Assembly: GCA_019359155.1 (NCBI GenBank)
Contig: JAHHHV010000084.1
Span: 1 to 64,000, forward strand
Length of the DNA stretch: 64,000 nt
Direction: 5' to 3'
Source: Pegethrix bostrychoides GSE-TBD4-15B
Lineage (GTDB): Bacteria; Cyanobacteriota; Cyanobacteriia; Elainellales; Elainellaceae
A program made the translations under genes and the position numbers. Positions 1 through 64,000 of the stretch are shown in pieces. The first letter of the stretch is position 1, and each line of letters starts with the position of its first letter. The notes below the pieces were generated by a model, which searched no databases, was not told the origin of the DNA, and was given only the letters and a program-made list of their open reading frames with translations.

Positions 1-83
1 CACTGCTTGCACTTGTAACACTGCCTGCCGCTGCGGTGCCCGTTCTTAATTGTTTGAGTGGAATCGCACTGAGGACATTTCAT
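1..83 (-). CDS. IS1-like transposase, N-terminal zinc-finger part (partial)
   Basis: The 27 visible codons from ATG at 83 encode a zinc-ribbon: MKCPQC, then a spacer of about 16 residues, then CYKC. This Cys-X2-Cys...Cys-X2-Cys start is typical of the InsA-like part of IS1-family transposases, which binds the terminal repeats. A full SD (TAGGAGG) sits directly before the start. The gene runs off the window edge, so family assignment rests on the finger and on the nearby element end; another zinc-ribbon transposase or DNA-binding protein is possible. Confidence 0.6.
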   Translation of the reverse strand, partial: MKCPQCDSTQTIKNGHRSGRQCYKCKQ

Positions 84-126
84 CCTCCTATTTTAGCAAA
101 CTTAACATTAGCCTTTCAGCAACGCC
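1..126 (-). mobile_element. Left end of an IS1-like insertion sequence (cut by window edge)
   Basis: Read on the minus strand, the element appears to begin at 126 with GGCGTTGCTGAA. About 43 nt later comes a transposase start codon at 83 with a strong Shine-Dalgarno (TAGGAGG). This spacing from end to first ORF fits IS1-family layout. The same 12 bases form both ends of the MITE at 1971-2138. The rest of the element lies left of the window, so the other terminal repeat and target duplication cannot be seen. Confidence 0.55.
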
Positions 127-335
127 GTAAATAGATAAGTGCATAAGTGATTTTGAAAGAAAATAGAATTAAAAACGGTATAGAAATAGTTGTGATCGCA
201 AAGACTAAAAGAAAAGTTTAAAGTAGTGTGTCCACTCACCTACCAAATCCTAATGCTCGCGACTGCTTCATCAAGTTCTGCTAACACCAGATTTTGCTAC
301 AATTGTATTCAAAGTTTAGCCTTCTGCGAGAAATT

Positions 336-566
336 ATGCGGTCAATTGAGCAACTGACGGAGGAAATACTATCCTTGCCGAGTGCATCAAGAGCACTTCT
401 TGCAGACAAGTTGGTGGAAAGCTTGGAATTCGACACCGACTCAGTAATTCAGGCAGTTTGGGTAACTGAAGCCAAGCGCCGACGCGATGAGGTGCGAAAT
501 GGCTCTATTCAACCAATTGCAGGCGAAGATGCTTTAGCGCAGGTCAGACGGCTGATTGAGCCATGA
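336..566 (+). CDS. Addiction-module antitoxin (putative addiction module component family)
   Basis: A 76-aa protein starting MRSIEQLTEEILSLP. It has the short helical form of the antitoxins that pair with ParE/RelE toxins (the TIGR02574-type family, whose members carry the L-x3-R-x-L-A-x-x-L-x-x-S-L pattern seen here as ASRALLADKLVESL, residues 17-30). It should bind and neutralise the toxin encoded next and repress the shared promoter. I chose ATG 336 over the longer upstream start at 294 because family members begin at this helix. Its stop overlaps the toxin start by four bases (ATGA, 563-566), which is typical of translationally coupled toxin-antitoxin pairs. Confidence 0.8.
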   Translation: MRSIEQLTEEILSLPSASRALLADKLVESLEFDTDSVIQAVWVTEAKRRRDEVRNGSIQPIAGEDALAQVRRLIEP

Positions 567-853
567 GATATGTATTTCACCCTGAAGCGTTGAATGAGTA
601 CGCTGGAGCAGTTCAATACTATACAGAGCAAAGAGTTGAAGTTGCTCAAGCGTTCATAAACGCGATCGAGGATACAGTTTATCGGATCAAGGAAGCCCCA
701 ACCCGCTATGCTGCGATTGATGAAGATGTTCGGCGTTGTATGGCGCGTAAGTTTCCTTATGGTGTTCTCTATACAATTGAACAAGACTACATTTTGATTT
801 TGGCGGTTATGCATTGCAGTCGTGAGCCTGGTTACTGGAAAAGCCGCAAGTAA
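563..853 (+). CDS. ParE/RelE-superfamily toxin
   Basis: A 96-aa protein with the ParE/RelE fold pattern: MRYVFHPEALNEYAGAVQYY at the N-terminus (the 'F.P.A..E...A..YY' signature), a central helix ending in RIKEAPTRY, and a C-terminal strand VMHCSREPGYW (the usual 'H..R.P.YW' ending). Family members either poison gyrase (ParE) or cleave ribosome-bound mRNA (RelE); the long helical hairpin and the R-P-x-Y-W ending favour the ParE side, but activity cannot be read from sequence. It overlaps the antitoxin by 4 nt and lies beside an IS end, which suggests horizontal acquisition. Confidence 0.82.
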   Translation: MRYVFHPEALNEYAGAVQYYTEQRVEVAQAFINAIEDTVYRIKEAPTRYAAIDEDVRRCMARKFPYGVLYTIEQDYILILAVMHCSREPGYWKSRK

Positions 854-910
854 TCGAAGCTACCAGCCGGAACGTTAGGCTTCACTCCCGACAGAGGGTA
901 ACATTGACCG

Positions 911-1927
911 ATGTCCAACGATTTTAAGCCCAGTACCAAAGAGCTTTTCAAATTGCTTAGATGGTATGACCGCCACAGTTTTCGAGATGAAAATGATGAG
1001 GTTTACCGTATTTATGAGGTGTGCATAGAGCTTTCAAATCGCGCGTACAAGGAACATAGCGAAGAAATCTACAAGCATGGCACCTGGGCAGCAGAGCAAG
1101 ATCTTGTCGATGCTTTGAGAGAAGCTTTAGTGGATCATCCCACTGACTATGCTGGGCACTTTCTAGCCTACACCCTGCTGAAATATGGTTGTAGAAGACC
1201 GGAAACATTAGCACAATCGCATCCCTGGCATCGTCTTATGTTTAGGTGGCATGAAGAGGGGCATACGGCTTCTCATGTTTCACAAATACTACAAGAAGCT
1301 GGAATCGTTGAGCAATGGACACCAGAGTCTATCGAAACAATCAACTCGTGGATTCAGAACCCAGCCTTAATACTGCATGACCATATCAGCATCATTTATG
1401 AACTATTTGGGCTACGGGTAGTCTATGCAAGCCTACGTGATATAGGTTTTGAGCCTCGGCATGATGAACTTTTCAGGGATCTTGCTAAGTCAGCAAGTCC
1501 TCCCATTTGTCTGAACAGCATTTCGCAAGGCATCGAAGAAGAAGAGCGGTTTAAGGATGTGAGCGCAACAACTGAACTCTCTATGCGAAATCCTGATGGA
1601 ACAACGACGCAATTCTTGATCTCCGACCAACGCGCTGAAGGAATTGGCCTCTTCAGCGATCAGGGTTCCCATTGGGTTGTGCAGTACATGCTCAATGGCG
1701 AAACGTATCAGTTTCGAGCAGATTGCAGGGGCACTTGGATGGATGTCGAGGCAGTAATTAATCACTTCAATCAGTTAATGGACAGAATCGATCGACGAGA
1801 GCAAGCCTTCCGCTTTGGCACGGGTTATCACGAAAATGGGGAACATGGGTTTTTCATCGTGGCGGATCGTGACCGATTCCCAGAACTCGCTGGACGACTC
1901 TATATTCCCCTGCACCTTACATATTAG
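911..1927 (+). CDS. Hypothetical protein (orphan, 338 aa)
   Basis: I do not recognise a family. The protein is soluble, with no signal peptide or membrane segment. It looks mostly helical for residues 1-190 (acidic, many Trp/His) and richer in strands after 220. There is a suggestive HPWHRLMFRWHEEGHTASHV stretch around 104-123, but the His spacing does not match a known metalloprotease site. The C-terminal half, with a Trp-rich strand (SHWVVQYMLNG) and aromatic GYHENGEHGFF, recalls cytosolic immunity or binding proteins; that is inference only. A weak SD (AGAGGG near 893) precedes the ATG. It sits between the toxin-antitoxin pair and a MITE, so it may be cargo of the accessory stretch. Confidence 0.6.
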   Translation: MSNDFKPSTKELFKLLRWYDRHSFRDENDEVYRIYEVCIELSNRAYKEHSEEIYKHGTWAAEQDLVDALREALVDHPTDYAGHFLAYTLLKYGCRRPETLAQSHPWHRLMFRWHEEGHTASHVSQILQEAGIVEQWTPESIETINSWIQNPALILHDHISIIYELFGLRVVYASLRDIGFEPRHDELFRDLAKSASPPICLNSISQGIEEEERFKDVSATTELSMRNPDGTTTQFLISDQRAEGIGLFSDQGSHWVVQYMLNGETYQFRADCRGTWMDVEAVINHFNQLMDRIDRREQAFRFGTGYHENGEHGFFIVADRDRFPELAGRLYIPLHLTY

Positions 1928-1970
1928 GATATACACTGCCGTAACATACTTTAGAGAACATAACTATAAC

Positions 1971-2138
1971 GGCGTTGCTGAATCACGGTATGAATTGGCC
2001 CCCCAGCCCCCAATTCATAGCCCTGCGGGCATCGAAGAAAGGGGGAGCCGGATTTCTCAAAGTCCCCCAGAATTGGGGGATTTAGGGGGCGAGGGAACTT
2101 GCAACTCAGATAGATTCATACTTCGATTCAGCAACGCC
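1971..2138. mobile_element. MITE-like element, 168 bp
   Basis: The ends are near-perfect inverted repeats: GGCGTTGCTGAATC at the left (1971-1984) and its complement ending at 2138. After three mismatched bases the pairing resumes with GTATGAAT. A second, imperfect G/C-run inverted repeat lies inside (1998-2015 against 2070-2090, both built on CCCCCAATTC). It has no coding capacity. No clear target duplication is visible. The terminal 12 bases equal the left end of the IS1-like element at 126, so a related transposase could mobilise it. Confidence 0.7.
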
Positions 2139-2351
2139 AAAAAGAATACAGTCAAATTGCTAGATTGGCTTACCGCCTGTGATCAGACAGCAATCGCATA
2201 ATCAGTCCTCACAACAGCATTGTCACGCCCCACAATGGCATTGAAACTGCCAACAAAGCGATTTGCAGTCATCACAATCCCTCTGTCGCTGCTGCAATGC
2301 CATTGTAATCGCTCACAATCCTGCTGCAAGGCGATACAGTCTCAATGTTTC
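2139..2351. other. Intergenic region downstream of the GH31 gene
   Basis: No convincing gene. It is rich in short related phrases built on CACAA and GCATTG, and holds an 11-bp inverted pair, CAATGGCATTG (2233-2243) and CAATGCCATTG (2295-2305), about 50 nt apart. It may contribute to ending the minus-strand GH31 transcript, but there is no T-tract. Confidence 0.35.
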
Positions 2352-4697
2352 TTAGACAGATTGGCTAAACCGCAACTCGCGGTGCTCTCCGTCCTCCTCA
2401 AACTGCTGTTCGCCCCAGCCCACTAGCTCTACCGTCACCCTGCGAGGCTGAGGCGGCAACCATGCGCCGCTGCGGTCGATGCGGACAATGGCCTGCTGTT
2501 CAGTCAGCTCAACCCGATAGGTCGTGACAGCAAAGCCGCCGTCTCGATAGTCAAAGCTGTCGCCATCATCTTCGTAAAGCGTCCATTCGCTGCTTCCAGG
2601 CCAGATCTTGACCCGAAGCTGCGCTGGAATCTGGCTCTGCTGCGTCACGGGAGCCAGCGGAATGACGGCTCCAGCACGAACGTAAAGCGGCATTTTCTCC
2701 AGTGGCGCATCCGCCAAAATATGCCTGCCGCCCGACAGCTTTTCGCCCGTCCACCAGTCAAACCAATTGCCAGCAGGCAGATAAACCGCTCGACAGGTGA
2801 CACCAGGACGCAGCACCGGAGCCGCCATCAAAGCAGAACCAAGCATCACCTGATCAGCAATTTGCGCCACCTGCGGATCTTGCGGAAACTCATAGAGCAA
2901 AGGCCGCAGAATCGGCGCGCCCGTGGTGGATGCCTGCCAGAACAGGCTGTAAATGTAAGGCAGCAATTGATAGCGCAGCTCAATATACTCCCGGCAAATC
3001 CGCTCAACCTGCTCGCCATAGACCCAAGGCTCATGAGCGCGGCTGGTGATTGTAGTATGGGCACGCATCATTGGGTAAAGCATCCCCACCTGCATCCAGC
3101 GAGCAAATAGCTCTGGGGTTGCATCACCCGCAAAGCCGCCAATATCCGCCCCCACAAACGCCACGCCCGACAGCCCCAGATTGCAGAGCATTGGCAGCGA
3201 CAGCTCCAGATATTCCCAGCGCGACTGATTATCGCCCGTCCAGACCGCCGACCAGCGCTGAATGCCCGCCGTCCCAGCGCGCGTCAGCACAAACGAACGC
3301 TGAGTCGGGCGCTGAGTTGCTAAAGCTTCGGCAGCAGCTCGCGCCATCATCAGGCCATAGAGATTGTGCGTTTCGCGGTGAGTGGCCTGCTCCTGACCCT
3401 CCGGAACATCGCCCTGCGACGCATCCAGCGGCAGCGGTATCTTCACCCCCGGATCACCAAACGGACGGTCGTTGAGCGCTGGCTCATTCATGTCATTCCA
3501 GATGCCCGCCACGCCCGCCTCCGTCAGGGCACGATGCTGCTCCGCCCACCACTGCCGCACGGCGGGCCGCATAAAGTCGGGAAACACCGCCCGATCCGGC
3601 CAGACATAGCCGTGAAAGATGCGGCCATCGGCATGGCGCACGAAGTAATCCTGCTGCAAGCCGCTCTCCAGCACGTCATAGTGACCGTCCGGCTGATACT
3701 TCACGCCCGGATCAACAATCGTCACAATCTGAAAGCCCTGCTGCTTCAGGTCGCCAATCATCTGCGCTGGATTCGCAAAGCGCTCTGGATGCCAGGTAAA
3801 CACCCGAAACCCATTCATATAGTCAATGTCCAAATGAATTACGTCGCAGGGAATCTGGCGCTGACGAAACTGAGCGGCCAGCTCGCGCACTTCGGTTTCC
3901 GAGCGGTAGCTCCAGCGGCACTGGTGATAGCCCAGCGCCCAGCGTGGCGGCAGCGGCATGCGTCCAGTCAAATCAGCATAGGTCGCCAGAATCTGGGCAG
4001 GTTGGGGGCCATAAATAATGTAGTAGTCTAGCTCATCGTTTTGAGCCAGCATTTGCCAGGTTTCCGGCTGCTGTGTCCCCATGTCAAACTGGCTCCAACG
4101 GCTGTCGTTGAGCAAGATGCCGTAGCCGACCTGCGGACGCAGCGCCATAAAAAACGGAATCGACTGGTACATTTCATCCGTCAGCGTGTCATAGTCCAGT
4201 GAGTCAGTTGTCCAGTTGGTCAGCCGCTGGCCGCGCTTGCTGAGTAGACCCGTGCGTTCGCCAAAGCCATAAAACTGTTCGTCTGGCTCAATCTGCTTCC
4301 AGGCCGCAATTTCGTTAGCTCGCCAGCAGCAGCCCAGATCTCTGGCAAAGGCGCGATTGGCTTGATCAAAGCAGGTTAGCTTCAGGCTGGCTTTTTCGAG
4401 CTGAATTTGCATTTGCGCTGTCGTAATCTCTAAAGTCTCAGATGACTCTGCCACTCTGTATTTAATTTCTGCAAATGCTGTATCTTCTGGCGTTATTGCC
4501 CAAGCACGGCGCGGACGAAACTGATCTTTAGGGGTTAAGCGCACCCGCATCAAGTTTTCGGCCAGAATGCTGATTTGCATCTGGCAATTTTCGCTCCAGA
4601 TTTGGATCTGCTGCGGGTTGATTTCAATTTGACTTGTAGGTTTTGTCGTTGTCCAGGGCAACGGCATCTGGGGCATCTGTCCGACAAATTCTGGCAT
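2352..4697 (-). CDS. Alpha-glucosidase, glycoside hydrolase family 31
   Basis: 781 aa. Family GH31 is recognised by the catalytic block GIWNDMNEPA, in which Asp402 is the expected nucleophile, and by the upstream CDVIHLDIDYMNGFRVF region that lines the substrate pocket. Other GH31 hallmarks are RWALGYHQCRWSY and the WSAVWTGDN segment near 485. An N-terminal beta-sandwich (about 1-215) precedes the barrel and C-terminal beta domains follow (from about 595). It hydrolyses terminal alpha-glucosyl residues from maltose or related oligosaccharides, probably in the cytoplasm since no signal peptide is seen. AGGATAGAGCG precedes the ATG as ribosome site. It is monocistronic and divergent from the SDR gene at 4881. 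Exact linkage specificity is not predictable. Confidence 0.92.
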   Translation of the reverse strand: MPEFVGQMPQMPLPWTTTKPTSQIEINPQQIQIWSENCQMQISILAENLMRVRLTPKDQFRPRRAWAITPEDTAFAEIKYRVAESSETLEITTAQMQIQLEKASLKLTCFDQANRAFARDLGCCWRANEIAAWKQIEPDEQFYGFGERTGLLSKRGQRLTNWTTDSLDYDTLTDEMYQSIPFFMALRPQVGYGILLNDSRWSQFDMGTQQPETWQMLAQNDELDYYIIYGPQPAQILATYADLTGRMPLPPRWALGYHQCRWSYRSETEVRELAAQFRQRQIPCDVIHLDIDYMNGFRVFTWHPERFANPAQMIGDLKQQGFQIVTIVDPGVKYQPDGHYDVLESGLQQDYFVRHADGRIFHGYVWPDRAVFPDFMRPAVRQWWAEQHRALTEAGVAGIWNDMNEPALNDRPFGDPGVKIPLPLDASQGDVPEGQEQATHRETHNLYGLMMARAAAEALATQRPTQRSFVLTRAGTAGIQRWSAVWTGDNQSRWEYLELSLPMLCNLGLSGVAFVGADIGGFAGDATPELFARWMQVGMLYPMMRAHTTITSRAHEPWVYGEQVERICREYIELRYQLLPYIYSLFWQASTTGAPILRPLLYEFPQDPQVAQIADQVMLGSALMAAPVLRPGVTCRAVYLPAGNWFDWWTGEKLSGGRHILADAPLEKMPLYVRAGAVIPLAPVTQQSQIPAQLRVKIWPGSSEWTLYEDDGDSFDYRDGGFAVTTYRVELTEQQAIVRIDRSGAWLPPQPRRVTVELVGWGEQQFEEDGEHRELRFSQSV

Positions 4698-4880
4698 TCG
4701 CTCTATCCTGTTTTGAGTTCAGCTCCTCTTTGGCTTACCACATTAGCTACCGTCAGAAAACCAGCCGCTGCAAATTTCTATCTCAAGAGAGTTCATCTCA
4801 GTCAATCGCTTCTACCTAATGGATGAACTGATTGAGGGGACTATCGCGTTAAATGAAGACGACGCTAGGGAGAACGAGTT

Positions 4881-5684
4881 ATGCAACTATCCGGACAACT
4901 ATCTGGGCAACTATCCGGAAAAGTAGCGCTGATTACCGGAGCCAGCTCTGGCATTGGGCTGGCAACGACCTGTCTGCTAGCTCGACAGGGTGCAAAAGTG
5001 GCTCTTCTGGGGCATACAGTTAGCGATATCGATCAGAAGACGCATGAAATACAGCAGTGGGGAACCGCTATGCCGCTGGTGGCAGATGTCTCTGACCCGG
5101 TGGCAATGCAGCAGGCCATCGAGAAGCTAATCGCTGAATGGGGGCGGCTAGATATTGTATTTGCGAACGCTGGTGTGAACGGGACTTGGGCACCGATTGA
5201 TGAGCTGTCTTTGGAAGATTGGAACAAGACGCTCTCCGTAAACCTAACGGGCACATTTCTAACGGTGAAATACGCTACGCCTCACCTAAAGCAGCAGGGC
5301 GGATCAATTATTATCAATTCTTCAGTCAACGGCACGCGCATGTTTAGCAATACGGGGGCAACAGCCTATTCTTGCTCAAAAGCCGCGCAGGTTGCGTTTA
5401 CCAAAATGGTGGCGCTGGAGCTCGCCAAGTTTCGAGTGCGCGTCAATGCCATCTGTCCAGGGGCAATTGGCACAGATGCGCTCTCCAGCACTAAGCTTCA
5501 GTCGCTAGATGCAGTTAAACCCAAAGTTGAATATCCGAACGGCGCAATTCCGCTTGATCCAGGGCAAATTGGTAGTGCCAATCAAGTGGCAGAGCTAGTG
5601 CTGTTTTTAGCGTCTGATGCTTCAAGCCATATTACCGGCACCGAAATCTGGATTGATGGGGGCCAGTCGCTACTGCAAGCTTAA
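4881..5684 (+). CDS. SDR-family oxidoreductase (classical)
   Basis: 267 aa short-chain dehydrogenase. The NAD(P)-binding TGASSGIG motif is at about 17-24, NAG at about 95-97, and the catalytic Ser-Tyr-Lys set includes Y163 and K167 (YSCSK). The C-terminus TGTEIWIDGGQSL is typical of the glucose-1-dehydrogenase/FabG-like branch. Substrate unknown. The start has a good SD (AGGGAG). Residues 2-13 are three copies of QLSG made by a 12-nt tandem duplication (4884-4919) that sits between the start codon and the Rossmann fold, so it only lengthens the N-terminal tail. The gene is divergent from the GH31 glucosidase, so a role in sugar oxidation is possible but unproven. Confidence 0.88.
   Translation: MQLSGQLSGQLSGKVALITGASSGIGLATTCLLARQGAKVALLGHTVSDIDQKTHEIQQWGTAMPLVADVSDPVAMQQAIEKLIAEWGRLDIVFANAGVNGTWAPIDELSLEDWNKTLSVNLTGTFLTVKYATPHLKQQGGSIIINSSVNGTRMFSNTGATAYSCSKAAQVAFTKMVALELAKFRVRVNAICPGAIGTDALSSTKLQSLDAVKPKVEYPNGAIPLDPGQIGSANQVAELVLFLASDASSHITGTEIWIDGGQSLLQA
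4884..4919 (+). repeat. 12-nt tandem repeat, 3 copies, at the N-terminus of the SDR gene
   Basis: CAACTATCCGGA, CAACTATCTGGG, CAACTATCCGGA in direct succession right after the ATG. In frame; encodes (QLSG)3. Confidence 0.95.
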
Positions 5685-5726
5685 CCCTCCCCAATTCGAG
5701 CCGAGTCAGGGAGGTTCAGCTTGATG

Positions 5727-6245
5727 CTAGAGGCTAGCCGTTTTGCCCGTCTCCGCCTGCGTTGGAATTGACTGCACCTGGCTATACCCCATTTTCTCGG
5801 CTATTGCGCGCAGCACCGAGATTTGATCCTGGAAATCAAGCTGTTCAATTTGCTCAAGCAGATTGCTGATCGCTTGGGTCGCCTGGTAGTCGTTAGGCAT
5901 GTCAATGACGGTGTCGCCCATTGCCTGCGCCCAAGCAAACCAAACTAGCAGCTGATTGTTGGGCGTGAGACTGCCGTAAGCACGGCTGTAGTCGCTATCT
6001 TCGCCGCCCGCAATCTGGCGCATGGCTGCTAGCTGATGTTCTGGCGCAATGCTGTAAAAATCTCCTAGCAGGACAGGCGCTAAGTTGGGATCAGCAGCAG
6101 TTGGAGCAGCAGGCGTAATCTGATCGCCCATAGCTTCGTAAATTAAGTAAAGTAAGGCTAGCTTCTCGTCAATGCCCAGATGGCTGTAAGCATCGTAGGC
6201 TGCTTGAGTGGTAGAAGATAATAGCTCGGTGGATTGAGTAGACAT
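5727..6245 (-). CDS. Helical carotenoid protein (OCP N-terminal-domain homologue)
   Basis: 172 aa, the length of the all-helical N-terminal domain of the orange carotenoid protein and nothing more; there is no NTF2-like C-terminal domain. Diagnostic stretches are GIDEKLALLYLIYEAMG, ITPAAP, SRAYGSLTPNNQLLVWFAWA and LDFQDQISVLRAIAEKMGY, which align with OCP segments around the carotenoid tunnel. Such HCPs bind keto-carotenoids and act as singlet-oxygen quenchers or, in some clades, as phycobilisome quenchers. No OCP, FRP or C-terminal-domain homologue is nearby. A SD-like TAGAG lies before the start. The subclade cannot be assigned by eye. Confidence 0.85.
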   Translation of the reverse strand: MSTQSTELLSSTTQAAYDAYSHLGIDEKLALLYLIYEAMGDQITPAAPTAADPNLAPVLLGDFYSIAPEHQLAAMRQIAGGEDSDYSRAYGSLTPNNQLLVWFAWAQAMGDTVIDMPNDYQATQAISNLLEQIEQLDFQDQISVLRAIAEKMGYSQVQSIPTQAETGKTASL

Positions 6246-6502
6246 TGCTATTCTCTATATCCAAATACAATTTGCATCCACAGTTAATCAAATTGCGGCG
6301 TACCTAAAACCAGTCCAGGGAAGTAAATCTGACGCTACAGTTTGCCTTACTATCCTGCCTTTCCAGAGAGATGCTCCAGAACCCTGATGAGCTGCGATAC
6401 CGTGTATTTCTACTAAATCTCTCTAAAGGTGGAACAACATAGATAGACCACTCTCGTACCATTGCCGCATAGACCGCAACTTTTATCTTTAGGAGTATGG
6501 CC

Positions 6503-6802
6503 ATGTCAGACGCAGCAAATCTCAATGCAGCAGATCCCGCCAAGACCAATTATGACGCTGAGCAGCTCGCTGAAGAGATTGAGACTGGCGAAGCAGCAAC
6601 GCCCCAAGTGAACGCAGATGCTGACTATGAGCGTTCAAAACAGTTCGCCGTGGCTGATGTTGATCGAGATACCAAGGCTGACAGCTCTGCTGCATCTGGT
6701 TCAGGAAAGTCTGGTTCAGGAAACTCTGGCTCAGGGGAATCAGGCGATCCGGCTAGCTTCTTAAAAATGGCCGAACAGGTCACACCTGATTCAGAATCCT
6801 AA
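6503..6802 (+). CDS. Small acidic Ser/Gly-repeat protein, unknown function
   Basis: 99 aa, highly acidic and probably disordered. The N-terminal half (MSDAANLNAADPAK...) is rich in Asp, Glu and Ala. Residues about 65-79 are three SGSGx pentapeptides made by a 15-nt tandem duplication (6695-6739). I take ATG 6503 rather than 6497 because AGGAG at 6491-6495 is then 7 nt away instead of 1. It is divergent from the carotenoid protein across a 257-nt region. I do not recognise a family; the composition resembles small stress-related hydrophilic proteins, but that is a guess. Confidence 0.6.
   Translation: MSDAANLNAADPAKTNYDAEQLAEEIETGEAATPQVNADADYERSKQFAVADVDRDTKADSSAASGSGKSGSGNSGSGESGDPASFLKMAEQVTPDSES
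6695..6739 (+). repeat. 15-nt tandem repeat, 3 copies
   Basis: Three units of the form TCTGGTTCAGGAAAG, the third more diverged, in frame inside the acidic protein gene; encodes SGSGK/SGSGN/SGSGE. Confidence 0.9.
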
Positions 6803-7207
6803 TTTGTCCTAATTTGTTATTGTAAAAAACGCATTAAAGAGCCGCAGCGGCAAGCTTTCAGCAGACGTACTCTAACGACCCAAGATCTGATCTCAATCCC
6901 TATCGAGTGATTCCGATCAGATTACACAGTTAGCTTCAACTCTGCAAAGCTGCTGCTGTCGTTTGCTGGTTGGATTCAGTACCGCCATCTATTCTGCGCG
7001 TCTGAACTCAAATAGCTCTACACATAAGATTTGTCTATAGTCTTACCAAAAGCCTTTTGGGTCTGAATCTACAGATCTAGACTGAATATTTTCTGCTAAT
7101 TAACTAAAGCTAAATAAACAAAGAGTTGACGCCCCAGCATCCCCCGCTCCTTTCTGCCTACAGAACCAAGCAAGAGAGGGAGGTCGCCCACTCGAGTTTA
7201 AGAGAGA
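6803..7207. other. Intergenic region, no gene seen
   Basis: 405 nt between a plus-strand gene and the end of nblA (minus). It is AT-rich between 7021 and 7130, with no credible ORF, no tRNA-like fold and no clear terminator hairpin on either strand. Both flanking genes end into it, so it should hold their terminators, but I could not find a stem followed by a T-tract. Confidence 0.4.
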
Positions 7208-7405
7208 TTACTCAAACTGAGGGCGAGGCTCAATTCCCCATTCGTGCTTGAGAAAATGCTTGTACATAGATTCGCGCAGCATCATTTGCTCATAGAGCTT
7301 GACAAGAAAGTGCTGAGCTTGATCAAGATCCATTTTTTCAACTTGGGTTTCAAACGAACGCAGGTTGAACTTTTGCTCCAAACTCAATTCAGCAGGTCGA
7401 TCCAT
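7208..7405 (-). CDS. nblA: Phycobilisome degradation protein NblA
   Basis: 65 aa, the normal NblA length. The signature is clear: LSLEQKFNLRSFETQVEKM, then QAQHFLVKLYEQMMLRESMY, then KHEWGIEP. NblA forms a two-helix dimer that binds phycobiliproteins and delivers them to the Clp protease, which bleaches phycobilisomes during nitrogen or other nutrient starvation. Monocistronic; 366 nt separate it from the gene encoded upstream on the same strand, leaving room for a regulated promoter. I found no GTA-N8-TAC NtcA site by eye in that region. Its presence shows the host builds phycobilisomes. Confidence 0.95.
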   Translation of the reverse strand: MDRPAELSLEQKFNLRSFETQVEKMDLDQAQHFLVKLYEQMMLRESMYKHFLKHEWGIEPRPQFE

Positions 7406-7693
7406 AGCGTTTCTCCTCGTTAATCTGAAGGCTAATTGATCTGAGTGGTAGAGATAAAACGGTGACAGATGTACCGGACACTCATGAGGCTAAATTCAAC
7501 TTCAGCCTATGCCCATAGTACTCCGCACTTAATTACAAAAGGTAACAACTAATTGACAAATGTGCCACCTCCTTTGTGAGTACATCTTTGGATTGAGCTA
7601 GTTCTAGCAAGTTAGTCTGGAAGAAGTTGTTCAAGTTGAACTAATTTGGGGTAGGCAGGCTGAATATGGTGCTCTGCCGTCGCTGCAACCCAT
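7406..7693. other. nblA upstream region
   Basis: 288 nt with no gene seen. It must contain the minus-strand nblA promoter. It is AT-rich around 7500-7560. No canonical NtcA or tandem NblR-type site could be identified by eye. Confidence 0.35.
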
Positions 7694-7727
7694 TAAAAAA
7701 CCTGCCTTGCACGGTTGCTAAGGCAGG
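7694..7727 (-). terminator. Intrinsic terminator of the small gene at 7772-7996
   Basis: On the minus strand, CCTGCCTT (complement of 7720-7727) pairs with AAGGCAGG (complement of 7701-7708) across an 11-nt loop and is followed by a run of six T. A perfect 8-bp stem plus T-tract, about 45 nt after the stop codon at 7772. Confidence 0.88.
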
Positions 7728-7771
7728 ATCAAAGCCATTATTCAAAATTTTGATGGGTTAAATCAGCAATG

Positions 7772-7996
7772 CTAAAGTGCCGCAGCCGAGTTTCGCTGTT
7801 TGAGGGTCTTCAGATGCTGAAGCAGCGCCTCAGTTTCGGCCTGAAGATGCAGCAACTCAACCTGATGGTTGGCCTGGTAGGGCAGCGCCTTAGGGCGAGT
7901 TGTGCTGTCTGAACCGTTAGCAGATGTCGCTTGCAGGCTTTTATTCAAGGATTGTGATAGAGCTTCTGGCTCGGAGATTAAAACTTGCGTAGTCAT
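7772..7996 (-). CDS. Small conserved cyanobacterial protein, unknown function
   Basis: 74 aa. A variable N-terminus is followed by PYQANHQVELLHLQAETEAL (residues 39-58) and LLQHLKTLKQ, a short amphipathic helix with leucine spacing that suggests a coiled coil. I believe similar helix-rich small proteins occur in many cyanobacteria, but I cannot name a family. It starts at ATG 7996 with a weak GGATAAG upstream and ends before a strong terminator at 7694-7727, which supports it being a real transcribed gene. A perfect 6-bp inverted repeat (8061-8066 and 8071-8076) lies about 65 nt upstream. Confidence 0.7.
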   Translation of the reverse strand: MTTQVLISEPEALSQSLNKSLQATSANGSDSTTRPKALPYQANHQVELLHLQAETEALLQHLKTLKQRNSAAAL

Positions 7997-8106
7997 TTTT
8001 ACTTATCCACACCACAGAGGCATTCTACAGTGAATTCAGCTTTTGATCATAGGCAATTACGCCAGAATAGTCTGGCTAAATGTGGCGCTTTTACAACTGG
8101 CCAAAA

Positions 8107-9405
8107 TCAAGGCAGCTCAAGGCTACGCTGCATTCGCTGCCGCAATGTCTCAACTTGATTGAGCAAATCAGTCTGACTGAGCGCCTCTTGTTCGCCTGAG
8201 GCCAGCCACTTGAGCTGGACTGTGCCCGCCTCAGCCTCAGCCTCACCCAGAATTAAGCAGCCTGCTGCCCCACTGCGATCCGCTCGCTTGAACTGCTTGC
8301 CAAAGGCGCTGGCGCTCAAGTCTAGCTCGGTGGCAAATCCCGCATGGCGCAGTGCTTGAGCCAGCCGCAAAGCCTGAGCTTCGGCAGCCGGACTCCGCGA
8401 AACGATGTAAAAGTCAAGCGGGCTGGCCGGAGCAGATTTGAGCTGTTGCAGCAGCAGCAGCAGGCGCTCTAAGCCCATTGCCCAACCGACAGCTGCCGTT
8501 TCGGGGCCGCCTAGCTCTGAGACTAAGCCGTCATAGCGTCCGCCGCCGCCCACTGCATTTTGCGCTCCCAACCCAGTTTCGGCAATAATTTCAAATGCGG
8601 TATGCGTGTAGTAGTCCAAGCCGCGTACCAGCCGAGGGTTGAGGCTGTAGGCAATGCCCAAATCGGTGAGCTGCTGCTGGACGCGCTCAAATCGCTGCTG
8701 CGAGTCGGGAGCCAGATAGCTCCAGATTTTGGGGGCTGCTTCGACGATTTTTTGGGTAGCGGCAATCTTGCTGTCGAGAATCCGCATTGGGTTGCGGCTG
8801 AGTCGATTTTGGGAGTCGGGGTCAAGCTCGGCTTGGTAAGGCGTGAGGTAGTCCACTAGGGCAGCACGGTAGCGTAAGCGGTCTTCTGGCGTGCCCACCG
8901 AGTTGAGGTCGAGCCGCAGATTGGGTAGTCCCAGATCGTTGAGTAGATCAACCGCCAGCGCAATCACCTCCACGTCCGCACGCGGATCGGCACTGCCCAG
9001 CACCTCCATGCCCAGCTGATGAAACTGGCGCTGACGGCCAGCCTGCACGTTTTCGTAGCGAAACATCGGGCCGAGATACCAGAGGCGCTGCAAGCTCCCC
9101 TTCACATGCAGGCCGTTTTCGATATAGGCGCGCACTACGCCTGCCGTGCCCTCTGGCCGCAGCGTCACCGAGCGGTCGCCCTTGTCGATGAAGGTATACA
9201 TCTCTTTCCCCACCACGTCTGTGGCCTCGCCGATGCCTCTAGCAAACAGCTCGGTCTGCTCAAAGATCGGCGTGCGAATCTCGCGGTAGGCAGCTCTGCT
9301 AAAGATCTGACGAGCGGCTTGCTCAATCCACTGCCAGTAGGCCACTTCCTCTGGCAAAATATCGCGGGTTCCTTTAATGGCGTTCAGGCTGTCAGTCGCG
9401 GTCAT
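8107..9405 (-). CDS. hisS: Histidine--tRNA ligase
   Basis: 432 aa class II aminoacyl-tRNA synthetase. The start IKGTRDILPEE is typical. Motif 2 shows RPEGTAGVVRAY and YLGPMFRYENVQAGRQRQFHQLGMEVLG. The histidine-specific blocks are LVRGLDYYTHTAFEI and GGGGRYDGLV. Motif 3 is around VGWAMGLERLLLLL. A C-terminal anticodon-binding domain follows from about 330. It charges tRNA-His in the cytoplasm. It is the last gene of a minus-strand run after the pedR-like gene (10095-9778) and a small gene (9749-9462), with gaps of 28 and 56 nt, so co-transcription is possible. Confidence 0.97.
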   Translation of the reverse strand: MTATDSLNAIKGTRDILPEEVAYWQWIEQAARQIFSRAAYREIRTPIFEQTELFARGIGEATDVVGKEMYTFIDKGDRSVTLRPEGTAGVVRAYIENGLHVKGSLQRLWYLGPMFRYENVQAGRQRQFHQLGMEVLGSADPRADVEVIALAVDLLNDLGLPNLRLDLNSVGTPEDRLRYRAALVDYLTPYQAELDPDSQNRLSRNPMRILDSKIAATQKIVEAAPKIWSYLAPDSQQRFERVQQQLTDLGIAYSLNPRLVRGLDYYTHTAFEIIAETGLGAQNAVGGGGRYDGLVSELGGPETAAVGWAMGLERLLLLLQQLKSAPASPLDFYIVSRSPAAEAQALRLAQALRHAGFATELDLSASAFGKQFKRADRSGAAGCLILGEAEAEAGTVQLKWLASGEQEALSQTDLLNQVETLRQRMQRSLELP

Positions 9406-9461
9406 AGAACAAGCTCTAGTGAAGATATGAAAAGGACATGAAATAGCTGGGCAGTGAATGG

Positions 9462-9749
9462 CTAGGCAATAGAATAAGCGCCATGTCGCTGGCTGTAATA
9501 GGCCAAAATCTGCTGGACGCGCTCTGAAGCGGTGGATGATGGCTCTGGTGATAGCTTTGGCAGCCGCAGCCGCAAGCCGCCTACTTGACTCTGCTGGTAG
9601 TCAAACACCTGAGAACTCTGCGGCAGCAGCTCAACCTCAACGCCCTCCACTTGCCGCAGATGAGCGGCTAGCTCGCGGTAGACAGCCAGCGACATTTGCG
9701 GAAAGCAGATCTGCTGTGATTCGGAACATGGGGAAACGGCATCAGACAT
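9462..9749 (-). CDS. Small conserved protein, unknown function
   Basis: 95 aa from ATG 9749 (MSDAVSPCSESQQICFPQMS). A longer frame reading back to 9869 overlaps the upstream regulator's coding end and looks non-native, so I reject it. It has a predicted alpha/beta pattern: MSLAVYRELAAHLRQVEGVEVELL, a strand around GGLRLRLP, and a C-terminal helix RVQQILAYYSQRHG. No family recognised. It lies between the pedR-like regulator and hisS on the same strand, 28 nt after the regulator. Confidence 0.65.
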   Translation of the reverse strand: MSDAVSPCSESQQICFPQMSLAVYRELAAHLRQVEGVEVELLPQSSQVFDYQQSQVGGLRLRLPKLSPEPSSTASERVQQILAYYSQRHGAYSIA

Positions 9750-9777
9750 GAGTCTAGAGCTTGGTAAACGACCAAAA

Positions 9778-10095
9778 TTAGCCAGAAGAGGCTTCTCCCA
9801 GCAGTGGATCATCGGCAGGGGGCAGCGTTTCTTTAAAGACTGGCAGCCGGCAGCAGTTGACCTCATCAATGCAGACTTTGCCCCACTGCAATGCCCAGCG
9901 TACCAGCGCTACACGGTTGCCTGTTGCAGTTTTTGTCAAAATATTGCTGATGTGATTATCGACTGTGCGCTTGCTGATTTCCAGCTTTTCGGCAATTTCT
10001 TGGTTGGTCAAACCAGCAGCGACTAATTCGACAATTTGCAGCTCTCGCTCAGAAAGCACGCCTGAGGCGGGATCGCCGCTCGTGGTACCGGCCAT
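9778..10095 (-). CDS. pedR: LuxR-type HTH regulator, PedR-like
   Basis: 105 aa. It consists almost only of a LuxR/FixJ helix-turn-helix: LSERELQIVELVAAGLTNQE, then KLEISKRTVDNHISNILTKT. It ends with RWALQWGKVCIDEVNCC. That tail, with its paired cysteines, matches the small cyanobacterial regulator PedR (photosynthetic electron-transport-dependent regulator), which loses DNA-binding activity when its cysteines are oxidised through thioredoxin under high light. A good SD (AGGAAA) precedes the ATG. The C-terminal extension after the cysteines (about 25 aa, Pro-rich) is longer than I expect for the Synechocystis protein. The likely role is light/redox control of photosynthesis-linked genes. Confidence 0.78.
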   Translation of the reverse strand: MAGTTSGDPASGVLSERELQIVELVAAGLTNQEIAEKLEISKRTVDNHISNILTKTATGNRVALVRWALQWGKVCIDEVNCCRLPVFKETLPPADDPLLGEASSG

Positions 10096-10370
10096 AGTAG
10101 TTTCCTGTCGGGAGATCGGGGGCGAGAGATTTCTTCAGAGTCTGTAAGAGTTTGGGGAGAGAGTTTGAGGAGTTTGTTTGGGGAGTTTGTGTATATGTAC
10201 TCACTCTACTCATAATTTTAGTTAGTTTAGCAGGCGCAGACTCAGATGCAGGCTGGAATCAGCTATTCTCTGTTCGACCATGCTCGGCTCGACAGGTCGT
10301 TTTGAGTTTTGCTGATATTCTGAAGCAGGAACTTTGGCAGACTTCGCAGGCGGCAGGACTGGAATTGCAG

Positions 10371-12161
10371 ATGAAAGCAGGTATTGTAATTGGCTTTGGA
10401 GTCGGGCTGGCGGTGATCAGTACAGGCATGACTGTCGTTAGGGCAGAGCCAAATCCGCTCTCGGTGGTCTATCCGCCTGACGAGCATGAGACGACCGCCG
10501 CCCAGATTTTCTTAATTGGCACAGCGCCAGCCGGAGGAGAAGTCACCGTCAACGGCCAGCCCGTCGAACGCAGCCCCGCCGGACATTTTGCGCCCAGCCT
10601 GCCGCTGCAAATCGGCCAGAATGAGTTTGTGCTGCGCTACCGCGAGCCAAGCGGCGGCGAACAAAGCCTGACGCTGCGGGTGAATCGAGCTGTAGCAGGC
10701 GTGTCTATGCCCGTTGGGGTGGCGTTTGCAGCAGGTACGCTGAGGCCAGACGTGGAGATTGCCCGTCTGCCGAATGAGCTGATTTGCTTCAGCGCTGTTG
10801 CTCCGGCTGGGGCGGCAGTCACGGTCAAGCTGGGCAACCAGATTTTGCCGCTCTCTGCTCAGGCCAGCGCCACCGATCTACCACCCAACTCGGCAGTACT
10901 CACCAACAGCAATCAGCCGCTGGCGGTGACGGCTCCGACGTATCAAGGCTGCCTGACAGCCTCAGCGCCTGCTAGTTTGGGGCAGCCTGAGTTCCAGCTC
11001 GCTCTAAACGGCCAAACTGTACGGCAGATTGGCTCAGCGATTACGATTCTCTCGCCCGCGCAGCCGCAGGTCGTGGCCGTCACTGCCGCATCCGGCACGG
11101 CTCGCAGTGGCCCTAGCACCGACTATTCGCGCTTAACGCCGCTCCCCAAAGGCACGCAGGCTAGCGTCACCGGGCGCGAGGGCGACTGGCTGCGGCTCGA
11201 CTATGGCGGCTGGATCAAGGCCGCAGAAACCGTGACTCTGCCGAACGCCGCCCCCCCGCAGAGCCTGATCCGCAGCCTGCACGCCCAGACTGTTGAGGGC
11301 TGGACGGAGATTGCTTTTCCGCTGCAAGTGCCTGTGCCGATCAGCGTGGTGCAGGACGACGGCAGCTTTACCCTGACGCTCCACAACACCACTGCCCAAA
11401 CCGACACGATTCTGCTAAATGACGATCCGGTGATTGAACGCCTCGACTGGCAGCAAATCGCCCCGACTCAGGTGCAGTATCGCTTCCATCTCAAGTCGGC
11501 GCAGCAGTGGGGCTACAGGCTGCGCTATGAGGGCACGACGCTGATTCTGTCGCTGCGGCATCCGCCAAAGATCGGCTCAGAAACCAGTCGAGACAGACCG
11601 CTTCAGGGCGTGCGGATTTTGCTTGACCCCGGACATGGTGGCCCGGAAGATCTGGGGGCTCGCGGCCCAACGGGCTATCCCGAAAAGCAGGTGGTGTTGA
11701 TGGTGGCTCAGCTTTTACGCCGCCGACTCGAAGCCCAGGGAGCCACGGTTTTGATGACCCGCGAGGGCGATATCGATCTCTACCCACAGGATCGCGCCGC
11801 CATGATTGAACAGCTCGCGCCGACGCTGGCCATCAGCCTGCACTACAATGCCTTACCCGATGAGGGAGATGCAGCGCAGACGGCTGGAATCGGCGCATTT
11901 TGGTACAATGCTCAATCGCACAGCCTCGCCCGGTTTTTGCACAACTACCTAGTGGAAAAGCTGGATCGGCCTTCATACGGGCTGTTCTGGAATAATTTGG
12001 CGCTGACTCGCCCCACTACCGCGCCTGCTGTACTGATGGAACTCGGCTTTATGATCAACCCCAACGAGTTTGAATGGATCACCGATGCCCAATCGCAGGA
12101 GCAGTTGGCCGACGCGCTGGCTGCGGGGATTGGCGAGTGGCTGACGCAGGCTGTAGATTAG
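10371..12161 (+). CDS. N-acetylmuramoyl-L-alanine amidase (AmiC/Amidase_3 type), exported
   Basis: 596 aa from ATG 10371, chosen over an upstream start at 10152 because it opens directly with a signal peptide (MKAGIVIGFGVGLAVISTGM... cut after VVRA). A beta-sandwich region (about 27-110) precedes an SH3-like domain (about 235-290: SGTARSGPSTDYSRLTPLPK), an AMIN-like part (about 300-400), then the Zn amidase. Expected zinc/catalytic residues are H422 (DPGHGG), E438 (YPEKQ), H491 (SLHYN) and E557 (MELGF). It cleaves the stem peptide from muramic acid in the periplasm, usually for cell separation or, in filamentous strains, septal nanopores. Divergent from the pedR-like gene. Confidence 0.9.
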   Translation: MKAGIVIGFGVGLAVISTGMTVVRAEPNPLSVVYPPDEHETTAAQIFLIGTAPAGGEVTVNGQPVERSPAGHFAPSLPLQIGQNEFVLRYREPSGGEQSLTLRVNRAVAGVSMPVGVAFAAGTLRPDVEIARLPNELICFSAVAPAGAAVTVKLGNQILPLSAQASATDLPPNSAVLTNSNQPLAVTAPTYQGCLTASAPASLGQPEFQLALNGQTVRQIGSAITILSPAQPQVVAVTAASGTARSGPSTDYSRLTPLPKGTQASVTGREGDWLRLDYGGWIKAAETVTLPNAAPPQSLIRSLHAQTVEGWTEIAFPLQVPVPISVVQDDGSFTLTLHNTTAQTDTILLNDDPVIERLDWQQIAPTQVQYRFHLKSAQQWGYRLRYEGTTLILSLRHPPKIGSETSRDRPLQGVRILLDPGHGGPEDLGARGPTGYPEKQVVLMVAQLLRRRLEAQGATVLMTREGDIDLYPQDRAAMIEQLAPTLAISLHYNALPDEGDAAQTAGIGAFWYNAQSHSLARFLHNYLVEKLDRPSYGLFWNNLALTRPTTAPAVLMELGFMINPNEFEWITDAQSQEQLADALAAGIGEWLTQAVD

Positions 12162-12199
12162 CAAACCTGTAGATTAGCAAAACCTGTAGATTACCAAAC
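12151..12199 (+). repeat. 16-17-nt tandem repeat, 3 copies, over the amidase stop codon
   Basis: Units CTGTAGATTAGCAAAC (12151-12166), a 17-nt version (12167-12183) and CTGTAGATTACCAAAC (12184-12199). The first unit contains the TAG stop of the amidase. Confidence 0.95.
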
Positions 12200-12286
12200 C
12201 TGCGGGCTTTTCTGGCGAATCGGGGAACATTTACCCCAGACATGCGATATTGTCTTGTTGTTTAGGCGTTGAGGAATTCCCGCAGT

Positions 12287-12541
12287 ATGGCTAGGACTCC
12301 GAGCGAATATGCGGTTCACATTATGCTAGAGGGCGGCCACCGCGAAGAGGTGCGCTTCTCGACGATTCAGGATTTTCAAAAGTGGTACAGCGGTGAGCTA
12401 GTGCCCAAATCAGCTTCGACTGAGTTTATCAACGTGCCGCTGAAGACCACGCAGGGCGAATATATGGTGGTGCGGCCTTCGCAAGTGGTGGCGCTGCGCG
12501 TTGAGCCAGTCTTTTATGGCAGCGTTGATCGCGAGTATTAG
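12287..12541 (+). CDS. Conserved cyanobacterial hypothetical protein
   Basis: 84 aa from ATG 12287 (MARTPSEYAVHIMLEGGH), chosen because GAGGA at 12271-12275 is about 11 nt upstream; a TTG start at 12269 is less likely. Alternating hydrophobic strands (YAVHIMLEGGHREEVRFSTI, then GEYMVVRPSQVVALRVEPVF) suggest a small beta-rich protein. No family name recalled. The stop is only 6 nt before the MltA start, so the two genes very likely form an operon. Confidence 0.72.
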   Translation: MARTPSEYAVHIMLEGGHREEVRFSTIQDFQKWYSGELVPKSASTEFINVPLKTTQGEYMVVRPSQVVALRVEPVFYGSVDREY

Positions 12542-12547
12542 AGCAAG

Positions 12548-13717
12548 ATGCGGCGATTTGAGGGACTGGCGCTAGGCGTGCTGTGGGTAGGGTTGATTGC
12601 TCAGACGAGTTCTGTCCAGCCCAGCTCAGCTCAGCCCAGCTCAGCTCAGCCGCAGGTTGTGCCGTCTGAACCAGCACTGCAATCGGTGAGTGCTCCGGTA
12701 CTAGACGAATCGCTCTGGAGCCAGACAGTTCAAGCCAGCGATCGGCAGGCGCTCTTAGCAGCAATCGACCATTCGCTCAGCTATTTGCAAACCGAGGCAG
12801 CTGTTCAAGCCTACCGCAACTACAGGTTGCCTGCCTTCAGCCGGGAGCATGTCCGAAAGAGCCTAGAGCGATTCCGGGTGCTGCTGCTCACGGCTCAGTC
12901 GCCCGCCGCATTTCGAGCCGCCGTGGAACGCGAGTTTGACTTTTATCAGTCGGTGGGTCTAGACGGGGCAGGACGGGTGCATTTTACGGGCTACTTTGAG
13001 CCAGTCTATGCTGCTAGCCGCCGCCCCACTGCCGAATATCGCTATCCGCTCTATGCGCTGCCGCCCGATCTGTCGCAGTGGCCAGATCCCCAGCCAACCC
13101 GCCTACAGCTTGAAGGCGCAGATGGGCAGCAGGGCGGTGCGGGACGACTGCGCGGACTGGAAATTGCCTGGTTGCGCGACCGACTAGAGGCTTATCTCGT
13201 GCAGGTGCAGGGTTCGGCGCGGCTGCGGCTTGATGACGGGACGCTGCTCTCGGTGGGCTATGCCGGACGCACGGACTATCCTTACGTGAGTTTGGGGCGC
13301 GAGCTGGTCGAAGCGGGCAAAATTACCGCAGCTGGGCTGACGCTGGACGCGGTAATGCAATACTTTAGAGCACATCCCGCTGAGCTAGATCTCTATCTGC
13401 CCCGCAATAATCACTTTGTGTTTTTCAAAGAAACTAACGGCGCGCCCGCCATCGGCACGCTGAATCAGCCCGTCACCGCCGGTCGCTCGATTGCTACCGA
13501 CAAAAGCTTGATGCCGCCTGGAGCGCTGGCCTTGATCCAGATCGGGTCGTCAGATAGCCAGCCTATGAGCCGCTTTGTGTTGGATCAAGATACCGGCGGT
13601 GCGATTCGGGGGGCGGGGCGCGTCGATCTGTTTGTGGGCACAGGAGCAGCCGCAGGCGAACAGGCTGGATTGATCAACACCGACGGCCAGCTCTACTATC
13701 TGCTGCTCAAACCCTAG
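12548..13717 (+). CDS. mltA: MltA-type lytic transglycosylase, exported
   Basis: 389 aa. A signal sequence (LALGVLWVGLIAQTS) is followed by a Ser/Ala/Gln/Pro linker containing a perfect 15-nt duplication. The MltA domain runs from about 130: FTGYFEPVYAASR, RYPLYALPPDL, IAWLRDRLEAYLVQVQGSAR (the 'QVQGS' signature) and SVGYAGRTDYPY. The 3D domain at the C-terminus (FVLDQDTGGAIRGAGRVDLF) carries the catalytic aspartate. It cleaves peptidoglycan between MurNAc and GlcNAc, making 1,6-anhydro ends. No lipobox cysteine is obvious, so it may be soluble in the periplasm rather than a lipoprotein. Downstream of an exported amidase, so the region handles cell-wall turnover. Confidence 0.92.
   Translation: MRRFEGLALGVLWVGLIAQTSSVQPSSAQPSSAQPQVVPSEPALQSVSAPVLDESLWSQTVQASDRQALLAAIDHSLSYLQTEAAVQAYRNYRLPAFSREHVRKSLERFRVLLLTAQSPAAFRAAVEREFDFYQSVGLDGAGRVHFTGYFEPVYAASRRPTAEYRYPLYALPPDLSQWPDPQPTRLQLEGADGQQGGAGRLRGLEIAWLRDRLEAYLVQVQGSARLRLDDGTLLSVGYAGRTDYPYVSLGRELVEAGKITAAGLTLDAVMQYFRAHPAELDLYLPRNNHFVFFKETNGAPAIGTLNQPVTAGRSIATDKSLMPPGALALIQIGSSDSQPMSRFVLDQDTGGAIRGAGRVDLFVGTGAAAGEQAGLINTDGQLYYLLLKP
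12621..12650 (+). repeat. 15-nt perfect tandem duplication in mltA
   Basis: CCAGCTCAGCTCAGC twice without mismatch. In frame; encodes the duplicated SSAQP in the linker after the signal peptide. Confidence 0.95.
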
Positions 13718-13857
13718 AGTCTGATTGAGCTTAGGGATTGAGCTTAGGGTGAGCTAAGTGGTGCTGCCAAGAGCATGGTTTCTGCCGATGCTATGCTATT
13801 TAGACGCATGCTCAGCTTTAAAATTTCTCAATACCTGACTTGAATAATCTTCGACCA

Positions 13858-13884
13858 TCAAGCTGTTTGACCGGGACAGCTTGA
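13858..13884 (+). promoter_or_regulatory. Hairpin 7 nt before the antiporter start codon
   Basis: TCAAGCTGT (13858-13866) and ACAGCTTGA (13876-13884) form a perfect 9-bp inverted repeat with a 9-nt loop. It ends 7 nt before ATG 13892, where a Shine-Dalgarno would be, and no better SD is visible. In mRNA it could limit ribosome access; as DNA it could be an operator. Function not shown. Confidence 0.55.
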
Positions 13885-13891
13885 GCCAATT

Positions 13892-15796
13892 ATGGACAGA
13901 ACCGCATTTGAACTGACCCTGCAAATTGCGCTGACGGTCATGGCCGGAATTGGCGCTCAGGTGTTGGGAACCTATCTTCGTCTGCCCAGCATTGTGTTTT
14001 TGCTGCTGTTCGGGATTTTGCTGGGGGGCGATGGCGTGGGGCTGCTTCAGCCCCGGCTGTTTGGCGAAGGGCTGGAAGTGATTGTCTCGCTGTCGGTGGC
14101 GCTGATTCTATTTGAGGGTGGCCTTGACTTGCAGCTGCGGGAGCTGAGTCGCGTTTCCAACAGCCTGCGGAATCTGGTCAGCTTTGGCGTGCTGATCACG
14201 CTGCTGGGTGGCGGTATGGCGGCACATTGGCTGGGTGAGTTTCCCTGGACGATTGCCTTTCTCTATGCGGCGCTGGTGGTGGTGACTGGCCCAACGGTGA
14301 TTAACCCGCTGCTCAAGCAGGTCAAGGTCGATCGGCAGGTCTCTGCTCTGCTAGAAGGCGAGAGCGTTTTTATTGATCCGGTCGGCGCAATTTTGGCGGT
14401 GGTGGTGCTAGACGTGATCCTCAACGGCGATGCAGATCCGGTTTCGGTGGTCAGCGGTCTGGTGCTGCGGCTGGGAATTGGTGGCGGCATCGGGGCGTTG
14501 GGCGGCTGGCTGCTGAGCTTTACGCTGAAGCGAGCCACAGCGCTCTCTGACGAACTCAAAAATCTGGTGGTGCTGGCTAGCGTCTGGGGCTTATTTTGCT
14601 TGGCGCAGATGATCCGCAGCGAGTCTGGGCTGATGAGTATGGTGATTGCGGGCTTGGTGCTGAGCGCGGCAGAGCTACCCGAAGAGCGATTGCTGCGCCG
14701 CTTCAAAGGCCAGCTGACGATTCTGGCGGTTTCAATTCTGTTTGTGCTGCTGGCGGCTGAGCTGTCGATTGACAGCCTGTTTGCGCTGGGCTGGGGGGCG
14801 CTCTGGACAGTGCTGGTGCTGATGTTTGTGGTGCGGCCTGTGAATATCTGGGTTTGCACCTGGAACAGCGATTTGAACTGGCGACAAAAGCTATTTCTGT
14901 GCTGGGTGGCTCCGCGGGGGATTGTCTCGGCTTCGGTGGCTTCGCTGTTTGCGATTCTGCTCACCCAAAACGGCATCAACGGCGGCGACTCGATTAAAGC
15001 GCTTGTATTTTTAACGATTCTGCTCACCGTCTTTTTGCAGGGCTTGAGCGCTCAGTGGGTGGCTCGCCTGCTGCGGATTACCTCGAATCAGGCCACCGGA
15101 GCGGTGATTGTCGGGTGCAGTCCGCTGGGGCGGCTGATTGGGCGGCTGTTTCGAGATCGCGGCGAATCCGTTGTGCTGATCGACACGGATGCCGCCGCCT
15201 GCGACCTCGCCAAAGCCGAAAACTTCCGCGTCTTTTCTAGCAGTGCTCTAGATCCCAGTATTTTGGAACAGGCAGGCTTGGCCAAAGCCGGGACGTTTCT
15301 GGCGCTGACCAACAATGCCGAGGTGAATTTGGTGCTGGCTCAGCATGCCGCCGAAGAATTTGATCCGCCCAGAGTTCTAGCTGCCACGGAAGTTGAAAGC
15401 AATAGCCCCACCAAAATTCAGATGGCTTTTGCACCGCAGATTTCGCTCAAAACCTGGAATCGCTACCTGGAAGAGCAGGCGGTGAAGCTGGGCGAAACAA
15501 TTCTGCGCGAATCTGACCTGCCGTCTCAGCAAGCACGTCTCAAGGCGCTAATCCGCGTCAATGAATTGGTGCCGCTGCTGATTGAGCGTGATCAGCAACT
15601 CTCGGTGATTGCGGCCAACGAAGAGTGGCAGATAGGCGACCGAGTGATCTATCTGCTGCATGATCCGCGCCCGCGCCTGCTCAAGCAGCTTTCAGGAGAG
15701 AGTCAGCCCGCGATGCTGGTGGCCGAAAAGCAGCCCAGAGTTGAGGATCTGCCGATTGCGACGCTGGAGGCAAATGGTGATGCCGTCGAGTCGTAG
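13892..15796 (+). CDS. Cation:proton antiporter (CPA1-like) with RCK/TrkA-N domain
   Basis: 634 aa. About a dozen membrane helices (1-395) carry antiporter motifs: LFEGGLDLQLREL, VVTGPTVINPLLKQ and GESVFIDPVGAILAVV, where the Asp in FIDPVG is the likely ion-binding/transport residue. A Rossmann RCK-N domain follows (about 400-520: AVIVGCSPLGRLIGRLFRDRG, VVLIDTD), expected to bind NAD(H) or another nucleotide and gate transport. It exchanges Na+ or K+ for H+ across a membrane, for salt and pH homeostasis. A hairpin sits just before the start codon. It converges with the next gene with 3 nt between stops, so both transcripts must end inside each other. Confidence 0.9.
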   Translation: MDRTAFELTLQIALTVMAGIGAQVLGTYLRLPSIVFLLLFGILLGGDGVGLLQPRLFGEGLEVIVSLSVALILFEGGLDLQLRELSRVSNSLRNLVSFGVLITLLGGGMAAHWLGEFPWTIAFLYAALVVVTGPTVINPLLKQVKVDRQVSALLEGESVFIDPVGAILAVVVLDVILNGDADPVSVVSGLVLRLGIGGGIGALGGWLLSFTLKRATALSDELKNLVVLASVWGLFCLAQMIRSESGLMSMVIAGLVLSAAELPEERLLRRFKGQLTILAVSILFVLLAAELSIDSLFALGWGALWTVLVLMFVVRPVNIWVCTWNSDLNWRQKLFLCWVAPRGIVSASVASLFAILLTQNGINGGDSIKALVFLTILLTVFLQGLSAQWVARLLRITSNQATGAVIVGCSPLGRLIGRLFRDRGESVVLIDTDAAACDLAKAENFRVFSSSALDPSILEQAGLAKAGTFLALTNNAEVNLVLAQHAAEEFDPPRVLAATEVESNSPTKIQMAFAPQISLKTWNRYLEEQAVKLGETILRESDLPSQQARLKALIRVNELVPLLIERDQQLSVIAANEEWQIGDRVIYLLHDPRPRLLKQLSGESQPAMLVAEKQPRVEDLPIATLEANGDAVES

Positions 15797-15799
15797 TGG

Positions 15800-16690
15800 T
15801 TACGGAGTCTCGGCGGTTGGCTGAGGCTGAATTGCTGCAAACAGCGCTGAGTAATCAGCCTCAGCCAACCCCAAGCTGCAAGCCATTTCCAAAATTTGCC
15901 GCACTCCGGCCAAACTGTCGACCTGGAGGCGAGCGGCGGTCGCTTCGTCTAAAAACAGCTTTGTGTCTTTGAGCAAATGCTTGGTCGGGAAATTGGGATT
16001 GGCGTAGTCTTGATCCAACATTCGCGCCAGCTTTTTGTCAAAGGTGGGCGCGTAGAGGGCACTCTGCCGCAGAACTTGCATGAAGGATTCGGGGGGCACG
16101 CCCTGCTGCTGCACAAAGCTTAAGCTCAGGGCAAAGGCGGCAGTCAGGGAGCCGATTAGCTGATTTAATGACAGCTTTAAGGCTGCTGCCGTGCCGACTT
16201 CACCGACTAGTCTGGGCGACTCCCCCAATATCTGCAGCAGGGGCAGCCAAGTCTCGAACTGCTCCGGATTCGCGCCGACCATCACTAAGAGCTGGCCTGA
16301 TCTGGCTTCTGGAATGCTACCCAGCACCGGAGCTTCTAGGTAGTCGCCGCCCGCCGCCTGAATTTCGCGGCAGAGCTGACGGCTCTCGCTGGGGGCAATG
16401 GTGCTCATTTGAATCATCGTTCGTCCGCTTAGGTGCGGCTTAGCTGCATCTGACAACATTACCGCCCGAATCGCCGCCGCATCGCTCAGCATCAGAATTA
16501 CCGCTTCGCAGGCTAGGAGTTCCGGCACTGAAGCGGCAATTGTTGCGCCCTGCTGCTGGAGCTTAACCAGCTTCTCAGGCGTGCGGTTGTAGAGTGTCAG
16601 CGAATCGCCTGAGCTGAGCTGCTCCAGCAGTCGCTCTGCCATGGGTGTTCCCATCAGCCCTGTGCCAACTAAGCCAATTTTGCTGCTCAC
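15800..16690 (-). CDS. NAD(P)-dependent beta-hydroxyacid dehydrogenase family protein
   Basis: 296 aa. N-terminal Rossmann motif IGLVGTGLMGTPMAERLL, then LYNRTPEKL (the Arg/Thr after the second strand favours NADPH, as in glyoxylate/succinic-semialdehyde reductases). The substrate loop APVLGSIPEA and the helix KLSLNQLIGSLTAAFALSLS contain the expected catalytic lysine and the N-x-x-x-G pattern. It is closest to the 3-hydroxyisobutyrate dehydrogenase/GLYR branch. Probable activity: reduction of glyoxylate or short aldehyde-acids; not certain. GTG start at 16690 with GGAGCA just upstream. Confidence 0.85.
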   Translation of the reverse strand: MSSKIGLVGTGLMGTPMAERLLEQLSSGDSLTLYNRTPEKLVKLQQQGATIAASVPELLACEAVILMLSDAAAIRAVMLSDAAKPHLSGRTMIQMSTIAPSESRQLCREIQAAGGDYLEAPVLGSIPEARSGQLLVMVGANPEQFETWLPLLQILGESPRLVGEVGTAAALKLSLNQLIGSLTAAFALSLSFVQQQGVPPESFMQVLRQSALYAPTFDKKLARMLDQDYANPNFPTKHLLKDTKLFLDEATAARLQVDSLAGVRQILEMACSLGLAEADYSALFAAIQPQPTAETP

Positions 16691-16742
16691 GCTGCTCCTT
16701 GCTTACTTACCTTGCCAACGCAGCTTGCCTGCTTAAAATACT

Positions 16743-17255
16743 CTACCCGGCCAGCGGCACAAATTCTGGCTGGGCAGAGCTGCGGCTCGTAGAAATCGGT
16801 AGGCTAGAAGGCGCGACGACTGCACCCGTGAGCTGGCTGAGCCGTCCCACGAGCGCCATACCCTGAGTGCCAATCACCACAGTTTGACCATGCAGTAAAA
16901 TCTGTGCGTGAGGATTGAGCGCTGGCCGCCATGCCTCGATCTCTGTGCAGTAAGTTTCTAGCGTTGCTGTATCCAGGCAGGTTTTGCCCAGCTTCATCAT
17001 GCCGGGACAGCTCGGCGCAATGATATGAATATGTTCTAGCTGAGAGCAGGTCTTGAGCTTGCTGCTGATCTGCGCGATGCCGTCTTGATGAGCCTCCAAC
17101 ACCAGCAGTTCGGCGGCGGCATCTAGACTATGCACCAGAATCGAGAAATTCTGGATGGCTGCATCAACAATCACCAAAGATTTTGGCAGCTGCACCAGCT
17201 TCAGCGAAGGAGCGTGATACAGGGTGAGCGCGGTCGAGGAAGATAAGCTCTGCAT
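16743..17255 (-). CDS. Standalone DUF4347-like protein
   Basis: 170 aa. The core (SLVIVDAAIQNFSILVHSLD, LEAHQDGIAQISSKL, then IHIIAPSCPGMMKLG, ending with AQILLHGQTV) follows the DUF4347 pattern, a domain normally found at the N-terminus of very large cyanobacterial and proteobacterial adhesins with cadherin, FG-GAP or calcium-binding repeats. Here it stands alone with a short Ser/Pro tail; no repeat-rich downstream ORF exists. The usual 'SHG' of the family reads APSCPG here, so a likely functional residue has changed. It could be a decayed adhesin start or an independent protein. It lies upstream of the dehydrogenase on the same strand (52 nt gap). Confidence 0.65.
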   Translation of the reverse strand: MQSLSSSTALTLYHAPSLKLVQLPKSLVIVDAAIQNFSILVHSLDAAAELLVLEAHQDGIAQISSKLKTCSQLEHIHIIAPSCPGMMKLGKTCLDTATLETYCTEIEAWRPALNPHAQILLHGQTVVIGTQGMALVGRLSQLTGAVVAPSSLPISTSRSSAQPEFVPLAG

Positions 17256-17272
17256 GGCGATAAAGGCTGAGG

Positions 17273-17647
17273 ATGAGTGCTGCTATCTCAGATCTACAGA
17301 CAGTGATGAATGTAGGAACCGATACGGGATACACACTTAGGATGCCCAGAGCCGCTGATCTTATCAACGCCTGCGACCTAGCAAACGATCTAGCCAAGTT
17401 GCCGAATAGCTATTTAAAGCTTGACAAAACGGTATCACGACAGCGCCGAGCCGCCAAGTCCTCTGCCGTACATCTTCTTTGCTTATTGAGACTGCCCACA
17501 AACCGGGAACTGCGTCATCTCAAGGATTTGATGTTCTACGAAAAGTGGCGGTGGGCACAGATTGACCCAGAATATCTGCGGCTAGATCAGCACAGGGAAC
17601 AGTTTAAGCAGAGATTTAAGCAGAGATTTGAGCAGAGATTTGAGTAG
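17273..17647 (+). CDS. Doubtful small ORF
   Basis: 124 aa, divergent from the DUF4347 gene. No SD is evident and no family is recognised. The last 15 residues are three QRF-containing units made by a 12-nt tandem duplication. The middle (LLCLLRLPTNRELRHLKDLM) could be a helix. The region may simply be intergenic; the codon pattern is not convincing. Confidence 0.3.
   Translation: MSAAISDLQTVMNVGTDTGYTLRMPRAADLINACDLANDLAKLPNSYLKLDKTVSRQRRAAKSSAVHLLCLLRLPTNRELRHLKDLMFYEKWRWAQIDPEYLRLDQHREQFKQRFKQRFEQRFE
17610..17645 (+). repeat. 12-nt tandem repeat, 3 copies
   Basis: AGAGATTTAAGC, AGAGATTTGAGC, AGAGATTTGAGT, with a partial fourth unit before them. Located at the end of the doubtful ORF, about 160 nt before glgP. 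Confidence 0.92.
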
Positions 17648-17805
17648 AGATAGGTGAGTTTAGGTCGCGCCCAGTTTCGCGGTTTGTATCAGAGTTGGCT
17701 TTACAGCCAGCGGAATCTGGCGGTTAATCACAACAGCCCCCTATACAGTGCCAAAGCTGTGCCGAGGGAAGCGCTGTTGCTGACCCACCATTTGGAGAGA
17801 AGCCA

Positions 17806-20349
17806 ATGCAGACTGTAGATAATCCTCAAAACCACGACCAGTTCGTTCAAATCGAAGATGACCGCACCGGGCTGGGCATCGAGACGCTGCGCCGCGCCAT
17901 GGCCGACAACCTGCAATATATTCAGGGGCGCTTTCAGCCTGGAGCGACAGCCAACGACCTCTACATGGCGCTAGCCTACACGGTGCGCGACCGGCTTCTG
18001 AGCCGCTGGCTGGCGACACAGCAAACCTATTTGAAGCCTGATACCCGGATTGTCTGCTATCTCTCGGCTGAATATTTGGTGGGGCCACATCTGGGCAATA
18101 ACCTGATCAACCTTGGCATCTACGACATTATTCAGCAGGCGGTTGAAGAGTCGGGCTTGAACCTGGAAGAGCTGTTGGAGCAAGAAGAAGAGCCGGGGCT
18201 GGGGAATGGCGGTTTGGGGCGGCTGGCGGCCTGCTTCATGGACTCGCTCTCTAGCCTAGAAGTGCCCGCAGTTGGCTACGGCATCCGCTACGAGTACGGC
18301 ATTTTTGACCAGGTAATCCGCGACGGCTGGCAAGTAGAAATTACCGACAAATGGCTGCGCTACGGCAACCCCTGGGAAATTGCCCGCACCGAAAACGCCA
18401 TGGAAGTCAAGTTTGGCGGCCATACCGAAGCCTATACCGACGTGCAGGGGGTCTATCAAGTGCGCTGGGTGCCGCATATTGTGGTGATGGGCATCCCCTA
18501 CGATACGCCGATCACGGGCTACAAGGTGAACACGGTCAACACGATGCGCCTCTGGAAAGCCGAAGCGCCCGACTCGTTTGATTTTACGGCTTTCAATCAG
18601 GGTGACTACTACGGCGCGGTGGCCAGCAAAGTCACCTCGGAAAATATTACCAAAGTGCTCTACCCCAACGACGAGCAGATTCAGGGGAAAGAGCTGCGGC
18701 TACAGCAGCAGTATTTCTTTGTCTCCTGCTCGCTGCAAGATGTGATTCGGGTGCATCTCAAGGCGGGTAACAGCCTGGATACGCTACATGAAAAGTTTGC
18801 GATCCAGATGAACGATACGCACCCAACCGTGTCGGTGGCTGAGCTGATGCGGCTGCTGCTCGATGAGCATGGGTTAGTTTGGGATCGAGCCTGGGAGATC
18901 ACCCAGAAAACGCTCAGCTATACCAACCATACGCTGCTGCCGGAAGCGCTAGAAAAATGGTCGATTAACCTGTTTGGTTCGCTGCTACCGCGCCATTTGG
19001 AAATCGTCTATGAAATCAACAGTCGGTTTATTAACCAGCTTCGGATCAAGTTTCCGGGTGACGCTGCGCGAATGGCGCGGATGTCGATTATTGACGAAAC
19101 CGGCGAACGCTATGTGCGGATGGCCTATCTGGCCTGCGTTGGCGCTCATGCCATCAACGGCGTGGCCGAGCTGCACAGCAAGCTGTTAGTCCAGACGACG
19201 CTGCATGACTTCTACGAGATGTATCCTGACAAGTTCAAGAACGTCACCAATGGCGTAACGCCGCGTCGCTGGATTGTGCTGAATAACCTGCGGCTGGCTA
19301 AGCTGATTACCAGCAAAATTGGCGAAGGCTGGATTACGCATCTCGATCAGATGCGCCAGATTGAAGCTTACATCGAAGATCCGGGCTTCCGGCATGAGTG
19401 GCGCAATATCAAGCGAGCCATCAAGCAAGATCTGGCTGCAAATCTGCTGAAGCGTACCGGGATTACGATCAATCCGGATACGCTGTTTAATATTCAGTCA
19501 AAACGAATTCACGAATATAAGCGACAGCATTTGAACGTGCTGCATATCATCACGCTCTACAACCGGATCAAGCAAAACCCGGATATTGATATTCAGGCTC
19601 GCACCTTCCTGTTTGGCGGCAAGGCAGCTCCCGGCTACTACATGGCGAAGCTGATAATCAAGCTGATCAATTCGGTGGGCGAAGTCCTCAACGTTGATCC
19701 GGACGTGCGCGATCGCCTTAAGGTGGTCTTCATGCCGGACTACAATGTCACCAACAGCCAGATGGTCTATCCTGCTGCCGATCTCTCTGAGCAAATCTCG
19801 ACGGCAGGACTAGAAGCTTCCGGCACGGGCAACATGAAGTTCTCGATGAACGGGGCGCTGACGATTGGCACGCTGGACGGCGCGAATATCGAAATTCGGC
19901 AGGAGGCAGGAGCCGAAAACTTCTTCCTGTTTGGCCTGACGGCGGAAGAGGTGGCGGCGGTGAAGGCGCAGGGCTACAATCCAGCCTCCTACTACGAGTC
20001 TAACGCCGAGCTGAAGGGCGCCATCGACCTGATCAACAGCGGTCATTTCTCACGCGGCGACACCGAGCTGTTTAAGCCCCTGACCGATAAGCTGATGTAC
20101 CAAGATCCGTTCCTGCTGTTTGCCGACTATCAAGCTTACATCGACTGCCAGGATCGAGTTAGCGCTGCCTACCGCGATCAGGAGCACTGGACAAGGATGT
20201 CGATTCTCAACTCGGCGCGGATGGGCAAGTTCTCCTCCGACCGCTCGATTCGCGACTACTGCCGCGAGATTTGGGCGGCTGAGCCAGTCAACGTGGAAGT
20301 CGAAGCCTATAGTCAGGCCAACGCGATGCTGAAGATTCAGCGCTCGTAG
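17806..20349 (+). CDS. glgP: Glycogen/alpha-glucan phosphorylase
   Basis: 847 aa, full length for the family. The pyridoxal-phosphate site is EASGTGNMKFSMNGALTIGT with the Schiff-base lysine at K678. Other family blocks are EEPGLGNGGLGRLAACFMDS, YGIRYEYGIFDQ, QMNDTHPTVSVAELMR and FNIQSKRIHEYKRQHLNVL. It releases glucose-1-phosphate from glycogen, supplying carbon in the dark or under stress. A GGAGA site precedes the ATG. Monocistronic, with a probable terminator just downstream (20367-20389). No allosteric extension is apparent. Confidence 0.97.
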   Translation: MQTVDNPQNHDQFVQIEDDRTGLGIETLRRAMADNLQYIQGRFQPGATANDLYMALAYTVRDRLLSRWLATQQTYLKPDTRIVCYLSAEYLVGPHLGNNLINLGIYDIIQQAVEESGLNLEELLEQEEEPGLGNGGLGRLAACFMDSLSSLEVPAVGYGIRYEYGIFDQVIRDGWQVEITDKWLRYGNPWEIARTENAMEVKFGGHTEAYTDVQGVYQVRWVPHIVVMGIPYDTPITGYKVNTVNTMRLWKAEAPDSFDFTAFNQGDYYGAVASKVTSENITKVLYPNDEQIQGKELRLQQQYFFVSCSLQDVIRVHLKAGNSLDTLHEKFAIQMNDTHPTVSVAELMRLLLDEHGLVWDRAWEITQKTLSYTNHTLLPEALEKWSINLFGSLLPRHLEIVYEINSRFINQLRIKFPGDAARMARMSIIDETGERYVRMAYLACVGAHAINGVAELHSKLLVQTTLHDFYEMYPDKFKNVTNGVTPRRWIVLNNLRLAKLITSKIGEGWITHLDQMRQIEAYIEDPGFRHEWRNIKRAIKQDLAANLLKRTGITINPDTLFNIQSKRIHEYKRQHLNVLHIITLYNRIKQNPDIDIQARTFLFGGKAAPGYYMAKLIIKLINSVGEVLNVDPDVRDRLKVVFMPDYNVTNSQMVYPAADLSEQISTAGLEASGTGNMKFSMNGALTIGTLDGANIEIRQEAGAENFFLFGLTAEEVAAVKAQGYNPASYYESNAELKGAIDLINSGHFSRGDTELFKPLTDKLMYQDPFLLFADYQAYIDCQDRVSAAYRDQEHWTRMSILNSARMGKFSSDRSIRDYCREIWAAEPVNVEVEAYSQANAMLKIQRS

Positions 20350-20366
20350 GTTGATCAACTTGATGG

Positions 20367-20389
20367 GGGGAGTAGCAGCTCTCCCCTTT
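20367..20389 (+). terminator. Probable glgP terminator
   Basis: GGGGAG (20367-20372) pairs with CTCCCC (20381-20386) over an 8-nt loop, followed by TTT. It lies 18 nt after the glgP stop. The stem is strong but the T-run is short. Confidence 0.55.
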
Positions 20390-20465
20390 CGCAGCTTTAG
20401 CTTATTTGCAGCTCTAGTCTGCGGAATGGTGTATCTTGAACATGTCCGCCTCTTGACGCTATGCT

Positions 20466-20822
20466 ATGCCCCATTCTCCAGACCATGCCGCTAAAGAGCC
20501 GAGTTTCTTAGCCGAGAATCAGTCGGTCGCTTCGATGATCTCTCACCTGCACCGCTACTTTGATAATACGTACTCGCACTACAAAACCGAGAAGAGCGCG
20601 ATGATCAGCAGTCTGCACGGTCAGCTACCGCCGGATGAACAGCAGCAGATGCAGGCGGATCTCCACAAGCTGGAAGCTGAAATTGCGATTTTTGGCGCGT
20701 TGAGCGATGCCCTCTCGGTCGCCGATCGCCTGCTTCACGCCCGCACCGTGATCAACGAACTGGGGCTAAATTGCGAAGTTTATAAACCCCATCCTCAGGC
20801 AGATCACGGGGCAAAGGCATGA
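20466..20822 (+). CDS. Hypothetical helical protein coupled to the phosphatase gene
   Basis: 118 aa. A mostly helical soluble protein: SVASMISHLHRYFDNTYSHY, then QMQADLHKLEAEIAIFGAL and DALSVADRLLHARTVINELG. No family recognised. It overlaps the following phosphatase start by four bases (ATGA, 20819-20822), so the two are translationally coupled and may act together. Confidence 0.65.
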   Translation: MPHSPDHAAKEPSFLAENQSVASMISHLHRYFDNTYSHYKTEKSAMISSLHGQLPPDEQQQMQADLHKLEAEIAIFGALSDALSVADRLLHARTVINELGLNCEVYKPHPQADHGAKA

Positions 20823-21457
20823 GCCTAAAAATCTACTTCCTGCGTCACGGCGAAACCCCCTACAGCCAGTTGGGCAGCTATTGCGGCATCACTGACCCTG
20901 ACCTGACTCCAGAAGGCCAAGCCATGGCGCAGGCATTTGGCGAAGCGCACCAAGCTTTACCCTGGGAGGCCATCTATTGCAGCCCGATGAAGCGCACTAT
21001 TGCTACGGCTCGTCCACTCTGCACAGCCATCGGCCTAGAGATGCAGCTCCGCGACGGGCTAAAAGAAATTAACTACGGCGAATGGGAAGATAAAACGCAG
21101 GCTGAAGTCAAAGCGGCCTATGCAGATGACTACATGCACTGGCTGACTGAACCCGCCTGGAATCCCCCCACAGGCGGCGAAACTGCCGTGCAAATTGCCA
21201 GCCGCGCCTCGTTGGTGATCACCGAAATTGAACAGAAATATCCCAGCGGCAATGTGTTGGTGGTGTCGCATAAAGCCACCATTCGAGTCGTGCTCTGTAG
21301 CCTGCTAGGGATTGATTTGGGACGCTATCGGGACAGAATTGATATGCCTGCGGCTTCAATTAGTGTCGTTAAGTTTGATCTGCATGGCCCAATGCTGCAA
21401 TCGCTAGGCGACCGTTCCTATATGGGTGACGCGCTGCGGAATCGTCCAGGGACTTAG
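20819..21457 (+). CDS. Histidine phosphatase family protein (phosphoglycerate-mutase-like)
   Basis: 212 aa. The RHGE motif at residues 9-12 (FLRHGETPYS) carries the phospho-accepting His10. The second half of the active site is VVSHKATIRVVLCSLLG near 157-173, and SPMKRTIATARPL and LKEINYGEWEDKT are typical of the family. It could be a phosphoserine/sugar-phosphate phosphatase or a cobalamin-type alpha-ribazole phosphatase; the true phosphoglycerate mutase activity is less likely because members of this branch are mostly phosphatases. Coupled to the upstream 118-aa gene. Confidence 0.88.
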   Translation: MSLKIYFLRHGETPYSQLGSYCGITDPDLTPEGQAMAQAFGEAHQALPWEAIYCSPMKRTIATARPLCTAIGLEMQLRDGLKEINYGEWEDKTQAEVKAAYADDYMHWLTEPAWNPPTGGETAVQIASRASLVITEIEQKYPSGNVLVVSHKATIRVVLCSLLGIDLGRYRDRIDMPAASISVVKFDLHGPMLQSLGDRSYMGDALRNRPGT

Positions 21458-21467
21458 AAGGCTCCAT

Positions 21468-21507
21468 AGATCTCAGCTCAAGATCTCAGCTCAAGATCTC
21501 CAGCTCA
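21468..21507 (+). repeat. 13-14-nt tandem repeat, 3 copies
   Basis: AGATCTCAGCTCA (21468-21480), the same again (21481-21493), then AGATCTCCAGCTCA (21494-21507). Intergenic, 10 nt after the phosphatase stop and between two convergent genes. Confidence 0.93.
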
Positions 21508-21569
21508 AGGGGCTAGAGATCTGCTGGGTTACCTTTGATGATGTCGCTGGGCTGAGAGCGCTAGCGAGG

Positions 21570-22736
21570 CTATGGACAGGGGCGGTTACCTTGACCAAAC
21601 GGCATCAAGCCCCCTCCTGGCCGATCTGCAAATCCCGGCATTGGGTTGGGCATTCCACCCGGCATCTCTCCGGGTGAGCCACTGGGGGAAGCGCTGCTGA
21701 TTCGCCCCGGAAAACCGCTCCCCTGCATCGAGCCAGATCCCGGTATCGGTATGCCAGTGGTCAAATCGGCCAGATTGCGCTCGACTAGCGCCGTGGATAT
21801 TGCCACAGTCGTTGCATCTCCAGGCAGCTGTGGATTTACCGCTGTATTAATGCCAACCACCTCACCCTGCTGATTTAGCAATGGCCCTCCAGAATTACCA
21901 GGATGTACCTCAGCGCTAGTGAGAATGATCCCGTCTGGCGTGAGCTGCCGCAGGACACCGCGCGTCACCACCTCTGGCCGCGCATAGGGAGAGCCAATTG
22001 CCCAGACAGTTTCTCCCTGCTGCGGCTGAGCGCTGGCCATTTTGGCAATAGGCAGGTTGCTGGCTCCGTTGATTTGCACCAGCGCTAAATCACGGAAGAT
22101 ATTGCCTTCCCCAGCTCCCGGATGGATCACGGTAGCTGGCAGCTCTTGGGCATCCGAGAGCCGCACCCGCCAAGTGCCGTTGCCGCCATTTCTCACCACG
22201 TGACTGTTGGTGAGAATCAGGCCATCCGGCGACAGGATAATCCCAGAACCCACAGCCCCTCGGCCTTGCAGCATCACCACCGAACGGTTGGCATCGGCAA
22301 TGGGCTGAGGCAGATCGGGCGAGAGGTCTGGATCCCGCTGAGGCTGTATCAACCGCCCTGCAAAAGCCGGAATCCGACTGAGGGGATTGAGCAAGCCAGA
22401 CTGAGGCGGCTCGACTTGATGGGGCTGACCGTTTGACTGGCCGTAGGAATGAGAGGGATCAGGGTATGGATTGGAACCAGCCAACGAGCGGTCAGCCTGG
22501 TCAAATTGCCCCATTGATTCAGGCTGCTGAGCATTGTAGAGCGCAGGGTTGCGTTGAGCAGAACCTACGAGCTTGCCGCCCAGCGTTAGCAGCGCCACCA
22601 GCGCCACCCAGCGCAACAGGATGGGAGACAACATGGGAGACAACGGGCGATGAGCGCGCGATCGGCTATGCTTAACCAGCTTGCGGGCAGGACGGCGGCG
22701 AGCCGCAGCAGGATTGGGAGTTCGGGTTTGAACCAT
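21570..22736 (-). CDS. HtrA-like trypsin-type serine protease without a PDZ domain
   Basis: 388 aa. A basic N-terminus and one hydrophobic helix (LSPILLRWVALVALLTLGGK, about 38-57) anchor it or form a signal. A Gln/Pro-rich linker follows, then the trypsin fold from about 145: LTNSHVV (His), FRDLALVQI (Asp), EVHPGNSGGPLLN (Ser), the full catalytic triad. The tail after 345 is Gly/Pro/Met-rich (PSGSPGEMPGGMPNPMPG) with no PDZ domain, unlike DegP/DegQ. It likely degrades or senses damaged proteins in the periplasm or at a membrane. Convergent with the phosphatase gene. Confidence 0.88.
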   Translation of the reverse strand: MVQTRTPNPAAARRRPARKLVKHSRSRAHRPLSPMLSPILLRWVALVALLTLGGKLVGSAQRNPALYNAQQPESMGQFDQADRSLAGSNPYPDPSHSYGQSNGQPHQVEPPQSGLLNPLSRIPAFAGRLIQPQRDPDLSPDLPQPIADANRSVVMLQGRGAVGSGIILSPDGLILTNSHVVRNGGNGTWRVRLSDAQELPATVIHPGAGEGNIFRDLALVQINGASNLPIAKMASAQPQQGETVWAIGSPYARPEVVTRGVLRQLTPDGIILTSAEVHPGNSGGPLLNQQGEVVGINTAVNPQLPGDATTVAISTALVERNLADLTTGIPIPGSGSMQGSGFPGRISSASPSGSPGEMPGGMPNPMPGFADRPGGGLMPFGQGNRPCP

Positions 22737-23182
22737 AAGAGCACACTCTCTGCAAGGGGCTAGATTTTGGATTGGGCAGGGCGGACATCACCTGTCTCGG
22801 CAGCTGTCTTGGCTATGTTCTGACTTGGCTATGTTCCGAAGCAGGCTGCATGTTGCAGCAGGGGCTAGATTGCAAGGCAGGCTGCACCGCAAAGCCGATT
22901 GCTGTCATTGTAGAACAAATGTACTAATTTGCAAAGAGAATGCGAGATTTTCGAGATTTAGCGCCTGTAGAGATAGCGCTTTGCGTCAGGCTCATCCTCA
23001 GCAGGCTAAGTCTATACAGGCGGTTTCGGCCTCTAGGATCTACCCCATCTGATATACAAAACCATTCCAAGAAGCCTGTACCGTCATACGTAAAGCATTG
23101 ACTGAACTTTGACTGAACTTGACTGCTTGACTAAAAGATTGATCCATTCAGACCGACCTCACAAGCAACTTAGGCAGAAACT
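22737..23182. other. Divergent intergenic region (protease / SLH gene)
   Basis: 446 nt with no credible gene. It holds the promoters of the divergent protease and SLH genes. A perfect 11-nt direct duplication TTGACTGAACT lies at 23098-23119; each copy contains a -35-like TTGACT, so duplicated promoter elements are possible. No clear -10 follows at the right distance. Confidence 0.4.
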
Positions 23183-24103
23183 ATGAATACTCAACTTTGG
23201 CACGGCTCAATTGCCCGCAATACTGCAATCACGCTCAGCCTGGTAGCGGGTGTTGTCTCATCCACCGTCATGCTCCAAGCCCCCGTCTTAGCGCAAGATG
23301 CCAGCTTTCCCGACACGCAAGACTACTGGGGGCAGCCTTTCATCGCAGCCCTTGCAGAACGCGATATTGTCACGGGCTATCTGGACAACACCTATCGCCC
23401 TGAGCAAACTGTGAATCGCGACGAGTTTGCGGCCATTCTTCAAAAAGCGTTTTCACAGCCTTCAGAGCGTCAGATTAGCAGCGGTAGCGCCTACACAGAT
23501 ATTCCAGAAGGCTACTGGGCTGCATCTGCAATTGAATCAGCCTATGAGATGGGATTTATGAAGGGCTATCCAGAAGGCGACTTTCGTCCCAATCAGCCCG
23601 TCACGAAAGTAGAGGCATTGGCTTCACTAGCTCAAAACCTGAATTTGTCGCCGGTCAGATCTGAAGCAGCGCCAGCAGCGCCAGCAGCCTTGTCTCAGCA
23701 GCCTGCCCCTCAAAGACGAGCCAAAAGACCGCTGATGTTTCCGCTAGCCATGACCACCTTGATGCAGCCGCTGGTCAAGCCGCCTGTGCGATCTGCGCCG
23801 GTTGCCAACTCTGCCGCTAGCGCTCAGTCCGCCAGCAGTTCAGCACAGCAATCTATCCCAATAGATTTGAGTAACTACTATCAAGATGCGGCTCAAATTC
23901 CGCAGTATGCAGTTGGCAGCGTGGCTGAGACAACAGCAGCTAACATTGTCGTGAACTATCCAGATCCACAGATCTTGAACCCAACTCAGCCCGCTACACG
24001 CGGCGAGATTGCAGCTTTGATTCATCAAGCTCTGGTCTATCAAGGCAAGATGATTCCACTGCCCAGCGATGAAGCGGCCACCCGCTATGTTGTCGGTCGC
24101 TGA
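23183..24103 (+). CDS. Exported S-layer-homology (SLH) domain protein
   Basis: 306 aa. A signal peptide (ITLSLVAGVVSSTVMLQAPV, cut after LAQ) is followed by SLH repeats: FPDTQDYWGQPFIAALAERD... ending NRDEFAAILQKA, then YTDIPEGYWAASAIESAYEM... ending TKVEALASLAQN. A third, incomplete copy is split: its front is replaced by an Ala/Pro/Ser-rich linker (about 165-235) and its end (NPTQPATRGEIAALIHQALV) sits at the C-terminus. SLH domains bind peptidoglycan-linked pyruvylated glycans. Unlike the common cyanobacterial SLH-OprB porins there is no beta-barrel, so this is a wall-bound periplasmic protein of unknown role. Confidence 0.88.
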   Translation: MNTQLWHGSIARNTAITLSLVAGVVSSTVMLQAPVLAQDASFPDTQDYWGQPFIAALAERDIVTGYLDNTYRPEQTVNRDEFAAILQKAFSQPSERQISSGSAYTDIPEGYWAASAIESAYEMGFMKGYPEGDFRPNQPVTKVEALASLAQNLNLSPVRSEAAPAAPAALSQQPAPQRRAKRPLMFPLAMTTLMQPLVKPPVRSAPVANSAASAQSASSSAQQSIPIDLSNYYQDAAQIPQYAVGSVAETTAANIVVNYPDPQILNPTQPATRGEIAALIHQALVYQGKMIPLPSDEAATRYVVGR

Positions 24104-24135
24104 GACAGGTTTAGCGATAGTCCCTCTAGCAATAA

Positions 24136-24164
24136 GTCCCGCGATACGTCCCGCGATACGTCCC
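24136..24164 (+). repeat. 12-nt tandem repeat, 2.4 copies
   Basis: GTCCCGCGATAC twice (24136-24159), then GTCCC. Lies between the SLH gene and the DUF389 gene, 17 nt before the DUF389 start. Confidence 0.9.
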
Positions 24165-24180
24165 GTATTAGGCTCAAACC

Positions 24181-25458
24181 ATGCGACAGCTATTTGTACA
24201 GGTGCCCAAAGGACAGGGCAAAACTGTCTTAGAGGTTGCTCAGTCTTGCGACGGCACCAATTTAGCTCAGATGCCCGCTCAAGGCACTGAGCAGCCGTTA
24301 GATTTAGTGTTGATTCATATCTCTAACGGTCAAGTTGAGCGGCTGCTCGACAAACTGCAAGATCTACCAGAGCTAAGCGTCACGCTGTTGCCCACGGGTG
24401 TCATGGCGCTGCACCCGCCTAGCGATGCCGCCCCGGAGCAGGTGACGAACGTTGAAGAGCGCAGTCCGATTGAGATTTTTCTATCTGGGTTGCAGAGCAC
24501 TGGGTCTTGGAAAGGCTTTCTGAGCTATGCTGCGATCGCCGGAATTATTGTTTGGATCGGTCTTTACACCAACACAAGCTACCTGCTGGTGGCCGCGATG
24601 CTGCTGGCTCCCTTTGCAGGCCCTGCCATGAACACGGCGCTAGCCACGGCCAGAGGCGACCGCAAGCTCTTGGGCAGCAGCATTTTCCGCTATTTCTCCG
24701 CACTGAGCGTGACGATTGCCACCACGGCGCTTTTGAGCTGGGTGCTTCAGCAGCAAAACCCGACGAGCCTGATGATTGATGGCAGCCAGATCTCGTCGGT
24801 CTCGGCTCTGATTCCGCTGGCGGCGGGGGCAGCGGGGGCACTGTCTCTGGTGCAGTCTGAGCGCAGCAGCCTTGTGTCAGGTGCTGCGACAGGAATGCTG
24901 GTTTCTGCATCGCTAGCGCCGCCGGCGGGCTTGGTCGGCATGGGAGCAGCAATTGGCCGCTGGGATTTGGCCACCAACGGTATTTTTCTGCTGCTGTTGC
25001 AGCTGGGTGGCATTAATTTGGCGGCAGCTTTGGTGTTTCGCCTGTTTGGGGGGCTGTCGGTTGTGGGCGCTCGTTACCAGCGCGGGCAGCGTGGGGTATT
25101 TCCAGTGGCGACTGCCCTGAGCGTTGTATTGCTGGCTGGTCTGCTGGTCTGGCAGTTTTCGAGTCCGCCTAACCTATTGCGATCCAGCCGCGCTCAGCGA
25201 GCTAATGCGGAAGTGCAGCAGGTGGTACAGCAGAGTAATCTAGCTGATTTGGTTGAATCAAACGTGAGATTTACCAGAGCTAATATTCCGGGTCAAAACA
25301 GCCTGCTCTCTGTGGTCTACGTGCAGCGGAAAGCGAATCTGGCAGAGTCTTCTGAGCAGATTCGCGCTGAGTTGACGCAGGCGATTCAAGAACGGCTGGT
25401 GCAGCAGGGAAACATCACGCCACTGGTGGATGTCAACGTGCTGGAAGCCCCTGAGTAA
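24181..25458 (+). CDS. DUF389 membrane protein
   Basis: 425 aa. A soluble N-terminal region (1-95, MRQLFVQVPKGQGKTVLEVA) is followed by about six membrane helices with the DUF389 hallmarks: YLLVAAMLLAPFAGPAMNTALATARGD and SASLAPPAGLVGMGAAIG. A C-terminal soluble tail (about 330-425) resembles a small ferredoxin-like fold. DUF389 proteins are of unknown function and are often listed as hydrophobic domain proteins; transport has been suggested but not proved. Its stop lies 17 nt before the ion-channel gene, so the two probably form an operon. Confidence 0.85.
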   Translation: MRQLFVQVPKGQGKTVLEVAQSCDGTNLAQMPAQGTEQPLDLVLIHISNGQVERLLDKLQDLPELSVTLLPTGVMALHPPSDAAPEQVTNVEERSPIEIFLSGLQSTGSWKGFLSYAAIAGIIVWIGLYTNTSYLLVAAMLLAPFAGPAMNTALATARGDRKLLGSSIFRYFSALSVTIATTALLSWVLQQQNPTSLMIDGSQISSVSALIPLAAGAAGALSLVQSERSSLVSGAATGMLVSASLAPPAGLVGMGAAIGRWDLATNGIFLLLLQLGGINLAAALVFRLFGGLSVVGARYQRGQRGVFPVATALSVVLLAGLLVWQFSSPPNLLRSSRAQRANAEVQQVVQQSNLADLVESNVRFTRANIPGQNSLLSVVYVQRKANLAESSEQIRAELTQAIQERLVQQGNITPLVDVNVLEAPE

Positions 25459-25475
25459 AAGCCTGAGATGAGCCT

Positions 25476-26327
25476 ATGAGTTCCTTACCAAACTCAGAGA
25501 TCTCTGAGATCTCCAAGAAGCAGGTTTTAGAGCAAGAGCGCGTTGAGATCTTGCAGCAGCTTGAAGACTGGCTAGATCTACCCATGCTGCTGTTGAGTTT
25601 CGTCTGGCTGGCGCTGTTTGTAGTCGAGCTTACCTGGGGGCTGACACCCGTTTTAGACGGGCTGAGCGCCGCGATTTGGATCTTGTTTGTCCTAGAGTTT
25701 GGCGTAAAGCTGCTGATCGCGCCTCGCAGGCTCACCTATCTCAAGACCCACTGGCTGACGGCTGTTTCGCTGCTGCTGCCAGCTTTTAGAACGCTGCGAG
25801 TCGTGAGGCTGCTGCGGGTGCTGCAAACAACTAGAGCCATGCGCGGCTTGCAGCTCTTGCGGGTGCTGACCCGTACCAACCGCAGTATGCGGCTGCTGAG
25901 CGCTAATTTCACGCGGCGGGGTTTTGGCTATGTGATGCTGCTGAGCGGAATGATAACGGTCGCGGGTGCGGCTGGTATGTATGCCTTTGAGCTAGATGCG
26001 CCTGATGCGCCTGGGTTTGAGAGCTACGGCGCGGCGCTCTGGTGGACGGCCATGCTGATGACCACCATGGGTTCAGAATATTTTCCGCAGACTGCCGAAG
26101 GTCGCATTCTCTGTGTGCTGCTAGCACTCTATGCCTTTGCAGTATTTGGATATGTGACGGCAACGCTGGCGACGTTTTTTATTGGCCAAGATGCAGATGA
26201 TGACGCCACCGAAATTGCTGGCGAACGTTCAATCAATGCCCTGCATACTGAAATTGCTGCCCTGCGCGCCGAGATCCGAGCGCTCTACCCAAAAGATCCG
26301 CCGCAGTTAAAAAATCCAGACTTTTGA
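25476..26327 (+). CDS. Voltage-sensor ion channel with atypical selectivity filter
   Basis: 283 aa, six membrane helices. S4 is highly basic: RTLRVVRLLRVLQTTRAMRG and LLRVLTRTNRSMR (about 108-140). The pore loop between S5 and S6 reads TTMGSEYFP (T196 to P204) instead of the K+-channel TVGYGD, so potassium selectivity is doubtful; a broader cation channel is possible. S6 is ILCVLLALYAFAVFGYVTAT. A C-terminal coiled coil (SINALHTEIAALRAEIRALY) probably holds the tetramer together. It follows DUF389 by 17 nt. I recall similar proteins in other cyanobacteria annotated simply as ion transporters. Confidence 0.85.
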   Translation: MSSLPNSEISEISKKQVLEQERVEILQQLEDWLDLPMLLLSFVWLALFVVELTWGLTPVLDGLSAAIWILFVLEFGVKLLIAPRRLTYLKTHWLTAVSLLLPAFRTLRVVRLLRVLQTTRAMRGLQLLRVLTRTNRSMRLLSANFTRRGFGYVMLLSGMITVAGAAGMYAFELDAPDAPGFESYGAALWWTAMLMTTMGSEYFPQTAEGRILCVLLALYAFAVFGYVTATLATFFIGQDADDDATEIAGERSINALHTEIAALRAEIRALYPKDPPQLKNPDF

Positions 26328-26353
26328 TAGAGATTTGTTAATCTGTCTTCAGA

Positions 26354-26359
26354 TATAAT
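26354..26359 (+). promoter_or_regulatory. -10 box candidate for mscS
   Basis: TATAAT, 40 nt before the GTG start at 26400 in the 72-nt gap after the channel gene. A -35-like TTGTTA is only 13 nt upstream, so the promoter is weakly supported. Confidence 0.4.
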
Positions 26360-26399
26360 TCTAGCGAAACTTTAGAGACGCACTCGTTAAAAACGCACT

Positions 26400-27419
26400 G
26401 TGAATACAGAAATATCCACCGTCTGGGACAAAATTCAGATGATGGCCAACGACTTTATAATTTTGTTGCCTAATATTGTGCTGGCGCTAATTGTCTTTGC
26501 TGTCTTCTTTTTCACAGCCCGCACGATCAAACGAGTCGTCAGACGTTTAACCCGCTCTCGCCGCCAAGCCCGTAACTTAGGCATGGTGCTGGGGCGACTG
26601 GCACAGGGAGCAACCGTGCTGGCGGGGCTGTTTATCGCGCTATCCATCGTCATTCCGTCGCTCAAAGCCAATGATTTGGTGCAGCTTCTAGGAATCAGCG
26701 GCGTAGCGATCGGATTTGCGTTCCGAGATATTCTCCAGAATTTTCTGGCAGGTATTCTAATTTTATTGACTGAACCATTTCAAATCGACGATCAGATTGT
26801 ATTTAAAGATTTTGAAGGAACTGTTGAGCAAATTCAAACCAGAGCCACAACGATTAGAACCTATGACGGGCGGCGGATCGTCATTCCAAACTCTGAGCTA
26901 TTCACCAACTCAGTGACGGTCAATACGGCCTTCGAGAACCGCCGCCTGGAGTACGACGTTGGCATCGGCTACGGCGATGATATTGAAACCGCCAGACAGC
27001 TCATTTTAGAAGCTGTTTATGAGACAGAAGGCGTGCTAGAGCATCCCGCAGCGGATGCCATTGTGGTAGAGCTAGCGGGCAGCAGCGTCAATATTCGCGC
27101 TCGCTGGTGGGTCGAACCGCCGCGCCGCGCTGACGTTTTGGACTTGCAGGATCGGGTGCTAACCAATATCAAAAACAAGCTCACCGCTAGCGGCATCGAT
27201 CTACCCTTCCCAACTCAGCAAATCTTGTTGCATGATCAGACCGAAGCCACAGACGGCGACCGCGCTCGGCAGCGGGAAGGCTGGCCTGCGGGTCAAGGCG
27301 AAATTCCCAGGCCGCGCAGCGTTGCCCATGCGCTGCGACATCTAGCGGAGCAGACCGGGAGAGCCGGAGCAGAGAACGGCGCAGACGCAGAGAAAACCGT
27401 GGCGCAGCAGGACGCATAA
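26400..27419 (+). CDS. Small-conductance mechanosensitive channel (MscS family)
   Basis: 339 aa. Three N-terminal membrane helices end in the TM3 pore segment VQLLGISGVAIGFAFRDILQ followed by NFLAGILILLTEPFQIDDQI, the classic MscS core. The soluble beta domain (VEQIQTRATTIRTYDGRRIV, then IPNSELFTNSVTVN) and an alpha/beta domain follow. The last 55 residues are a charged, probably disordered tail that is not part of the usual MscS. It opens under membrane tension to release osmolytes. GTG start at 26400; ATG at 26439 is an alternative. DUF2254 follows after 7 nt. Confidence 0.92.
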   Translation: MNTEISTVWDKIQMMANDFIILLPNIVLALIVFAVFFFTARTIKRVVRRLTRSRRQARNLGMVLGRLAQGATVLAGLFIALSIVIPSLKANDLVQLLGISGVAIGFAFRDILQNFLAGILILLTEPFQIDDQIVFKDFEGTVEQIQTRATTIRTYDGRRIVIPNSELFTNSVTVNTAFENRRLEYDVGIGYGDDIETARQLILEAVYETEGVLEHPAADAIVVELAGSSVNIRARWWVEPPRRADVLDLQDRVLTNIKNKLTASGIDLPFPTQQILLHDQTEATDGDRARQREGWPAGQGEIPRPRSVAHALRHLAEQTGRAGAENGADAEKTVAQQDA

Positions 27420-27426
27420 ACGTTAC

Positions 27427-28770
27427 ATGAACTATATCCGGTTTAGCAAATTTTGGGACTCGCTGAATTCTAGCTTTTGGTTTGTGCCCACGCTGATGGT
27501 AGCGCTGTCGATTGCCCTTTCGTTTATTACCATTGGGATTGACCAAAGCCGCGAAACCGATTTGATTGGCAACATTGGCTGGGCCTATGCGCTAGGGCCA
27601 AACGGTTCACGCGCCATTCTCTCAGCGATTGCTGGCTCGATGGTGAGTGTGGCCACTACCGCATTCTCAATTACGATTGTGGCGCTTCAGCTCGCCTCTT
27701 CTCAGTTTGGGCCACGTCTGCTGCGTAATTTTATGCAGGATACTGGCAATCAAGTAGTGCTGGGCACATTCATCTCCACGTTTGTCTATAGCCTGATGGT
27801 GCTGCGAACGATTAACGGGGTCGATGAGAACGAGTTTGTGCCGCATTTGGCCGTCACCTGCGGGATGGGTTTAGCAATTGCCAGCATTGGCGTATTGATC
27901 TACTTTATTCATCACTCTGCCTCTTCGATTCAGGTTGACCAGGTGATTCATCGAGTTGGATGTGACTTAAATGCAACCATTGAGCAGATCTTTCCAGAAC
28001 AGATTGGGCGATCTGCTTCTAGGCAGCGGCAAAATGCAGGCTCAGCCGATATTCCCACCGATTTTGATCAGGCCGCTGAGACGGTGAGAGCGGCAGATGG
28101 CGGCTATGTTCAGGCCGTTGATCATGACCAGATCATGACGCTGGCTATCGAGCATGATCTGCTGCTACGGGTCAACCAGCGGCCTGGTCGCTTTGTGGTC
28201 AAAGGCAGTGCCCTAGTGCAGGTTTTTCCGGGCGAGAAGCTGACCAAACATCTGGCAGCCCAAATCAACACGGCCTTTGTCTATGGCTCGCAGCGCACCG
28301 AGCAGCAGGATGTCGAGTTTTCGATTGATCAGCTGGTGGAGATTGCGGCTCGCGCCCTCTCACCGGGCGTGAACGATCCGTTTACGGCAGTTCGCTGTAT
28401 TGATCAGCTCAGCGCTGCCCTCTGCCGCTTGGCGCAGCGCGATATGCCCTCGCCCTACCGCTACGACGACCAGAACCAGCTGCGGGTGATTGCTGAGCCG
28501 ACCAGCTTTGGCGATGTGGTCGATGCCGCTTTCAACCAAATCCGTCAGTATGGGCAGTCTAGCGTGGCAGTAACGATGCGGCTCCTGGAGGCGATTGCGA
28601 CGATTGCCACCTTTACTCACCGTCCCGGCGACAGAATAGCGCTCCAGCGACAGGCCGAAATGGTGATGCGCGGCAGTGAGCAGGGCATTTCAGAAGAATT
28701 AGACCGCCAGGACATTAAAGAGCGCTATCTACATGCGGTGAACTTGCTGGAGCATGAGCTAGCGCATTAA
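27427..28770 (+). CDS. DUF2254 membrane protein
   Basis: 447 aa. Four membrane helices in the first 165 residues (SFWFVPTLMVALSIALSFIT; MVSVATTAFSITIVALQLAS; NQVVLGTFISTFVYSLMVLR; LAVTCGMGLAIASIGVLIYF), then a soluble domain of about 280 residues. Hallmarks are SSQFGPRLLRNFMQD and RALSPGVNDPFTAVRCIDQL, both standard for DUF2254. The function of the family is unknown. It starts 7 nt after mscS, so it is in the same transcript and may modulate ion flow or membrane stress. A 10-nt duplication (AGCGCATTAA) spans its stop codon. Confidence 0.87.
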   Translation: MNYIRFSKFWDSLNSSFWFVPTLMVALSIALSFITIGIDQSRETDLIGNIGWAYALGPNGSRAILSAIAGSMVSVATTAFSITIVALQLASSQFGPRLLRNFMQDTGNQVVLGTFISTFVYSLMVLRTINGVDENEFVPHLAVTCGMGLAIASIGVLIYFIHHSASSIQVDQVIHRVGCDLNATIEQIFPEQIGRSASRQRQNAGSADIPTDFDQAAETVRAADGGYVQAVDHDQIMTLAIEHDLLLRVNQRPGRFVVKGSALVQVFPGEKLTKHLAAQINTAFVYGSQRTEQQDVEFSIDQLVEIAARALSPGVNDPFTAVRCIDQLSAALCRLAQRDMPSPYRYDDQNQLRVIAEPTSFGDVVDAAFNQIRQYGQSSVAVTMRLLEAIATIATFTHRPGDRIALQRQAEMVMRGSEQGISEELDRQDIKERYLHAVNLLEHELAH

Positions 28771-28780
28771 AGCGCATTAA
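28761..28780 (+). repeat. 10-nt tandem duplication over the DUF2254 stop codon
   Basis: AGCGCATTAA at 28761-28770 and 28771-28780; the first copy holds the TAA stop. Confidence 0.9.
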
Positions 28781-28971
28781 TAAAGTCAGCGCTAGATTTT
28801 GCTGCTCATTGATAGGCAACGGCCTAAGCTACAGCTTAGCTTCCGTAGAATTACAGTTGGCAGATGTTAGATGCGCCTCAGAGAATGCACGCAACAGGTT
28901 TCTCACGGCTGGCCTGCTCGCTTTGGGTAAAGTTCCGACTGAATTGACTCCTCCTTACGAGAGGGTTGCTG

Positions 28972-30006
28972 ATGAAAATTCTATTGATTGAAGACGACCT
29001 GCCGACCCGTGAACTGCTCTCAACGATGCTCTCGCAGCATCGCTATGCGGTGGATCCTGTGGAAGATGGGGCAGTTGGGCTAGAGTTAGCGACTCGGTGG
29101 CCCTACGATCTGATCATGCTAGATCTCTTGCTGCCGACGCTCAGCGGCCTTCAGCTCTGCCGCCAGCTTCGAGTCACAGGCTGCCAAACTCCAATTTTGA
29201 TGCTGACGACCCAAGACGCTAACCAAGACGTAATTGCCGGACTCGACGCTGGAGCCGACGACTATTTGGTCAAGTCCTGCGCCTCTGATCAGCTGCTCGC
29301 TCGCGTCCGGGCGCTGCTGAGGCGCGGTTTGGCCTCATCGTCACCGCTGCTCTGCTGGGGCTTGCTCTGCCTTGATCCAGCTCAGGTGCGGGTCACTTAC
29401 GATCAGCGAGAAATTGTTTTGCGACCCAAAGAGTACAGCCTGCTAGAGCTATTTTTGCGGCATCCGCAGCGGCTGCTCAACCGCAGTGCGATTATTGATC
29501 ACCTCTGGTCAATGGAGGAGCCGCCAGTCGAAGCTTCAGTGACGAATCTGGTCAAAGACCTGCGCCAGCGCCTGAAAGCTGCTGGTGTCAGTGACCTGAT
29601 TGAAACAGTCTACGGCTTAGGCTATCGCTTAAAAGCGGTTCCAGCAGGTTCAGCGGCGGCGAGTTCAGCTTGGGCAACCCAAGCTGCCCCGGAGCGCAAC
29701 ATCGCACTTCAGCAGGTGACAGAGCGGTTTCAGATTTCTCTGGAGCAGCGGATTGCTCAGCTAGAGTCGGCAGTGCAGTCGCTTCAGGCTGGAGAGCTGA
29801 GCGCTCAGCAGGGAGAGGCTGCCCGCACCGAAGCCCACAAGCTGGCGGGCAGCTTGGGCACGTTTGGCTATTTGCAAGCCTCCAAAGCGGCGCAGGCGAT
29901 TGAACAGCTTCTTGACTCAAAAGTCAGCCAAGAGCTACAGCTAGCTGCTCAGATGACGCAGCTTCTGGCGGCGTTGAAGCAAGATCTAGCGTCATCTGCT
30001 GTCTGA
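28972..30006 (+). CDS. OmpR-type response regulator fused to an HPt domain
   Basis: 344 aa from ATG 28972 (GAGGG about 11 nt upstream; the TTG at 28966 is less likely). Receiver domain 1-120: acidic pair in LLIEDD, phospho-acceptor D51 (LIMLDLLLP), Lys in YLVKSC. Winged-helix DNA-binding domain about 125-225 (RPKEYSLLELFLRHPQRLLN, ending ETVYGLGYRLKAV). A linker leads to a C-terminal HPt-like domain (about 245-340) with phospho-His candidate H289 in ARTEAHKLAGSLGTFGY. REC, DNA-binding and HPt in one chain suggests a regulator that also relays phosphate. It lies 144 nt upstream of a large histidine kinase. Confidence 0.88.
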   Translation: MKILLIEDDLPTRELLSTMLSQHRYAVDPVEDGAVGLELATRWPYDLIMLDLLLPTLSGLQLCRQLRVTGCQTPILMLTTQDANQDVIAGLDAGADDYLVKSCASDQLLARVRALLRRGLASSSPLLCWGLLCLDPAQVRVTYDQREIVLRPKEYSLLELFLRHPQRLLNRSAIIDHLWSMEEPPVEASVTNLVKDLRQRLKAAGVSDLIETVYGLGYRLKAVPAGSAAASSAWATQAAPERNIALQQVTERFQISLEQRIAQLESAVQSLQAGELSAQQGEAARTEAHKLAGSLGTFGYLQASKAAQAIEQLLDSKVSQELQLAAQMTQLLAALKQDLASSAV

Positions 30007-30052
30007 CAATCCTAGCGTCATCTCCAGCCTTGTCATCCAGGAAGCTCGCCGC

Positions 30053-30096
30053 TAGAGCGCAGTTGCTTAGAGCGCAGTTGCCTAGAGCACAGATGG
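30053..30096 (+). repeat. 15-nt tandem repeat, about 3 copies
   Basis: TAGAGCGCAGTTGCT, TAGAGCGCAGTTGCC, then a diverged TAGAGCACAGATGG; intergenic between the REC-HPt regulator and the kinase. Confidence 0.85.
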
Positions 30097-30150
30097 TTTA
30101 TTCTGAGCTGAGATGTTCTTTGCGCGCAGCAGCTTGATTCAGCCCCTTCT

Positions 30151-33100
30151 ATGCCAATCCCTCAACCTGCTTATCGGTTTCCCAGCCTGTTCAGGAACCT
30201 GCCGCTGCGCTGGGCGTTAACTGCACCCTTTCTGCTGGCTACAGTTGGGGCTGTGGCACTGGTTGGCTATTGGTCTGATCAAAACAGCCAGAAGGCTGTG
30301 GCAGTTCTGGGGCGGCAGCTAGTTGCAGAAACCAATCAGCGAGTGATTCAGGAACTCAAGACCTATTTGCAGCCGCCGTTGTTGATCAATCGGCTGAATG
30401 TCGATGCCGTGCATCGAGGACAGCTTGATCCTGAAAACATTGCCAGCTTAGAGAGGGCGCTGTTTGATCGTCTACAGCAGTTCGACCAGGTTTCGGCAGT
30501 CTTGTTCGCCAGCGCTCAGGGGCAGTTGAGAATTGTGGAACGCTTGCCAAAGCTGTTGCCAAAGCTGTATGTAGCCGCAGCCGATCCGCCGCGTTTCGAT
30601 CAGATCTCTATCTATCCGCTAGATAGCCGGGGCAACCGGGGAAAGCTCCTTAAGACGAAGCACGGGCTAGATGTGCGGCGCGATCGCCCCTGGTATCAGC
30701 GGGCAGCGGCGACAGGTCAGCTGGGATGGAACCCAATTTCTCAGTATGGCACTTTTCCAACGCTGACCTTGAACGCTTCGCAACCCGTTTATGCTGCGGA
30801 CAGCAAGCGGCTATTGGGCGTGTTTTCTGTACATATCCAGCTGGACTATTTGAGCCAGTTTCTGCATGATTTACAGATCAGCCGCGCCGGACAGGTGCTA
30901 ATTCTCGATCAAGCAGGCGCTCTGATTGCTAGCTCGACCCAAGAGTTGCCCTATCGGTTTAGCCCTGGCACAAAGTTGAACGAGTTTAAGCAACTCCAGC
31001 TAGAGCACAGCCAAAATGATCTAAATCGTTCACTCGGTGTTTACTTGAACCGTCATCCTGACTTGTTACAAGCTGTAGCCCAGCCTTCAGAGTTTAGTTT
31101 TCGCCACGGTCAGCAGCACTCTGTCCAAATCACGCCATTTCGAGATCCGCAGGGTCTAGACTGGCGCATTGTCACGATCATTCCTGACTCCTATTTTACG
31201 GGTGCGATCGAGGCGCAGAGGCATCAAACTCTGCTGCTGAGCCTGCTGACGCTGGCCATAGCGGTTGGGCTAGGGCTACTGGCCACCGAACGGCTCATGG
31301 CTCGCTTCAGGCAGCTGAGTCAGGCCAGCCGCGAGCTAGCAGCTGGCCATCTCGATCGGCGGCTGCCAACCGACAGCCCGATCTCTGAGCTGAGCAGTCT
31401 GGCTGAGGTCTTCAACCAGATGGCAGACCAGATGCAGCAGTCTTTTGGGCAGATCACAACTGCCCTGCAAACCTCGCAGGAGAAGTTTGAGACGATCTTT
31501 CGCACCAGCCCGGATCCAATCGCGATCGCCAGCCTCGCCGAGGGTCGGTTTATTGAGGTGAATGACAGCCTGATTCAGTTTTTTGGCTACCGCCGCGAGG
31601 AGATGATTGGCCGCACGGCGCTCGAACTCAATCTCTGGAGCGATCTCGATCAGCGCCATCAGTATCGCAGCCTGCTGCAAATGCAGGGGAGCCTGCGGAA
31701 TCTGGAGGTACAGATGCGGGTTCGATCTGGCGAGTTTAAAACCTGTCTGCTCTCGACTGAAGTTCGCAGCTTAGAAGGGCAAGACTGCCTGATTGTGATC
31801 CAGCGGGATATTACCGAGCGCAAAGCAACCGAGCTGGCGTTGCAGCAGAGTGAAGCCAGCTATCGTGCCATTGTCGAAGATCAAACAGAGCTTATTTGCT
31901 ATTTACTCCCGGACTCAACGCTGATATTTGTGAATGATGCTTACTGTAAGTATTTTGATATACAGCGAGAATCTGTCATGGGTCAGAAATATAGCCAGCG
32001 AATCCATCCAGAAGATCAGGCGAGAGTGGCTGAGCGGATTGAGTCTATGAACGTCACCCAGCCGATGGTGATGATCGAAAATCGCGTGGTTGTCGAGGGG
32101 GCAGTGCGCTGGACGCAGTGGATTAATCGGCTGTTGTTTGACGCATCGGGAACCGTGACCAAAATTCAGTCAGTTGGCCGGGATATCACCGAGCGTCAGC
32201 AGCTAGAGGCATCGCTGCGCGCCCAGGCAGAAGAAGAGCGGCTGCTGACGATTATTACTCAGAATATCCGTCAGTCTTTGGATCTCAATCAAATTTTGGC
32301 CACGGCGGTCGCTGAAGTACAGCAGAGGCTAAACGCCGATCGCGCCTTAATTTTTCGGCTGAATGCGGGGTTGGCTGAGGTGATCCAGGCGGCAACTGTT
32401 TCAGACTACCCGATACCGGGCCAGATACCGGGCCAGATACCGGGCCAGATACCGGGCCAGATACCGGATCAGATACGCTGGGAAGACCTGCTCTCAAAAG
32501 CGGACGATGCCGACTATCGGCAGGGAAATCCTCGGATCATCTCCGATCTAGCAGATCTGGCCGCAGATGAATGGCCAGCTAATCCGCTAGATCGGGGCGT
32601 GAAATCAAAAGTGATTGCGCCAATTCTCCAGTCCCGCCCTGACTCAGCCGCAGACTTCGCTCCAGTCTGGGGACTACTGGTGGTGCAAGCCTGCGCTGAC
32701 CATCGCCAGTGGCAAGCTTCAGAAGCGCGATGCTTGCAGCAGATCGCCAACCAGCTCGCGATTGCGATTGCCCAGGCCAACCTCTATCAGCAGCTCCAGG
32801 CAGAGCTGGCGACGCACAAACAGACCGAAAAAACCTTGCAGGAGCGCGAGGCCATGCTGCGAGCCATTGGCGACAACCTGCCCAAAGGCTTCATCTATCA
32901 GCGCGTCCATGAACCGGGCAAAGGCTTTTACTATTCCTACGTGAGCGCGGGCATCGAGCGTCTGCTGGGCGTTAAGCCAGAGGCCGTGCTTGAGAATCCG
33001 CAGGTAATCCGCACGGTCGGATTTGCAGAAGAGCTGTCCTTCACCGATCAGCTGGTGCAGCATTCGCTGGAAACCCTGACCCCCATCGAAATTGAGATGC

Positions 33101-34413
33101 GAAACCGCAGGCCCAATGGTGAGGTTCAGTGGTCGTCCTTACGGTCACGCCCGCGCCGACTGGAGGATGGCCGCACGGTTTGGGATGGAGTCGAGGTGGA
33201 TATTACCCGCCTCAAGCAGACAGAAGCCGCGCTGCGAGCCAGCGAAGAGCAGTTCCGTCGCGCCTTTGGGGATGCGCCGATCGGCATCGCGCTGATTGCG
33301 CCCAGCGGCCAGCTGCTTCAGGTCAACCGCTGCTACTGCCAGCTTTTGGGCTACAGCGAAGCCGAGCTGCTGAAGCTGACGTTTCAAGAAACCACGCATC
33401 AAGCCGATTTGAGCGCCGCGCTGGAGGGACTTCAGCAGCTCATCAGCGGCGCAAGACCCACCTTTCAACTCGAAAACCGAGCGATTAGCCGATCGGGTAT
33501 CGCCATTCCGGTGCTGATGCATATCGCTCCGGTTCGCGATGCCGAGGGGCAAATCCTCTACTTTGTCGGACATATTCAAGATATGCGTCAGCAGCTAGAG
33601 GTGGGGCGGATTAAAGACGAGTTTATTTCAGTGGTCAGCCACGAACTCCGCACCCCGCTGACTTCGATTCGCGGGGCGCTAAGTATCTTGGGGACAGGCC
33701 TGTTCCACGACCGACCCGAAAAAGCTCAGCATATGCTGCGAATTGCCATCAGCAACAGCGAGCGGCTGGTGCGGTTAGTGAATGATATTTTGAGTCTAGA
33801 GCGCCTAGAATCAGGCCGAGTCCAGCTGGTAATGCAGAGCTGCGGGGTGAGTGATCTGATGCGGCAGGCGGTAGAGAGCGTCCAGACCATTGCCGATCAG
33901 GCTGCGGTGACGCTGGCGATTAGTCCGCCGATTAGCCCGCCAATTAGCCCGCCGATTAGCCCGCCGGCCGCAGAGCTGCAAGCCGTTCCCGATGCAATCA
34001 TTCAAGCCCTCACCAATTTACTCAGCAACGCCATCAAATTCTCGGCTGCGGGCGATACGGTCTGGCTCAAGGCCGAACGGGGCGACAGCGCCAGGGTCAG
34101 CGCTCTTAGCGCTCTCGGCTCTCGGCCCTATATGCTGATTTCAGTTGCCGATCAGGGGCGCGGCATTCCAGCCGACAAGCTAGAGATCATCTTTGAGAGA
34201 TTTCAGCAGGTCGATCTCTCCGATGCCCATCAAAAAGGCGGAACCGGACTCGGTCTGGCCATTTGCAAAAAAATTGTGCAGCAGCACGGGGGCCAGATCT
34301 GGGCTGAGAGTATTCTCGGAGAGGGAAGTACGTTTTATGTGGCGCTGCCGCTCTCGGGTGCAGAGATCAGCGATCACAAATCAGCGATCATAAATCAGTC
34401 ATTGCCTAAGTAA
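30151..34413 (+). CDS. Multi-sensor histidine kinase (Cache-HAMP-PAS-PAS-GAF-PAS-PAS-HisKA-HATPase)
   Basis: 1420 aa. TM helix about 20-42, a periplasmic double-Cache domain (RDRPWYQRAAATGQLGWNPI) to about 355, second TM about 359-378, HAMP about 378-430, PAS about 445-560 and 570-690, GAF about 702-880, PAS about 903-1015 and 1033-1145. The kinase core has DEFISVVSHELRTPLTSIRG with phospho-His near 1165, then an ATPase domain with NAIKF, DQGRGIP and GTGLGLAI. It probably senses a small periplasmic ligand plus internal cues. Two 12-nt repeat tracts fall in loops: IPGQ units inside the GAF domain and ISPP units between HisKA and the N-box. No receiver is fused; a single-domain receiver gene follows 7 nt later. 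Confidence 0.92.
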   Translation: MPIPQPAYRFPSLFRNLPLRWALTAPFLLATVGAVALVGYWSDQNSQKAVAVLGRQLVAETNQRVIQELKTYLQPPLLINRLNVDAVHRGQLDPENIASLERALFDRLQQFDQVSAVLFASAQGQLRIVERLPKLLPKLYVAAADPPRFDQISIYPLDSRGNRGKLLKTKHGLDVRRDRPWYQRAAATGQLGWNPISQYGTFPTLTLNASQPVYAADSKRLLGVFSVHIQLDYLSQFLHDLQISRAGQVLILDQAGALIASSTQELPYRFSPGTKLNEFKQLQLEHSQNDLNRSLGVYLNRHPDLLQAVAQPSEFSFRHGQQHSVQITPFRDPQGLDWRIVTIIPDSYFTGAIEAQRHQTLLLSLLTLAIAVGLGLLATERLMARFRQLSQASRELAAGHLDRRLPTDSPISELSSLAEVFNQMADQMQQSFGQITTALQTSQEKFETIFRTSPDPIAIASLAEGRFIEVNDSLIQFFGYRREEMIGRTALELNLWSDLDQRHQYRSLLQMQGSLRNLEVQMRVRSGEFKTCLLSTEVRSLEGQDCLIVIQRDITERKATELALQQSEASYRAIVEDQTELICYLLPDSTLIFVNDAYCKYFDIQRESVMGQKYSQRIHPEDQARVAERIESMNVTQPMVMIENRVVVEGAVRWTQWINRLLFDASGTVTKIQSVGRDITERQQLEASLRAQAEEERLLTIITQNIRQSLDLNQILATAVAEVQQRLNADRALIFRLNAGLAEVIQAATVSDYPIPGQIPGQIPGQIPGQIPDQIRWEDLLSKADDADYRQGNPRIISDLADLAADEWPANPLDRGVKSKVIAPILQSRPDSAADFAPVWGLLVVQACADHRQWQASEARCLQQIANQLAIAIAQANLYQQLQAELATHKQTEKTLQEREAMLRAIGDNLPKGFIYQRVHEPGKGFYYSYVSAGIERLLGVKPEAVLENPQVIRTVGFAEELSFTDQLVQHSLETLTPIEIEMRNRRPNGEVQWSSLRSRPRRLEDGRTVWDGVEVDITRLKQTEAALRASEEQFRRAFGDAPIGIALIAPSGQLLQVNRCYCQLLGYSEAELLKLTFQETTHQADLSAALEGLQQLISGARPTFQLENRAISRSGIAIPVLMHIAPVRDAEGQILYFVGHIQDMRQQLEVGRIKDEFISVVSHELRTPLTSIRGALSILGTGLFHDRPEKAQHMLRIAISNSERLVRLVNDILSLERLESGRVQLVMQSCGVSDLMRQAVESVQTIADQAAVTLAISPPISPPISPPISPPAAELQAVPDAIIQALTNLLSNAIKFSAAGDTVWLKAERGDSARVSALSALGSRPYMLISVADQGRGIPADKLEIIFERFQQVDLSDAHQKGGTGLGLAICKKIVQQHGGQIWAESILGEGSTFYVALPLSGAEISDHKSAIINQSLPK
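32413..32472 (+). repeat. 12-nt tandem repeat, 5 copies, in the kinase GAF domain
   Basis: ATACCGGGCCAG four times exactly, then ATACCGGATCAG. In frame; encodes (IPGQ)4-IPDQ in a predicted loop. Confidence 0.97.
33919..33966 (+). repeat. 12-nt tandem repeat, 4 copies, between HisKA and HATPase
   Basis: ATTAGTCCGCCG, ATTAGCCCGCCA, ATTAGCCCGCCG, ATTAGCCCGCCG; encodes (ISPP)4. Confidence 0.97.
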
Positions 34414-34420
34414 TAAACCG

Positions 34421-34795
34421 ATGACCAAGCTAGTGCTCATTGTGGATGACGATCAGGATATTCGAGATGTCTTGCAGGTATCGCTAGAAGAATTTGCGGG
34501 CTGGCAGACGCTAACAGCCACCACAGGCCGAGAAGGCTTGCAGATCGCCCAGACGACCAGGCTGGATGCAATTCTGCTTGATATTTCAATGCCGGATATG
34601 GACGGATTCCAACTCTGCGAAGCGCTTCAGAGCGAGCCAAAGACGCAGCAGATTCCGGTGATTGTCCTGACGGCAAAAGCCCTTCCCAGCGATCGGCTAC
34701 GGCTCAAAGCTCTGGCGGTTGCCGGGATGCTGACCAAGCCCTTTGATCCGCTGACGCTCTGGCAGCAGATCGCCGAACTCTTGGCCTGGAGCTAG
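34421..34795 (+). CDS. Single-domain response regulator
   Basis: 124 aa, CheY-like receiver only. Acidic pocket LIVDDDQD, phospho-acceptor D54 (AILLDISMPDMDGF), Thr in IVLTAKA and Lys in LTKPFDP are all present. Starts 7 nt after the large kinase, so it is its likely first phospho-acceptor. It could pass the phosphate to the HPt domain of the regulator at 28972, giving a His-Asp-His-Asp relay; that is inference. Confidence 0.9.
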   Translation: MTKLVLIVDDDQDIRDVLQVSLEEFAGWQTLTATTGREGLQIAQTTRLDAILLDISMPDMDGFQLCEALQSEPKTQQIPVIVLTAKALPSDRLRLKALAVAGMLTKPFDPLTLWQQIAELLAWS

Positions 34796-34810
34796 ACTGC
34801 CGGGACTGGT

Positions 34811-34860
34811 CTGTAAATCTGAGCTGCAAATCTAGTCTGTAAATCTGGGCTGCAAATCTT
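34811..34860 (+). repeat. About 26-nt tandem duplication
   Basis: CTGTAAATCTGAGCTGCAAA (unit 34811-34836) is followed by a nearly identical second unit from 34837. Intergenic; the second unit runs into the conserved element at 34857. Confidence 0.88.
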
Positions 34861-34900
34861 ATCAATTTCATATTTTTGGGCGCTAGTCTATGGGGGCGAG
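34857..34900 (+). promoter_or_regulatory. Conserved 44-nt upstream element, copy C
   Basis: Third and most diverged copy of the element also found at 38945 and 55810. Shared blocks are TCTTATCAATTTCATATTTT at the left and TAGTCTATGGGG at the right. It lies about 98 nt before the SMP-30 gene and 62 nt after the response-regulator stop. Confidence 0.5.
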
Positions 34901-34998
34901 CCTCAGCCGCTAGGCAATCTGCTAGAAAACTGGAACCGCTACTCGATAATATTGACTTGATACAGCCACTTACTTGATACAGCTACCCAGGCGCAACT

Positions 34999-35931
34999 AT
35001 GAGCCAGTTATCCAGGAGCCAGTCATCCAGGAGCCAGTCACCCAGCCCATCTCCCGTTCCAGTGCTGGCCGCACGGGCTAGGCTGGGGGAATGCCCGGTT
35101 TGGGAGGCGCAGCAGCAGCAGCTCTACTGGACTGACATTCATAACCATCGGGTTCACCAGTTTGATCCAGCCACAGGCAACAGCCGCTGGTTTGAAACTG
35201 GCGAGCTGGTCAGCGCCATTGCGCTCGCGGGCAGCAATCGGCTGCTGCTTGCCCTCCAAGATCGGCTGGCCTATCTCGATCTGCAAACCGCTCAGATTAC
35301 GCCACTCTGCCAGTTTGAATTTCCTCACCCCGACACGCGCCTCAATGACGGCAAATGCGATTCGCAGGGGCGCTTTTGGATTGGCTCAATCAGCGAAGCC
35401 ACCGGGCAGGCCGCCCTCTATCGCTATGACCCAGACGGTTCGCTACACCTGATGGAAACAGGCTTAACCATCTCCAACGGGCTGGGCTGGAGTCCAGATG
35501 GCAGCCGCTTTTACCTGACCGACTCGCCGCGCCGCCAAATCTATGCCTATGACTTCGATTCCGCAACTGGCAGCATCAGCAACCGCCGCGTTCTGATCGA
35601 TTTGGGCGATGAACCCGTCGAGCCAGACGGGCTGACCGTGGACAGTCAGGGCAATCTCTGGTCGGCGCTCTGGGACGGCTGGGCGGTAGTCTGTTTTAGC
35701 CCCACCGGGGCAGAGCTGCAACGGGTACCAATGCCCGTGCAGCGCCCGACTTGCCTCACCTTTGGCGGCGAGCATTTACAGAACTTGTACATTACCTCGG
35801 CCTCGGTGGGACTCAGCCAGAAAGAAATTCAGCAGGGCATTTGGGCGGGCGATCTGTTTTGCTTCACGCCAGATATCCCAGGATTATCCACAGAAGCATT
35901 CTCTACAGAGGCATTTTTGGCAGATGGTTAG
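34999..35931 (+). CDS. SMP-30/gluconolactonase-like beta-propeller protein
   Basis: 310 aa. Family blocks: ARARLGECPVWEAQQQQLYW (metal-binding Glu in GECPVW), RLNDGKCDSQGRFWIGS (Asn of NDGK), NGLGWSPDGSRFYLTDS and EPDGLTVDSQGNLWSALWDG (metal Asp in PDG). These proteins hydrolyse sugar lactones such as gluconolactone using one divalent metal. No signal peptide; the first 20 residues are a Ser/Gln/Arg-rich tail made by a 15-nt tandem repeat. With sugar dehydrogenases and glucosidases nearby (39783-43404) a sugar-oxidation role is plausible. Confidence 0.9.
   Translation: MSQLSRSQSSRSQSPSPSPVPVLAARARLGECPVWEAQQQQLYWTDIHNHRVHQFDPATGNSRWFETGELVSAIALAGSNRLLLALQDRLAYLDLQTAQITPLCQFEFPHPDTRLNDGKCDSQGRFWIGSISEATGQAALYRYDPDGSLHLMETGLTISNGLGWSPDGSRFYLTDSPRRQIYAYDFDSATGSISNRRVLIDLGDEPVEPDGLTVDSQGNLWSALWDGWAVVCFSPTGAELQRVPMPVQRPTCLTFGGEHLQNLYITSASVGLSQKEIQQGIWAGDLFCFTPDIPGLSTEAFSTEAFLADG
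35001..35045 (+). repeat. 15-nt tandem repeat, 3 copies, at the SMP-30 N-terminus
   Basis: GAGCCAGTTATCCAG, GAGCCAGTCATCCAG, GAGCCAGTCACCCAG; begins with the last base of the start codon and encodes repeated SQ(L/S)SR. Confidence 0.96.
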
Positions 35932-35966
35932 CGGCTGTATATTCGGTTGTATATTGGGTTCTCAGT

Positions 35967-36008
35967 GAGATTCTAACGGCGAGATTCTAACGGCGAAATT
36001 CTAACGGC
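35967..36008 (+). repeat. 14-nt tandem repeat, 3 copies, before the Fe-S/cNMP gene
   Basis: GAGATTCTAACGGC twice exactly, then GAAATTCTAACGGC. Intergenic, ending 11 nt before the ATG at 36020, next to its SD (AGAAGAG). Confidence 0.96.
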
Positions 36009-36019
36009 AGAAGAGTTGA

Positions 36020-38902
36020 ATGGTTGCACAATTCCCGGAACGACAGATGCATCGGCTGCGCTGGATCTTGACGATCGGCTGGCTGCTGGTGATTGCCTCG
36101 CTGTTTTACGATCCCTGGACGGTAGCGCTGACTCAGCCTGACCATCCCTGGAGTCCGCTGCGGCTCTCAGAGACCTGCGTCAGCGTCCAGGGGCAGTGCC
36201 TCGCGCAGCAGCCCTATCCACTGGGAGCCACACTGTTTTGGGGCGCCATTGTGCCGTCGGGGATTTTGATCCTGCTGGTGTTTGGGCATGAGCTGTGGCG
36301 ACGGATTTGCCCGCTGTCGTTTCTGTCGCAGATTCCGCGAGCGCTGGGCTGGCAGCGGCAGTTTAAGCGAGAGAACCCAGCGACCGGCAAGGTGCGCTAC
36401 GAGCTGGCAAAGGTCAAGCCTGACTCTTGGCTGGGGCGCAACTATGCCTACCTCCAGTTTGGCTGGCTGTTTGTGGGACTTTGCGGCAGGATTCTGTTTT
36501 TTAATGCCGATCGGCTCGTGCTGGGTCTCTGGCTGGTGTTTACGATTGCGATGGCAATTGCGGTCGGCTATTTCTACGGCGGCAAGTCCTGGTGCCAGTA
36601 TTTTTGCCCAATGGCTCCGGTGCAGACAATTTTTAGCGAACCCGGCGGCTTGCTCAGCAGTCAGGCGCAGACCAGCGAACAGGCCATTACGCAGTCAATG
36701 TGCCGCACTGTCTCACCCGATGGCGAAGAGAAGAGCGCCTGCGTCGCTTGCCAAAGTCCCTGCTTTGATATTGACTCAGAGCGCACCTACTGGGCAGGCT
36801 TGAACCAGCCCGAAGAGGCTTGGATTCGCTATGGCTATGTGGGGCTAGTGATTGGCTACTTTGTCTACTACTATCTATACGCAGGGAACTGGGACTACTA
36901 CTTTTCGGGAGCCTGGAACCGCGACCCAAATCAGCTGGCCGCGCTAATGAATCCGGGGCTGTACGTATTTGGGCAGCCGATCAATATTCCGAAGCTATTT
37001 GCCGTGCCGCTGGTGCTGGGTGGATTTACGGCAGCGGGCTACGCGGTGGGTCGCTGGATTGAGCGGCGGGCAAAATCCCAACATCGCGCCCGTCTCTCTG
37101 CCGATATCGTCCAGCATCGAATTTTTGCAATCTGCACCTTCTTTGCTTTCAACTTCTTTTTCTTTTTTGCAGGTCGTCCGCTGCTGCTGCTCTTGCCGCT
37201 CTGGGTGCAGTACGGGTTTGATGTTGGCCTGGTGTTTTTGAGTACGCTCTGGCTGCAAAAGTCTTGGCGACGCAACCCAGATCTCTACAGCCGCGAGAAG
37301 TTGGCTAGTCGATTCCGCAAGCAGCTCGAAAAATTGCAGCTCGCGCCTCAGCTCTTGGAGGGGCGCACCCTCAGCGATCTACATGCCGATGAACTCTATG
37401 TGCTGGCCAAGGTGCTGCCCAACTTTACCCGCGAAAAGCGGCATGAAGCCTACAAAGGCGTGGTGCGAGAATCGCTAGAAGAGGGCTACGTCAACTATTC
37501 CAGCAGTCTGGCCTTGCTGCAACAGATGCGTCAGGAGCTAGGCGTGAGCGACGCGGAGCACCGCGAAGTCTTGGAAGAGCTGGGCATCGAAAACCCAGAT
37601 CTGCTCAACCCCAACCGCCAGCGCTCGCTCGAAAATCAGATTCGGCTGAGCGGCTACCAAAAGTCGCTGGAGCGGGTAATGCGGCTGCGGCAAAGCCAGC
37701 CCGATCTGCTGCCGCAAGATGCCGCCGCAATTAGCTCTCTGCGCCGCGAATATTCGATCACGTCCGCAGAGGAAGACTGGATTTTACAGGAATTTTCTTC
37801 GCAGGCGAGCGGCGACCAAAAGGCCGATCTGCTGCTGGCGCGACTGGCCGACTGGTCAGACTGCGGCTATGCCCTAGATCGGCTTCCAGATTGTCTCCCA
37901 GATTGGCTTCCAGATCGACATACACCTGCGAATCGGGCAGTCGCAACGCTGCTGCAAACCAGCGTCTCCCGCAAGCAAACCCTGATTGTGCAGACAGTTC
38001 TGGAGATGCTGGCTGATCCACCTGCCGATCTGAACGTGCAGGCTACCGTGCAGGCGCTCCAACGGCTCGCGCCCCAGAAAACTGCCAAGCTGCTCCAAAC
38101 CGAAAAAGCGCTGGCTGCTCGCTTGGGCCAAGCTTCGCCAGAGCTGCGACGGCAACTCCAGTCCTCGGCAGATGCGGCGGCTCCAGAAGGCGCTCCAGAA
38201 GGCACTCTAGAAACCAGCTCCACCGCTCAGTCAGCCCTGCTGAGCCACTTGGAAGCTCTGCTGGAGCATTACGATCCGCTCGTTGAGGCTGCAGCGCTCT
38301 ATCTGATAGCTCAGCTCAATGCGGATCGAGCTATTGCGATTGCCCAGACGCTCTGTCAGTCGCCGTCATCAGTACCCTCATTATCCCCGTCATCACCCCC
38401 GTCATCATCCTCGTCGCTGCTCCAGGAAACTGCCGCTCAGCTGTTAACGCTGCCGCCCGCTCCGCCGCTCAAAGCCTTCCCGACTTTAGAGAAGCTGGTC
38501 TATCTGTTTAACAGCGATTTCTTCCAAGCAGTGCAAACCGAAACCCTGATGGCGCTGGCTGCTCACTCTAGCGTCGAAACCTACGCAGCCGATCAAACCA
38601 TCACCGAACCCGGAGATACCTGTCGGGAACTGCTGCTGTTGATCGACGGTCAGGCTAAAATTCACTATCAGCTAGCAGACGGCATTCGCGTCGAGCATCT
38701 GCAAGTGGGGCAAATGCTCGATGAACTAGAAGTGCTGACGCAGAGTGACGCAGAAAATACGATCATTGCTGAGACTGCGGTGACGCGGATTTTGGCCGTC
38801 TCAGTGGAGGCATTGGATCAGCTGCTCGACCAAGACCCAGCTTTTACGCGCCGCGTCTTAGAGTTAGAGAGCCGTCAGCTTCAGCGTCTGATGCGGCTGT
38901 GA
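36020..38902 (+). CDS. Membrane 4Fe-4S protein fused to a cyclic-nucleotide-binding domain
   Basis: 960 aa. Residues 1-430 contain about 7-8 membrane helices and Cys motifs like those of NapH/NosR/CcoG-type membrane ferredoxins: C192-X3-C196-P (WCQYFCPMAPVQTIF) and C228-X12-C241-X2-C244-X3-C248 (CVACQSPCFDID). The middle (430-820) is soluble, helical and HEAT-like, with repeat-expanded linkers. The C-terminus (about 826-953) is a cNMP-binding/CAP-like domain (TITEPGDTCRELLLLIDGQA), but the usual phosphate-cassette (GE...RxA) is not clear. Probable role: membrane electron transfer controlled by a ligand or by protein docking. Good SD AGAAGAG. The family name is uncertain. Confidence 0.75.
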   Translation: MVAQFPERQMHRLRWILTIGWLLVIASLFYDPWTVALTQPDHPWSPLRLSETCVSVQGQCLAQQPYPLGATLFWGAIVPSGILILLVFGHELWRRICPLSFLSQIPRALGWQRQFKRENPATGKVRYELAKVKPDSWLGRNYAYLQFGWLFVGLCGRILFFNADRLVLGLWLVFTIAMAIAVGYFYGGKSWCQYFCPMAPVQTIFSEPGGLLSSQAQTSEQAITQSMCRTVSPDGEEKSACVACQSPCFDIDSERTYWAGLNQPEEAWIRYGYVGLVIGYFVYYYLYAGNWDYYFSGAWNRDPNQLAALMNPGLYVFGQPINIPKLFAVPLVLGGFTAAGYAVGRWIERRAKSQHRARLSADIVQHRIFAICTFFAFNFFFFFAGRPLLLLLPLWVQYGFDVGLVFLSTLWLQKSWRRNPDLYSREKLASRFRKQLEKLQLAPQLLEGRTLSDLHADELYVLAKVLPNFTREKRHEAYKGVVRESLEEGYVNYSSSLALLQQMRQELGVSDAEHREVLEELGIENPDLLNPNRQRSLENQIRLSGYQKSLERVMRLRQSQPDLLPQDAAAISSLRREYSITSAEEDWILQEFSSQASGDQKADLLLARLADWSDCGYALDRLPDCLPDWLPDRHTPANRAVATLLQTSVSRKQTLIVQTVLEMLADPPADLNVQATVQALQRLAPQKTAKLLQTEKALAARLGQASPELRRQLQSSADAAAPEGAPEGTLETSSTAQSALLSHLEALLEHYDPLVEAAALYLIAQLNADRAIAIAQTLCQSPSSVPSLSPSSPPSSSSSLLQETAAQLLTLPPAPPLKAFPTLEKLVYLFNSDFFQAVQTETLMALAAHSSVETYAADQTITEPGDTCRELLLLIDGQAKIHYQLADGIRVEHLQVGQMLDELEVLTQSDAENTIIAETAVTRILAVSVEALDQLLDQDPAFTRRVLELESRQLQRLMRL
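37883..37918 (+). repeat. 12-nt tandem repeat, 3 copies
   Basis: CTTCCAGATTGT, CTCCCAGATTGG, CTTCCAGATCGA; encodes LPDC-LPDW-LPDR in the middle region of the Fe-S/cNMP protein. Confidence 0.92.
38180..38215 (+). repeat. 12-nt tandem repeat, 3 copies
   Basis: GCTCCAGAAGGC twice exactly, then a diverged ACTCTAGAAACC; encodes APEG-APEG-TLET in a linker of the Fe-S/cNMP protein. A Ser/Pro tract near 38370-38420 has the same character. Confidence 0.9.
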
Positions 38903-38944
38903 TAGATGCCGACGCCTGATTTGCATGAAATTCCGATCAAAAAA

Positions 38945-38989
38945 TCCTATCAGTTTCATATCTTCTTAGTTTAATCTAAGGGGCAAACG
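38945..38989 (+). promoter_or_regulatory. Conserved 44-nt upstream element, copy A
   Basis: Blocks TCCTATCAGTTTCATAT and TAATCTAAGGGGCAAAC. About 35 of the first 42 bases match copy B at 55810. It lies 158 nt before the DUF1269 gene and 42 nt after the Fe-S/cNMP stop. Possible alternative-sigma promoter or operator. Confidence 0.6.
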
Positions 38990-39050
38990 CCAGATGTGCA
39001 GCTGAGTGCGGTTAGGTGAATCAATTAGCCAAATAATTGAAGCTTCTCGG

Positions 39051-39085
39051 TTAAAACAGATTTTATTTAAAACAGATTTTATAAT
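39051..39085 (+). promoter_or_regulatory. Duplicated promoter-like segment before DUF1269
   Basis: TTAAAACAGATTTTAT is present twice without mismatch (39051-39066, 39067-39082). The second copy runs into AAT, making TATAAT at 39080-39085, 63 nt before the DUF1269 ATG. The -35 is not obvious. Confidence 0.55.
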
Positions 39086-39147
39086 GGCTGTTGGAACATT
39101 GAACTGACTTGGTATTCCAAGCATATCTCAACCATTAGGAGCAAATC

Positions 39148-39645
39148 ATGTCAGCATTAACCGTCTGGAAATTTGACAGCGTTGAAGGGGCAGAGAAGGC
39201 TCTAGCTAAGCTGGGAGAGCTACAAAAACAGCAGGTCATTCAGGTTTTGGATGCCGCTATTGTCTCTTGGCCAGTGGGTCGTAAAAAACCTAAAACCCGT
39301 CAGGCTATCGATACAACGGCAGCAGGCGCATTGGGCGGCGTATTCTGGGGCTTTCTGTTTGGCCTGATCTTTTTTGTGCCGCTGCTGGGCATGGTCGTCG
39401 GCGCGACCGCAGGCGCACTCTCAGGCCGCATGACCGACTATGGCATCAATGATGATTTCATCAAAGACGTGCAGAGCAAAGTCACCGAGGGCACTTCGGC
39501 GCTGTTCTTGATGACGGGTCAAGTCACGCTTGACAAAGTGGAAGCTGCCTTTACGCCTGAAGAGAAGGGTGAGCTGATCCAGTCTAATCTGTCGGCTGAG
39601 CAGGAAGCCAAGCTACGGGAAGACTTTGGTTCGGAAGAAGCCTAG
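39148..39645 (+). CDS. DUF1269 membrane-associated protein
   Basis: 165 aa. Begins SALTVWKFDSVEGAEKALAK (ferredoxin-like fold), then a Gly/Ala-rich hydrophobic hairpin ALGGVFWGFLFGLIFFVPLL and MVVGATAGALSG (about 70-100), then TEGTSALFLMTGQV. This is the standard DUF1269 plan. Function unknown; members are often stress-linked. Strong SD (AGGAG). It has a conserved upstream element (38945) and a duplicated -10 region, suggesting dedicated regulation. A broken relative may exist at 46173-46334. Confidence 0.88.
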   Translation: MSALTVWKFDSVEGAEKALAKLGELQKQQVIQVLDAAIVSWPVGRKKPKTRQAIDTTAAGALGGVFWGFLFGLIFFVPLLGMVVGATAGALSGRMTDYGINDDFIKDVQSKVTEGTSALFLMTGQVTLDKVEAAFTPEEKGELIQSNLSAEQEAKLREDFGSEEA

Positions 39646-39660
39646 TTAATTGGGTTGGGA

Positions 39661-39719
39661 CTAGTCTCAGCGGCTAGTCTCAGCGGCTAGCGGTGAATGA
39701 TGACTTCTAGCTGCTGAGA
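39661..39719 (+). repeat. Hairpin with a duplicated left arm
   Basis: CTAGTCTCAGCGG is tandemly repeated (39661-39673, 39674-39686). The right arm CTAGCTGCTGAGA (39707-39719) can pair with TCTCAGCGGCTAG (39678-39690), 13 bp with one G-U, or with the upstream copy. Follows the DUF1269 stop; no T-tract, so it is not a classical terminator. Confidence 0.7.
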
Positions 39720-39782
39720 ACAGCCAGCACTCTATTATTCTATTATCTTGGATAGAAAGAACGACTAAAGAGCAACTGCGAT

Positions 39783-40592
39783 ATGAAAGGACTAGCCGGG
39801 AAAAACGCCCTGATTACGGGAGCGAGTTCAGGTATTGGGCAGGCAATCGCGATTCGTCTCGCCCAAGAAGGCTGCAATGTAGCCATTAACTACCGTAAAA
39901 GCATCGAAGAAGCCCAAGATACCGAGATGATGGCGATGCAGGCCGCCTGCGGTCAAGTAGAAGGCTGTGGGGTACGCTCGCTGCTAGTCCAGGGAGATGT
40001 TTCCCAGGAGGCCGATATCCTCAGCATGGTCAATACGGTAGTCGAGACATTCGGCAGCCTGGATATTTTAGTCAATAATGCGGGAATTCAGAAAGAGTCG
40101 CCCTCCCACGAGACCAGCACCCAAGATTTTGACCAGGTGCTCGGAGTGAATCTGCGCGGCGCATTTCTCTGTGCCCGCGAAACCATTAAGCACTGTCTCA
40201 GTCAAGGGCATCCCGGCATTATTATCAACGTTTCGAGCGTGCATGAAAGTATTCCCCGCCCCATGTACGCCAGCTATTCGATTAGCAAGGGCGGCATGGA
40301 GAATCTGACCAAGACGCTGGCCTTAGAATATGCGGCTAGAGGCATTCGGGTGAACGCAGTTGCGCCAGGAGCTACAATCACGCCGATCAACCAAGACTGG
40401 ATTGACCATCCCGAAAAGCAGGCGCGGGTGGAGAGTCATATTCCGATGGCGCGGGCCGGTACGCCAGAAGAAATGGCTGCCAGCGTCGCCTTTTTAGCCT
40501 CTGATGATGCCTCGTATATTACCGGACAGACCCTATTCATCGACGGTGGGCTAACGCTCTATGCCGACTTCCGCGAAGCTTGGTCAGCCTAG
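39783..40592 (+). CDS. SDR-family oxidoreductase (glucose-1-dehydrogenase-like)
   Basis: 269 aa classical SDR. TGASSGIGQAIAIRLAQEG at the N-terminus, NNAGIQ near 100, catalytic Y165 and K169 (YSISKGG), and the C-terminal ITGQTLFIDGGLTLYADF found in glucose 1-dehydrogenases and their cyanobacterial relatives. It probably oxidises a sugar or polyol with NAD(P). It directly precedes the GH63-like glucosidase (76 nt between stop and the chosen start), so the pair may act on the same sugar. Confidence 0.9.
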   Translation: MKGLAGKNALITGASSGIGQAIAIRLAQEGCNVAINYRKSIEEAQDTEMMAMQAACGQVEGCGVRSLLVQGDVSQEADILSMVNTVVETFGSLDILVNNAGIQKESPSHETSTQDFDQVLGVNLRGAFLCARETIKHCLSQGHPGIIINVSSVHESIPRPMYASYSISKGGMENLTKTLALEYAARGIRVNAVAPGATITPINQDWIDHPEKQARVESHIPMARAGTPEEMAASVAFLASDDASYITGQTLFIDGGLTLYADFREAWSA

Positions 40593-40668
40593 CAGCGCTC
40601 GGCAAGTCTCTCCAGCCAGCATATCTTCAGCGAGCAACCCAGTATCCCCTCTATTTCAGGAGCATCCC

Positions 40669-43404
40669 ATGACTGCAGAAGAACAGCGACTCAAGCAAAG
40701 CCGCGCCAAGCAGGCCGACTGGTATAAATGGGGACCTTACCTGAGCGAGCGGCAGTGGGGAACAGTGCGCGAAGACTACAGCAGCGACGGCAACGCCTGG
40801 GACTATTTCCCGCATGATCACGCTCGCTCACGCGCCTATCGCTGGGGTGAAGATGGGCTGGGTGGCATTACCGACAACCACAATCTGCTCTGCTTTGCGC
40901 TGTCGCTCTGGAACGGTCAAGACCCCATCCTCAAAGAGCGGCTGTTTGGCTTGACGAATAGCCAGGGCAATCACGGCGAAGATGTCAAAGAGTACTACTT
41001 CTATGTAGACAGCACGCCGACTCACTCTTACATGAAGTATCTCTATAAGTATCCGCAAGCGGCCTATCCCTATAACGATTTAGTGGAAACTAATCGTCAC
41101 CGCAGTCGCTATGAGCTGGAGTACGAACTGCTGGATACGGGCATTTTTGACGAAGATCGCTACTTTGACGTATTTGTGGAATACGCTAAGGCTGATACTG
41201 AAGATGTCTTAATTCAGATCAGCGTTGCCAATCGCGGCCCCGAAGCAGCTCCCATCCATCTGCTGCCAACGCTCTGGTTTCGCAACACCTGGTCTTGGCC
41301 AGTCGGCGGCGCTAAGCCCACAATGACCAAAATCGAAGGCACAGGCAGCAGCGTTGTTCACGCGCATATCAACGATACCCTGCTCGATGTCTATATCCGC
41401 GACTACTACCTCTATTGCGATGGCGTAGTGCCACTTCTGTTCACCGAGAACGAAACCAACCAGCAGCGGCTGTTTAATACGCCCAACGCCAGCCCGTTTG
41501 TCAAAGATGGGATCAACAACGCGATTCTGCATGGTCAGCAGGATGCGGTGAATCCCAGCGATATTGGCACCAAAGTTGCGCCGCATTACGAAATGACGGT
41601 GGGGGCAGGAGAGACCCAGGTGATCCGGCTGCGGTTGACGAAGCGCGATCCGACACAGCTCAGCCAGCCGTTTGCCGACTTTGATCCAATCTTGGCGACT
41701 CGCCTTCAAGAAGCCGACGAATTTTACGCCACGGTGATTCCGCCGTCGGTGATGGCAGAGCCTGACCGCGCCAACGTGATGCGGCAGGCGCTAGCGGGCA
41801 TGATGTGGACAAAGCAATACTTTTACTACGACGTGGATCAGTGGCTGCGGGAGCGCAATATTACGGCCTGGACACCCGTAGCTCAGAAAAAGCATATCCG
41901 GAACAGCGAATGGTTCCATATGCATAACGATGATATTGTCTCCATGCCCGACAAATGGGAATATCCCTGGTATGCAGCCTGGGATCTGGCTTTTCACGTA
42001 ATTCCGATTAGCCTGATCGATCCAGACTTTGCCAAAGACCAGCTGATGCTGATGCTGCGGGAAGACTACCTGCATCCCAACGGCCAAATTCCGGCCTATG
42101 AGTGGAACTTTGGCGATGTGAATCCACCGGTTCACGCCTTTGCTACCTGGGAAATCTACACGCGCGACCGCGAGCGCAACAACGGCATCGGCGACGTGGA
42201 ATTTCTCAAGTACGCCTTCTCAAAGCTGCTGATTAACTTTACCTGGTGGGTCAACCGCAAAGACCAAGGTGGCAACAATCTGTTTGAAGGCGGCTTCCTG
42301 GGGCTAGATAACATCAGCGTCTTTGATCGCAGTTCGTCGCTGCCCACGGGTGGTCATCTGGAACAGGCGGACGGCACGGCCTGGATGGTGTTTTTTAGCC
42401 AGCGGATGTTCCAGATTGCGGTGGAGCTGTCATTGCACGACACGATCTATGAGGATCTGGCGATCAAGTTTTTTGAGCATACGATGTGGATTGCCGGAGC
42501 GATGGATCGAATCGGCGAACATCAGGACGAGCTGTGGGACGAAGAAGACGGCTTCTTTTACGACGTGCTGCGTCTACCGGACGGGGATTCAACCCGACTC
42601 AAGGTGCGCTCTCTCGTCGGGCTGCTATCGCTGATGGCGGTGGCGGTTTTCCCCAGCGAAGCCTTTGAACAACTGCCCCGGCTCAGAGAGCGCATCCAGC
42701 TGTTCATTGTCCGTCACCCTGAGCTAACGCAGAATATCCATTTGCCCAATCAGCTGGGCGAGCGCAATCGGGTGATGCTCTCCATTCTGAACGAGGCCAA
42801 GCTGCGGCGGGTGCTCTCCAAAATGCTGGATGAAGCCGAATTCCTCAGCGACTACGGCATTCGCTCGCTGTCTCGCCATCACCTAGAGCATCCTTACTCC
42901 TACTACCACGACGGTATGGAGTTTAAGGTCGGCTATGTGCCGGGGGATTCGACATCCGGGATGTTTGGCGGCAACTCCAACTGGCGCGGCCCAATCTGGA
43001 TGCCGGTGAATCTGCTGCTGCTGCGCTCGCTGCTTCAGCTTTACAGCTACTACGGCGATGCGTTCACGATTGAATATCCTACCGGATCCGGGGAGCATTT
43101 AACGTTATTTAAGATCACCCAAAAAATCAGCGAGCGAATTGTCAGCATTTTCCTTCAGGATGAGTCGGGTCGCCGTCCAGTCTACGGCAACCAGGCCGAG
43201 AAGTTCCAGACCGATCCGCACTGGCGCGATCTGATTCTGTTCTACGAGTATTTTAACGGCGATACCGGAGCCGGAATTGGTGCCAGTCACCAGACGGGCT
43301 GGACGGGCTGTGTCGCTCGGATCATCCAGGCTTTGGGCTATTTCACCGAAGAAACCGTGCTGGATACAATCGCGCCGGGAGAGTTAGCCAAGTACCACCG
43401 CTAA
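40669..43404 (+). CDS. GH63-like glucosidase
   Basis: 911 aa from ATG 40669, chosen for CAGGAG just upstream; a longer frame from 40561 overlaps the SDR end and is not credible. Recognisable stretches are YLSERQWGTVREDYSSDGNA near the start, WDLAFHVIPISLIDPDFAKD, PPVHAFATWEIY, ADGTAWMVFFSQ and TGWTGCVARIIQ at the end. These fit the bacterial branch of mannosyl-oligosaccharide glucosidase (GH63) (alpha/alpha)6-barrel enzymes, some of which act on glucosylglycerate or mannosylglycerate. The protein is cytoplasmic. A compatible-solute or glycogen-derived substrate is plausible. Confidence 0.85.
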   Translation: MTAEEQRLKQSRAKQADWYKWGPYLSERQWGTVREDYSSDGNAWDYFPHDHARSRAYRWGEDGLGGITDNHNLLCFALSLWNGQDPILKERLFGLTNSQGNHGEDVKEYYFYVDSTPTHSYMKYLYKYPQAAYPYNDLVETNRHRSRYELEYELLDTGIFDEDRYFDVFVEYAKADTEDVLIQISVANRGPEAAPIHLLPTLWFRNTWSWPVGGAKPTMTKIEGTGSSVVHAHINDTLLDVYIRDYYLYCDGVVPLLFTENETNQQRLFNTPNASPFVKDGINNAILHGQQDAVNPSDIGTKVAPHYEMTVGAGETQVIRLRLTKRDPTQLSQPFADFDPILATRLQEADEFYATVIPPSVMAEPDRANVMRQALAGMMWTKQYFYYDVDQWLRERNITAWTPVAQKKHIRNSEWFHMHNDDIVSMPDKWEYPWYAAWDLAFHVIPISLIDPDFAKDQLMLMLREDYLHPNGQIPAYEWNFGDVNPPVHAFATWEIYTRDRERNNGIGDVEFLKYAFSKLLINFTWWVNRKDQGGNNLFEGGFLGLDNISVFDRSSSLPTGGHLEQADGTAWMVFFSQRMFQIAVELSLHDTIYEDLAIKFFEHTMWIAGAMDRIGEHQDELWDEEDGFFYDVLRLPDGDSTRLKVRSLVGLLSLMAVAVFPSEAFEQLPRLRERIQLFIVRHPELTQNIHLPNQLGERNRVMLSILNEAKLRRVLSKMLDEAEFLSDYGIRSLSRHHLEHPYSYYHDGMEFKVGYVPGDSTSGMFGGNSNWRGPIWMPVNLLLLRSLLQLYSYYGDAFTIEYPTGSGEHLTLFKITQKISERIVSIFLQDESGRRPVYGNQAEKFQTDPHWRDLILFYEYFNGDTGAGIGASHQTGWTGCVARIIQALGYFTEETVLDTIAPGELAKYHR

Positions 43405-43450
43405 GGTTGTTGAGTGTGTTGAGTTTAAATCTAATTAGCCAATTAAATCT

Positions 43451-43948
43451 ATGTCTAATCACGTTTCGCGATATATCTTTGCCCTGTCAATGGGGCTGCT
43501 GAGCGCTGTTACTCCAGCTCTGGCAGAGTCTAACTCTCGCCCCGCTGCGTTGCAAATGGCTCAAGCTGACTCGCTGACCGGGAGCTGGCGGCTGGTGAAT
43601 ATGGGCGAAATCGGCTCTCCGGGGGTGGTGCCACAGGCCAACGAACTGACAGCAGAGTTCGCCGAATCTCGAATTTCAGGCTCAGGAGGCTGCAACCGCT
43701 TTATGGGCGGCTACGAAATCCCGCAGGCTGGAACGCTCAGCATTGGCCCACTGGCCTCCACCTTCATGGCTTGCGAACAGCCGACTGCGAACCAAGAAGC
43801 GCAGTATCTGAAGGCACTCCAGGCGGCTCAGCGCTATGAGCTAGACGACGAGGGTCAGCTCGCCATTTTTTACCGCACCGATCAAGAGTCAGGCGTGCTG
43901 CGATTTGCTGGTCAAAATGCTGGTCAAAACGTCAGGGGGCTGTGGTAA
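43451..43948 (+). CDS. Exported META-domain protein (HslJ-like)
   Basis: 165 aa. Signal peptide (YIFALSMGLLSAVTPALA) then a single META domain: LTGSWRLVNMG, the hallmark SGSGGCNRFMGGYEI and IGPLASTFMACEQP, followed by EAQYLKALQAAQRYELDD. META domains occur in HslJ, a heat-induced outer-membrane protein. Two conserved cysteines (in GGCNRF and MACEQP) could form a disulfide. Periplasmic; role unknown. Confidence 0.88.
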   Translation: MSNHVSRYIFALSMGLLSAVTPALAESNSRPAALQMAQADSLTGSWRLVNMGEIGSPGVVPQANELTAEFAESRISGSGGCNRFMGGYEIPQAGTLSIGPLASTFMACEQPTANQEAQYLKALQAAQRYELDDEGQLAIFYRTDQESGVLRFAGQNAGQNVRGLW

Positions 43949-43969
43949 TAGGCGAGCTTGGGATAATGC

Positions 43970-44023
43970 ACTTGTAATGCATTCGTAACATATCATTCGC
44001 AACACATCATTTGCAACATATAT
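43970..44023 (+). repeat. 14-15-nt imperfect tandem repeat, about 3 copies
   Basis: TGCATTCGTAACATA, TCATTCGCAACACA, TCATTTGCAACATA in a row in the gap before the next exported protein gene. Confidence 0.8.
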
Positions 44024-44095
44024 AGAACGTAGCCTCAACCTGAGCAACTACAATCATTTTACGCATCCATTTTTTAGGAATTACTGTTCAGCCCT

Positions 44096-44611
44096 ATGAC
44101 CCGTAGAAAAAAGCTCGCCTCTGCTGTCACTGCCGTATCTGCCGCAGCTGTGGGCGTGACTATAGGCCTCTTAGCGCCAGACCTAGCGGCAATCGCGAAT
44201 CCGAATCCCCAGCTCTGGGCACAGCAAACCTCTGATGACCCCACTGACTCTTGCGTAGCGCTACAAGAGGTGACGACTGGCAAAACCGAAATTCGCAAGC
44301 GGATCGAGAATCGTTTGATCACGCAGGGCAACTGGAACACCGATTTTCTGGTGCCGTCTGGCCAAGAGTTCAGCTATTTTGTGGCGATTCTCACTCCCGA
44401 ACATAATGCGCCCTTTCACATGACTCCCGCTCTGCGGTTTAGCAATGGCTCAACCGAATCGCTGTTTCGGCTTCAGTCTACTTTAACGTCTGGCGAAACC
44501 TATTCAGTGCCGTTTCAATCTCCCACAGGTCGGCAACCTGCCGTCGTCAATATGCGTGTTGGCGGCGTTAACGGCAACTTTTACACCATTGCTGTGACAG
44601 GTTGCCAATAG
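44096..44611 (+). CDS. Exported hypothetical protein
   Basis: 171 aa. The N-terminus MTRRKKLASAVTAVSAAAVG is a signal peptide with a paired arginine, so Tat export is possible. The mature part begins after about residue 43 and is beta-rich (FSYFVAILTPEHNAPFHMTP, then GETYSVPFQSPTGRQP, ending FYTIAVTGCQ), with cysteines near both ends (C53 and C170) that could pair. No family recognised; a small beta-sandwich is likely. Confidence 0.75.
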   Translation: MTRRKKLASAVTAVSAAAVGVTIGLLAPDLAAIANPNPQLWAQQTSDDPTDSCVALQEVTTGKTEIRKRIENRLITQGNWNTDFLVPSGQEFSYFVAILTPEHNAPFHMTPALRFSNGSTESLFRLQSTLTSGETYSVPFQSPTGRQPAVVNMRVGGVNGNFYTIAVTGCQ

Positions 44612-44707
44612 TAATTCCTACTAGCAATCTCCATCCGTAATCTCCAGCCTGAGCGCCCAGCGGCCATGCAGGAGTCTGAGGCATTTATTTTAGAGAAAGA
44701 GCGAATC

Positions 44708-46108
44708 ATGTTAGCCAAAAATTCTAATTCCTACGATTGCGTCGTCGTAGGTGCTGGACTAGCAGGACTGATGGCTGCCCGTAATCTCCAACGGTCAGGA
44801 CAGACCGTGCTAGTCATTGAAGCGCGAGATCGGGTGGGGGGACGGATGCATGGCGAGCAGTTACCCTCAGGCCAGTGGATTGATCGAGGCGGCCAGTGGG
44901 TGGGTTCCACTCAAGATCGGTTCTTGGCTTTGCTAGATGAATACCAAATCCGGCGCTTTCCCTCTCCGTCTGAAGGGAAAAAAGTGTTCCTATACGATGG
45001 CAACCGCTACGAGTTTGACGGTTTCTTCCAGGGGCTTCCCGAGGGTGAACCTCCCGGCGTAAGGGAGGCAGACTGGCAGGATGCAATGACAGCCTGGGAG
45101 CGGTTTGATGCCCTGACCAAAATCTTTCCGCCAGGGCATCCGCAGCAAACTGAGCAGAATCAAAAGCTAGATAGCCAGACCTTTGCCCAGTGGATTGCGG
45201 AAAATACGCAAACCGCCTTTGGCCACTGGTACTTCTCTTACATGGCGCGTGCAGTTGGGTTTTTGGGCCCCGCAGAGCCAAGCCAAGTCTCGCTGCTACA
45301 TGTGCTCTGGGGACAAAACTGTGCGCCGCAGTCAGAACATCCAGAGGCCGAGCTGCTGCATGGTGGAGCCGGTCAAATTCCGGGAAAGATCGTGGCTGAG
45401 TTAGACCATCAGGTTCGTTTGGGTGAACCTGTCTTGCAAATTAATCATCACGCAGCCGGAGTTGAAATTCTCACTGCAAAGGGACAGTATGCTGCACAGT
45501 ATGTTGTTGTGTCCATGCCGCCGCATCTAGCAGGCCGGATTATTTATCATCCACCGCTGCCGCCGCTGCGCGAACAGCTGACTCAGCGCGTCCCAATGGG
45601 TTGCTGTGCCAAGATTTTAGTCTCCTACGATCGCCCGTTTTGGCGAGAGAAGGGGCTGGCAGGAATTGGCTTGGGCAACTGTGAGTGGATTGAACTCTGC
45701 GCGGACAGTTCCGATCCAGAAACAGGCGTAGGCGTGATTGCCACATTTGTCGTCGGTGATCGCTATCGGCGCTGGCAGGCGATGCATGATGCCGATCGGC
45801 AAGCTGCTGTGCTGTCTGATCTAGCCAACTATTTTGGCGATCGGGCGCTTACTCCTGCTTCCTATGACGAAGTAGACTGGCCGAGTGACCCCTGGGCAGG
45901 GGGTGGCTATGCAGCCTTTATGCCACCCGGCGTATGGACGAGCTTTGGTGAAGCGCTCGCCGCGCCAGTGGGGCGGATCTATTGGGCAGGCACCGAAATG
46001 GCCGATCGCTGGCCTGGTTTCTTCGAGGGTGCTGTGCGGACGGGCGAAGCGGCAGCAGAGTCAATTAGAGCGCTGCTGCAAAACAGCCCGCGGCAAGAGA
46101 CTGTTTAG
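44708..46108 (+). CDS. Flavin monoamine oxidase family protein
   Basis: 467 aa from ATG 44708 (AGAAAGAG upstream; ATG 44666 is a possible alternative start adding 14 residues). FAD-binding CVVVGAGLAGLMAARNLQRS and VIEARDRVGGRMHG at the N-terminus, RGGQWVG next, and the C-terminal FAD block GRIYWAGTEMADRWPGFFEG. Closest in pattern to bacterial amine/putrescine or L-amino-acid oxidases; the substrate cannot be fixed. Makes H2O2 and an aldehyde from an amine. Monocistronic. Confidence 0.9.
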   Translation: MLAKNSNSYDCVVVGAGLAGLMAARNLQRSGQTVLVIEARDRVGGRMHGEQLPSGQWIDRGGQWVGSTQDRFLALLDEYQIRRFPSPSEGKKVFLYDGNRYEFDGFFQGLPEGEPPGVREADWQDAMTAWERFDALTKIFPPGHPQQTEQNQKLDSQTFAQWIAENTQTAFGHWYFSYMARAVGFLGPAEPSQVSLLHVLWGQNCAPQSEHPEAELLHGGAGQIPGKIVAELDHQVRLGEPVLQINHHAAGVEILTAKGQYAAQYVVVSMPPHLAGRIIYHPPLPPLREQLTQRVPMGCCAKILVSYDRPFWREKGLAGIGLGNCEWIELCADSSDPETGVGVIATFVVGDRYRRWQAMHDADRQAAVLSDLANYFGDRALTPASYDEVDWPSDPWAGGGYAAFMPPGVWTSFGEALAAPVGRIYWAGTEMADRWPGFFEGAVRTGEAAAESIRALLQNSPRQETV

Positions 46109-46172
46109 GGGGTCTGGCCAAATCAGAGAAACGGTATAACTTTGGGATAGGTTTAAGCATGGCAACGTGACC

Positions 46173-46334
46173 ATGAGCGAGATCGATTAGCTAGATGACG
46201 CTGACTACAGCAAGGTTGACCCGATCATGGGCGACGCGGCAGAGCTGTCATCAGCAGAGGATGTTCAAAAACTCTCTCAAGCTTTAGACAATCACAGCTC
46301 TGCTGCCCTGCTGTTGGCCTGGAACTCTGGGTAA
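46173..46334 (+). pseudogene. Remnant of a DUF1269/DUF6325-like gene with an in-frame stop
   Basis: From ATG 46173 the frame reads MSEID, then a TAG stop (46188-46190), then continues open for 47 codons to TAA at 46332: LDDADYSKVDPI... AEDVQKLSQALDNHSSAALL and LAWNSG. The 'SSAALLL' ending after an acidic helix resembles the C-terminal part of small membrane proteins of the DUF1269/DUF6325 type. The membrane hairpin is absent. Probably a decayed fragment; the rest of the 394-nt gap (46109-46502) shows only AT-rich sequence with no further gene. Confidence 0.4.
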
Positions 46335-46502
46335 ATGCGACTCTATAGCTGTAGCAAATAGCTGTAGTAATAAGTATTTTAGAGTATAGTAATTTTGATG
46401 TTGTTAGTTGATAGCTGAGTAGAGTCCGGACAACGTATAGTAGACGACATCATCGGTCACCTGATTGAACGCTAAATTTGCAACTCTGAGAAGGTTAAAC
46501 TG

Positions 46503-47621
46503 ATGAAGCCCCATCTCCAACGTGTGATTCTTTTTCTATCCGCGCTCACTCTGACCGTAAGCATTACCGCCTGCTTGGGCGGGCAACCTTCAGGCGAGCG
46601 CCCCGAAACCAGCGTCGAGCTGAAGCTGCCCTTTACTGACACCATCAGAGCTACAGGTGCAGGCGCATCGTTTCCGGCTCCGCTCTATCAAGGCTGGTTT
46701 CGCAACTTTAACAGCAAAATCCCGCAGATGCAGTTCAACTATCAGTCTACCGGAAGCGGAGCTGGAATTGAGCGATTCACAAACAATATCGTCGATTTTG
46801 GCGCAAGCGATATCGCCATGACCGACGAGCAGATTGCCAAAATCGATCGCGGCGTCATTCTGCTGCCGATGACCGCAGGCAGTATCGTCATGGCCTACAA
46901 TCTGCCTGATATCAAAGATATGAAGCTCTCCAGAGAAGCCTATATTGATATCTTTTTGGGCAAAATCACGAACTGGAACGATCCCAAGATTGCGGCAACG
47001 AATCCCGGCGTGACTTTTCCCAATCAGCCCATTACCGTCGCCCATCGCTCTGACGGCAGCGGCACCACCGCCATATTCACGAGCCACCTCGCTGAAGTTA
47101 GCCCGGAATGGAAGCAGTCAATTGGGACTGCAACCACCGTTCAGTGGCCGAGCGGGTCAGGTAAGACTTTTATTGGCGCACGCGGCAACGAAGGCGTGAC
47201 GGCACTGGTCAGCCAAACGGTGGGAGCCATTGGCTACTTAGAATATGGCTTTGCCACCAAATCAAATCTGAGCTTCGCCACCTTGGAAAACAAGGCGGGT
47301 AAGTTTGTGACCCCCAACAGCGAATCTGGAGCGGAAGCGCTGGCTCAGGTAGAGCTGCCAGATAATCTGCGCGTCTTTATCACTGACCCACCTGGAGATG
47401 GCTCCTATCCAATCGTCACCTATACCTGGATGATGCTCTACAAAAAATATGACGATCCCAATAAGGCAATTGCAATGGAGGCAATGGTTCAGTACGGCCT
47501 GACGGATGGGCAAAAGCAGGCCGCGCCAATCGGCTATATTGCGTTGCCGCCCAACGTGATCAAGCGAGTTGCCGCTGCCGCCGACGAAATCACGCCTGAC
47601 TTCACGATTAAATTAGAATAA
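46503..47621 (+). CDS. pstS: Phosphate ABC transporter substrate-binding lipoprotein PstS
   Basis: 372 aa. Lipobox ending at C24 (LTVSITAC). Family blocks: ATGAGASFPAPLYQGWFRNF, QSTGSGAGIERF (phosphate loop), DFGASDIAMTD, HRSDGSGTTAIFTSHLAEVS (second phosphate loop) and GAIGYLEYGFA. It captures orthophosphate in the periplasm and hands it to PstCAB. No pstC, pstA or pstB follows, so this is a solitary copy, as often seen in cyanobacteria with several PstS paralogues. SD GAAGG. No convincing tandem Pho box was found upstream. Confidence 0.95.
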   Translation: MKPHLQRVILFLSALTLTVSITACLGGQPSGERPETSVELKLPFTDTIRATGAGASFPAPLYQGWFRNFNSKIPQMQFNYQSTGSGAGIERFTNNIVDFGASDIAMTDEQIAKIDRGVILLPMTAGSIVMAYNLPDIKDMKLSREAYIDIFLGKITNWNDPKIAATNPGVTFPNQPITVAHRSDGSGTTAIFTSHLAEVSPEWKQSIGTATTVQWPSGSGKTFIGARGNEGVTALVSQTVGAIGYLEYGFATKSNLSFATLENKAGKFVTPNSESGAEALAQVELPDNLRVFITDPPGDGSYPIVTYTWMMLYKKYDDPNKAIAMEAMVQYGLTDGQKQAAPIGYIALPPNVIKRVAAAADEITPDFTIKLE

Positions 47622-47686
47622 GGTCACTTGCTCCAGCCCTAGAAATTCCTCTATAGTCTCTCTATTCACTCTCAAGTCCCCCTGCC

Positions 47687-48292
47687 ATGTTCAACTTTCT
47701 TAAGCCCGATCTGGCGACCAATCCATCGCCCCAGCAGATCGCTCATTCATTTCGCTGGCTGGGCTGGGGCGCATTTTGGCTACAGGCTTTCTTGGGATTC
47801 ATCCCAATTTTAGTCGTGCTGTCCACCGTATTTTCCAGGGCTGGATCGCCAGGTGGCGGCCTGACGCTCGGCATCGGACTCGCCATTCTCTGCCTGCTAG
47901 CGCTCTGCTTTAGCATTTATTGGTGCTATCGCTACACGAAGCTGGCTGGCAGATTGGCGGCTCAAGATCTGCGTCCGGCCAAGGCTCAGGTCAAGCGCGA
48001 TCTGAAGCTGGGGCTGCTGCTAAATCTCAGCATCATGGTGATTGCGGTGACGATTGCCCTGGCGCGAGTCGGGGAGCTTACCTTCAGGATGCTGGTTCTG
48101 CCGCAAGGCTCAACGGTGGTAGCTCCAACTCAGGTTGGCACAATGCTGACGCAGGGCGCGATTATCACGCCTTCCAACATGATTGCGATCCAGGCGATGG
48201 TGAGCGCAATTGCCGCCGGACTGATTGGCACTATTGTCTCGCTGCTGCTGATCTTCCAGGTTGGACAGCATCGCAGTAAGAATGAATTCTAA
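47687..48292 (+). CDS. DUF3611 family membrane protein
   Basis: 201 aa with four membrane helices (FWLQAFLGFIPILVVLSTVF; LGIGLAILCLLALCFSIYWC; LLLNLSIMVIAVTIALARVG; IAAGLIGTIVSLLLIFQVG). The start PSPQQIAHSFRWLGWGAFWL is typical of DUF3611, a family of cyanobacteria and chloroplasts of unknown function. Ends 50 nt before the AI-2E family gene on the same strand, so an operon is likely. Confidence 0.85.
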   Translation: MFNFLKPDLATNPSPQQIAHSFRWLGWGAFWLQAFLGFIPILVVLSTVFSRAGSPGGGLTLGIGLAILCLLALCFSIYWCYRYTKLAGRLAAQDLRPAKAQVKRDLKLGLLLNLSIMVIAVTIALARVGELTFRMLVLPQGSTVVAPTQVGTMLTQGAIITPSNMIAIQAMVSAIAAGLIGTIVSLLLIFQVGQHRSKNEF

Positions 48293-48342
48293 ATTGACTT
48301 TCGATCAATTGCGAGTTCCTTCTTTGGTTTTATAAACATCCT

Positions 48343-49425
48343 ATGGCTTCGCCATCTCCCCAATCTTCTTTTCCCTGGCAAACTCTCGCAAACTCGGCGC
48401 TGCTGCGCTACATTTTGCTGTTTGCCTGTGGCTGGATCACCGTGCTGCTGATCACCTATTTTTACAGCACAATTGCCCTGTTTGCGACTGCTGGCATCTT
48501 TGCAGCATTGCTCAACTATCCGGTGGGCTGGCTATCGCGCTCGATGCCAAGAGGCTGGGCGATTGCCGTCACCTTCCTAGTAGCGGTCGCGCTGCTGCTG
48601 AGTCTAGTCACCTTTGTCGGCCTAGAGGTGCTGAATCAGGGGCAAGGGCTAGTTGCGACGCTGCGGACGAGCCTCAGCCAGCCAGACTTTCTGCCGTTTC
48701 AAGATCTGCTAAATCGCATCGAATTCAGCAAGGTGATTGGCACGCTCCAGACTGGCTTGGTCTCAGGCTTGGGAATTTTGCAGGGCATCTTTTCAGGGCT
48801 ATTCATCGGCATATTTGGAGTCGTGATCTGTCTGTATATGCTGATCGATGGCGATAAGCTCTGGCAGTCGTTCCTGAAGCGGTTGCCAGCGTCATCCCGC
48901 GAGCGATTTTCGACCACGTTTCGGCAGAGCTTTCTGGGCTTTATCCGAGGGCAGCTGTTGCTGATGCTGTTTTTGTCAGGCAGCACGCTGCTGATTTTTC
49001 CGTTTTTGGGCGTGAACTACGCGCTGATTTTGGCGATCATTGTCGGCTTAATTGACGCAATTCCGGGGATTGGCGCGACGCTAGGGATCACTGTGGTGAG
49101 TCTACTGGTGCTGGCTTCTCAGGGCGGGGCGGTCGCGTTGCGCGTGGTGATTGTCTGTATTTTGCTGGTGCAGATTCAGGATAACTACCTGCGCCCCAAA
49201 GTAATGGGCGATGCTCTGGAACTGAACCCAGTTCTGCTGTTTTTGGCGCTGTTTATTGGCGAACGGATTGCCGGACTGCTGGGCATCTTTCTCTCGATTC
49301 CGATTGCCGGAATGATTGCGGCCTGGATGCGGGCATCTGAAACCCGCGCGGCTGCGCCAGATCTGAATCTAGATATGAGCCTAGAGCCAGCCCAAGAGGT
49401 TGAGCCGCCCGTCGAGCAGGTCTAA
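48343..49425 (+). CDS. AI-2E family transporter (YdiK/PerM-like)
   Basis: 360 aa. About eight membrane helices; family signatures include FFGVVIC-like loop IFGVVICLYMLIDGDKLWQS, GFIRGQLLLMLFLSGSTLLI, the GLIDAIPGIGATLGITVVSL motif and DNYLRPKVMGDALELNPVLL. Members export diverse small molecules or act as Na+/H+ antiporters; quorum signalling is not implied. Ends 11 nt before the DUF1400/C45 gene. Confidence 0.9.
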   Translation: MASPSPQSSFPWQTLANSALLRYILLFACGWITVLLITYFYSTIALFATAGIFAALLNYPVGWLSRSMPRGWAIAVTFLVAVALLLSLVTFVGLEVLNQGQGLVATLRTSLSQPDFLPFQDLLNRIEFSKVIGTLQTGLVSGLGILQGIFSGLFIGIFGVVICLYMLIDGDKLWQSFLKRLPASSRERFSTTFRQSFLGFIRGQLLLMLFLSGSTLLIFPFLGVNYALILAIIVGLIDAIPGIGATLGITVVSLLVLASQGGAVALRVVIVCILLVQIQDNYLRPKVMGDALELNPVLLFLALFIGERIAGLLGIFLSIPIAGMIAAWMRASETRAAAPDLNLDMSLEPAQEVEPPVEQV

Positions 49426-49436
49426 TTACTGAATCT

Positions 49437-52133
49437 ATGTCTAAATTTTTTCGGGGTCAATTTCGGGGTCAATTTCGAGGTCAGTCACTGGGGTCACATC
49501 TGCGAGCACATCTGGGGAGAGCCTCACGGTTCAGGCGTTGGGGGCTGTATTCGCTGTTGGGAGCTGCAATTAGCCTGCTCTGCTTGGCCACCCAAGCCCA
49601 GGCCAGTCAAACGCTGCTGCTGGAATATGACGATCTGAAAATGCAGATCCCGCTGGCGACCTTCGAGACTTTCGTGAGCGATACAGCCGCTGACCCAGCG
49701 CCCGATCCACCCGACAGCGCACCTAACCTACAGGGCAGAACAGCCGCGCTCCGGGAGTTTTTGCAGGAGACTCAGCTAGATCCGGCGGTGCTGAAACAAT
49801 GGCTGACGGCGCAGATTCAGCTGCCGCTGGTGCAAAATATTGCGCCCGACTTTGTGCTGCTACAGCTCAACAAGCTCGTGGGCGATCCGCTGGGGCGAGA
49901 AACCAGCCTGTCAGCGCTCAGAACTGCCTTCACTCAGGCGACTAGCGACGGTTCCTTTTCGCTGCTGGAACTTATAGAAAACTACCCCGGCTCAGAGCGA
50001 CGGCTGAATTTGAGCCGCCTACAGCAAGTCTATACAGACGTGACGCTGCTGGTAACGCGGATTCAGCCTGTGTTGCAAGTGGCCGAAGCGCTGCTGCCAG
50101 AATTACTCTGTGACTGCAACGTCGCAGTGACTGCCCCCGACTCTGCTCAGGCCGTCGCCTATGCCCAAACTCGCACCGCCGTCAAATCGCTGCTGCCTAA
50201 TCTGGCGGCAACAGACCTTGATCCTAAACCAGCTCTTGACCCGGCGCTCGACCCAGCGCTCGACCCGGTGCTGATTGCCCAACTCCCCAGCGACTCCCCC
50301 GCGCTGGCAGGTCAAAGTCTGGTGATCGAGTTTGGCCCCTTTGGTCGCTCCATCGCGCTTCAAGACCTGACTCGCTTTGCCGAAACCGGAGAGCTATCGA
50401 GAGGCTGGCGATTTTTCTTCAACGTTGGTGGCGTAGATCCAGCCGATGTCCGGGCGGCGCTGAACCAAGAGATTGCCGTCAGCCTGCAATTTTTAGACAG
50501 CACGCTGAACAATCTGCTGGGCGAATTTCTGCTCTACCAGGTAGGGCAAGTCGTACATACCCCCTCCAATACTGCCAATATTCAAGCCCTGCGCGCCGCC
50601 AGCGTCCTGTCGGTTGTCAAAGATGGCCGTCTGTCGCTGCTGGAGATCATTCAGCGCTATCCAACTCGCCAGATGCATATCAACGGCCTGCGGCTGGCTC
50701 GGATTGGGAGCAACGCCAGCCGATTGCGGGCCCGACTGGAGGGCGCAAGCCTTAGAGAAGGCGTGGCCGGAGCGGTGCAAACTACCGTGCTCGCCGTTGA
50801 AGACTGGCTGGTGCAGCTGCAAGCCTCAGCCGCCGTCAGTCGCTGCAACTGCGAAGCCGCCGCCCCGCCGATCACGGCTCCCACCATTTCGTCCGCCGAG
50901 ATCGCGCAGTTTCTCCCCGCTAACTGGCAGCCCGTCGCCGCCCACCGCGAAGACTACGGCATTATCAAAGTCGTCTGGCTCCAGGGCACGCCTTACGATA
51001 TGGGCTATCAGCATGGGCAATATCTGCACGATGAGATTGCCTCATTGGGCAGCAAGGTCATCGGGGCGCTGCGGTTTGCAGGTCGCGGACTGGCGCTGGG
51101 GCAGCTGGCCGCCAATCGCTCGTATCCAGCCGTGGTCGAAGAATGTCGCGGGCTGGCGGATGCAACCCAGGATATTGGCATGACGCTGGATGCCTGTCTG
51201 GTGCTGGCCTACGGTGATGTCTATCAAGAAGTCTTTGCCAATACGCTGCCGGAAGTGCTGTTTTGGGATGGATGCAGTCAGTGGGTGGCCACGGGCGATG
51301 CCACGCGAGACGGACGGCTCTATCACGGCAGCACGCTGGATAACGATACCAAGCCCATCGACTACATTGTGAATAATCCGGTGGTGTTTGTCCGCCAGCC
51401 CAACGACGGTCTGCCCCATGTCTTTATTACCTATCCGGCAGTCGTCTGGCCGAACTGGGGCGTGAACGTTGCGGGGATAACGCTGGGGCTAGATACGCTG
51501 CACCCCAGCGGCCCGGAGGAGCTGTCGTTTCAGGGTGGCAGCATTGTCCAGACGATGGGGCAGATCCTAAAAACCGCCACCAGCTTCACTCAAGCCCGTC
51601 AGATTATGGAGACGCAGCCGCGCGTTCAGGCAGATCTGGTGATGATCACAGACGGCAAATCAAAAGAGGCGGGCGCATTTGAACTCACAGGTCGCCATGA
51701 GGCGGTGCGGGAGCTGCCAGAAACGGGCGTGCTGTTCATGACCAATCACGCGGTTTCCGAGGAAATGTACAGCAGGCAGCGGCAGCCCGTTGATCAGTCC
51801 ACCCTGCTGCGGTTTCAGCGGTTTTCGCAGCTGATGGAGCCGCAGGGCGGCCAGACTTTCTACGGCAGGATTGATCCGGCAGTCATGGCGCAAATTGGCC
51901 GCGACCGGGTGAACCCGCAGACGCTAGAGGCTAGCCCTTTCGATCTCTTTGATGACGATGCCAGTCCCGGCGGCAATGGCTCGCTGCGCCAAGGCATTTA
52001 CGACCCCGACAAGCTGCTGATCTGGGTGGCGGCAGGCAGTCCGCCCGTGCCCGAAAATCCGTTTGTCTGTTTCTCGCTAGGAGAGATGCTGAACTTCCCG
52101 AACGCTACGCCCTGCGAGTCGCCAGCGCTTTAG
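49437..52133 (+). CDS. Two DUF1400-like domains fused to a C45-type Ntn hydrolase, exported
   Basis: 898 aa. Signal helix about 37-56 (YSLLGAAISLLCLATQAQAS). Two DUF1400-like regions: about 57-221 (LLLEYDDLKMQIPLATFETF) and about 293-464 (LVIEFGPFGRSIALQDLTRF, then LSRGWRFFFNVGG). DUF1400 normally precedes an alpha/beta hydrolase in cyanobacteria. Here the catalytic part (about 500-890) instead resembles the C45 acyltransferase/choloylglycine-like Ntn fold: GTPYDMGYQHGQYLHDEI, then WDGCSQWVATGDATRDGRLY with nucleophile candidate C613, and MTNHAVS. It could be an amidase or acylase working in the periplasm and self-cleaving before C613. Two internal 12-nt repeat tracts. Confidence 0.78.
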   Translation: MSKFFRGQFRGQFRGQSLGSHLRAHLGRASRFRRWGLYSLLGAAISLLCLATQAQASQTLLLEYDDLKMQIPLATFETFVSDTAADPAPDPPDSAPNLQGRTAALREFLQETQLDPAVLKQWLTAQIQLPLVQNIAPDFVLLQLNKLVGDPLGRETSLSALRTAFTQATSDGSFSLLELIENYPGSERRLNLSRLQQVYTDVTLLVTRIQPVLQVAEALLPELLCDCNVAVTAPDSAQAVAYAQTRTAVKSLLPNLAATDLDPKPALDPALDPALDPVLIAQLPSDSPALAGQSLVIEFGPFGRSIALQDLTRFAETGELSRGWRFFFNVGGVDPADVRAALNQEIAVSLQFLDSTLNNLLGEFLLYQVGQVVHTPSNTANIQALRAASVLSVVKDGRLSLLEIIQRYPTRQMHINGLRLARIGSNASRLRARLEGASLREGVAGAVQTTVLAVEDWLVQLQASAAVSRCNCEAAAPPITAPTISSAEIAQFLPANWQPVAAHREDYGIIKVVWLQGTPYDMGYQHGQYLHDEIASLGSKVIGALRFAGRGLALGQLAANRSYPAVVEECRGLADATQDIGMTLDACLVLAYGDVYQEVFANTLPEVLFWDGCSQWVATGDATRDGRLYHGSTLDNDTKPIDYIVNNPVVFVRQPNDGLPHVFITYPAVVWPNWGVNVAGITLGLDTLHPSGPEELSFQGGSIVQTMGQILKTATSFTQARQIMETQPRVQADLVMITDGKSKEAGAFELTGRHEAVRELPETGVLFMTNHAVSEEMYSRQRQPVDQSTLLRFQRFSQLMEPQGGQTFYGRIDPAVMAQIGRDRVNPQTLEASPFDLFDDDASPGGNGSLRQGIYDPDKLLIWVAAGSPPVPENPFVCFSLGEMLNFPNATPCESPAL
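49450..49485 (+). repeat. 12-nt tandem repeat, 3 copies, at the N-terminus
   Basis: TTTCGGGGTCAA twice, then TTTCGAGGTCAG; encodes repeated FRGQ just before the basic n-region of the signal helix of the DUF1400/C45 protein. Confidence 0.95.
50229..50276 (+). repeat. 12-nt tandem repeat, about 4 copies
   Basis: CCAGCTCTTGAC, CCGGCGCTCGAC, CCAGCGCTCGAC, CCGGTGCTGATT; encodes PALD x3 then PVLI, in the linker between the two DUF1400-like domains. Confidence 0.93.
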
Positions 52134-52202
52134 CAATTTGCATTCAGCTCTCACTGTCACCATCACTCTCGCCTTCGCTCTCGCCATCAAGCCCCTTTCG
52201 AA

Positions 52203-52232
52203 CTCAAGCCATCTCAAGCCATCTCAAGCCAT
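52203..52232 (+). repeat. 10-nt tandem repeat, 3 copies, touching the ATPase start codon
   Basis: CTCAAGCCAT three times exactly; the last two bases of the third copy are the A and T of ATG 52231. It occupies the whole ribosome-binding region. Confidence 0.95.
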
Positions 52233-54762
52233 GGACTCCACGTTAGAGCAACTCCCAGGACTCAGCGATCGCGAGGCGGCCAGCCGTCGAGCCGCAGGGC
52301 AGGGTAACAACCTCTCGATTCAGACCAGCCGCACCTACTGGGATATTTTGCGGGATAACCTATTTACCTTTATTAATGGGGTCTATTTTTTCCTGAGTCT
52401 GGTGCTGATTGGTCTAGGGCGAGCCAGCGATGTGATCGTGCTGGCCTTTGTGATTTTGCTGAACGTAGTAATCAACGTAATTCAGGAGATCCGCGCCAAG
52501 CGAAAGCTCGACCGCATTGCCCTGGTGACGCGCCCCAAAGCGTGCCTGATCCGCTCAGGGCAGGAGCGCAACCTTGACCCCTCTGAAATCGTCGTCGGCG
52601 ATCTGCTGGTGGTGCGTCCCGGTGATCAGATTGTGGTAGACGGTGCGGTTGCCAGAGGCGAAATTAAGGTGGACGAATCACTGCTGACTGGCGAGTCCGA
52701 TCTGATTGCCAAGCAGCCGGGTAGCCCGCTTTATTCCGGCAGCTTCTGCGTCAGCGGCAGCGCCTGCTACACCGCCGAAAAAGTCGGAGCCGAGAGTCTG
52801 GCCAACAAAATGACGGCTGAGGCCCGCAAGTTTCGCAAGCTGCTCACCCCTCTCCAGCAGCGGATCAATCGTCTGATTCGGCTGCTGCTGGGCATTGCCA
52901 TTCTGCTCGGCCTGATCACGGGGCTGCGGGTGCTGCTCGGCGTGACCTCTCTGACCGCAGGCATTCAAAATATTGCCGTGATTGTCGGGCTAGTTCCCAG
53001 CGGCCTTTATTTGATGATCACGCTGGCCTATGCGTTTGGAGCGGTGCGGATTGCCCAGCAGAGTGCGCTGGTGCAGCAGGCTAACGCTGTCGAGTCGCTC
53101 AGCAACGTCGATATCATCTGCCTGGACAAGACCGGAACGCTCACCGCCAACCGGATCAGCTTGCAGCAGCTTGAGCCGCTCGATCGCGATCGCGCCAGCC
53201 TGGAACGGCTGCTGGGAGACTATGCGGCCAGCGCCTCGGCCAGCAACCCCACCAATGCTGCCATTCTCGCCGCCTTCCCCAGCCCCAAACAGCCGCTCAA
53301 GCGCGAAATTCCGTTCAGCTCAGCCTACAAATGGAGCGCGATCAGCTTTGCTCAGTCTCCGGGCGTTTACGTTTTGGGTGCGCCCGAGATTTTGCTGCGA
53401 GCCATGTCGCTGGGCAACTCCCTGTCTGCTCAAATCCAGGCGCAGATCCAAGCGCAAATTCAGGCCGGAGCTGACCAGGGGCTGCGCGTGCTGCTGTTTG
53501 CCTATAGCCCTGCCGAGCTAGAAGCGCCTCCTGAATCAGCGGCTCCAGCCGCAGCTAATCCACTGCTGCCCACTGATCTCCAGCCGCTGGGCGTGCTGTT
53601 TTTTGGCGATGAGCTGCGCCGGGATGCCTATCAAACGCTGGCGGCGTTTCGGGAGGCGGGGATTCAGGTGAAGGTGATCTCAGGCGATAATCCGGCTACG
53701 GTGGCCGCGCTAGCCAAGCAGGCCGGACTGAGCCAGGAGCTGATCGCGGTATCGGGACAGGCGCTAGAGCAGATGGATGAGGCGCTGTTTACCCAGACTG
53801 CCCTGAAGAGCACGGTATTTGGCCGGATCACGCCTGAGCAGAAAGCGCGGCTGGTCAAAAGCCTCCAGTCGCAGCAGCACTACGTGGCGATGATGGGGGA
53901 TGGGGTGAATGACGTGCTCTCGCTGAAGCAGGCTAACGTCGGGATTGCGATGGAGAGCGGCAGTCAGGCAACCAGGGGCGTAGCCGATATTGTCTTGCTG
54001 CAAGATGCCTTTGGGGCGCTGCCTAAGATTTTTCTGGAGGGTCAGCGGATTCGCAACGGCGCAACCGACATCAGCAAGCTGTTTGTAGTGCGGATTTTCT
54101 CGTTTATTTTGGTGATTGTGGCGGTGGGGATGATTTCGCTGTCGTTCCCGTTTGGGATCAAAACCAGCACCATTGTCACCTTTCTCACCGTCGGCCTGCC
54201 GCCTTTCTTTGTGACGCTCTGGGCGAAGCCTGGAAAGGCAGCTTCGGCTCAGGGCAATCCGTTTCTGCATTTTGTCATTCCCGCAACGCTGACGCTGGGA
54301 CTGGCGAGCGTTCTGGTCTATCTCTATTTTTTGGCTGAGAATATTGGGCCTGTGCTGGCTTGGCTCAGCGGTCAGCTGCCGCTGAGTGAACTCGACGCGC
54401 AGATTAGCTTTGAAGATCTGGTGCGGGCGCAGTGGGTGGCCGAAACAGCGCTGATCACCATGCAGGTTTTGGGTGGGCTATGGCTGATTCTGTTTTTGAA
54501 GCCACCAAGTCCGGCCTGGGTAGGAGGCGAGCCGCTCACCCAAGACTGGCGCTATGCTGGCCTGACGGGTCTGGTGGTGCTGCTGTATCTGGGGATTTTA
54601 CTGCTGCCGCCGCTGCGCCGCTTTTTTGAACTCTACCCGCTGGATTTGGTGCACTATTTAGAGATTGGACTGGTCAGCCTAATTTGGGCATTGTCGCTGC
54701 GCTGGATTTGGAGAAAGAGCTGGCTGGATCGCTTTTCTGGTAGCCGGATTAGTCCGTTTTGA
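52231..54762 (+). CDS. P-type ATPase (CtpE-like)
   Basis: 843 aa from ATG 52231. A longer frame from 52138 overlaps unrelated Ser-rich sequence and is rejected. The actuator motif TGES is at 153-156, the phosphorylation motif DKTGT begins at D299 and the hinge GDGVND lies near 558. There are about ten membrane helices and no N-terminal heavy-metal domain. TM4 reads VGLVPSGLYLMITLAYAFG, where the proline-centred ion site (VPSGL) matches the CtpE group, linked to calcium uptake in mycobacteria. Ion specificity here is inferred only. No normal SD is visible: the region before the ATG is a 10-nt tandem repeat. Confidence 0.9.
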   Translation: MDSTLEQLPGLSDREAASRRAAGQGNNLSIQTSRTYWDILRDNLFTFINGVYFFLSLVLIGLGRASDVIVLAFVILLNVVINVIQEIRAKRKLDRIALVTRPKACLIRSGQERNLDPSEIVVGDLLVVRPGDQIVVDGAVARGEIKVDESLLTGESDLIAKQPGSPLYSGSFCVSGSACYTAEKVGAESLANKMTAEARKFRKLLTPLQQRINRLIRLLLGIAILLGLITGLRVLLGVTSLTAGIQNIAVIVGLVPSGLYLMITLAYAFGAVRIAQQSALVQQANAVESLSNVDIICLDKTGTLTANRISLQQLEPLDRDRASLERLLGDYAASASASNPTNAAILAAFPSPKQPLKREIPFSSAYKWSAISFAQSPGVYVLGAPEILLRAMSLGNSLSAQIQAQIQAQIQAGADQGLRVLLFAYSPAELEAPPESAAPAAANPLLPTDLQPLGVLFFGDELRRDAYQTLAAFREAGIQVKVISGDNPATVAALAKQAGLSQELIAVSGQALEQMDEALFTQTALKSTVFGRITPEQKARLVKSLQSQQHYVAMMGDGVNDVLSLKQANVGIAMESGSQATRGVADIVLLQDAFGALPKIFLEGQRIRNGATDISKLFVVRIFSFILVIVAVGMISLSFPFGIKTSTIVTFLTVGLPPFFVTLWAKPGKAASAQGNPFLHFVIPATLTLGLASVLVYLYFLAENIGPVLAWLSGQLPLSELDAQISFEDLVRAQWVAETALITMQVLGGLWLILFLKPPSPAWVGGEPLTQDWRYAGLTGLVVLLYLGILLLPPLRRFFELYPLDLVHYLEIGLVSLIWALSLRWIWRKSWLDRFSGSRISPF
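53431..53466 (+). repeat. 12-nt tandem repeat, 3 copies, in the ATPase N-domain
   Basis: CAAATCCAGGCG, CAGATCCAAGCG, CAAATTCAGGCC; encodes QIQA three times and lengthens a helix in the nucleotide-binding domain. Confidence 0.92.
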
Positions 54763-54824
54763 GGCTGGTGCCGCTCCCTGGCTCGGCTTTTATTAAAAAA
54801 TTTTATTAATATGCTTTAATTTTT

Positions 54825-55778
54825 ATGCTTCAGTATATTCGGTCTACTCTTCTGCCCTCAAAACCAGCTCAGCTTTTTGTCCAAGCTGGCCTGAAGTGGG
54901 ATCAGGACAATTGCCCTGGAATGGCTGCCTCGCTAGCCTATTTCTCGCTGTTCTCGCTGTTTCCAATTCTGCTAGTTATTCTCAGCGTGGTTGGGGCGTT
55001 CATTGGCCCAGAGACAGAGGCGTTTCAGGCGATTTTGACGGCAATTGAGCGGTTTTTGCCGCCCGAAGTGCATGACTTAATCAAAGCCACCATTACCTCG
55101 CTCAACGAAAATAGCGTTGGGGCAGGCGTGATTGGCTTTGGTCTGCTGCTCTGGGCAGCCAGCGCTGTCTTCACCATTCTCAGAAGCTCTGTCAATAAGA
55201 TTTGGCAGTCTCCCAGCCGCGTCTCAGAGGTGGGATCGCTGCCCAGAATGCTGCTGTTCTTTCTAGCCAATCGGCTGTTTGCGTTCATGCTGGTGCTGGG
55301 AATTGCTTTACTGCTGCTGGCTTCGCTGATTTCCAGCATTGTGATCAAAACTATTTTGAAGCTGGTTGGCACTTTTCAAGAGACGTTTGCCTATATCCAG
55401 GTTGATGAACTGCAATTGTCTAGAGGACTGCAAGCCAGCTCGTCTTTCCTGATTCTGGCGATTGCTGCCTGCATTCTGTTTAAAATCCTGCCTGCGGTCT
55501 ATGTCGGCTGGCGAGATGTCTGGCTGGGGGCGCTGCTGACGGCTTTCCTGCTCGTTGGCTTGCAGCAGCTCGTCAGCAACAGCGTTATCTCAATTGGCAG
55601 CCATTTTCTCTCCTATGGCGTGATTGGCAGCGTCATGATTCTGATGCTCTGGATCTTTTTGACCTGTCAGATTTTTCTGTTCGGCTGTGTGCTCTCCTAC
55701 GTCTATGCCCAGCTGTTTGGCAGTCGTCGGCATCAGAACCCCGCTGCCACAGCAGATTCCGATCGCCCTGTCGCCTAG
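54825..55778 (+). CDS. YihY/virulence-factor BrkB family membrane protein
   Basis: 317 aa with about six membrane helices. Signatures: DNCPGMAASLAYFSLFSLFP near 27-46, GFGLLLWAASAVFTILRSSV, KILPAVYVGWRDVWLGALLT and the last loop VIGSVMILMLWIFLTCQIFL. The YihY/BrkB family was once called RNase BN; its members are now seen as membrane proteins of uncertain transport function. The start has no SD and an AT-rich leader. 62 nt after the P-type ATPase. Confidence 0.9.
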   Translation: MLQYIRSTLLPSKPAQLFVQAGLKWDQDNCPGMAASLAYFSLFSLFPILLVILSVVGAFIGPETEAFQAILTAIERFLPPEVHDLIKATITSLNENSVGAGVIGFGLLLWAASAVFTILRSSVNKIWQSPSRVSEVGSLPRMLLFFLANRLFAFMLVLGIALLLLASLISSIVIKTILKLVGTFQETFAYIQVDELQLSRGLQASSSFLILAIAACILFKILPAVYVGWRDVWLGALLTAFLLVGLQQLVSNSVISIGSHFLSYGVIGSVMILMLWIFLTCQIFLFGCVLSYVYAQLFGSRRHQNPAATADSDRPVA

Positions 55779-55809
55779 ACGGCATCCGCTCCTGTGCTGT
55801 GCAAGCCAC

Positions 55810-55854
55810 TCCTATTAGTTTCATATTTTCTTGATCTACTCTAAGGGGTAAATC
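55810..55854 (+). promoter_or_regulatory. Conserved 44-nt upstream element, copy B
   Basis: Blocks TCCTATTAGTTTCATATTTT and TCTAAGGGGTAAA. Best match to copy A at 38945. It lies 132 nt before the response-regulator gene at 55987 and 31 nt after the BrkB-family stop. Confidence 0.6.
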
Positions 55855-55986
55855 ATTTGTTCCTGGAGGTCTATCCCGATTCGCAATCCGTTCGATTAGC
55901 GCGACCGTATTCGTCCAAGCTATCCTCCGTAGTTTTAGCTGCCTAATCTATGCTCTAGGCCGCTACTTCTCAACAGCAGGTTATCT

Positions 55987-56367
55987 ATGTCTAATAAGTC
56001 AATTCTGCTGATTGAGCCGGAAATCAGTCTGGCAGAGGTACTGCAAATCTGTCTGGGTGAGCTGACTGGCTGGAACGTTACGGTATCGGCCTCAATTCAA
56101 GCGAGTATCAACCTGTGTAAATCGCTCTGTCCAGATGTAATTTTGCTAGATGCATCCACCTCAGAATCAGATGCGCTGCTGTTTATTGAGCAGCTTAAGC
56201 AACATTCTGCTGTTCGCTCTATCCCGATTTTGCTAATTACGGCTAGAGCCGACTGGTTTACAGCACATCAGCTGAGTCAGATGGGGTTCGCTGGCGCAAT
56301 CAAGCCCTTTACGCCCTCTGCCCTGCCAGCTCAGATTTCTCACCTGCTGGGATGGAGTACGTCTTGA
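55987..56367 (+). CDS. Atypical single-domain response regulator
   Basis: 126 aa receiver. The phospho-acceptor D55 is kept (DVILLDAS), as is Lys in AIKPF, but the acidic metal pair is changed to E10-P11-E12 (LLIEPEIS) and the switch Thr region reads LITARADW. Metal binding and phosphorylation may therefore be weak or constitutive. It resembles the receiver at 34421 in its ends (ELTGWNV against EFAGWQT; LLGWS against LLAWS), so they are probably paralogues. It has the conserved upstream element (55810). Confidence 0.82.
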   Translation: MSNKSILLIEPEISLAEVLQICLGELTGWNVTVSASIQASINLCKSLCPDVILLDASTSESDALLFIEQLKQHSAVRSIPILLITARADWFTAHQLSQMGFAGAIKPFTPSALPAQISHLLGWSTS

Positions 56368-56446
56368 CGAGGCGACTTGATGGGGCAAATCTTGACAGGC
56401 TTGCCAGACAACTTTAGACTTACTGAGCAACTTCAGAAGGAATATC

Positions 56447-56917
56447 ATGATTAACTCTGCAAAATCTTCCACCTTGAACACTAGCGTGAATTCTAGGGTG
56501 AACTCCGCCTTTTCTACGAGAACTGCGTTGCGCTCTAGCAGCTTGGAGCAAGCCGCTCAGCCCCAGATTCAGTTTGGGACTCGCTCGCGCAGAGAAATTG
56601 GCACGTTTGACCGAGTCTTCACAACGTCCGGCAGCGTCAGACGTAGTTTTGACGATGTGTTCAGGTTTGATCTGACGCGGAGCAGACGGGTGAGAATCTA
56701 TTTGGGTAACGAGTTCTCCAACCCCAACTCCAACAGCAGACGCATGACCCTGAGCCTGATCGATGACCGCACGCTACGCCGGGTTACGAGCACGACCGTC
56801 CGCCCAACTGACATTGGCGCAATTACCCGGTCGTTGAATCCTGGAACCTATCGGATCAGCATTTCGACTCAGAGCAATAGCAGAGGTCGCTATTTTATGG
56901 ATATGGTCAGAGTATAG
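56447..56917 (+). CDS. PPC-like beta-sandwich protein, hypothetical
   Basis: 156 aa. The first 55 residues are Ser/Asn/Arg-rich and look disordered, with no typical signal peptide. The rest follows the pre-peptidase C-terminal (PPC) plan: DDVFRFDLTRSRRVRIYLGN, LSLIDDRTLRR and LNPGTYRISISTQSNSRGRY. PPC domains usually sit in secreted proteases; here it stands alone. Good SD (AGAAGGA). 8 nt separate it from the next exported protein gene, suggesting an operon. Confidence 0.72.
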   Translation: MINSAKSSTLNTSVNSRVNSAFSTRTALRSSSLEQAAQPQIQFGTRSRREIGTFDRVFTTSGSVRRSFDDVFRFDLTRSRRVRIYLGNEFSNPNSNSRRMTLSLIDDRTLRRVTSTTVRPTDIGAITRSLNPGTYRISISTQSNSRGRYFMDMVRV

Positions 56918-56925
56918 GTGTAACA

Positions 56926-56973
56926 GTGAAAGATATAATGAAAATCTCAGTGAAAGATTTAATGAAACGTTGC
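56926..56973 (+). repeat. 24-nt tandem duplication at a gene start
   Basis: GTGAAAGATATAATGAAA (unit 56926-56949) and GTGAAAGATTTAATGAAA (unit 56950-56973). Each unit carries an in-frame GTG and ATG, so start codons are duplicated. Confidence 0.9.
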
Positions 56974-57363
56974 GTGAAACATCCAGTAACCTGTTTGCAG
57001 CTGGCTAAACCCCTCAGCGCAGCTGCGTTTCTAAGTCTAAGCCTGTTTATGTCTCTGGCTCCGGCTCAAGCCGCTCAGCAATTTACCTGTAATGGCCGGA
57101 TGAAAAACGGCAGAACGTTCTCAGCAACCTTTCTAAATGGCCTCTTCACCCAGATTCGCTGGGAGCAGTCGGGACAGCCTCCCCAAGTTTCGCCGCTCAG
57201 CTTTTCCTCAACCAATTCGCTGGGGCAACCCATCTACCGAGGTGCGTTTCAAGGTGCTACCGCCGTGACGCTGGTGGATCTCTCTAAGGGAAACGTGAGC
57301 AGCAGCTCAGAGGTGTCGGTGGGCGTAGAAGAATGGGGCTGGGCAAGGGGATACTGCAACTAG
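56926..57363 (+). CDS. Small exported protein, unknown
   Basis: 145 aa from GTG 56926 (AGGTG 5 nt upstream). ATG 56938 and ATG 56962 are alternatives; the last gives the most normal signal-peptide length. The signal (PLSAAAFLSLSLFMSLAPAQ, cut near AQA) leads to a mature part of about 90 residues with FTCNGRMKNGRTFSATF and WGWARGYCN, a Cys pair near the two ends that probably forms a disulfide. The first 48 nt are a 24-nt tandem duplication that multiplies the possible start codons. No family recognised. Confidence 0.72.
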   Translation: MKDIMKISVKDLMKRCVKHPVTCLQLAKPLSAAAFLSLSLFMSLAPAQAAQQFTCNGRMKNGRTFSATFLNGLFTQIRWEQSGQPPQVSPLSFSSTNSLGQPIYRGAFQGATAVTLVDLSKGNVSSSSEVSVGVEEWGWARGYCN

Positions 57364-57383
57364 AGGACAAATACAAGCAAAAT

Positions 57384-57418
57384 AGATGCCGAACTGCCGC
57401 TCGCTCGGTTGGGCATCT
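57384..57418 (+). terminator. Probable terminator after the small exported protein
   Basis: AGATGCCGAAC (57384-57394) pairs with GTTGGGCATCT (57408-57418), 11 bp with one mismatch, followed by ATTCTGATTTT. About 20 nt after the stop codon. Confidence 0.6.
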
Positions 57419-57539
57419 ATTCTGATTTTCGGGTTGATTTTCGGCTTGTTTTTGAGGTTGCTTTGGCCCTATCCGGCAGCGCTCAGTTTGGACTATACCT
57501 GGTAAAGTTGAGCCAGAGCGCAAAAACTATGCAACTTTT

Positions 57540-58586
57540 ATGAAAGCACAGGTGTTTCGCGGCGTGAGGCAGCTCAGCTACGAAGAGATTCCGATTCCAG
57601 AACTCGCAGACGACGAGATTTTGGTGCAGGTGCAGGTGGTTGGGCTTTGCCAATCTGACATCAAGAAAATTCTCTATCCGCTCTACGAACCGCCCCGCAT
57701 CTTTGGGCATGAAACCGCAGGCACAATTGCGGCAGTTGGAGCAGCCGTTGACCTGTGGCAGGTCGGCGAGCGAGTTGTTGTGCTGCATCACATTCCCTGT
57801 ATGCACTGCAACTACTGCCTCAACGAAAACTATTCAATGTGCGACGTTTACAAGAACATTACCACCACAGCCGGGTTCACGCCCAGCGGCGGCGGCTTTG
57901 CCGAATACGTCAAGGTTCCAGGGCATATTGTCCGCAACGGTGGCCTCGTCCGGATTCCAGACGCTATCAGCTTTGAGCAAGCCAGCTTCGTCGAGCCAAC
58001 CAACTGCTGCCTCAAGGCCGTCAAAAAAGCCCAGATTGCTCCGGGGCAGACCGTGCTGGTGACCGGCGCAGGGCCAATTGGGCTGATGTTTATCATGCTC
58101 GTCAAGTATTTTGGGGCGCGCGCTATCGCCACAGATCTGCTGCCTAGCCGCATCGACAAGGCGCTGAGCGTTGGGGCTGAGGCTGCCTTTGATGCCCGCG
58201 ATCCGGAGCTGAGCGCCAAGATTCAGGCGATGACTCAAGGCATGGGGGTTGATGTAACGCTGCTGGCGGTTCCTAGCCCCAAAGCCTTCTTTCAGGCGCT
58301 CGACTGCACGCGCAAGGGCGGCAAAATTCTGTTCTTTGCCGAATTTCCCGACGAGCTAGAAATCCCGATCAACCCGAATATCCTCTACCGCCGCGAGATT
58401 GATCTGATCGGCAGCTATAGCTCCTCCTATCGACTGCAAGCGCTCGCCGCCGAGATTGTCTTCAGCCAGCGGATTGACGTGGATGCGCTGATCAGCGACC
58501 GCTATCCGCTCAAAGACCTGGCGGCAGCAGTGGAGCAAGCTGTGGCTCCCACAGCCGAGACGTTCAAGATATTAATTTATCCATAA
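57540..58586 (+). CDS. Zinc-dependent medium-chain alcohol/polyol dehydrogenase
   Basis: 348 aa MDR protein. Catalytic zinc ligands C37, H57 and E58 (GHET). Structural zinc cysteines C87, C90, C93, C101 (PCMHCNYC...C) are all present. The cofactor fold is VLVTGAGPIGLMFIMLVKYF; the Asp in ATDLLPSR predicts preference for NAD. Pattern closest to sorbitol/L-threonine/erythritol-type dehydrogenases (SPSGGGFAEYVKVP). Oxidises a secondary alcohol; substrate unknown. Convergent with the next gene across a strong hairpin. Confidence 0.9.
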   Translation: MKAQVFRGVRQLSYEEIPIPELADDEILVQVQVVGLCQSDIKKILYPLYEPPRIFGHETAGTIAAVGAAVDLWQVGERVVVLHHIPCMHCNYCLNENYSMCDVYKNITTTAGFTPSGGGFAEYVKVPGHIVRNGGLVRIPDAISFEQASFVEPTNCCLKAVKKAQIAPGQTVLVTGAGPIGLMFIMLVKYFGARAIATDLLPSRIDKALSVGAEAAFDARDPELSAKIQAMTQGMGVDVTLLAVPSPKAFFQALDCTRKGGKILFFAEFPDELEIPINPNILYRREIDLIGSYSSSYRLQALAAEIVFSQRIDVDALISDRYPLKDLAAAVEQAVAPTAETFKILIYP

Positions 58587-58590
58587 GCAT

Positions 58591-58635
58591 ATACTCTCAT
58601 GCATGCTCATTCATGAGAGTATTTTGAAAATACTC
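58591..58635. terminator. Bidirectional terminator with two overlapping palindromes
   Basis: ATACTCTCATG (58591-58601) pairs perfectly with CATGAGAGTAT (58612-58622), followed by TTTT on the plus strand: terminator for the dehydrogenase. A second perfect palindrome GAGTATTTT-G-AAAATACTC (58617-58635) shares the AGTAT arm and is oriented to serve the converging minus-strand gene. The two hairpins exclude each other. Confidence 0.85.
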
Positions 58636-58636
58636 A

Positions 58637-59314
58637 TCAGCAATACTTGGAAACATCCTCTTGGCAATCGTCGGCTAAATAGCTTAAGGCTCGAAACCGC
58701 AGTCCTACGAGCTGATCATAGAGCGGATTGAGCTTGCACATGGGCGGAATATGCACCACCTTCTGGCCGAATAGAGTCACGTCGCGTTCAAACGGGCACT
58801 GCGGCGGAATCATCTTGCATAAGAATTTGGCTAGTCGCGGGTCTTGCACATCCAGGTTGTCGAGCCATTCCTGCACGGGCTTGAGCGGCTCTAGATGATG
58901 TGCCTCAGTTTGCTCAACGCCTGCAATTGTAGAATCTGGGCGGTAGTTGAGCGTTAGCCGCAGCGACTCCAGGATTTTCGGCTTTAGCCCCAGCGCGATG
59001 CAAAACTGATGCAGCAGATCGTCTTCAGGGCTGGAATAGGTGCCGTCGGCAATCGCCATCATCACGGCAGTTCGCATAAAGTTTTCTGCTGCCTTGCTCT
59101 CGCGACCCAGCACTGCCGCCAACATCTCTGGCTGAACTGGCTCGATGCGCTGCGGACTGTCCGGCAGCTCAGACTGGATCAAGTCAGACTGCATCAAATC
59201 GACAATTAGCGCCTGCTCTTCAGGATCATAATGACCATCCGCCCAAGCTACTGTCAAAAGACCTCTCAGCCAAACTGAAATCTGCTCGTCGCTGTAGGAA
59301 AGCCTGCTAGACAT
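58637..59314 (-). CDS. TerB-like / Mo-dependent nitrogenase C-terminal domain protein
   Basis: 225 aa from ATG 59314 (a TTG start at 59383 is less likely). N-terminal TerB-like helical domain (about 5-115: GLLTVAWADGHYDPEEQALI, then MIADGTYSSPEDDLLHQFC). The C-terminal region (about 145-225) is the cyanobacterial Mo_nitro_C domain: LCKMIPPQCPFERDVTLFGQ, HIPPMCKLNPLYDQLVGLRF and CQEDVSKYC, with six conserved cysteines. Despite its name this domain occurs in non-diazotrophs as well. No nif genes are near. The cysteines suggest a metal or Fe-S site; function unknown. Confidence 0.85.
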   Translation of the reverse strand: MSSRLSYSDEQISVWLRGLLTVAWADGHYDPEEQALIVDLMQSDLIQSELPDSPQRIEPVQPEMLAAVLGRESKAAENFMRTAVMMAIADGTYSSPEDDLLHQFCIALGLKPKILESLRLTLNYRPDSTIAGVEQTEAHHLEPLKPVQEWLDNLDVQDPRLAKFLCKMIPPQCPFERDVTLFGQKVVHIPPMCKLNPLYDQLVGLRFRALSYLADDCQEDVSKYC

Positions 59315-59485
59315 GGGGTGACTCAGGTGATGCGTTAAACTTTGGCTCAAGTCTAGTTTACTGCTGAGGATCTCTAGACTCAAGCTGCCTTAGCCACATC
59401 TTGTGGGAATTGGCCAGATTTCAGCAGGTTCCCCCTGCAATTCTATACACTGCTATGGAGCCAGCATAGAGAATTAGGAGCTGCG

Positions 59486-59854
59486 GTGACACTACAAGAG
59501 TTTGGCCTGCTGTTTGTTTCAATTCTGGCTAGCGTGATTGGTCAGTTTTTGCTGAAAGCTGGAGCGCTGAAGCTAGGGGCAGTCGATGCCAACAACGCCA
59601 TCAGCCATATCCTCGGCATGATTACCGTGCCGGAGCTAGTAGGCGGCTTGATTAGCTATGCGATCGGCGCGATCGCCTATATTTTACTGCTGACCCGCGT
59701 TAGCCTCAGCGTTGCGGCTCCTGCCGTTGCTCTCACCTATGTCTTTGCGGTGACGCTAGGGCATTTTATGTTCCGCGAGGCGATTCCGTTGGAGCGGCTA
59801 ATCGGCCTGGGGCTAATCATCTGCGGCGTGATTTTGGTGGTTTGGCAGAAGTAA
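59486..59854 (+). CDS. EamA/SMR-like four-helix membrane protein
   Basis: 122 aa, four membrane helices (FGLLFVSILASVIGQFLLKA; ISYAIGAIAYILLLTRVSLS; AAPAVALTYVFAVTLGHFMF; LIGLGLIICGVILVVWQK). The GQFLLKAGA motif and the last helix are typical of half-size EamA/SMR-type transporters that dimerise. GTG start with TAGGAG 5 nt upstream. Substrate unknown. Confidence 0.85.
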   Translation: MTLQEFGLLFVSILASVIGQFLLKAGALKLGAVDANNAISHILGMITVPELVGGLISYAIGAIAYILLLTRVSLSVAAPAVALTYVFAVTLGHFMFREAIPLERLIGLGLIICGVILVVWQK

Positions 59855-59877
59855 ACAGGAAGTAAACAGAGGGTCAT

Positions 59878-60345
59878 TCAAGGGTTGGGGAAGTCTAGGG
59901 ACGGTGGCAGATTTTGACCCCTGGCCGCATCGTTTAACCAAACCACTAAATCTTCGACCGTAGAGAGCAGCGTTGGATCAAAAGCATCGCTGATATCGAC
60001 CCCAAACTGCTGCCAAAAATCTTCATAGAGTCGCAAATCCCAGTCGAACCAGCAAATTTCCGTCCAGGTTAGATCGGCTTCGAGCCGATCGTCCGGCAAC
60101 AGTCGCCCTACCTCTAGCCCCGAATATTGCGCCAGATGCTCGTACGCAAAGCTGGCTACGGCATGGCTCACGCCCTGAGGCTGATAAAACGACTCAAACC
60201 AGGTTTCCAGTGTCAGATCTGGGCGTTGACAGAGCTTCCGGGTCACCTGCTGCCGCAATTTCAGGTCAGGAGTCAGATCGCCGTAAGTCTGAAGGCTCGC
60301 CAGAATATTGCTGAACGGATTCCACATCGTCATTGATTGAGCCAT
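59878..60345 (-). CDS. Hypothetical protein, weak resemblance to DUF1493/acyl-carrier fold
   Basis: 155 aa. The middle (GRLLPDDRLEADLTWTEICW, then FWQQFGVDISDAFDPTLLST) recalls DUF1493-like acyl-carrier-protein relatives, with helices and a 'W-x-D-DFW' type block, but the phosphopantetheine Ser is missing. This is a weak match. Convergent with the EamA-like gene (23 nt between stops). Soluble; no signal peptide. Confidence 0.6.
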   Translation of the reverse strand: MAQSMTMWNPFSNILASLQTYGDLTPDLKLRQQVTRKLCQRPDLTLETWFESFYQPQGVSHAVASFAYEHLAQYSGLEVGRLLPDDRLEADLTWTEICWFDWDLRLYEDFWQQFGVDISDAFDPTLLSTVEDLVVWLNDAARGQNLPPSLDFPNP

Positions 60346-60596
60346 TGAGAGGGTACCCGGAGCCGATTTCCGGAGTCTGAACTGCTTTCAGTATTCCCAG
60401 CTAATTCTTGATCTCTCCGCGCACATCGGCTGATCTAGAAACCACTGACAGCCCTGCTGACGCTGCTCAGGTTCGGACAATGGCAGCAGTCGAGAGCAGC
60501 TTAGCGCAAAAGAACGACGAGAGCCAATCTCGCCCGTTCCTGGAATTGGGCAAGAGGGTTTGTAGTATAATGTAGTATACTTGCCTCCAGATTCCT
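60346..60596. other. Intergenic region with a -10 motif in a direct repeat
   Basis: 251 nt without a gene. GTAGTATAAT (60562-60571) is followed by the near copy GTAGTATACT (60572-60581). The first contains TATAAT at 60566-60571, a good -10 box about 26 nt before ATG 60597, but no proper -35 is visible. Confidence 0.4.
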
Positions 60597-60779
60597 ATGT
60601 TGCTCTATCAACAGTTCAATCTGTCTAACTTTAGCTGGCCATACTTTAGCTGGCCATGCAGCCGCTCTGTCAGCTCAGACAGGCCATCGGTTCAGGCGCA
60701 GCAGTCGGCTCAAGCGCTCAACGCGCAGCGGCATCAGCTCCAGGCCCACTACTGGCTCGAACGCCGGATGTTCGGGTAG
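60597..60779 (+). CDS. Possible small protein (60 aa)
   Basis: 60 aa. A Trp/Pro N-terminal part is followed by QAQQSAQALNAQRHQLQAHY (residues 34-53) and WLERRMFG. The C-terminal helix looks protein-like. A -10 box lies 26 nt upstream, but no SD is evident (CTCCAG only). Contains a perfect 15-nt duplication (60628-60657). It could be a leader or a spurious ORF. Confidence 0.35.
   Translation: MLLYQQFNLSNFSWPYFSWPCSRSVSSDRPSVQAQQSAQALNAQRHQLQAHYWLERRMFG
60628..60657 (+). repeat. 15-nt perfect tandem duplication
   Basis: ACTTTAGCTGGCCAT twice; encodes the doubled FSWP in the possible small protein. Confidence 0.94.
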
Positions 60780-60934
60780 ACAGCCCTAGTCGTTCTCCCT
60801 AAAACCCAGGCAGAAGGTATGACAATAGCCTTCACGCCAGCCTGTCTTATGCCAAACTGCTGCCAAACTGCTGGATACAGGGGGACAGCGCTAGAAAGCA
60901 TCTAGAATATGGGCAGTCTGACTAATTTAGCCCT

Positions 60935-62122
60935 ATGCGTCTCAGCTTCTGCATGATTGTCAAAAACGAGGCGGCGCATCTGGCTGACTGCCTCGCCAGC
61001 GTTAGCGCGCTTGCCGACGAGCTAATTGTGCTGGACACCGGATCGACTGACGAGACGGTGGCGATTGCTCAGCGGTTTGGCGCTAGGGTCGAGTCGTTTG
61101 CCTGGACTCACAGCTTTGCTGAAGCCCGCAATGCAGCGCTGCACTACGTGACGGGCGACTGGGTGCTGGTGCTGGATGCCGACGAGCGGCTCGTGCCGCA
61201 GATCCAACCGCAGATCCAGCAGGCCATTCAGAACCAGCGAGCGCTGGTGATCAATCTCGTGCGGCAGGAAATTGGCGCAGCGCAGTCTCCCTATTCGCTG
61301 GTGTCGCGGCTGTTTCGTCGCCATCCGGCGATTCGCTGGTCGCGGCCTTATCACGCCATGATTGATGACAGTGTGACGGCACTGCTTCAGCAAGAGCCAA
61401 ACTGGCAGGTTTTGAACCTGTCAGAGACCGCAATTTTGCACTACGGCTACAGCACAGCTGCAATTACTGGGCGCGATAAGCTGACGCAGGCGAAAACAGC
61501 AATGGAAGGCTTTTTGACCGCTCATCCCAACGATGCTTACCTATGCAGCAAGCTAGGGGCGCTGTATATTCAGACGCATGAATTTGAACGGAGCATTGAA
61601 CTTCTAGAAAATGGATTGAAATACAGTCCCGATCCGGCGACTGAGTACGAGCTTCACTACCATCTTGGCATTGCCTATAGCCGACTAGAGGATATCAAAC
61701 AGTCCGAGGCGCAGTATCGAGCTGCGATTCAGCAGCCAATTTTGGAGAGTCTGAAGCTGGGCGCAATCAACAACTTGGGCAGCCTGCTCAAAGAACAGGG
61801 CGATCTGGCTCAGGCTGCTCGGCTTTACCAAACCTGCCTGGTCATCGATCCGACGTTTGCGGTGGGCTATTTTAATCTGGGCATGACGCTCAAGGCTACC
61901 GGACAGCTTGATCTAGCCGTTGCTCACTATCAGCAGGCCATTCAGCATAACCCTGGCTACGCTGAGGCCTATCAAAGTTTGGCAGTGACGCTGCTCAAGC
62001 TGGGGCAGGTGGGCGAGAGCTTAGCGGCGTTTCGGCAGGCGATTGAACTGCACAGCCAGCATAATCCGGCTGAGGCAGAGCGACTCCGGCAAGGGCTGGC
62101 GGAAATGGGGCTGCGGCTCTAG
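60935..62122 (+). CDS. Family 2 glycosyltransferase with TPR repeats
   Basis: 395 aa. GT-A domain 1-230: MRLSFCMIVKNEAAHLADCL, LDTGSTDETV and VLVLDADERL (the DxD-type metal site). The C-terminal part (about 200-390) has tetratricopeptide repeats: SKLGALYIQTHEFERSIELL, YHLGIAYSRLEDIKQSEAQY, GYFNLGMTLKATGQLDLAVA and YQSLAVTLLKLGQVGESLAA. Such GT2-TPR proteins (SunS-like) transfer a sugar to peptides or glycans; the TPR part probably holds the acceptor. Monocistronic, followed by a strong terminator at 62232. Confidence 0.9.
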   Translation: MRLSFCMIVKNEAAHLADCLASVSALADELIVLDTGSTDETVAIAQRFGARVESFAWTHSFAEARNAALHYVTGDWVLVLDADERLVPQIQPQIQQAIQNQRALVINLVRQEIGAAQSPYSLVSRLFRRHPAIRWSRPYHAMIDDSVTALLQQEPNWQVLNLSETAILHYGYSTAAITGRDKLTQAKTAMEGFLTAHPNDAYLCSKLGALYIQTHEFERSIELLENGLKYSPDPATEYELHYHLGIAYSRLEDIKQSEAQYRAAIQQPILESLKLGAINNLGSLLKEQGDLAQAARLYQTCLVIDPTFAVGYFNLGMTLKATGQLDLAVAHYQQAIQHNPGYAEAYQSLAVTLLKLGQVGESLAAFRQAIELHSQHNPAEAERLRQGLAEMGLRL

Positions 62123-62231
62123 GTGCGGGTGAATTATCTCATGCTAAACACCCCTGAACAACCTCAAAACTGTCCTGATTGGGGAACAGTCTACGCGAAC
62201 ATTATGTTGGTAGATGCACCCTAAACACTCA

Positions 62232-62258
62232 TCCCCGGCGAAAGCTGGGGATTTTTTA
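62232..62258 (+). terminator. Intrinsic terminator of the glycosyltransferase gene
   Basis: CCCCGGC-GAAA-GCTGGGG (62233-62250), a GC-rich stem closed by a GAAA tetraloop, followed by ATTTTTT. The stem can also terminate the converging minus-strand gene, but the T-run is on the plus side. Confidence 0.92.
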
Positions 62259-62262
62259 TCGT

Positions 62263-62859
62263 CTAACTAGCTCTTAGCGGCAGCTCAGCTGCGAAGTCTT
62301 GTCGCTTTTGAAACTCGTAGGCTCCCATGATCGCTCCCCAAAGCAGATTGCCGTTGGGGTCAACGCCTCGGTCATGGCTCCAGAATTGGGTTGGGCTGGC
62401 TTCAAAGCCCAGAATCACCTGTCGCGTCTCGCCGCTGTACTGGAAGCAGCATTTAGCATTGAGCGGCGGTTCGGCCTGGACTCGCTCGCCCTGCTGGGTA
62501 AGGTTGAGTTGGCATCCCGGCAGCGCTTCGAGATCGTCAGGTGTCAGATCCTGAAGCAAGCTGGGGTTTGCGCCCGCACCTTTGAAGCGCTCTGGCTGGC
62601 GAAATGCTCTGTATTCAATCTGCGCTGCGGGCCAGGCCGCTGAGAGCCTCAGGATGAGCACTCGCTGTCGGTAGGGCGCATCTAGATAGACGGAGTTAGC
62701 CTGCTCGCAGAAGATGGCCAGGTCACCGTTAATGCGGATGGGCAGGGGACGATGCCAGAGCCGCAGGCTAACGAACCAGGCAGGCTGGTCGTAGGCTTGG
62801 GGGTAGTTGTCGAATTCGCCTGCTAGCCACTGCGCTAAAAGAACTAAGTTGGGCGACAT
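62263..62859 (-). CDS. Chromophore lyase CpcT/CpeT family
   Basis: 198 aa, normal length. Signatures: LAQWLAGEFDNYPQAYDQPA at the start, RLWHRPLPIRINGDLAIFCE, NSVYLDAPYRQRVLILRLS, GCQLNLTQQGERVQAEPPLN and the ending SHDRGVDPNGNLLWGAIMGA. CpcT/CpeT enzymes attach phycocyanobilin (or phycoerythrobilin) to a cysteine of the beta subunit of phycobiliproteins. Found here away from any cpc/cpe operon. Which subunit it serves cannot be read from sequence. Confidence 0.92.
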   Translation of the reverse strand: MSPNLVLLAQWLAGEFDNYPQAYDQPAWFVSLRLWHRPLPIRINGDLAIFCEQANSVYLDAPYRQRVLILRLSAAWPAAQIEYRAFRQPERFKGAGANPSLLQDLTPDDLEALPGCQLNLTQQGERVQAEPPLNAKCCFQYSGETRQVILGFEASPTQFWSHDRGVDPNGNLLWGAIMGAYEFQKRQDFAAELPLRAS

Positions 62860-63024
62860 AGAGACTTGGAATGCGTGGTTTTCTTGTGTTCTTATTGTGC
62901 CTTGAGAGCTGTCTCAGCAGTTTGCTATATCCTCCGCATTCGCTGCCATTTGCTACTATTCGCTACAGTGAAGCTATTTGCTGGAAACCATTTGCTGGAA
63001 ACTCTGTTGATCGCCTGAATCGCC

Positions 63025-63528
63025 ATGCTCGAATCTTGGTTCATTCAACTGCATTTGTTTCCTCGGCAGGTCTGGCAGTCGCTGCAAAAGCTAGGGCAAA
63101 GCATTTTGGCGAGCTTAATTGCCGTGCTGATGCCGATAGCGCTGCTGCTGGGGTTGGTTCAGACTGAGCGGAGTGAAGCCTGGTCAGATCTGCTGCATTC
63201 AACGATTGCTAGAGTCTATGAGGAGGAACGGTCAGAATCTGAAAATCGGCGGGGCGCAATGGCTGAAAGTCGCAGAGGGCGAGAGCGTTCGTTAAGCTGG
63301 GATGCTGTTGGACAAGCTAGCGCGACTTCGACAGTGCTACCTGGCATAGTGCTACCTAGCATAGTGCTACCTGGCATAGGTCTAGCCAGTATCGATTTAC
63401 CTGGCGCTGGCTTGTCCAGCACGGTGGTACCCGGCATGACGCTTCAGCTTCAGCCTGAATCTTGGCATTGTCAAACGCTGCTTCCCCCGATAACAGCGCT
63501 GATTCACAGCCCGGTTTCAGGTGACTGA
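63025..63528 (+). CDS. Hypothetical protein with one membrane helix and a repeat tract
   Basis: 167 aa. One hydrophobic helix (ILASLIAVLMPIALLLGLVQ, about 27-46) follows a short amphipathic start, then a charged Arg/Glu-rich segment and three pentapeptides VLPGI/VLPSI/VLPGI from a 15-nt tandem repeat. No SD and no family recognised; a membrane-anchored low-complexity protein or a non-coding stretch that happens to be open. Confidence 0.45.
   Translation: MLESWFIQLHLFPRQVWQSLQKLGQSILASLIAVLMPIALLLGLVQTERSEAWSDLLHSTIARVYEEERSESENRRGAMAESRRGRERSLSWDAVGQASATSTVLPGIVLPSIVLPGIGLASIDLPGAGLSSTVVPGMTLQLQPESWHCQTLLPPITALIHSPVSGD
63334..63378 (+). repeat. 15-nt tandem repeat, 3 copies
   Basis: GTGCTACCTGGCATA, GTGCTACCTAGCATA, GTGCTACCTGGCATA, followed by a diverged GTCTAGCC. 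In frame. Confidence 0.95.
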
Positions 63529-63778
63529 AGCAGCCTATGATCTGCCTGCGGTTTTGTACGTTACCAGATAGTTCTAATCAGCGTTCGTTGAAGGCGTTAG
63601 CGAGTTATGTCAATCGACGACCCGCAGCTTGTTAACCTGGCAGCTTTTAAACACGAAAGTGACAATCCAGAACGCTGCCTCCTCCCCATATTGGGCAACA
63701 GAAATCTTGCATTTTGTAAAAAATGCCGCGCTTTTGGCGTTCTGGGCTACAATGCCTGCGATATCTCAGGAGTGACCC
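63529..63778. other. Intergenic region before the last gene
   Basis: 250 nt. An ORF from 63607 has no SD and overlaps the next gene in another frame, so I leave it out. TACAAT at 63749-63754, about 25 nt before the next start codon, may be a -10 box. Confidence 0.4.
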
Positions 63779-64000
63779 ATGAGCGGCGAGCGGCATTGGC
63801 AGCGGCAACCAGTCAAACAAATCAGCATGGCTTTAGTCCTGTTGCTGTTGAATGTAGTGGCCGGAGTAATGGCCAGAGTTGAGCGCGTTAACGCTGGTCT
63901 GCCGCCTGAACGCATCGCCCCGTCTCGGCCTGCTGCACCCGTCACCCCCGCTCTCCCCCAAACGCCTGAACAGCAAGCCTCTGACGCAAAACTGGCCGAA
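63779..64000 (+). CDS. Membrane-anchored or exported protein, N-terminal part (partial)
   Basis: 74 codons open to the window end. Start ATG 63779 has an excellent ribosome site (CAGGAG 8 nt upstream). A basic n-region (MSGERHWQRQPVKQ) is followed by a hydrophobic helix (ISMALVLLLLNVVAGVMARV) and then a Pro/Ala-rich linker (PSRPAAPVTPALPQTPEQQA). This is the usual layout of a periplasmic protein with an N-terminal anchor; the functional domain lies beyond the window. Confidence 0.7.
   Translation, partial: MSGERHWQRQPVKQISMALVLLLLNVVAGVMARVERVNAGLPPERIAPSRPAAPVTPALPQTPEQQASDAKLAE

Follow-up and report, generated by a model that had tools for sequence, protein, structure and literature searches.

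Known systems

Isopenicillin N acyltransferase, the best fold match of the enzyme domain considered here, processes itself between G102 and C103, according to the available part of PMC7183595. Acid ceramidase, a relative in fold, requires saposin-D for optimal activity (as stated in the excerpt of PMC5915598). As for the DUF1400 domain, the accessible portion of PMC11878206 drops it from a set of alpha/beta hydrolases because it lies ahead of the actual hydrolase, and the literature that turned up assigns it no function and mentions it only as an annotation or as a left-out domain. Our searches yielded no text on what C45 enzymes of bacteria do when they occur with DUF1400, and no description of a free double-DUF1400 gene paired with a C45 gene. 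Such a combination is found within a single reading frame of the window, the whole 64,000-nucleotide stretch of Pegethrix bostrychoides GSE-TBD4-15B DNA that was analyzed.

Layout of the fusion gene

The features of the locus are the following.

48343-49425, plus strand: AI-2E family (PF01594) membrane protein by Pfam, upstream, ending 11 bases ahead of the fusion gene; relatives precede the fusion at two other loci (L071, L074)
49437-52133, plus strand: ORF of 898 aa with export signal, DUF1400 type 1, DUF1400 type 2 and C45 Ntn hydrolase
49437-49604, plus strand: predicted N-terminal export signal with a basic n-region, judged by eye and hydropathy
49602-49997, plus strand: DUF1400 copy 1 (type 1 lineage), Pfam profile, 32.5 bits, E 3.6e-7
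50109-50117, plus strand: C-x-C motif behind copy 1 (C225, C227)
50310-50684, plus strand: DUF1400 copy 2 (type 2 lineage), Pfam profile, 113.5 bits, E 3.3e-32
50844-50852, plus strand: C-x-C motif behind copy 2 (C470, C472)
50964-51272, plus strand: alpha (pro) part of C45, spanning the 103 residues 510-612
51270-51275, plus strand: predicted self-cleavage site G612/C613, with C613 as predicted nucleophile (alignment, fold, conservation)
51273-52130, plus strand: C45 beta (catalytic) chain, residues 613-898
51330-51341, plus strand: S632 and, three residues on, D635, the latter aligned with acyltransferase D121
51465-51467, plus strand: N677, conserved in 76/77 rows of the C45 alignment
51744-51746, plus strand: N770 of T-N-H, counterpart of acyltransferase N246, in 69/77 rows, the other 8 being gapped
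51810-51812, plus strand: R792, Arg in 50/50 rows with a letter, 27 being gapped
54825-55778, plus strand: BrkB-family membrane protein by Pfam; relatives are near the fusion at three other loci (L071, L072, L074)

The frame has an ATG start and no internal stops. Its N-terminus resembles an export signal, in agreement with the export assumed in the earlier note: a hydrophobic stretch begins at about residue 37, where hydropathy reaches its maximum of 2.1, and A-Q-A precedes residue 57. The two DUF1400 copies proposed at that time were recovered, both above the Pfam cut-off of 23.4 bits (PF07176), and the protein as a whole matches DUF1400 in two stretches with E 6.7e-40. Pfam reports no alpha/beta-hydrolase catalytic domain in the 898 residues at E up to 1. 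An AlphaFold2 model of the entire ORF has a mean pLDDT of 84.8 and a pTM of 0.78; in the C45 part the ten-residue means are mostly 84-99, with the lowest (67) at residues 601-610.

The C45 domain and its predicted active site

The C-terminal part was identified as a C45-type Ntn hydrolase, as had been suggested, both by profile and by predicted structure. NCBIfam NF040521 (C45_proenzyme) matches residues 516-859 with 111.5 bits against a cut-off of 85, and Pfam PF03417 (AAT) matches with E 1.8e-8 and 34.8 bits against a cut-off of 23.2. Furthermore, residues 510-888 of the model can be superposed on the precursor form of isopenicillin N acyltransferase (2x1c) with Z 37.3 and rmsd 2.6 over 330 residues, and lower scores were obtained with acid ceramidase (5u81, Z 30.4) and NAAA (6dxw, Z 30.0). 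On this model, the domain is assigned to the cysteine-nucleophile Ntn fold.

The predicted nucleophile, C613, had also been named earlier, and several alignments converge on it. A phmmer comparison with 2x1d, itself a weak hit (E 0.029), pairs C613 with C103, D635 with D121 and N770 with N246, and in fold alignments C613 is the first residue aligned with the mature chains of NAAA, ceramidase, the 66.3-kDa protein, PLBD1 and penicillin V acylase. Cys is found at this position in 76/77 aligned C45 rows, the window's included; the remaining row (L139) is gapped there, its called ORF being a fragment that begins behind that position. Thus the DUF1400 matches and the conservation of C613, on which the earlier note had staked its interpretation, both hold. 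Alignment with the acyltransferase G102-C103 site predicts self-cleavage between G612 and C613. By its spacing S632 takes the place of acid ceramidase Arg159, a position occupied by Arg in other clades and by Ser in 12/12 fusion-clade rows, and this replacement may have altered the reaction. R792 is a candidate counterpart of acid ceramidase's catalytic Arg. The 77-row alignment was built without the G053 gene (L108/L136), which was missed by the ORF caller; the caller discards ORFs overlapped by longer ones.

Fusions and free gene pairs in other genomes

The fusion is genuine. It was seen as 11 uninterrupted ORFs in 10 genomes, and the fusion clade has a single origin in the tree (support 100/100) and deep divergence. 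One genome, G302, carries the two parts as ORFs that are mutually out of frame. The origin tree was built from domains of at least 300 residues and with E no higher than 1e-30; in it, L081 is tagged as free only because its contig begins inside the gene. A homologue of the window's ORF is also present in Elainella saxicola E1. The trees, the 77-row alignment and the distance test described below skip duplicate-genome loci (L111-L114, L116-L120, L115, L122, L130, L132 and L134). A hydrophobic N-terminal segment is present in 9/10 fusions (hydropathy at least 2.1) and in 13/17 free C45 proteins (hydropathy at least 1.6). In a search for viral carriage, the 13 stretches that fit a pattern included no relative, and the search for plasmid carriage gave a single weak match, in Halomarina (24.3% identity over 79%). 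As a separate observation, a contig carrying the cassette (L129) bears the title of a Lyngbya confervoides plasmid.

C45 genes are present in 25/388 genomes. Seventeen free cyanobacterial loci carry near-complete C45 genes close to the window's, contigs L126 and L132 of Mastigocoleus testarum being counted once; fragments in G301, G292 and G321 and the cut gene L081/L115 of G304 lie outside this set. At 10/17 of these loci a double-DUF1400 gene lies directly downstream on the same strand, and at 1/17 it adjoins the C45 gene divergently; Leptolyngbya Heron Island (L131) is one genome with such a cassette. Adonisia (1/17) has a short DUF1400 relic just downstream and an intact gene at another genomic site, an intact gene likewise lies elsewhere for 3/17, and the two loci with no double-DUF1400 partner, either nearby or in the rest of the genome (2/17), encode C45 proteins that are also without an export signal. 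Neighbor clustering over all 17 loci (an earlier chosen set omitted three partnerless ones) returned DUF1400 as the recurrent neighbor, at 11/17 loci, with every other family at no more than 3/17.

The partners also share a history. The distance matrices of 13 C45/DUF1400 partner pairs correlate with r 0.89, a value partly expected from shared species history and computed without a control gene, and 0/9999 permutations reached as high a value. This set excludes L127, where the partner ORF is without copy 2, and L128, where the partner lies elsewhere. The DUF1400-C45 partnership is well supported, and the fact that relatives make the DUF1400 pair from the next gene argues for a subunit or helper dedicated to the enzyme, with the fusion fixing a pre-existing partnership. 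The order is C45 then DUF1400 in the operon and DUF1400 then C45 in the fusion, and with the order reversed the fusion did not arise just by losing a stop codon. Outside the cyanobacteria, DUF1400 was found near none of 54 C45 relatives in the DNA fetched, a result rechecked on the DNA itself, and it was absent from the DNA fetched for the far relatives G354 and G361 (class) and G053, G035 and G018 (phylum); the check covered three phylum genomes and a fourth, G004, lies outside it. The C45s without DUF1400, these and two cyanobacterial ones, imply that catalysis in itself does not require DUF1400.

Lineages and occurrence of DUF1400

The earlier note described DUF1400 as known chiefly from the N-terminus of cyanobacterial alpha/beta hydrolases, a background that did not stand. 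Many matches sit in open frames of about 170-290 aa, too small for an alpha/beta hydrolase, and DUF1400 is often encoded as an adjacent type-1/type-2 gene pair. It is present in 112/116 sampled class genomes, against C45 in 25/388, and therefore has other jobs. Synechococcus elongatus likewise has the family. In the tree, copies 1 and 2 of the window are ancient paralogues outside the alpha/beta-hydrolase lineage. Copy 1 clusters with C45-partner DUF1400s with support 99/95 and copy 2 with 94/97, just under the star limit, and the alpha/beta-hydrolase DUF1400s form a separate clade (100/99). By this phylogeny the window's copies descend from the type-1/type-2 pair. A recent internal duplication was ruled out, as the copies fall into two deep classes common to separate genes, and capture from an alpha/beta hydrolase is unsupported, those copies lying in another clade.

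A third kind of partner is a short TamB-like protein, which lies beside DUF1400 in 7 genomes and is fused to it in 3; DUF1400 then stands at the far C-terminus, and no enzyme domain was found in these proteins. No family recurs in more than 3 loci next to standalone DUF1400 pairs, and two small proteins beside the double DUF1400 of the own genome gave no significant Pfam hits. Ten regions were picked as long DUF1400 frames, 2 of which contained only short DUF1400 ORFs. The model of the two copies together (mean pLDDT 73) gave no Foldseek match to solved structures at E <= 0.001 (best 0.89) and a best Z of 3.1 in a VIA search; no resemblance to saposin was detected with this model. At that model confidence, and with two copies in the model, DUF1400 may still have a known fold.

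A model for the DUF1400-C45 protein

These results probably describe an exported, self-processing C45 Ntn amide hydrolase or acyltransferase fused to its own partner. The signal peptide would export the whole chain, whose C45 part would fold as a proenzyme and cut itself between G612 and C613. Cleavage would free the alpha-amino group of C613; D635 and N770 would belong to the active site. Both DUF1400 domains would remain on the alpha part, so that the mature enzyme would consist of the two DUF1400 domains plus alpha, together with beta. The helper would most likely carry the enzyme to a membrane substrate, perhaps a lipid amide, or present that substrate, much as saposin-D is thought to act for acid ceramidase. 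DUF1400 is best read as an exported partner of envelope hydrolases, and is possibly a substrate or membrane docking module. A more tentative extension is that DUF1400 might be a general cyanobacterial envelope module for lipidic substrates, a functional counterpart of saposin, in which pairs serve C45, singles serve PAF-AH/PETase-like esterases and others a TamB-like lipid-bridge protein.

Four other explanations were weighed. DUF1400 could be a mere address label that takes no part in substrate handling, the address being the outer membrane, peptidoglycan or thylakoid lumen; we regard this as doubtful. Three unrelated partners and the export signals fit a label, but it would have no obvious need for a conserved type-1 and type-2 pair, C-x-C motifs and subclades matched to the partner. 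It is unlikely that DUF1400 covers the active site as a lid or steric gate that controls access or keeps the proenzyme inactive, with no membrane or lipid binding. The position of DUF1400 ahead of the catalytic domain in both the alpha/beta hydrolases and the C45 fusion would suit a lid, and the whole-model pTM suggests a partly defined arrangement of domains, but DUF1400 is often free or made from a separate gene, two copies are used, it ends TamB-like proteins that gave no match to an enzyme domain, and C45 enzymes without it exist.

A periplasmic N-acyl-homoserine-lactone acylase, the quorum-quenching role raised in the earlier note, is highly improbable. In its favor, C45 is an Ntn acylase fold, the AHL acylase MacQ matches the fold of the model from afar (Z 23.3 against 37.3 for the acyltransferase), and an AI-2E family gene lies upstream. 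PF01594 covers a broad range of transporters, and its name does not itself point to AI-2. The acyltransferase, ceramidase and NAAA all score above MacQ; in the part of the neighbors scanned, Pfam hit no signalling genes; and the recurrent neighbor of free C45 is DUF1400. Finally, a meaningless accidental fusion or assembly error, to which the out-of-frame ORFs of G302 might point, is scarcely credible given the 11 uninterrupted ORFs in 10 genomes, their one origin and deep divergence, the same two genes paired in other genomes, and independent assemblies that already refute an artefact.

The preferred reading, an exported C45 enzyme with its DUF1400 helper, keeps part of the earlier interpretation: the independence of DUF1400 as a module coupled to unrelated hydrolases (alpha/beta and C45), the C45 fold, the predicted nucleophile and the export-like N-terminus stand, the alpha/beta-hydrolase background does not, and nothing found supports quorum quenching. 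The fusion and gene pairs suggest that DUF1400 works as a partner alongside cell-envelope enzymes and is not a component belonging to a single type of enzyme, and speak against the alpha/beta-hydrolase description in Pfam, in line with the accessible text of PMC11878206. Because they name concrete partners, the function of DUF1400 becomes testable by two-protein assays. If the saposin-like role is true, C45 and double DUF1400 would together form an outer-membrane amidase system of two parts, acting on lipids or lipopeptides. For Ntn enzymes, the fusion and the gene pairs provide a C45 enzyme from bacteria that has a partner of its own, which may parallel ceramidase with saposin-D.

Comparison with known systems

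The protein shares with isopenicillin N acyltransferase (2x1c/2x1d) the predicted fold, the G-C cleavage site and the D635/D121 and N770/N246 pairs, and its alpha part is of similar length (103 residues against 102). The differences are an identity of about 20% and the presence here of an export signal and a DUF1400 pair; the fungal enzyme resides in peroxisomes, according to the available part of PMC7183595. With acid ceramidase and NAAA, the Ntn-fold lipid amidases, it shares the predicted fold (Z about 30) and the cysteine nucleophile, although these fold scores are below that of the acyltransferase and the fusion clade has Ser where ceramidase has R159. Acid ceramidase also resembles it in working best with a separate helper, saposin-D (excerpt of PMC5915598). 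The cyanobacterial DUF1400-alpha/beta hydrolases (PAF-AH/PETase-like) likewise carry DUF1400 N-terminal to a hydrolase, but have a single copy, a different fold for catalysis and DUF1400s of a distinct lineage. The free double-DUF1400 and C45 pair has both parts, the same DUF1400 types and the C-x-C motifs, and differs in being encoded by two genes in the opposite order.

A DUF1400-C45 fusion gene

The earlier note had described a reading frame in the window as two DUF1400 copies followed by a C45-type Ntn hydrolase, and profile searches bore out both halves of that description (genomes are denoted by G numbers, G000 being the window's own, and loci around matches by L numbers):

49437-52133 (+), fusion ORF, 898 residues, with a signal-like N-terminus
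49602-49997 (+), DUF1400 copy 1, above the Pfam cut-off
50310-50684 (+), DUF1400 copy 2, above the Pfam cut-off
C-terminal to both copies, C45 autoproteolytic acyltransferase/hydrolase domain, also matched by the AAT profile

The C45 assignment is further borne out by the predicted fold. In an AlphaFold2 model made from the window sequence and sequences of the named genomes (mean pLDDT 84.8), residues 510-888 superpose on precursor isopenicillin N acyltransferase with Z 37.3 (rmsd 2.6 over 330 residues), the next-best matches being acid ceramidase (Z 30.4) and NAAA (Z 30.0).

The fusion is real and has a single origin. Ten uninterrupted fused ORFs were found in nine genomes, counting that of the window (G000, G301, G320, G316 twice, G295, G308, G303, G300 and G011), and an eleventh was read and domain-scanned in G345, which lies outside the family. 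The two parts are adjoining, out-of-frame ORFs in G302, and a fusion-type gene in G304 is truncated by the contig start. G301 belongs to the same genus as G000. A tree built from 43 C45 domains, G345 not among them, gives the fusion clade branch supports of 100/100.

In the window, a tight same-strand run (48343-55778) encodes an AI-2E family membrane protein, the fusion, a P-type ATPase (52138-54762) and a BrkB-family protein; the run is partly conserved in related genomes.

The predicted active site

Isopenicillin N acyltransferase is described as processing itself between G102 and C103 (passages of PMC7183595), and G612-C613 of the fusion ORF align with these residues of 2x1d, as do D635 with D121 and N770 with N246, in a sequence match that is weak by itself (E 0.029). 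In fold comparisons, C613 is the first aligned residue against the mature chains of NAAA (126) and acid ceramidase (143), and likewise against the 66.3-kDa protein (249), PLBD1 (225) and penicillin V acylase (1). The proposal that C613 is the nucleophile, which non-conservation could have overturned, held up: C613 is kept in 76 of the 77 C45 rows aligned, which include that of the window, and the remaining row is gapped. The same figures apply to D635, while N677 is present in 76/77 and N770 in 69/77, with eight gapped.

Acid ceramidase has R159 three residues N-terminal to D162, and R159Q lowers its activity (as reported in passages of PMC5915598). The fusion ORF has S632 at the same spacing from D635, and by this spacing the two positions may be equivalent. 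Among 31 rows from the phylum this position is Ser in 12 (every fusion-clade row), Gly in four, Trp in five and Arg in ten, and in the C45 tree the rows with Ser, with Gly and with Trp each make up a clade. This variation suggests that substrates differ between C45 clades.

C45 and double DUF1400 as partner genes

Where they are not fused, the double DUF1400 and C45 are partner genes. A double-DUF1400 gene lies directly downstream on the same strand at 10 of the 17 cyanobacterial loci with a free C45 gene (L119, L120, L121, L123, L124, L125, L126, L127, L129 and L131), including those of Mastigocoleus, Calothrix, Lyngbya and Leptolyngbya; the pair is divergent in Oculatella (L118). DUF1400 thus adjoins C45 at 11/17 loci, and every other neighbour family at three or fewer. 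No DUF1400 was found near C45 in 54 loci outside the cyanobacterial class, in DNA extending up to 8 kb per side. The partner ORF at L127:7050-8051 (+) has copy 1 only and, unlike its relatives, an odd added stretch close to the N-terminus; it is perhaps a disrupted gene.

In Adonisia (G536, L128), about 40 N-terminal partner residues are matched some 20 bases past the end of the C45 coding region (G536:C11:3657751-3657867). This match is a short relic of a double-DUF1400 gene, and a second partner with 78% identity lies 1.6 Mb along the same contig (5273390-5274637). The double-DUF1400 gene is elsewhere in the genome, unlinked to free C45, in G000, G302 and G304. It was not found in the genomes G305 (100% complete) and G293 (69% complete, with C45 close to a contig end), where the best matches were frames of standalone size. 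In these two the C45 frame starts only about 15 residues before the domain and the hydrophobic segment is absent. An N-terminal hydrophobic segment occurs in 13 of the other 15 free C45s (hydropathy 1.6-3.2); in L128 one can be made out by eye in the DNA sequence ahead of the domain, and a stop precedes the domain in G304.

The two C45 genes that have neither export signal nor DUF1400 partner, L085:9947-11224 (-) and L086:3862-5139 (+), form the earliest branch of the 29 cyanobacterial rows in the C45 tree.

History of the DUF1400 pair

A tree of 90 DUF1400 domains places the two copies in separate deep classes (copy 1 in type 1, 37 rows, 99/95; copy 2 in type 2, 39 rows, 96/85), and both classes are found in many cyanobacteria as adjoining, separately exported genes. 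The double DUF1400s that partner C45, together with the fusions, form one group per class (99/95 and 94/97, the latter slightly below the support threshold). The G318/G302/G304/G000 clade of the C45 tree was seen again for the type-1 copy (93/81), although in three of the four genomes the genes do not lie together; for the type-2 copy, G318 joins the fusions instead (85/93). Distance matrices of 13 partner pairs correlate with r 0.89, a value reached in 0 of 9999 permutations and owing in part to common species history. On a course that fits these results, separate type-1 and type-2 genes would have given rise to a double-DUF1400 gene partnered with an exported C45, and this in turn to one fusion. 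C45 comes first in the unfused pair and DUF1400 first in the fusion; the reversed order could have come about through a tandem duplication of both genes.

In every fusion, and in every listed double-DUF1400 ORF with two copies, a C-x-C motif is found after each of the copies. Of the 14 standalone pairs, 11 have it in both genes; it is absent from the pairs L104-L106, from L100 and from both TamB-like fusions listed.

DUF1400 in other settings

Of 116 genomes sampled from the class, 112 have DUF1400; C45 was present in 25 of 388. The eight DUF1400 proteins of G000 comprise four with PAF-AH/PETase-like alpha/beta hydrolases, one alone, one free double, one adjoining a TamB-like gene, and the fusion. 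Eight scanned long ORFs (837-931 aa; L189, L190, L191, L192, L194, L196, L197 and L198) have the order DUF1400, alpha/beta hydrolase, SBP_bac_3, the last marginally below cut-off in L190.

Three genomes (G298, G296 and G316) encode a short TamB-like protein of 1258-1320 aa with a C-terminal DUF1400 (L083:14529-18305, L084:6672-10547 and L239:5107-9069, all +), which in G296 and G298 is close to the C45 gene pair. A standalone DUF1400 is divergent beside a short TamB-like gene in seven genomes (G000, G301, G302, G300, G303, G304 and G320); no DUF1400 was found next to this gene in G295 or in G308, where the site is at a contig edge. All of the short proteins are homologous to that of G298. Among seven scanned, the Pfam TamB profile scored above cut-off in G298, G316 and G000 and below it in G296, G301, G302 and G320, and the NCBIfam TamB equivalog was far below cut-off (78 of 825 bits, G298). 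By their sequences these proteins are best called TamB-like rather than established TamB; TamB itself features in work on lipid transfer (PMC6791001 and PMC10665443).

A VTT/DedA-domain gene (L084:5895-6620, +) lies directly upstream of the TamB-like-DUF1400 gene, and a same-cluster gene precedes it in L083. Three small genes recur beside a free double DUF1400 in three genomes of one genus (L090:12045-13665, L091 and L107); two of their proteins had no significant Pfam match.

A model for the enzyme and its relation to known systems

The most likely overall working is that of an exported, self-cutting amidase or acyltransferase with a DUF1400 partner subunit. The enzyme would be exported and then cut itself at the predicted G612/C613 site, and would hydrolyse amides or transfer acyl groups. 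The leading guess for DUF1400 is that it docks the enzyme or presents substrate, a role favoured by the setting in the envelope and by the link to TamB-like proteins.

In the literature searched, DUF1400 (PF07176) received mentions only, in the passages that name it, and nothing joined cyanobacteria, the C45 family and acyltransferase. Both families are known, and on these grounds the fused architecture and the gene pair are taken to be new as far as that literature extends.

Fold searches with the double-DUF1400 model gave no match to a solved structure, and therefore no homology to saposin is claimed. Acid ceramidase requires a separate helper, saposin-D, for optimal activity, and the data suggest that the two form no complex (passages of PMC5915598). 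The DUF1400 pair would remain attached to the alpha part, as a partner subunit of the enzyme.
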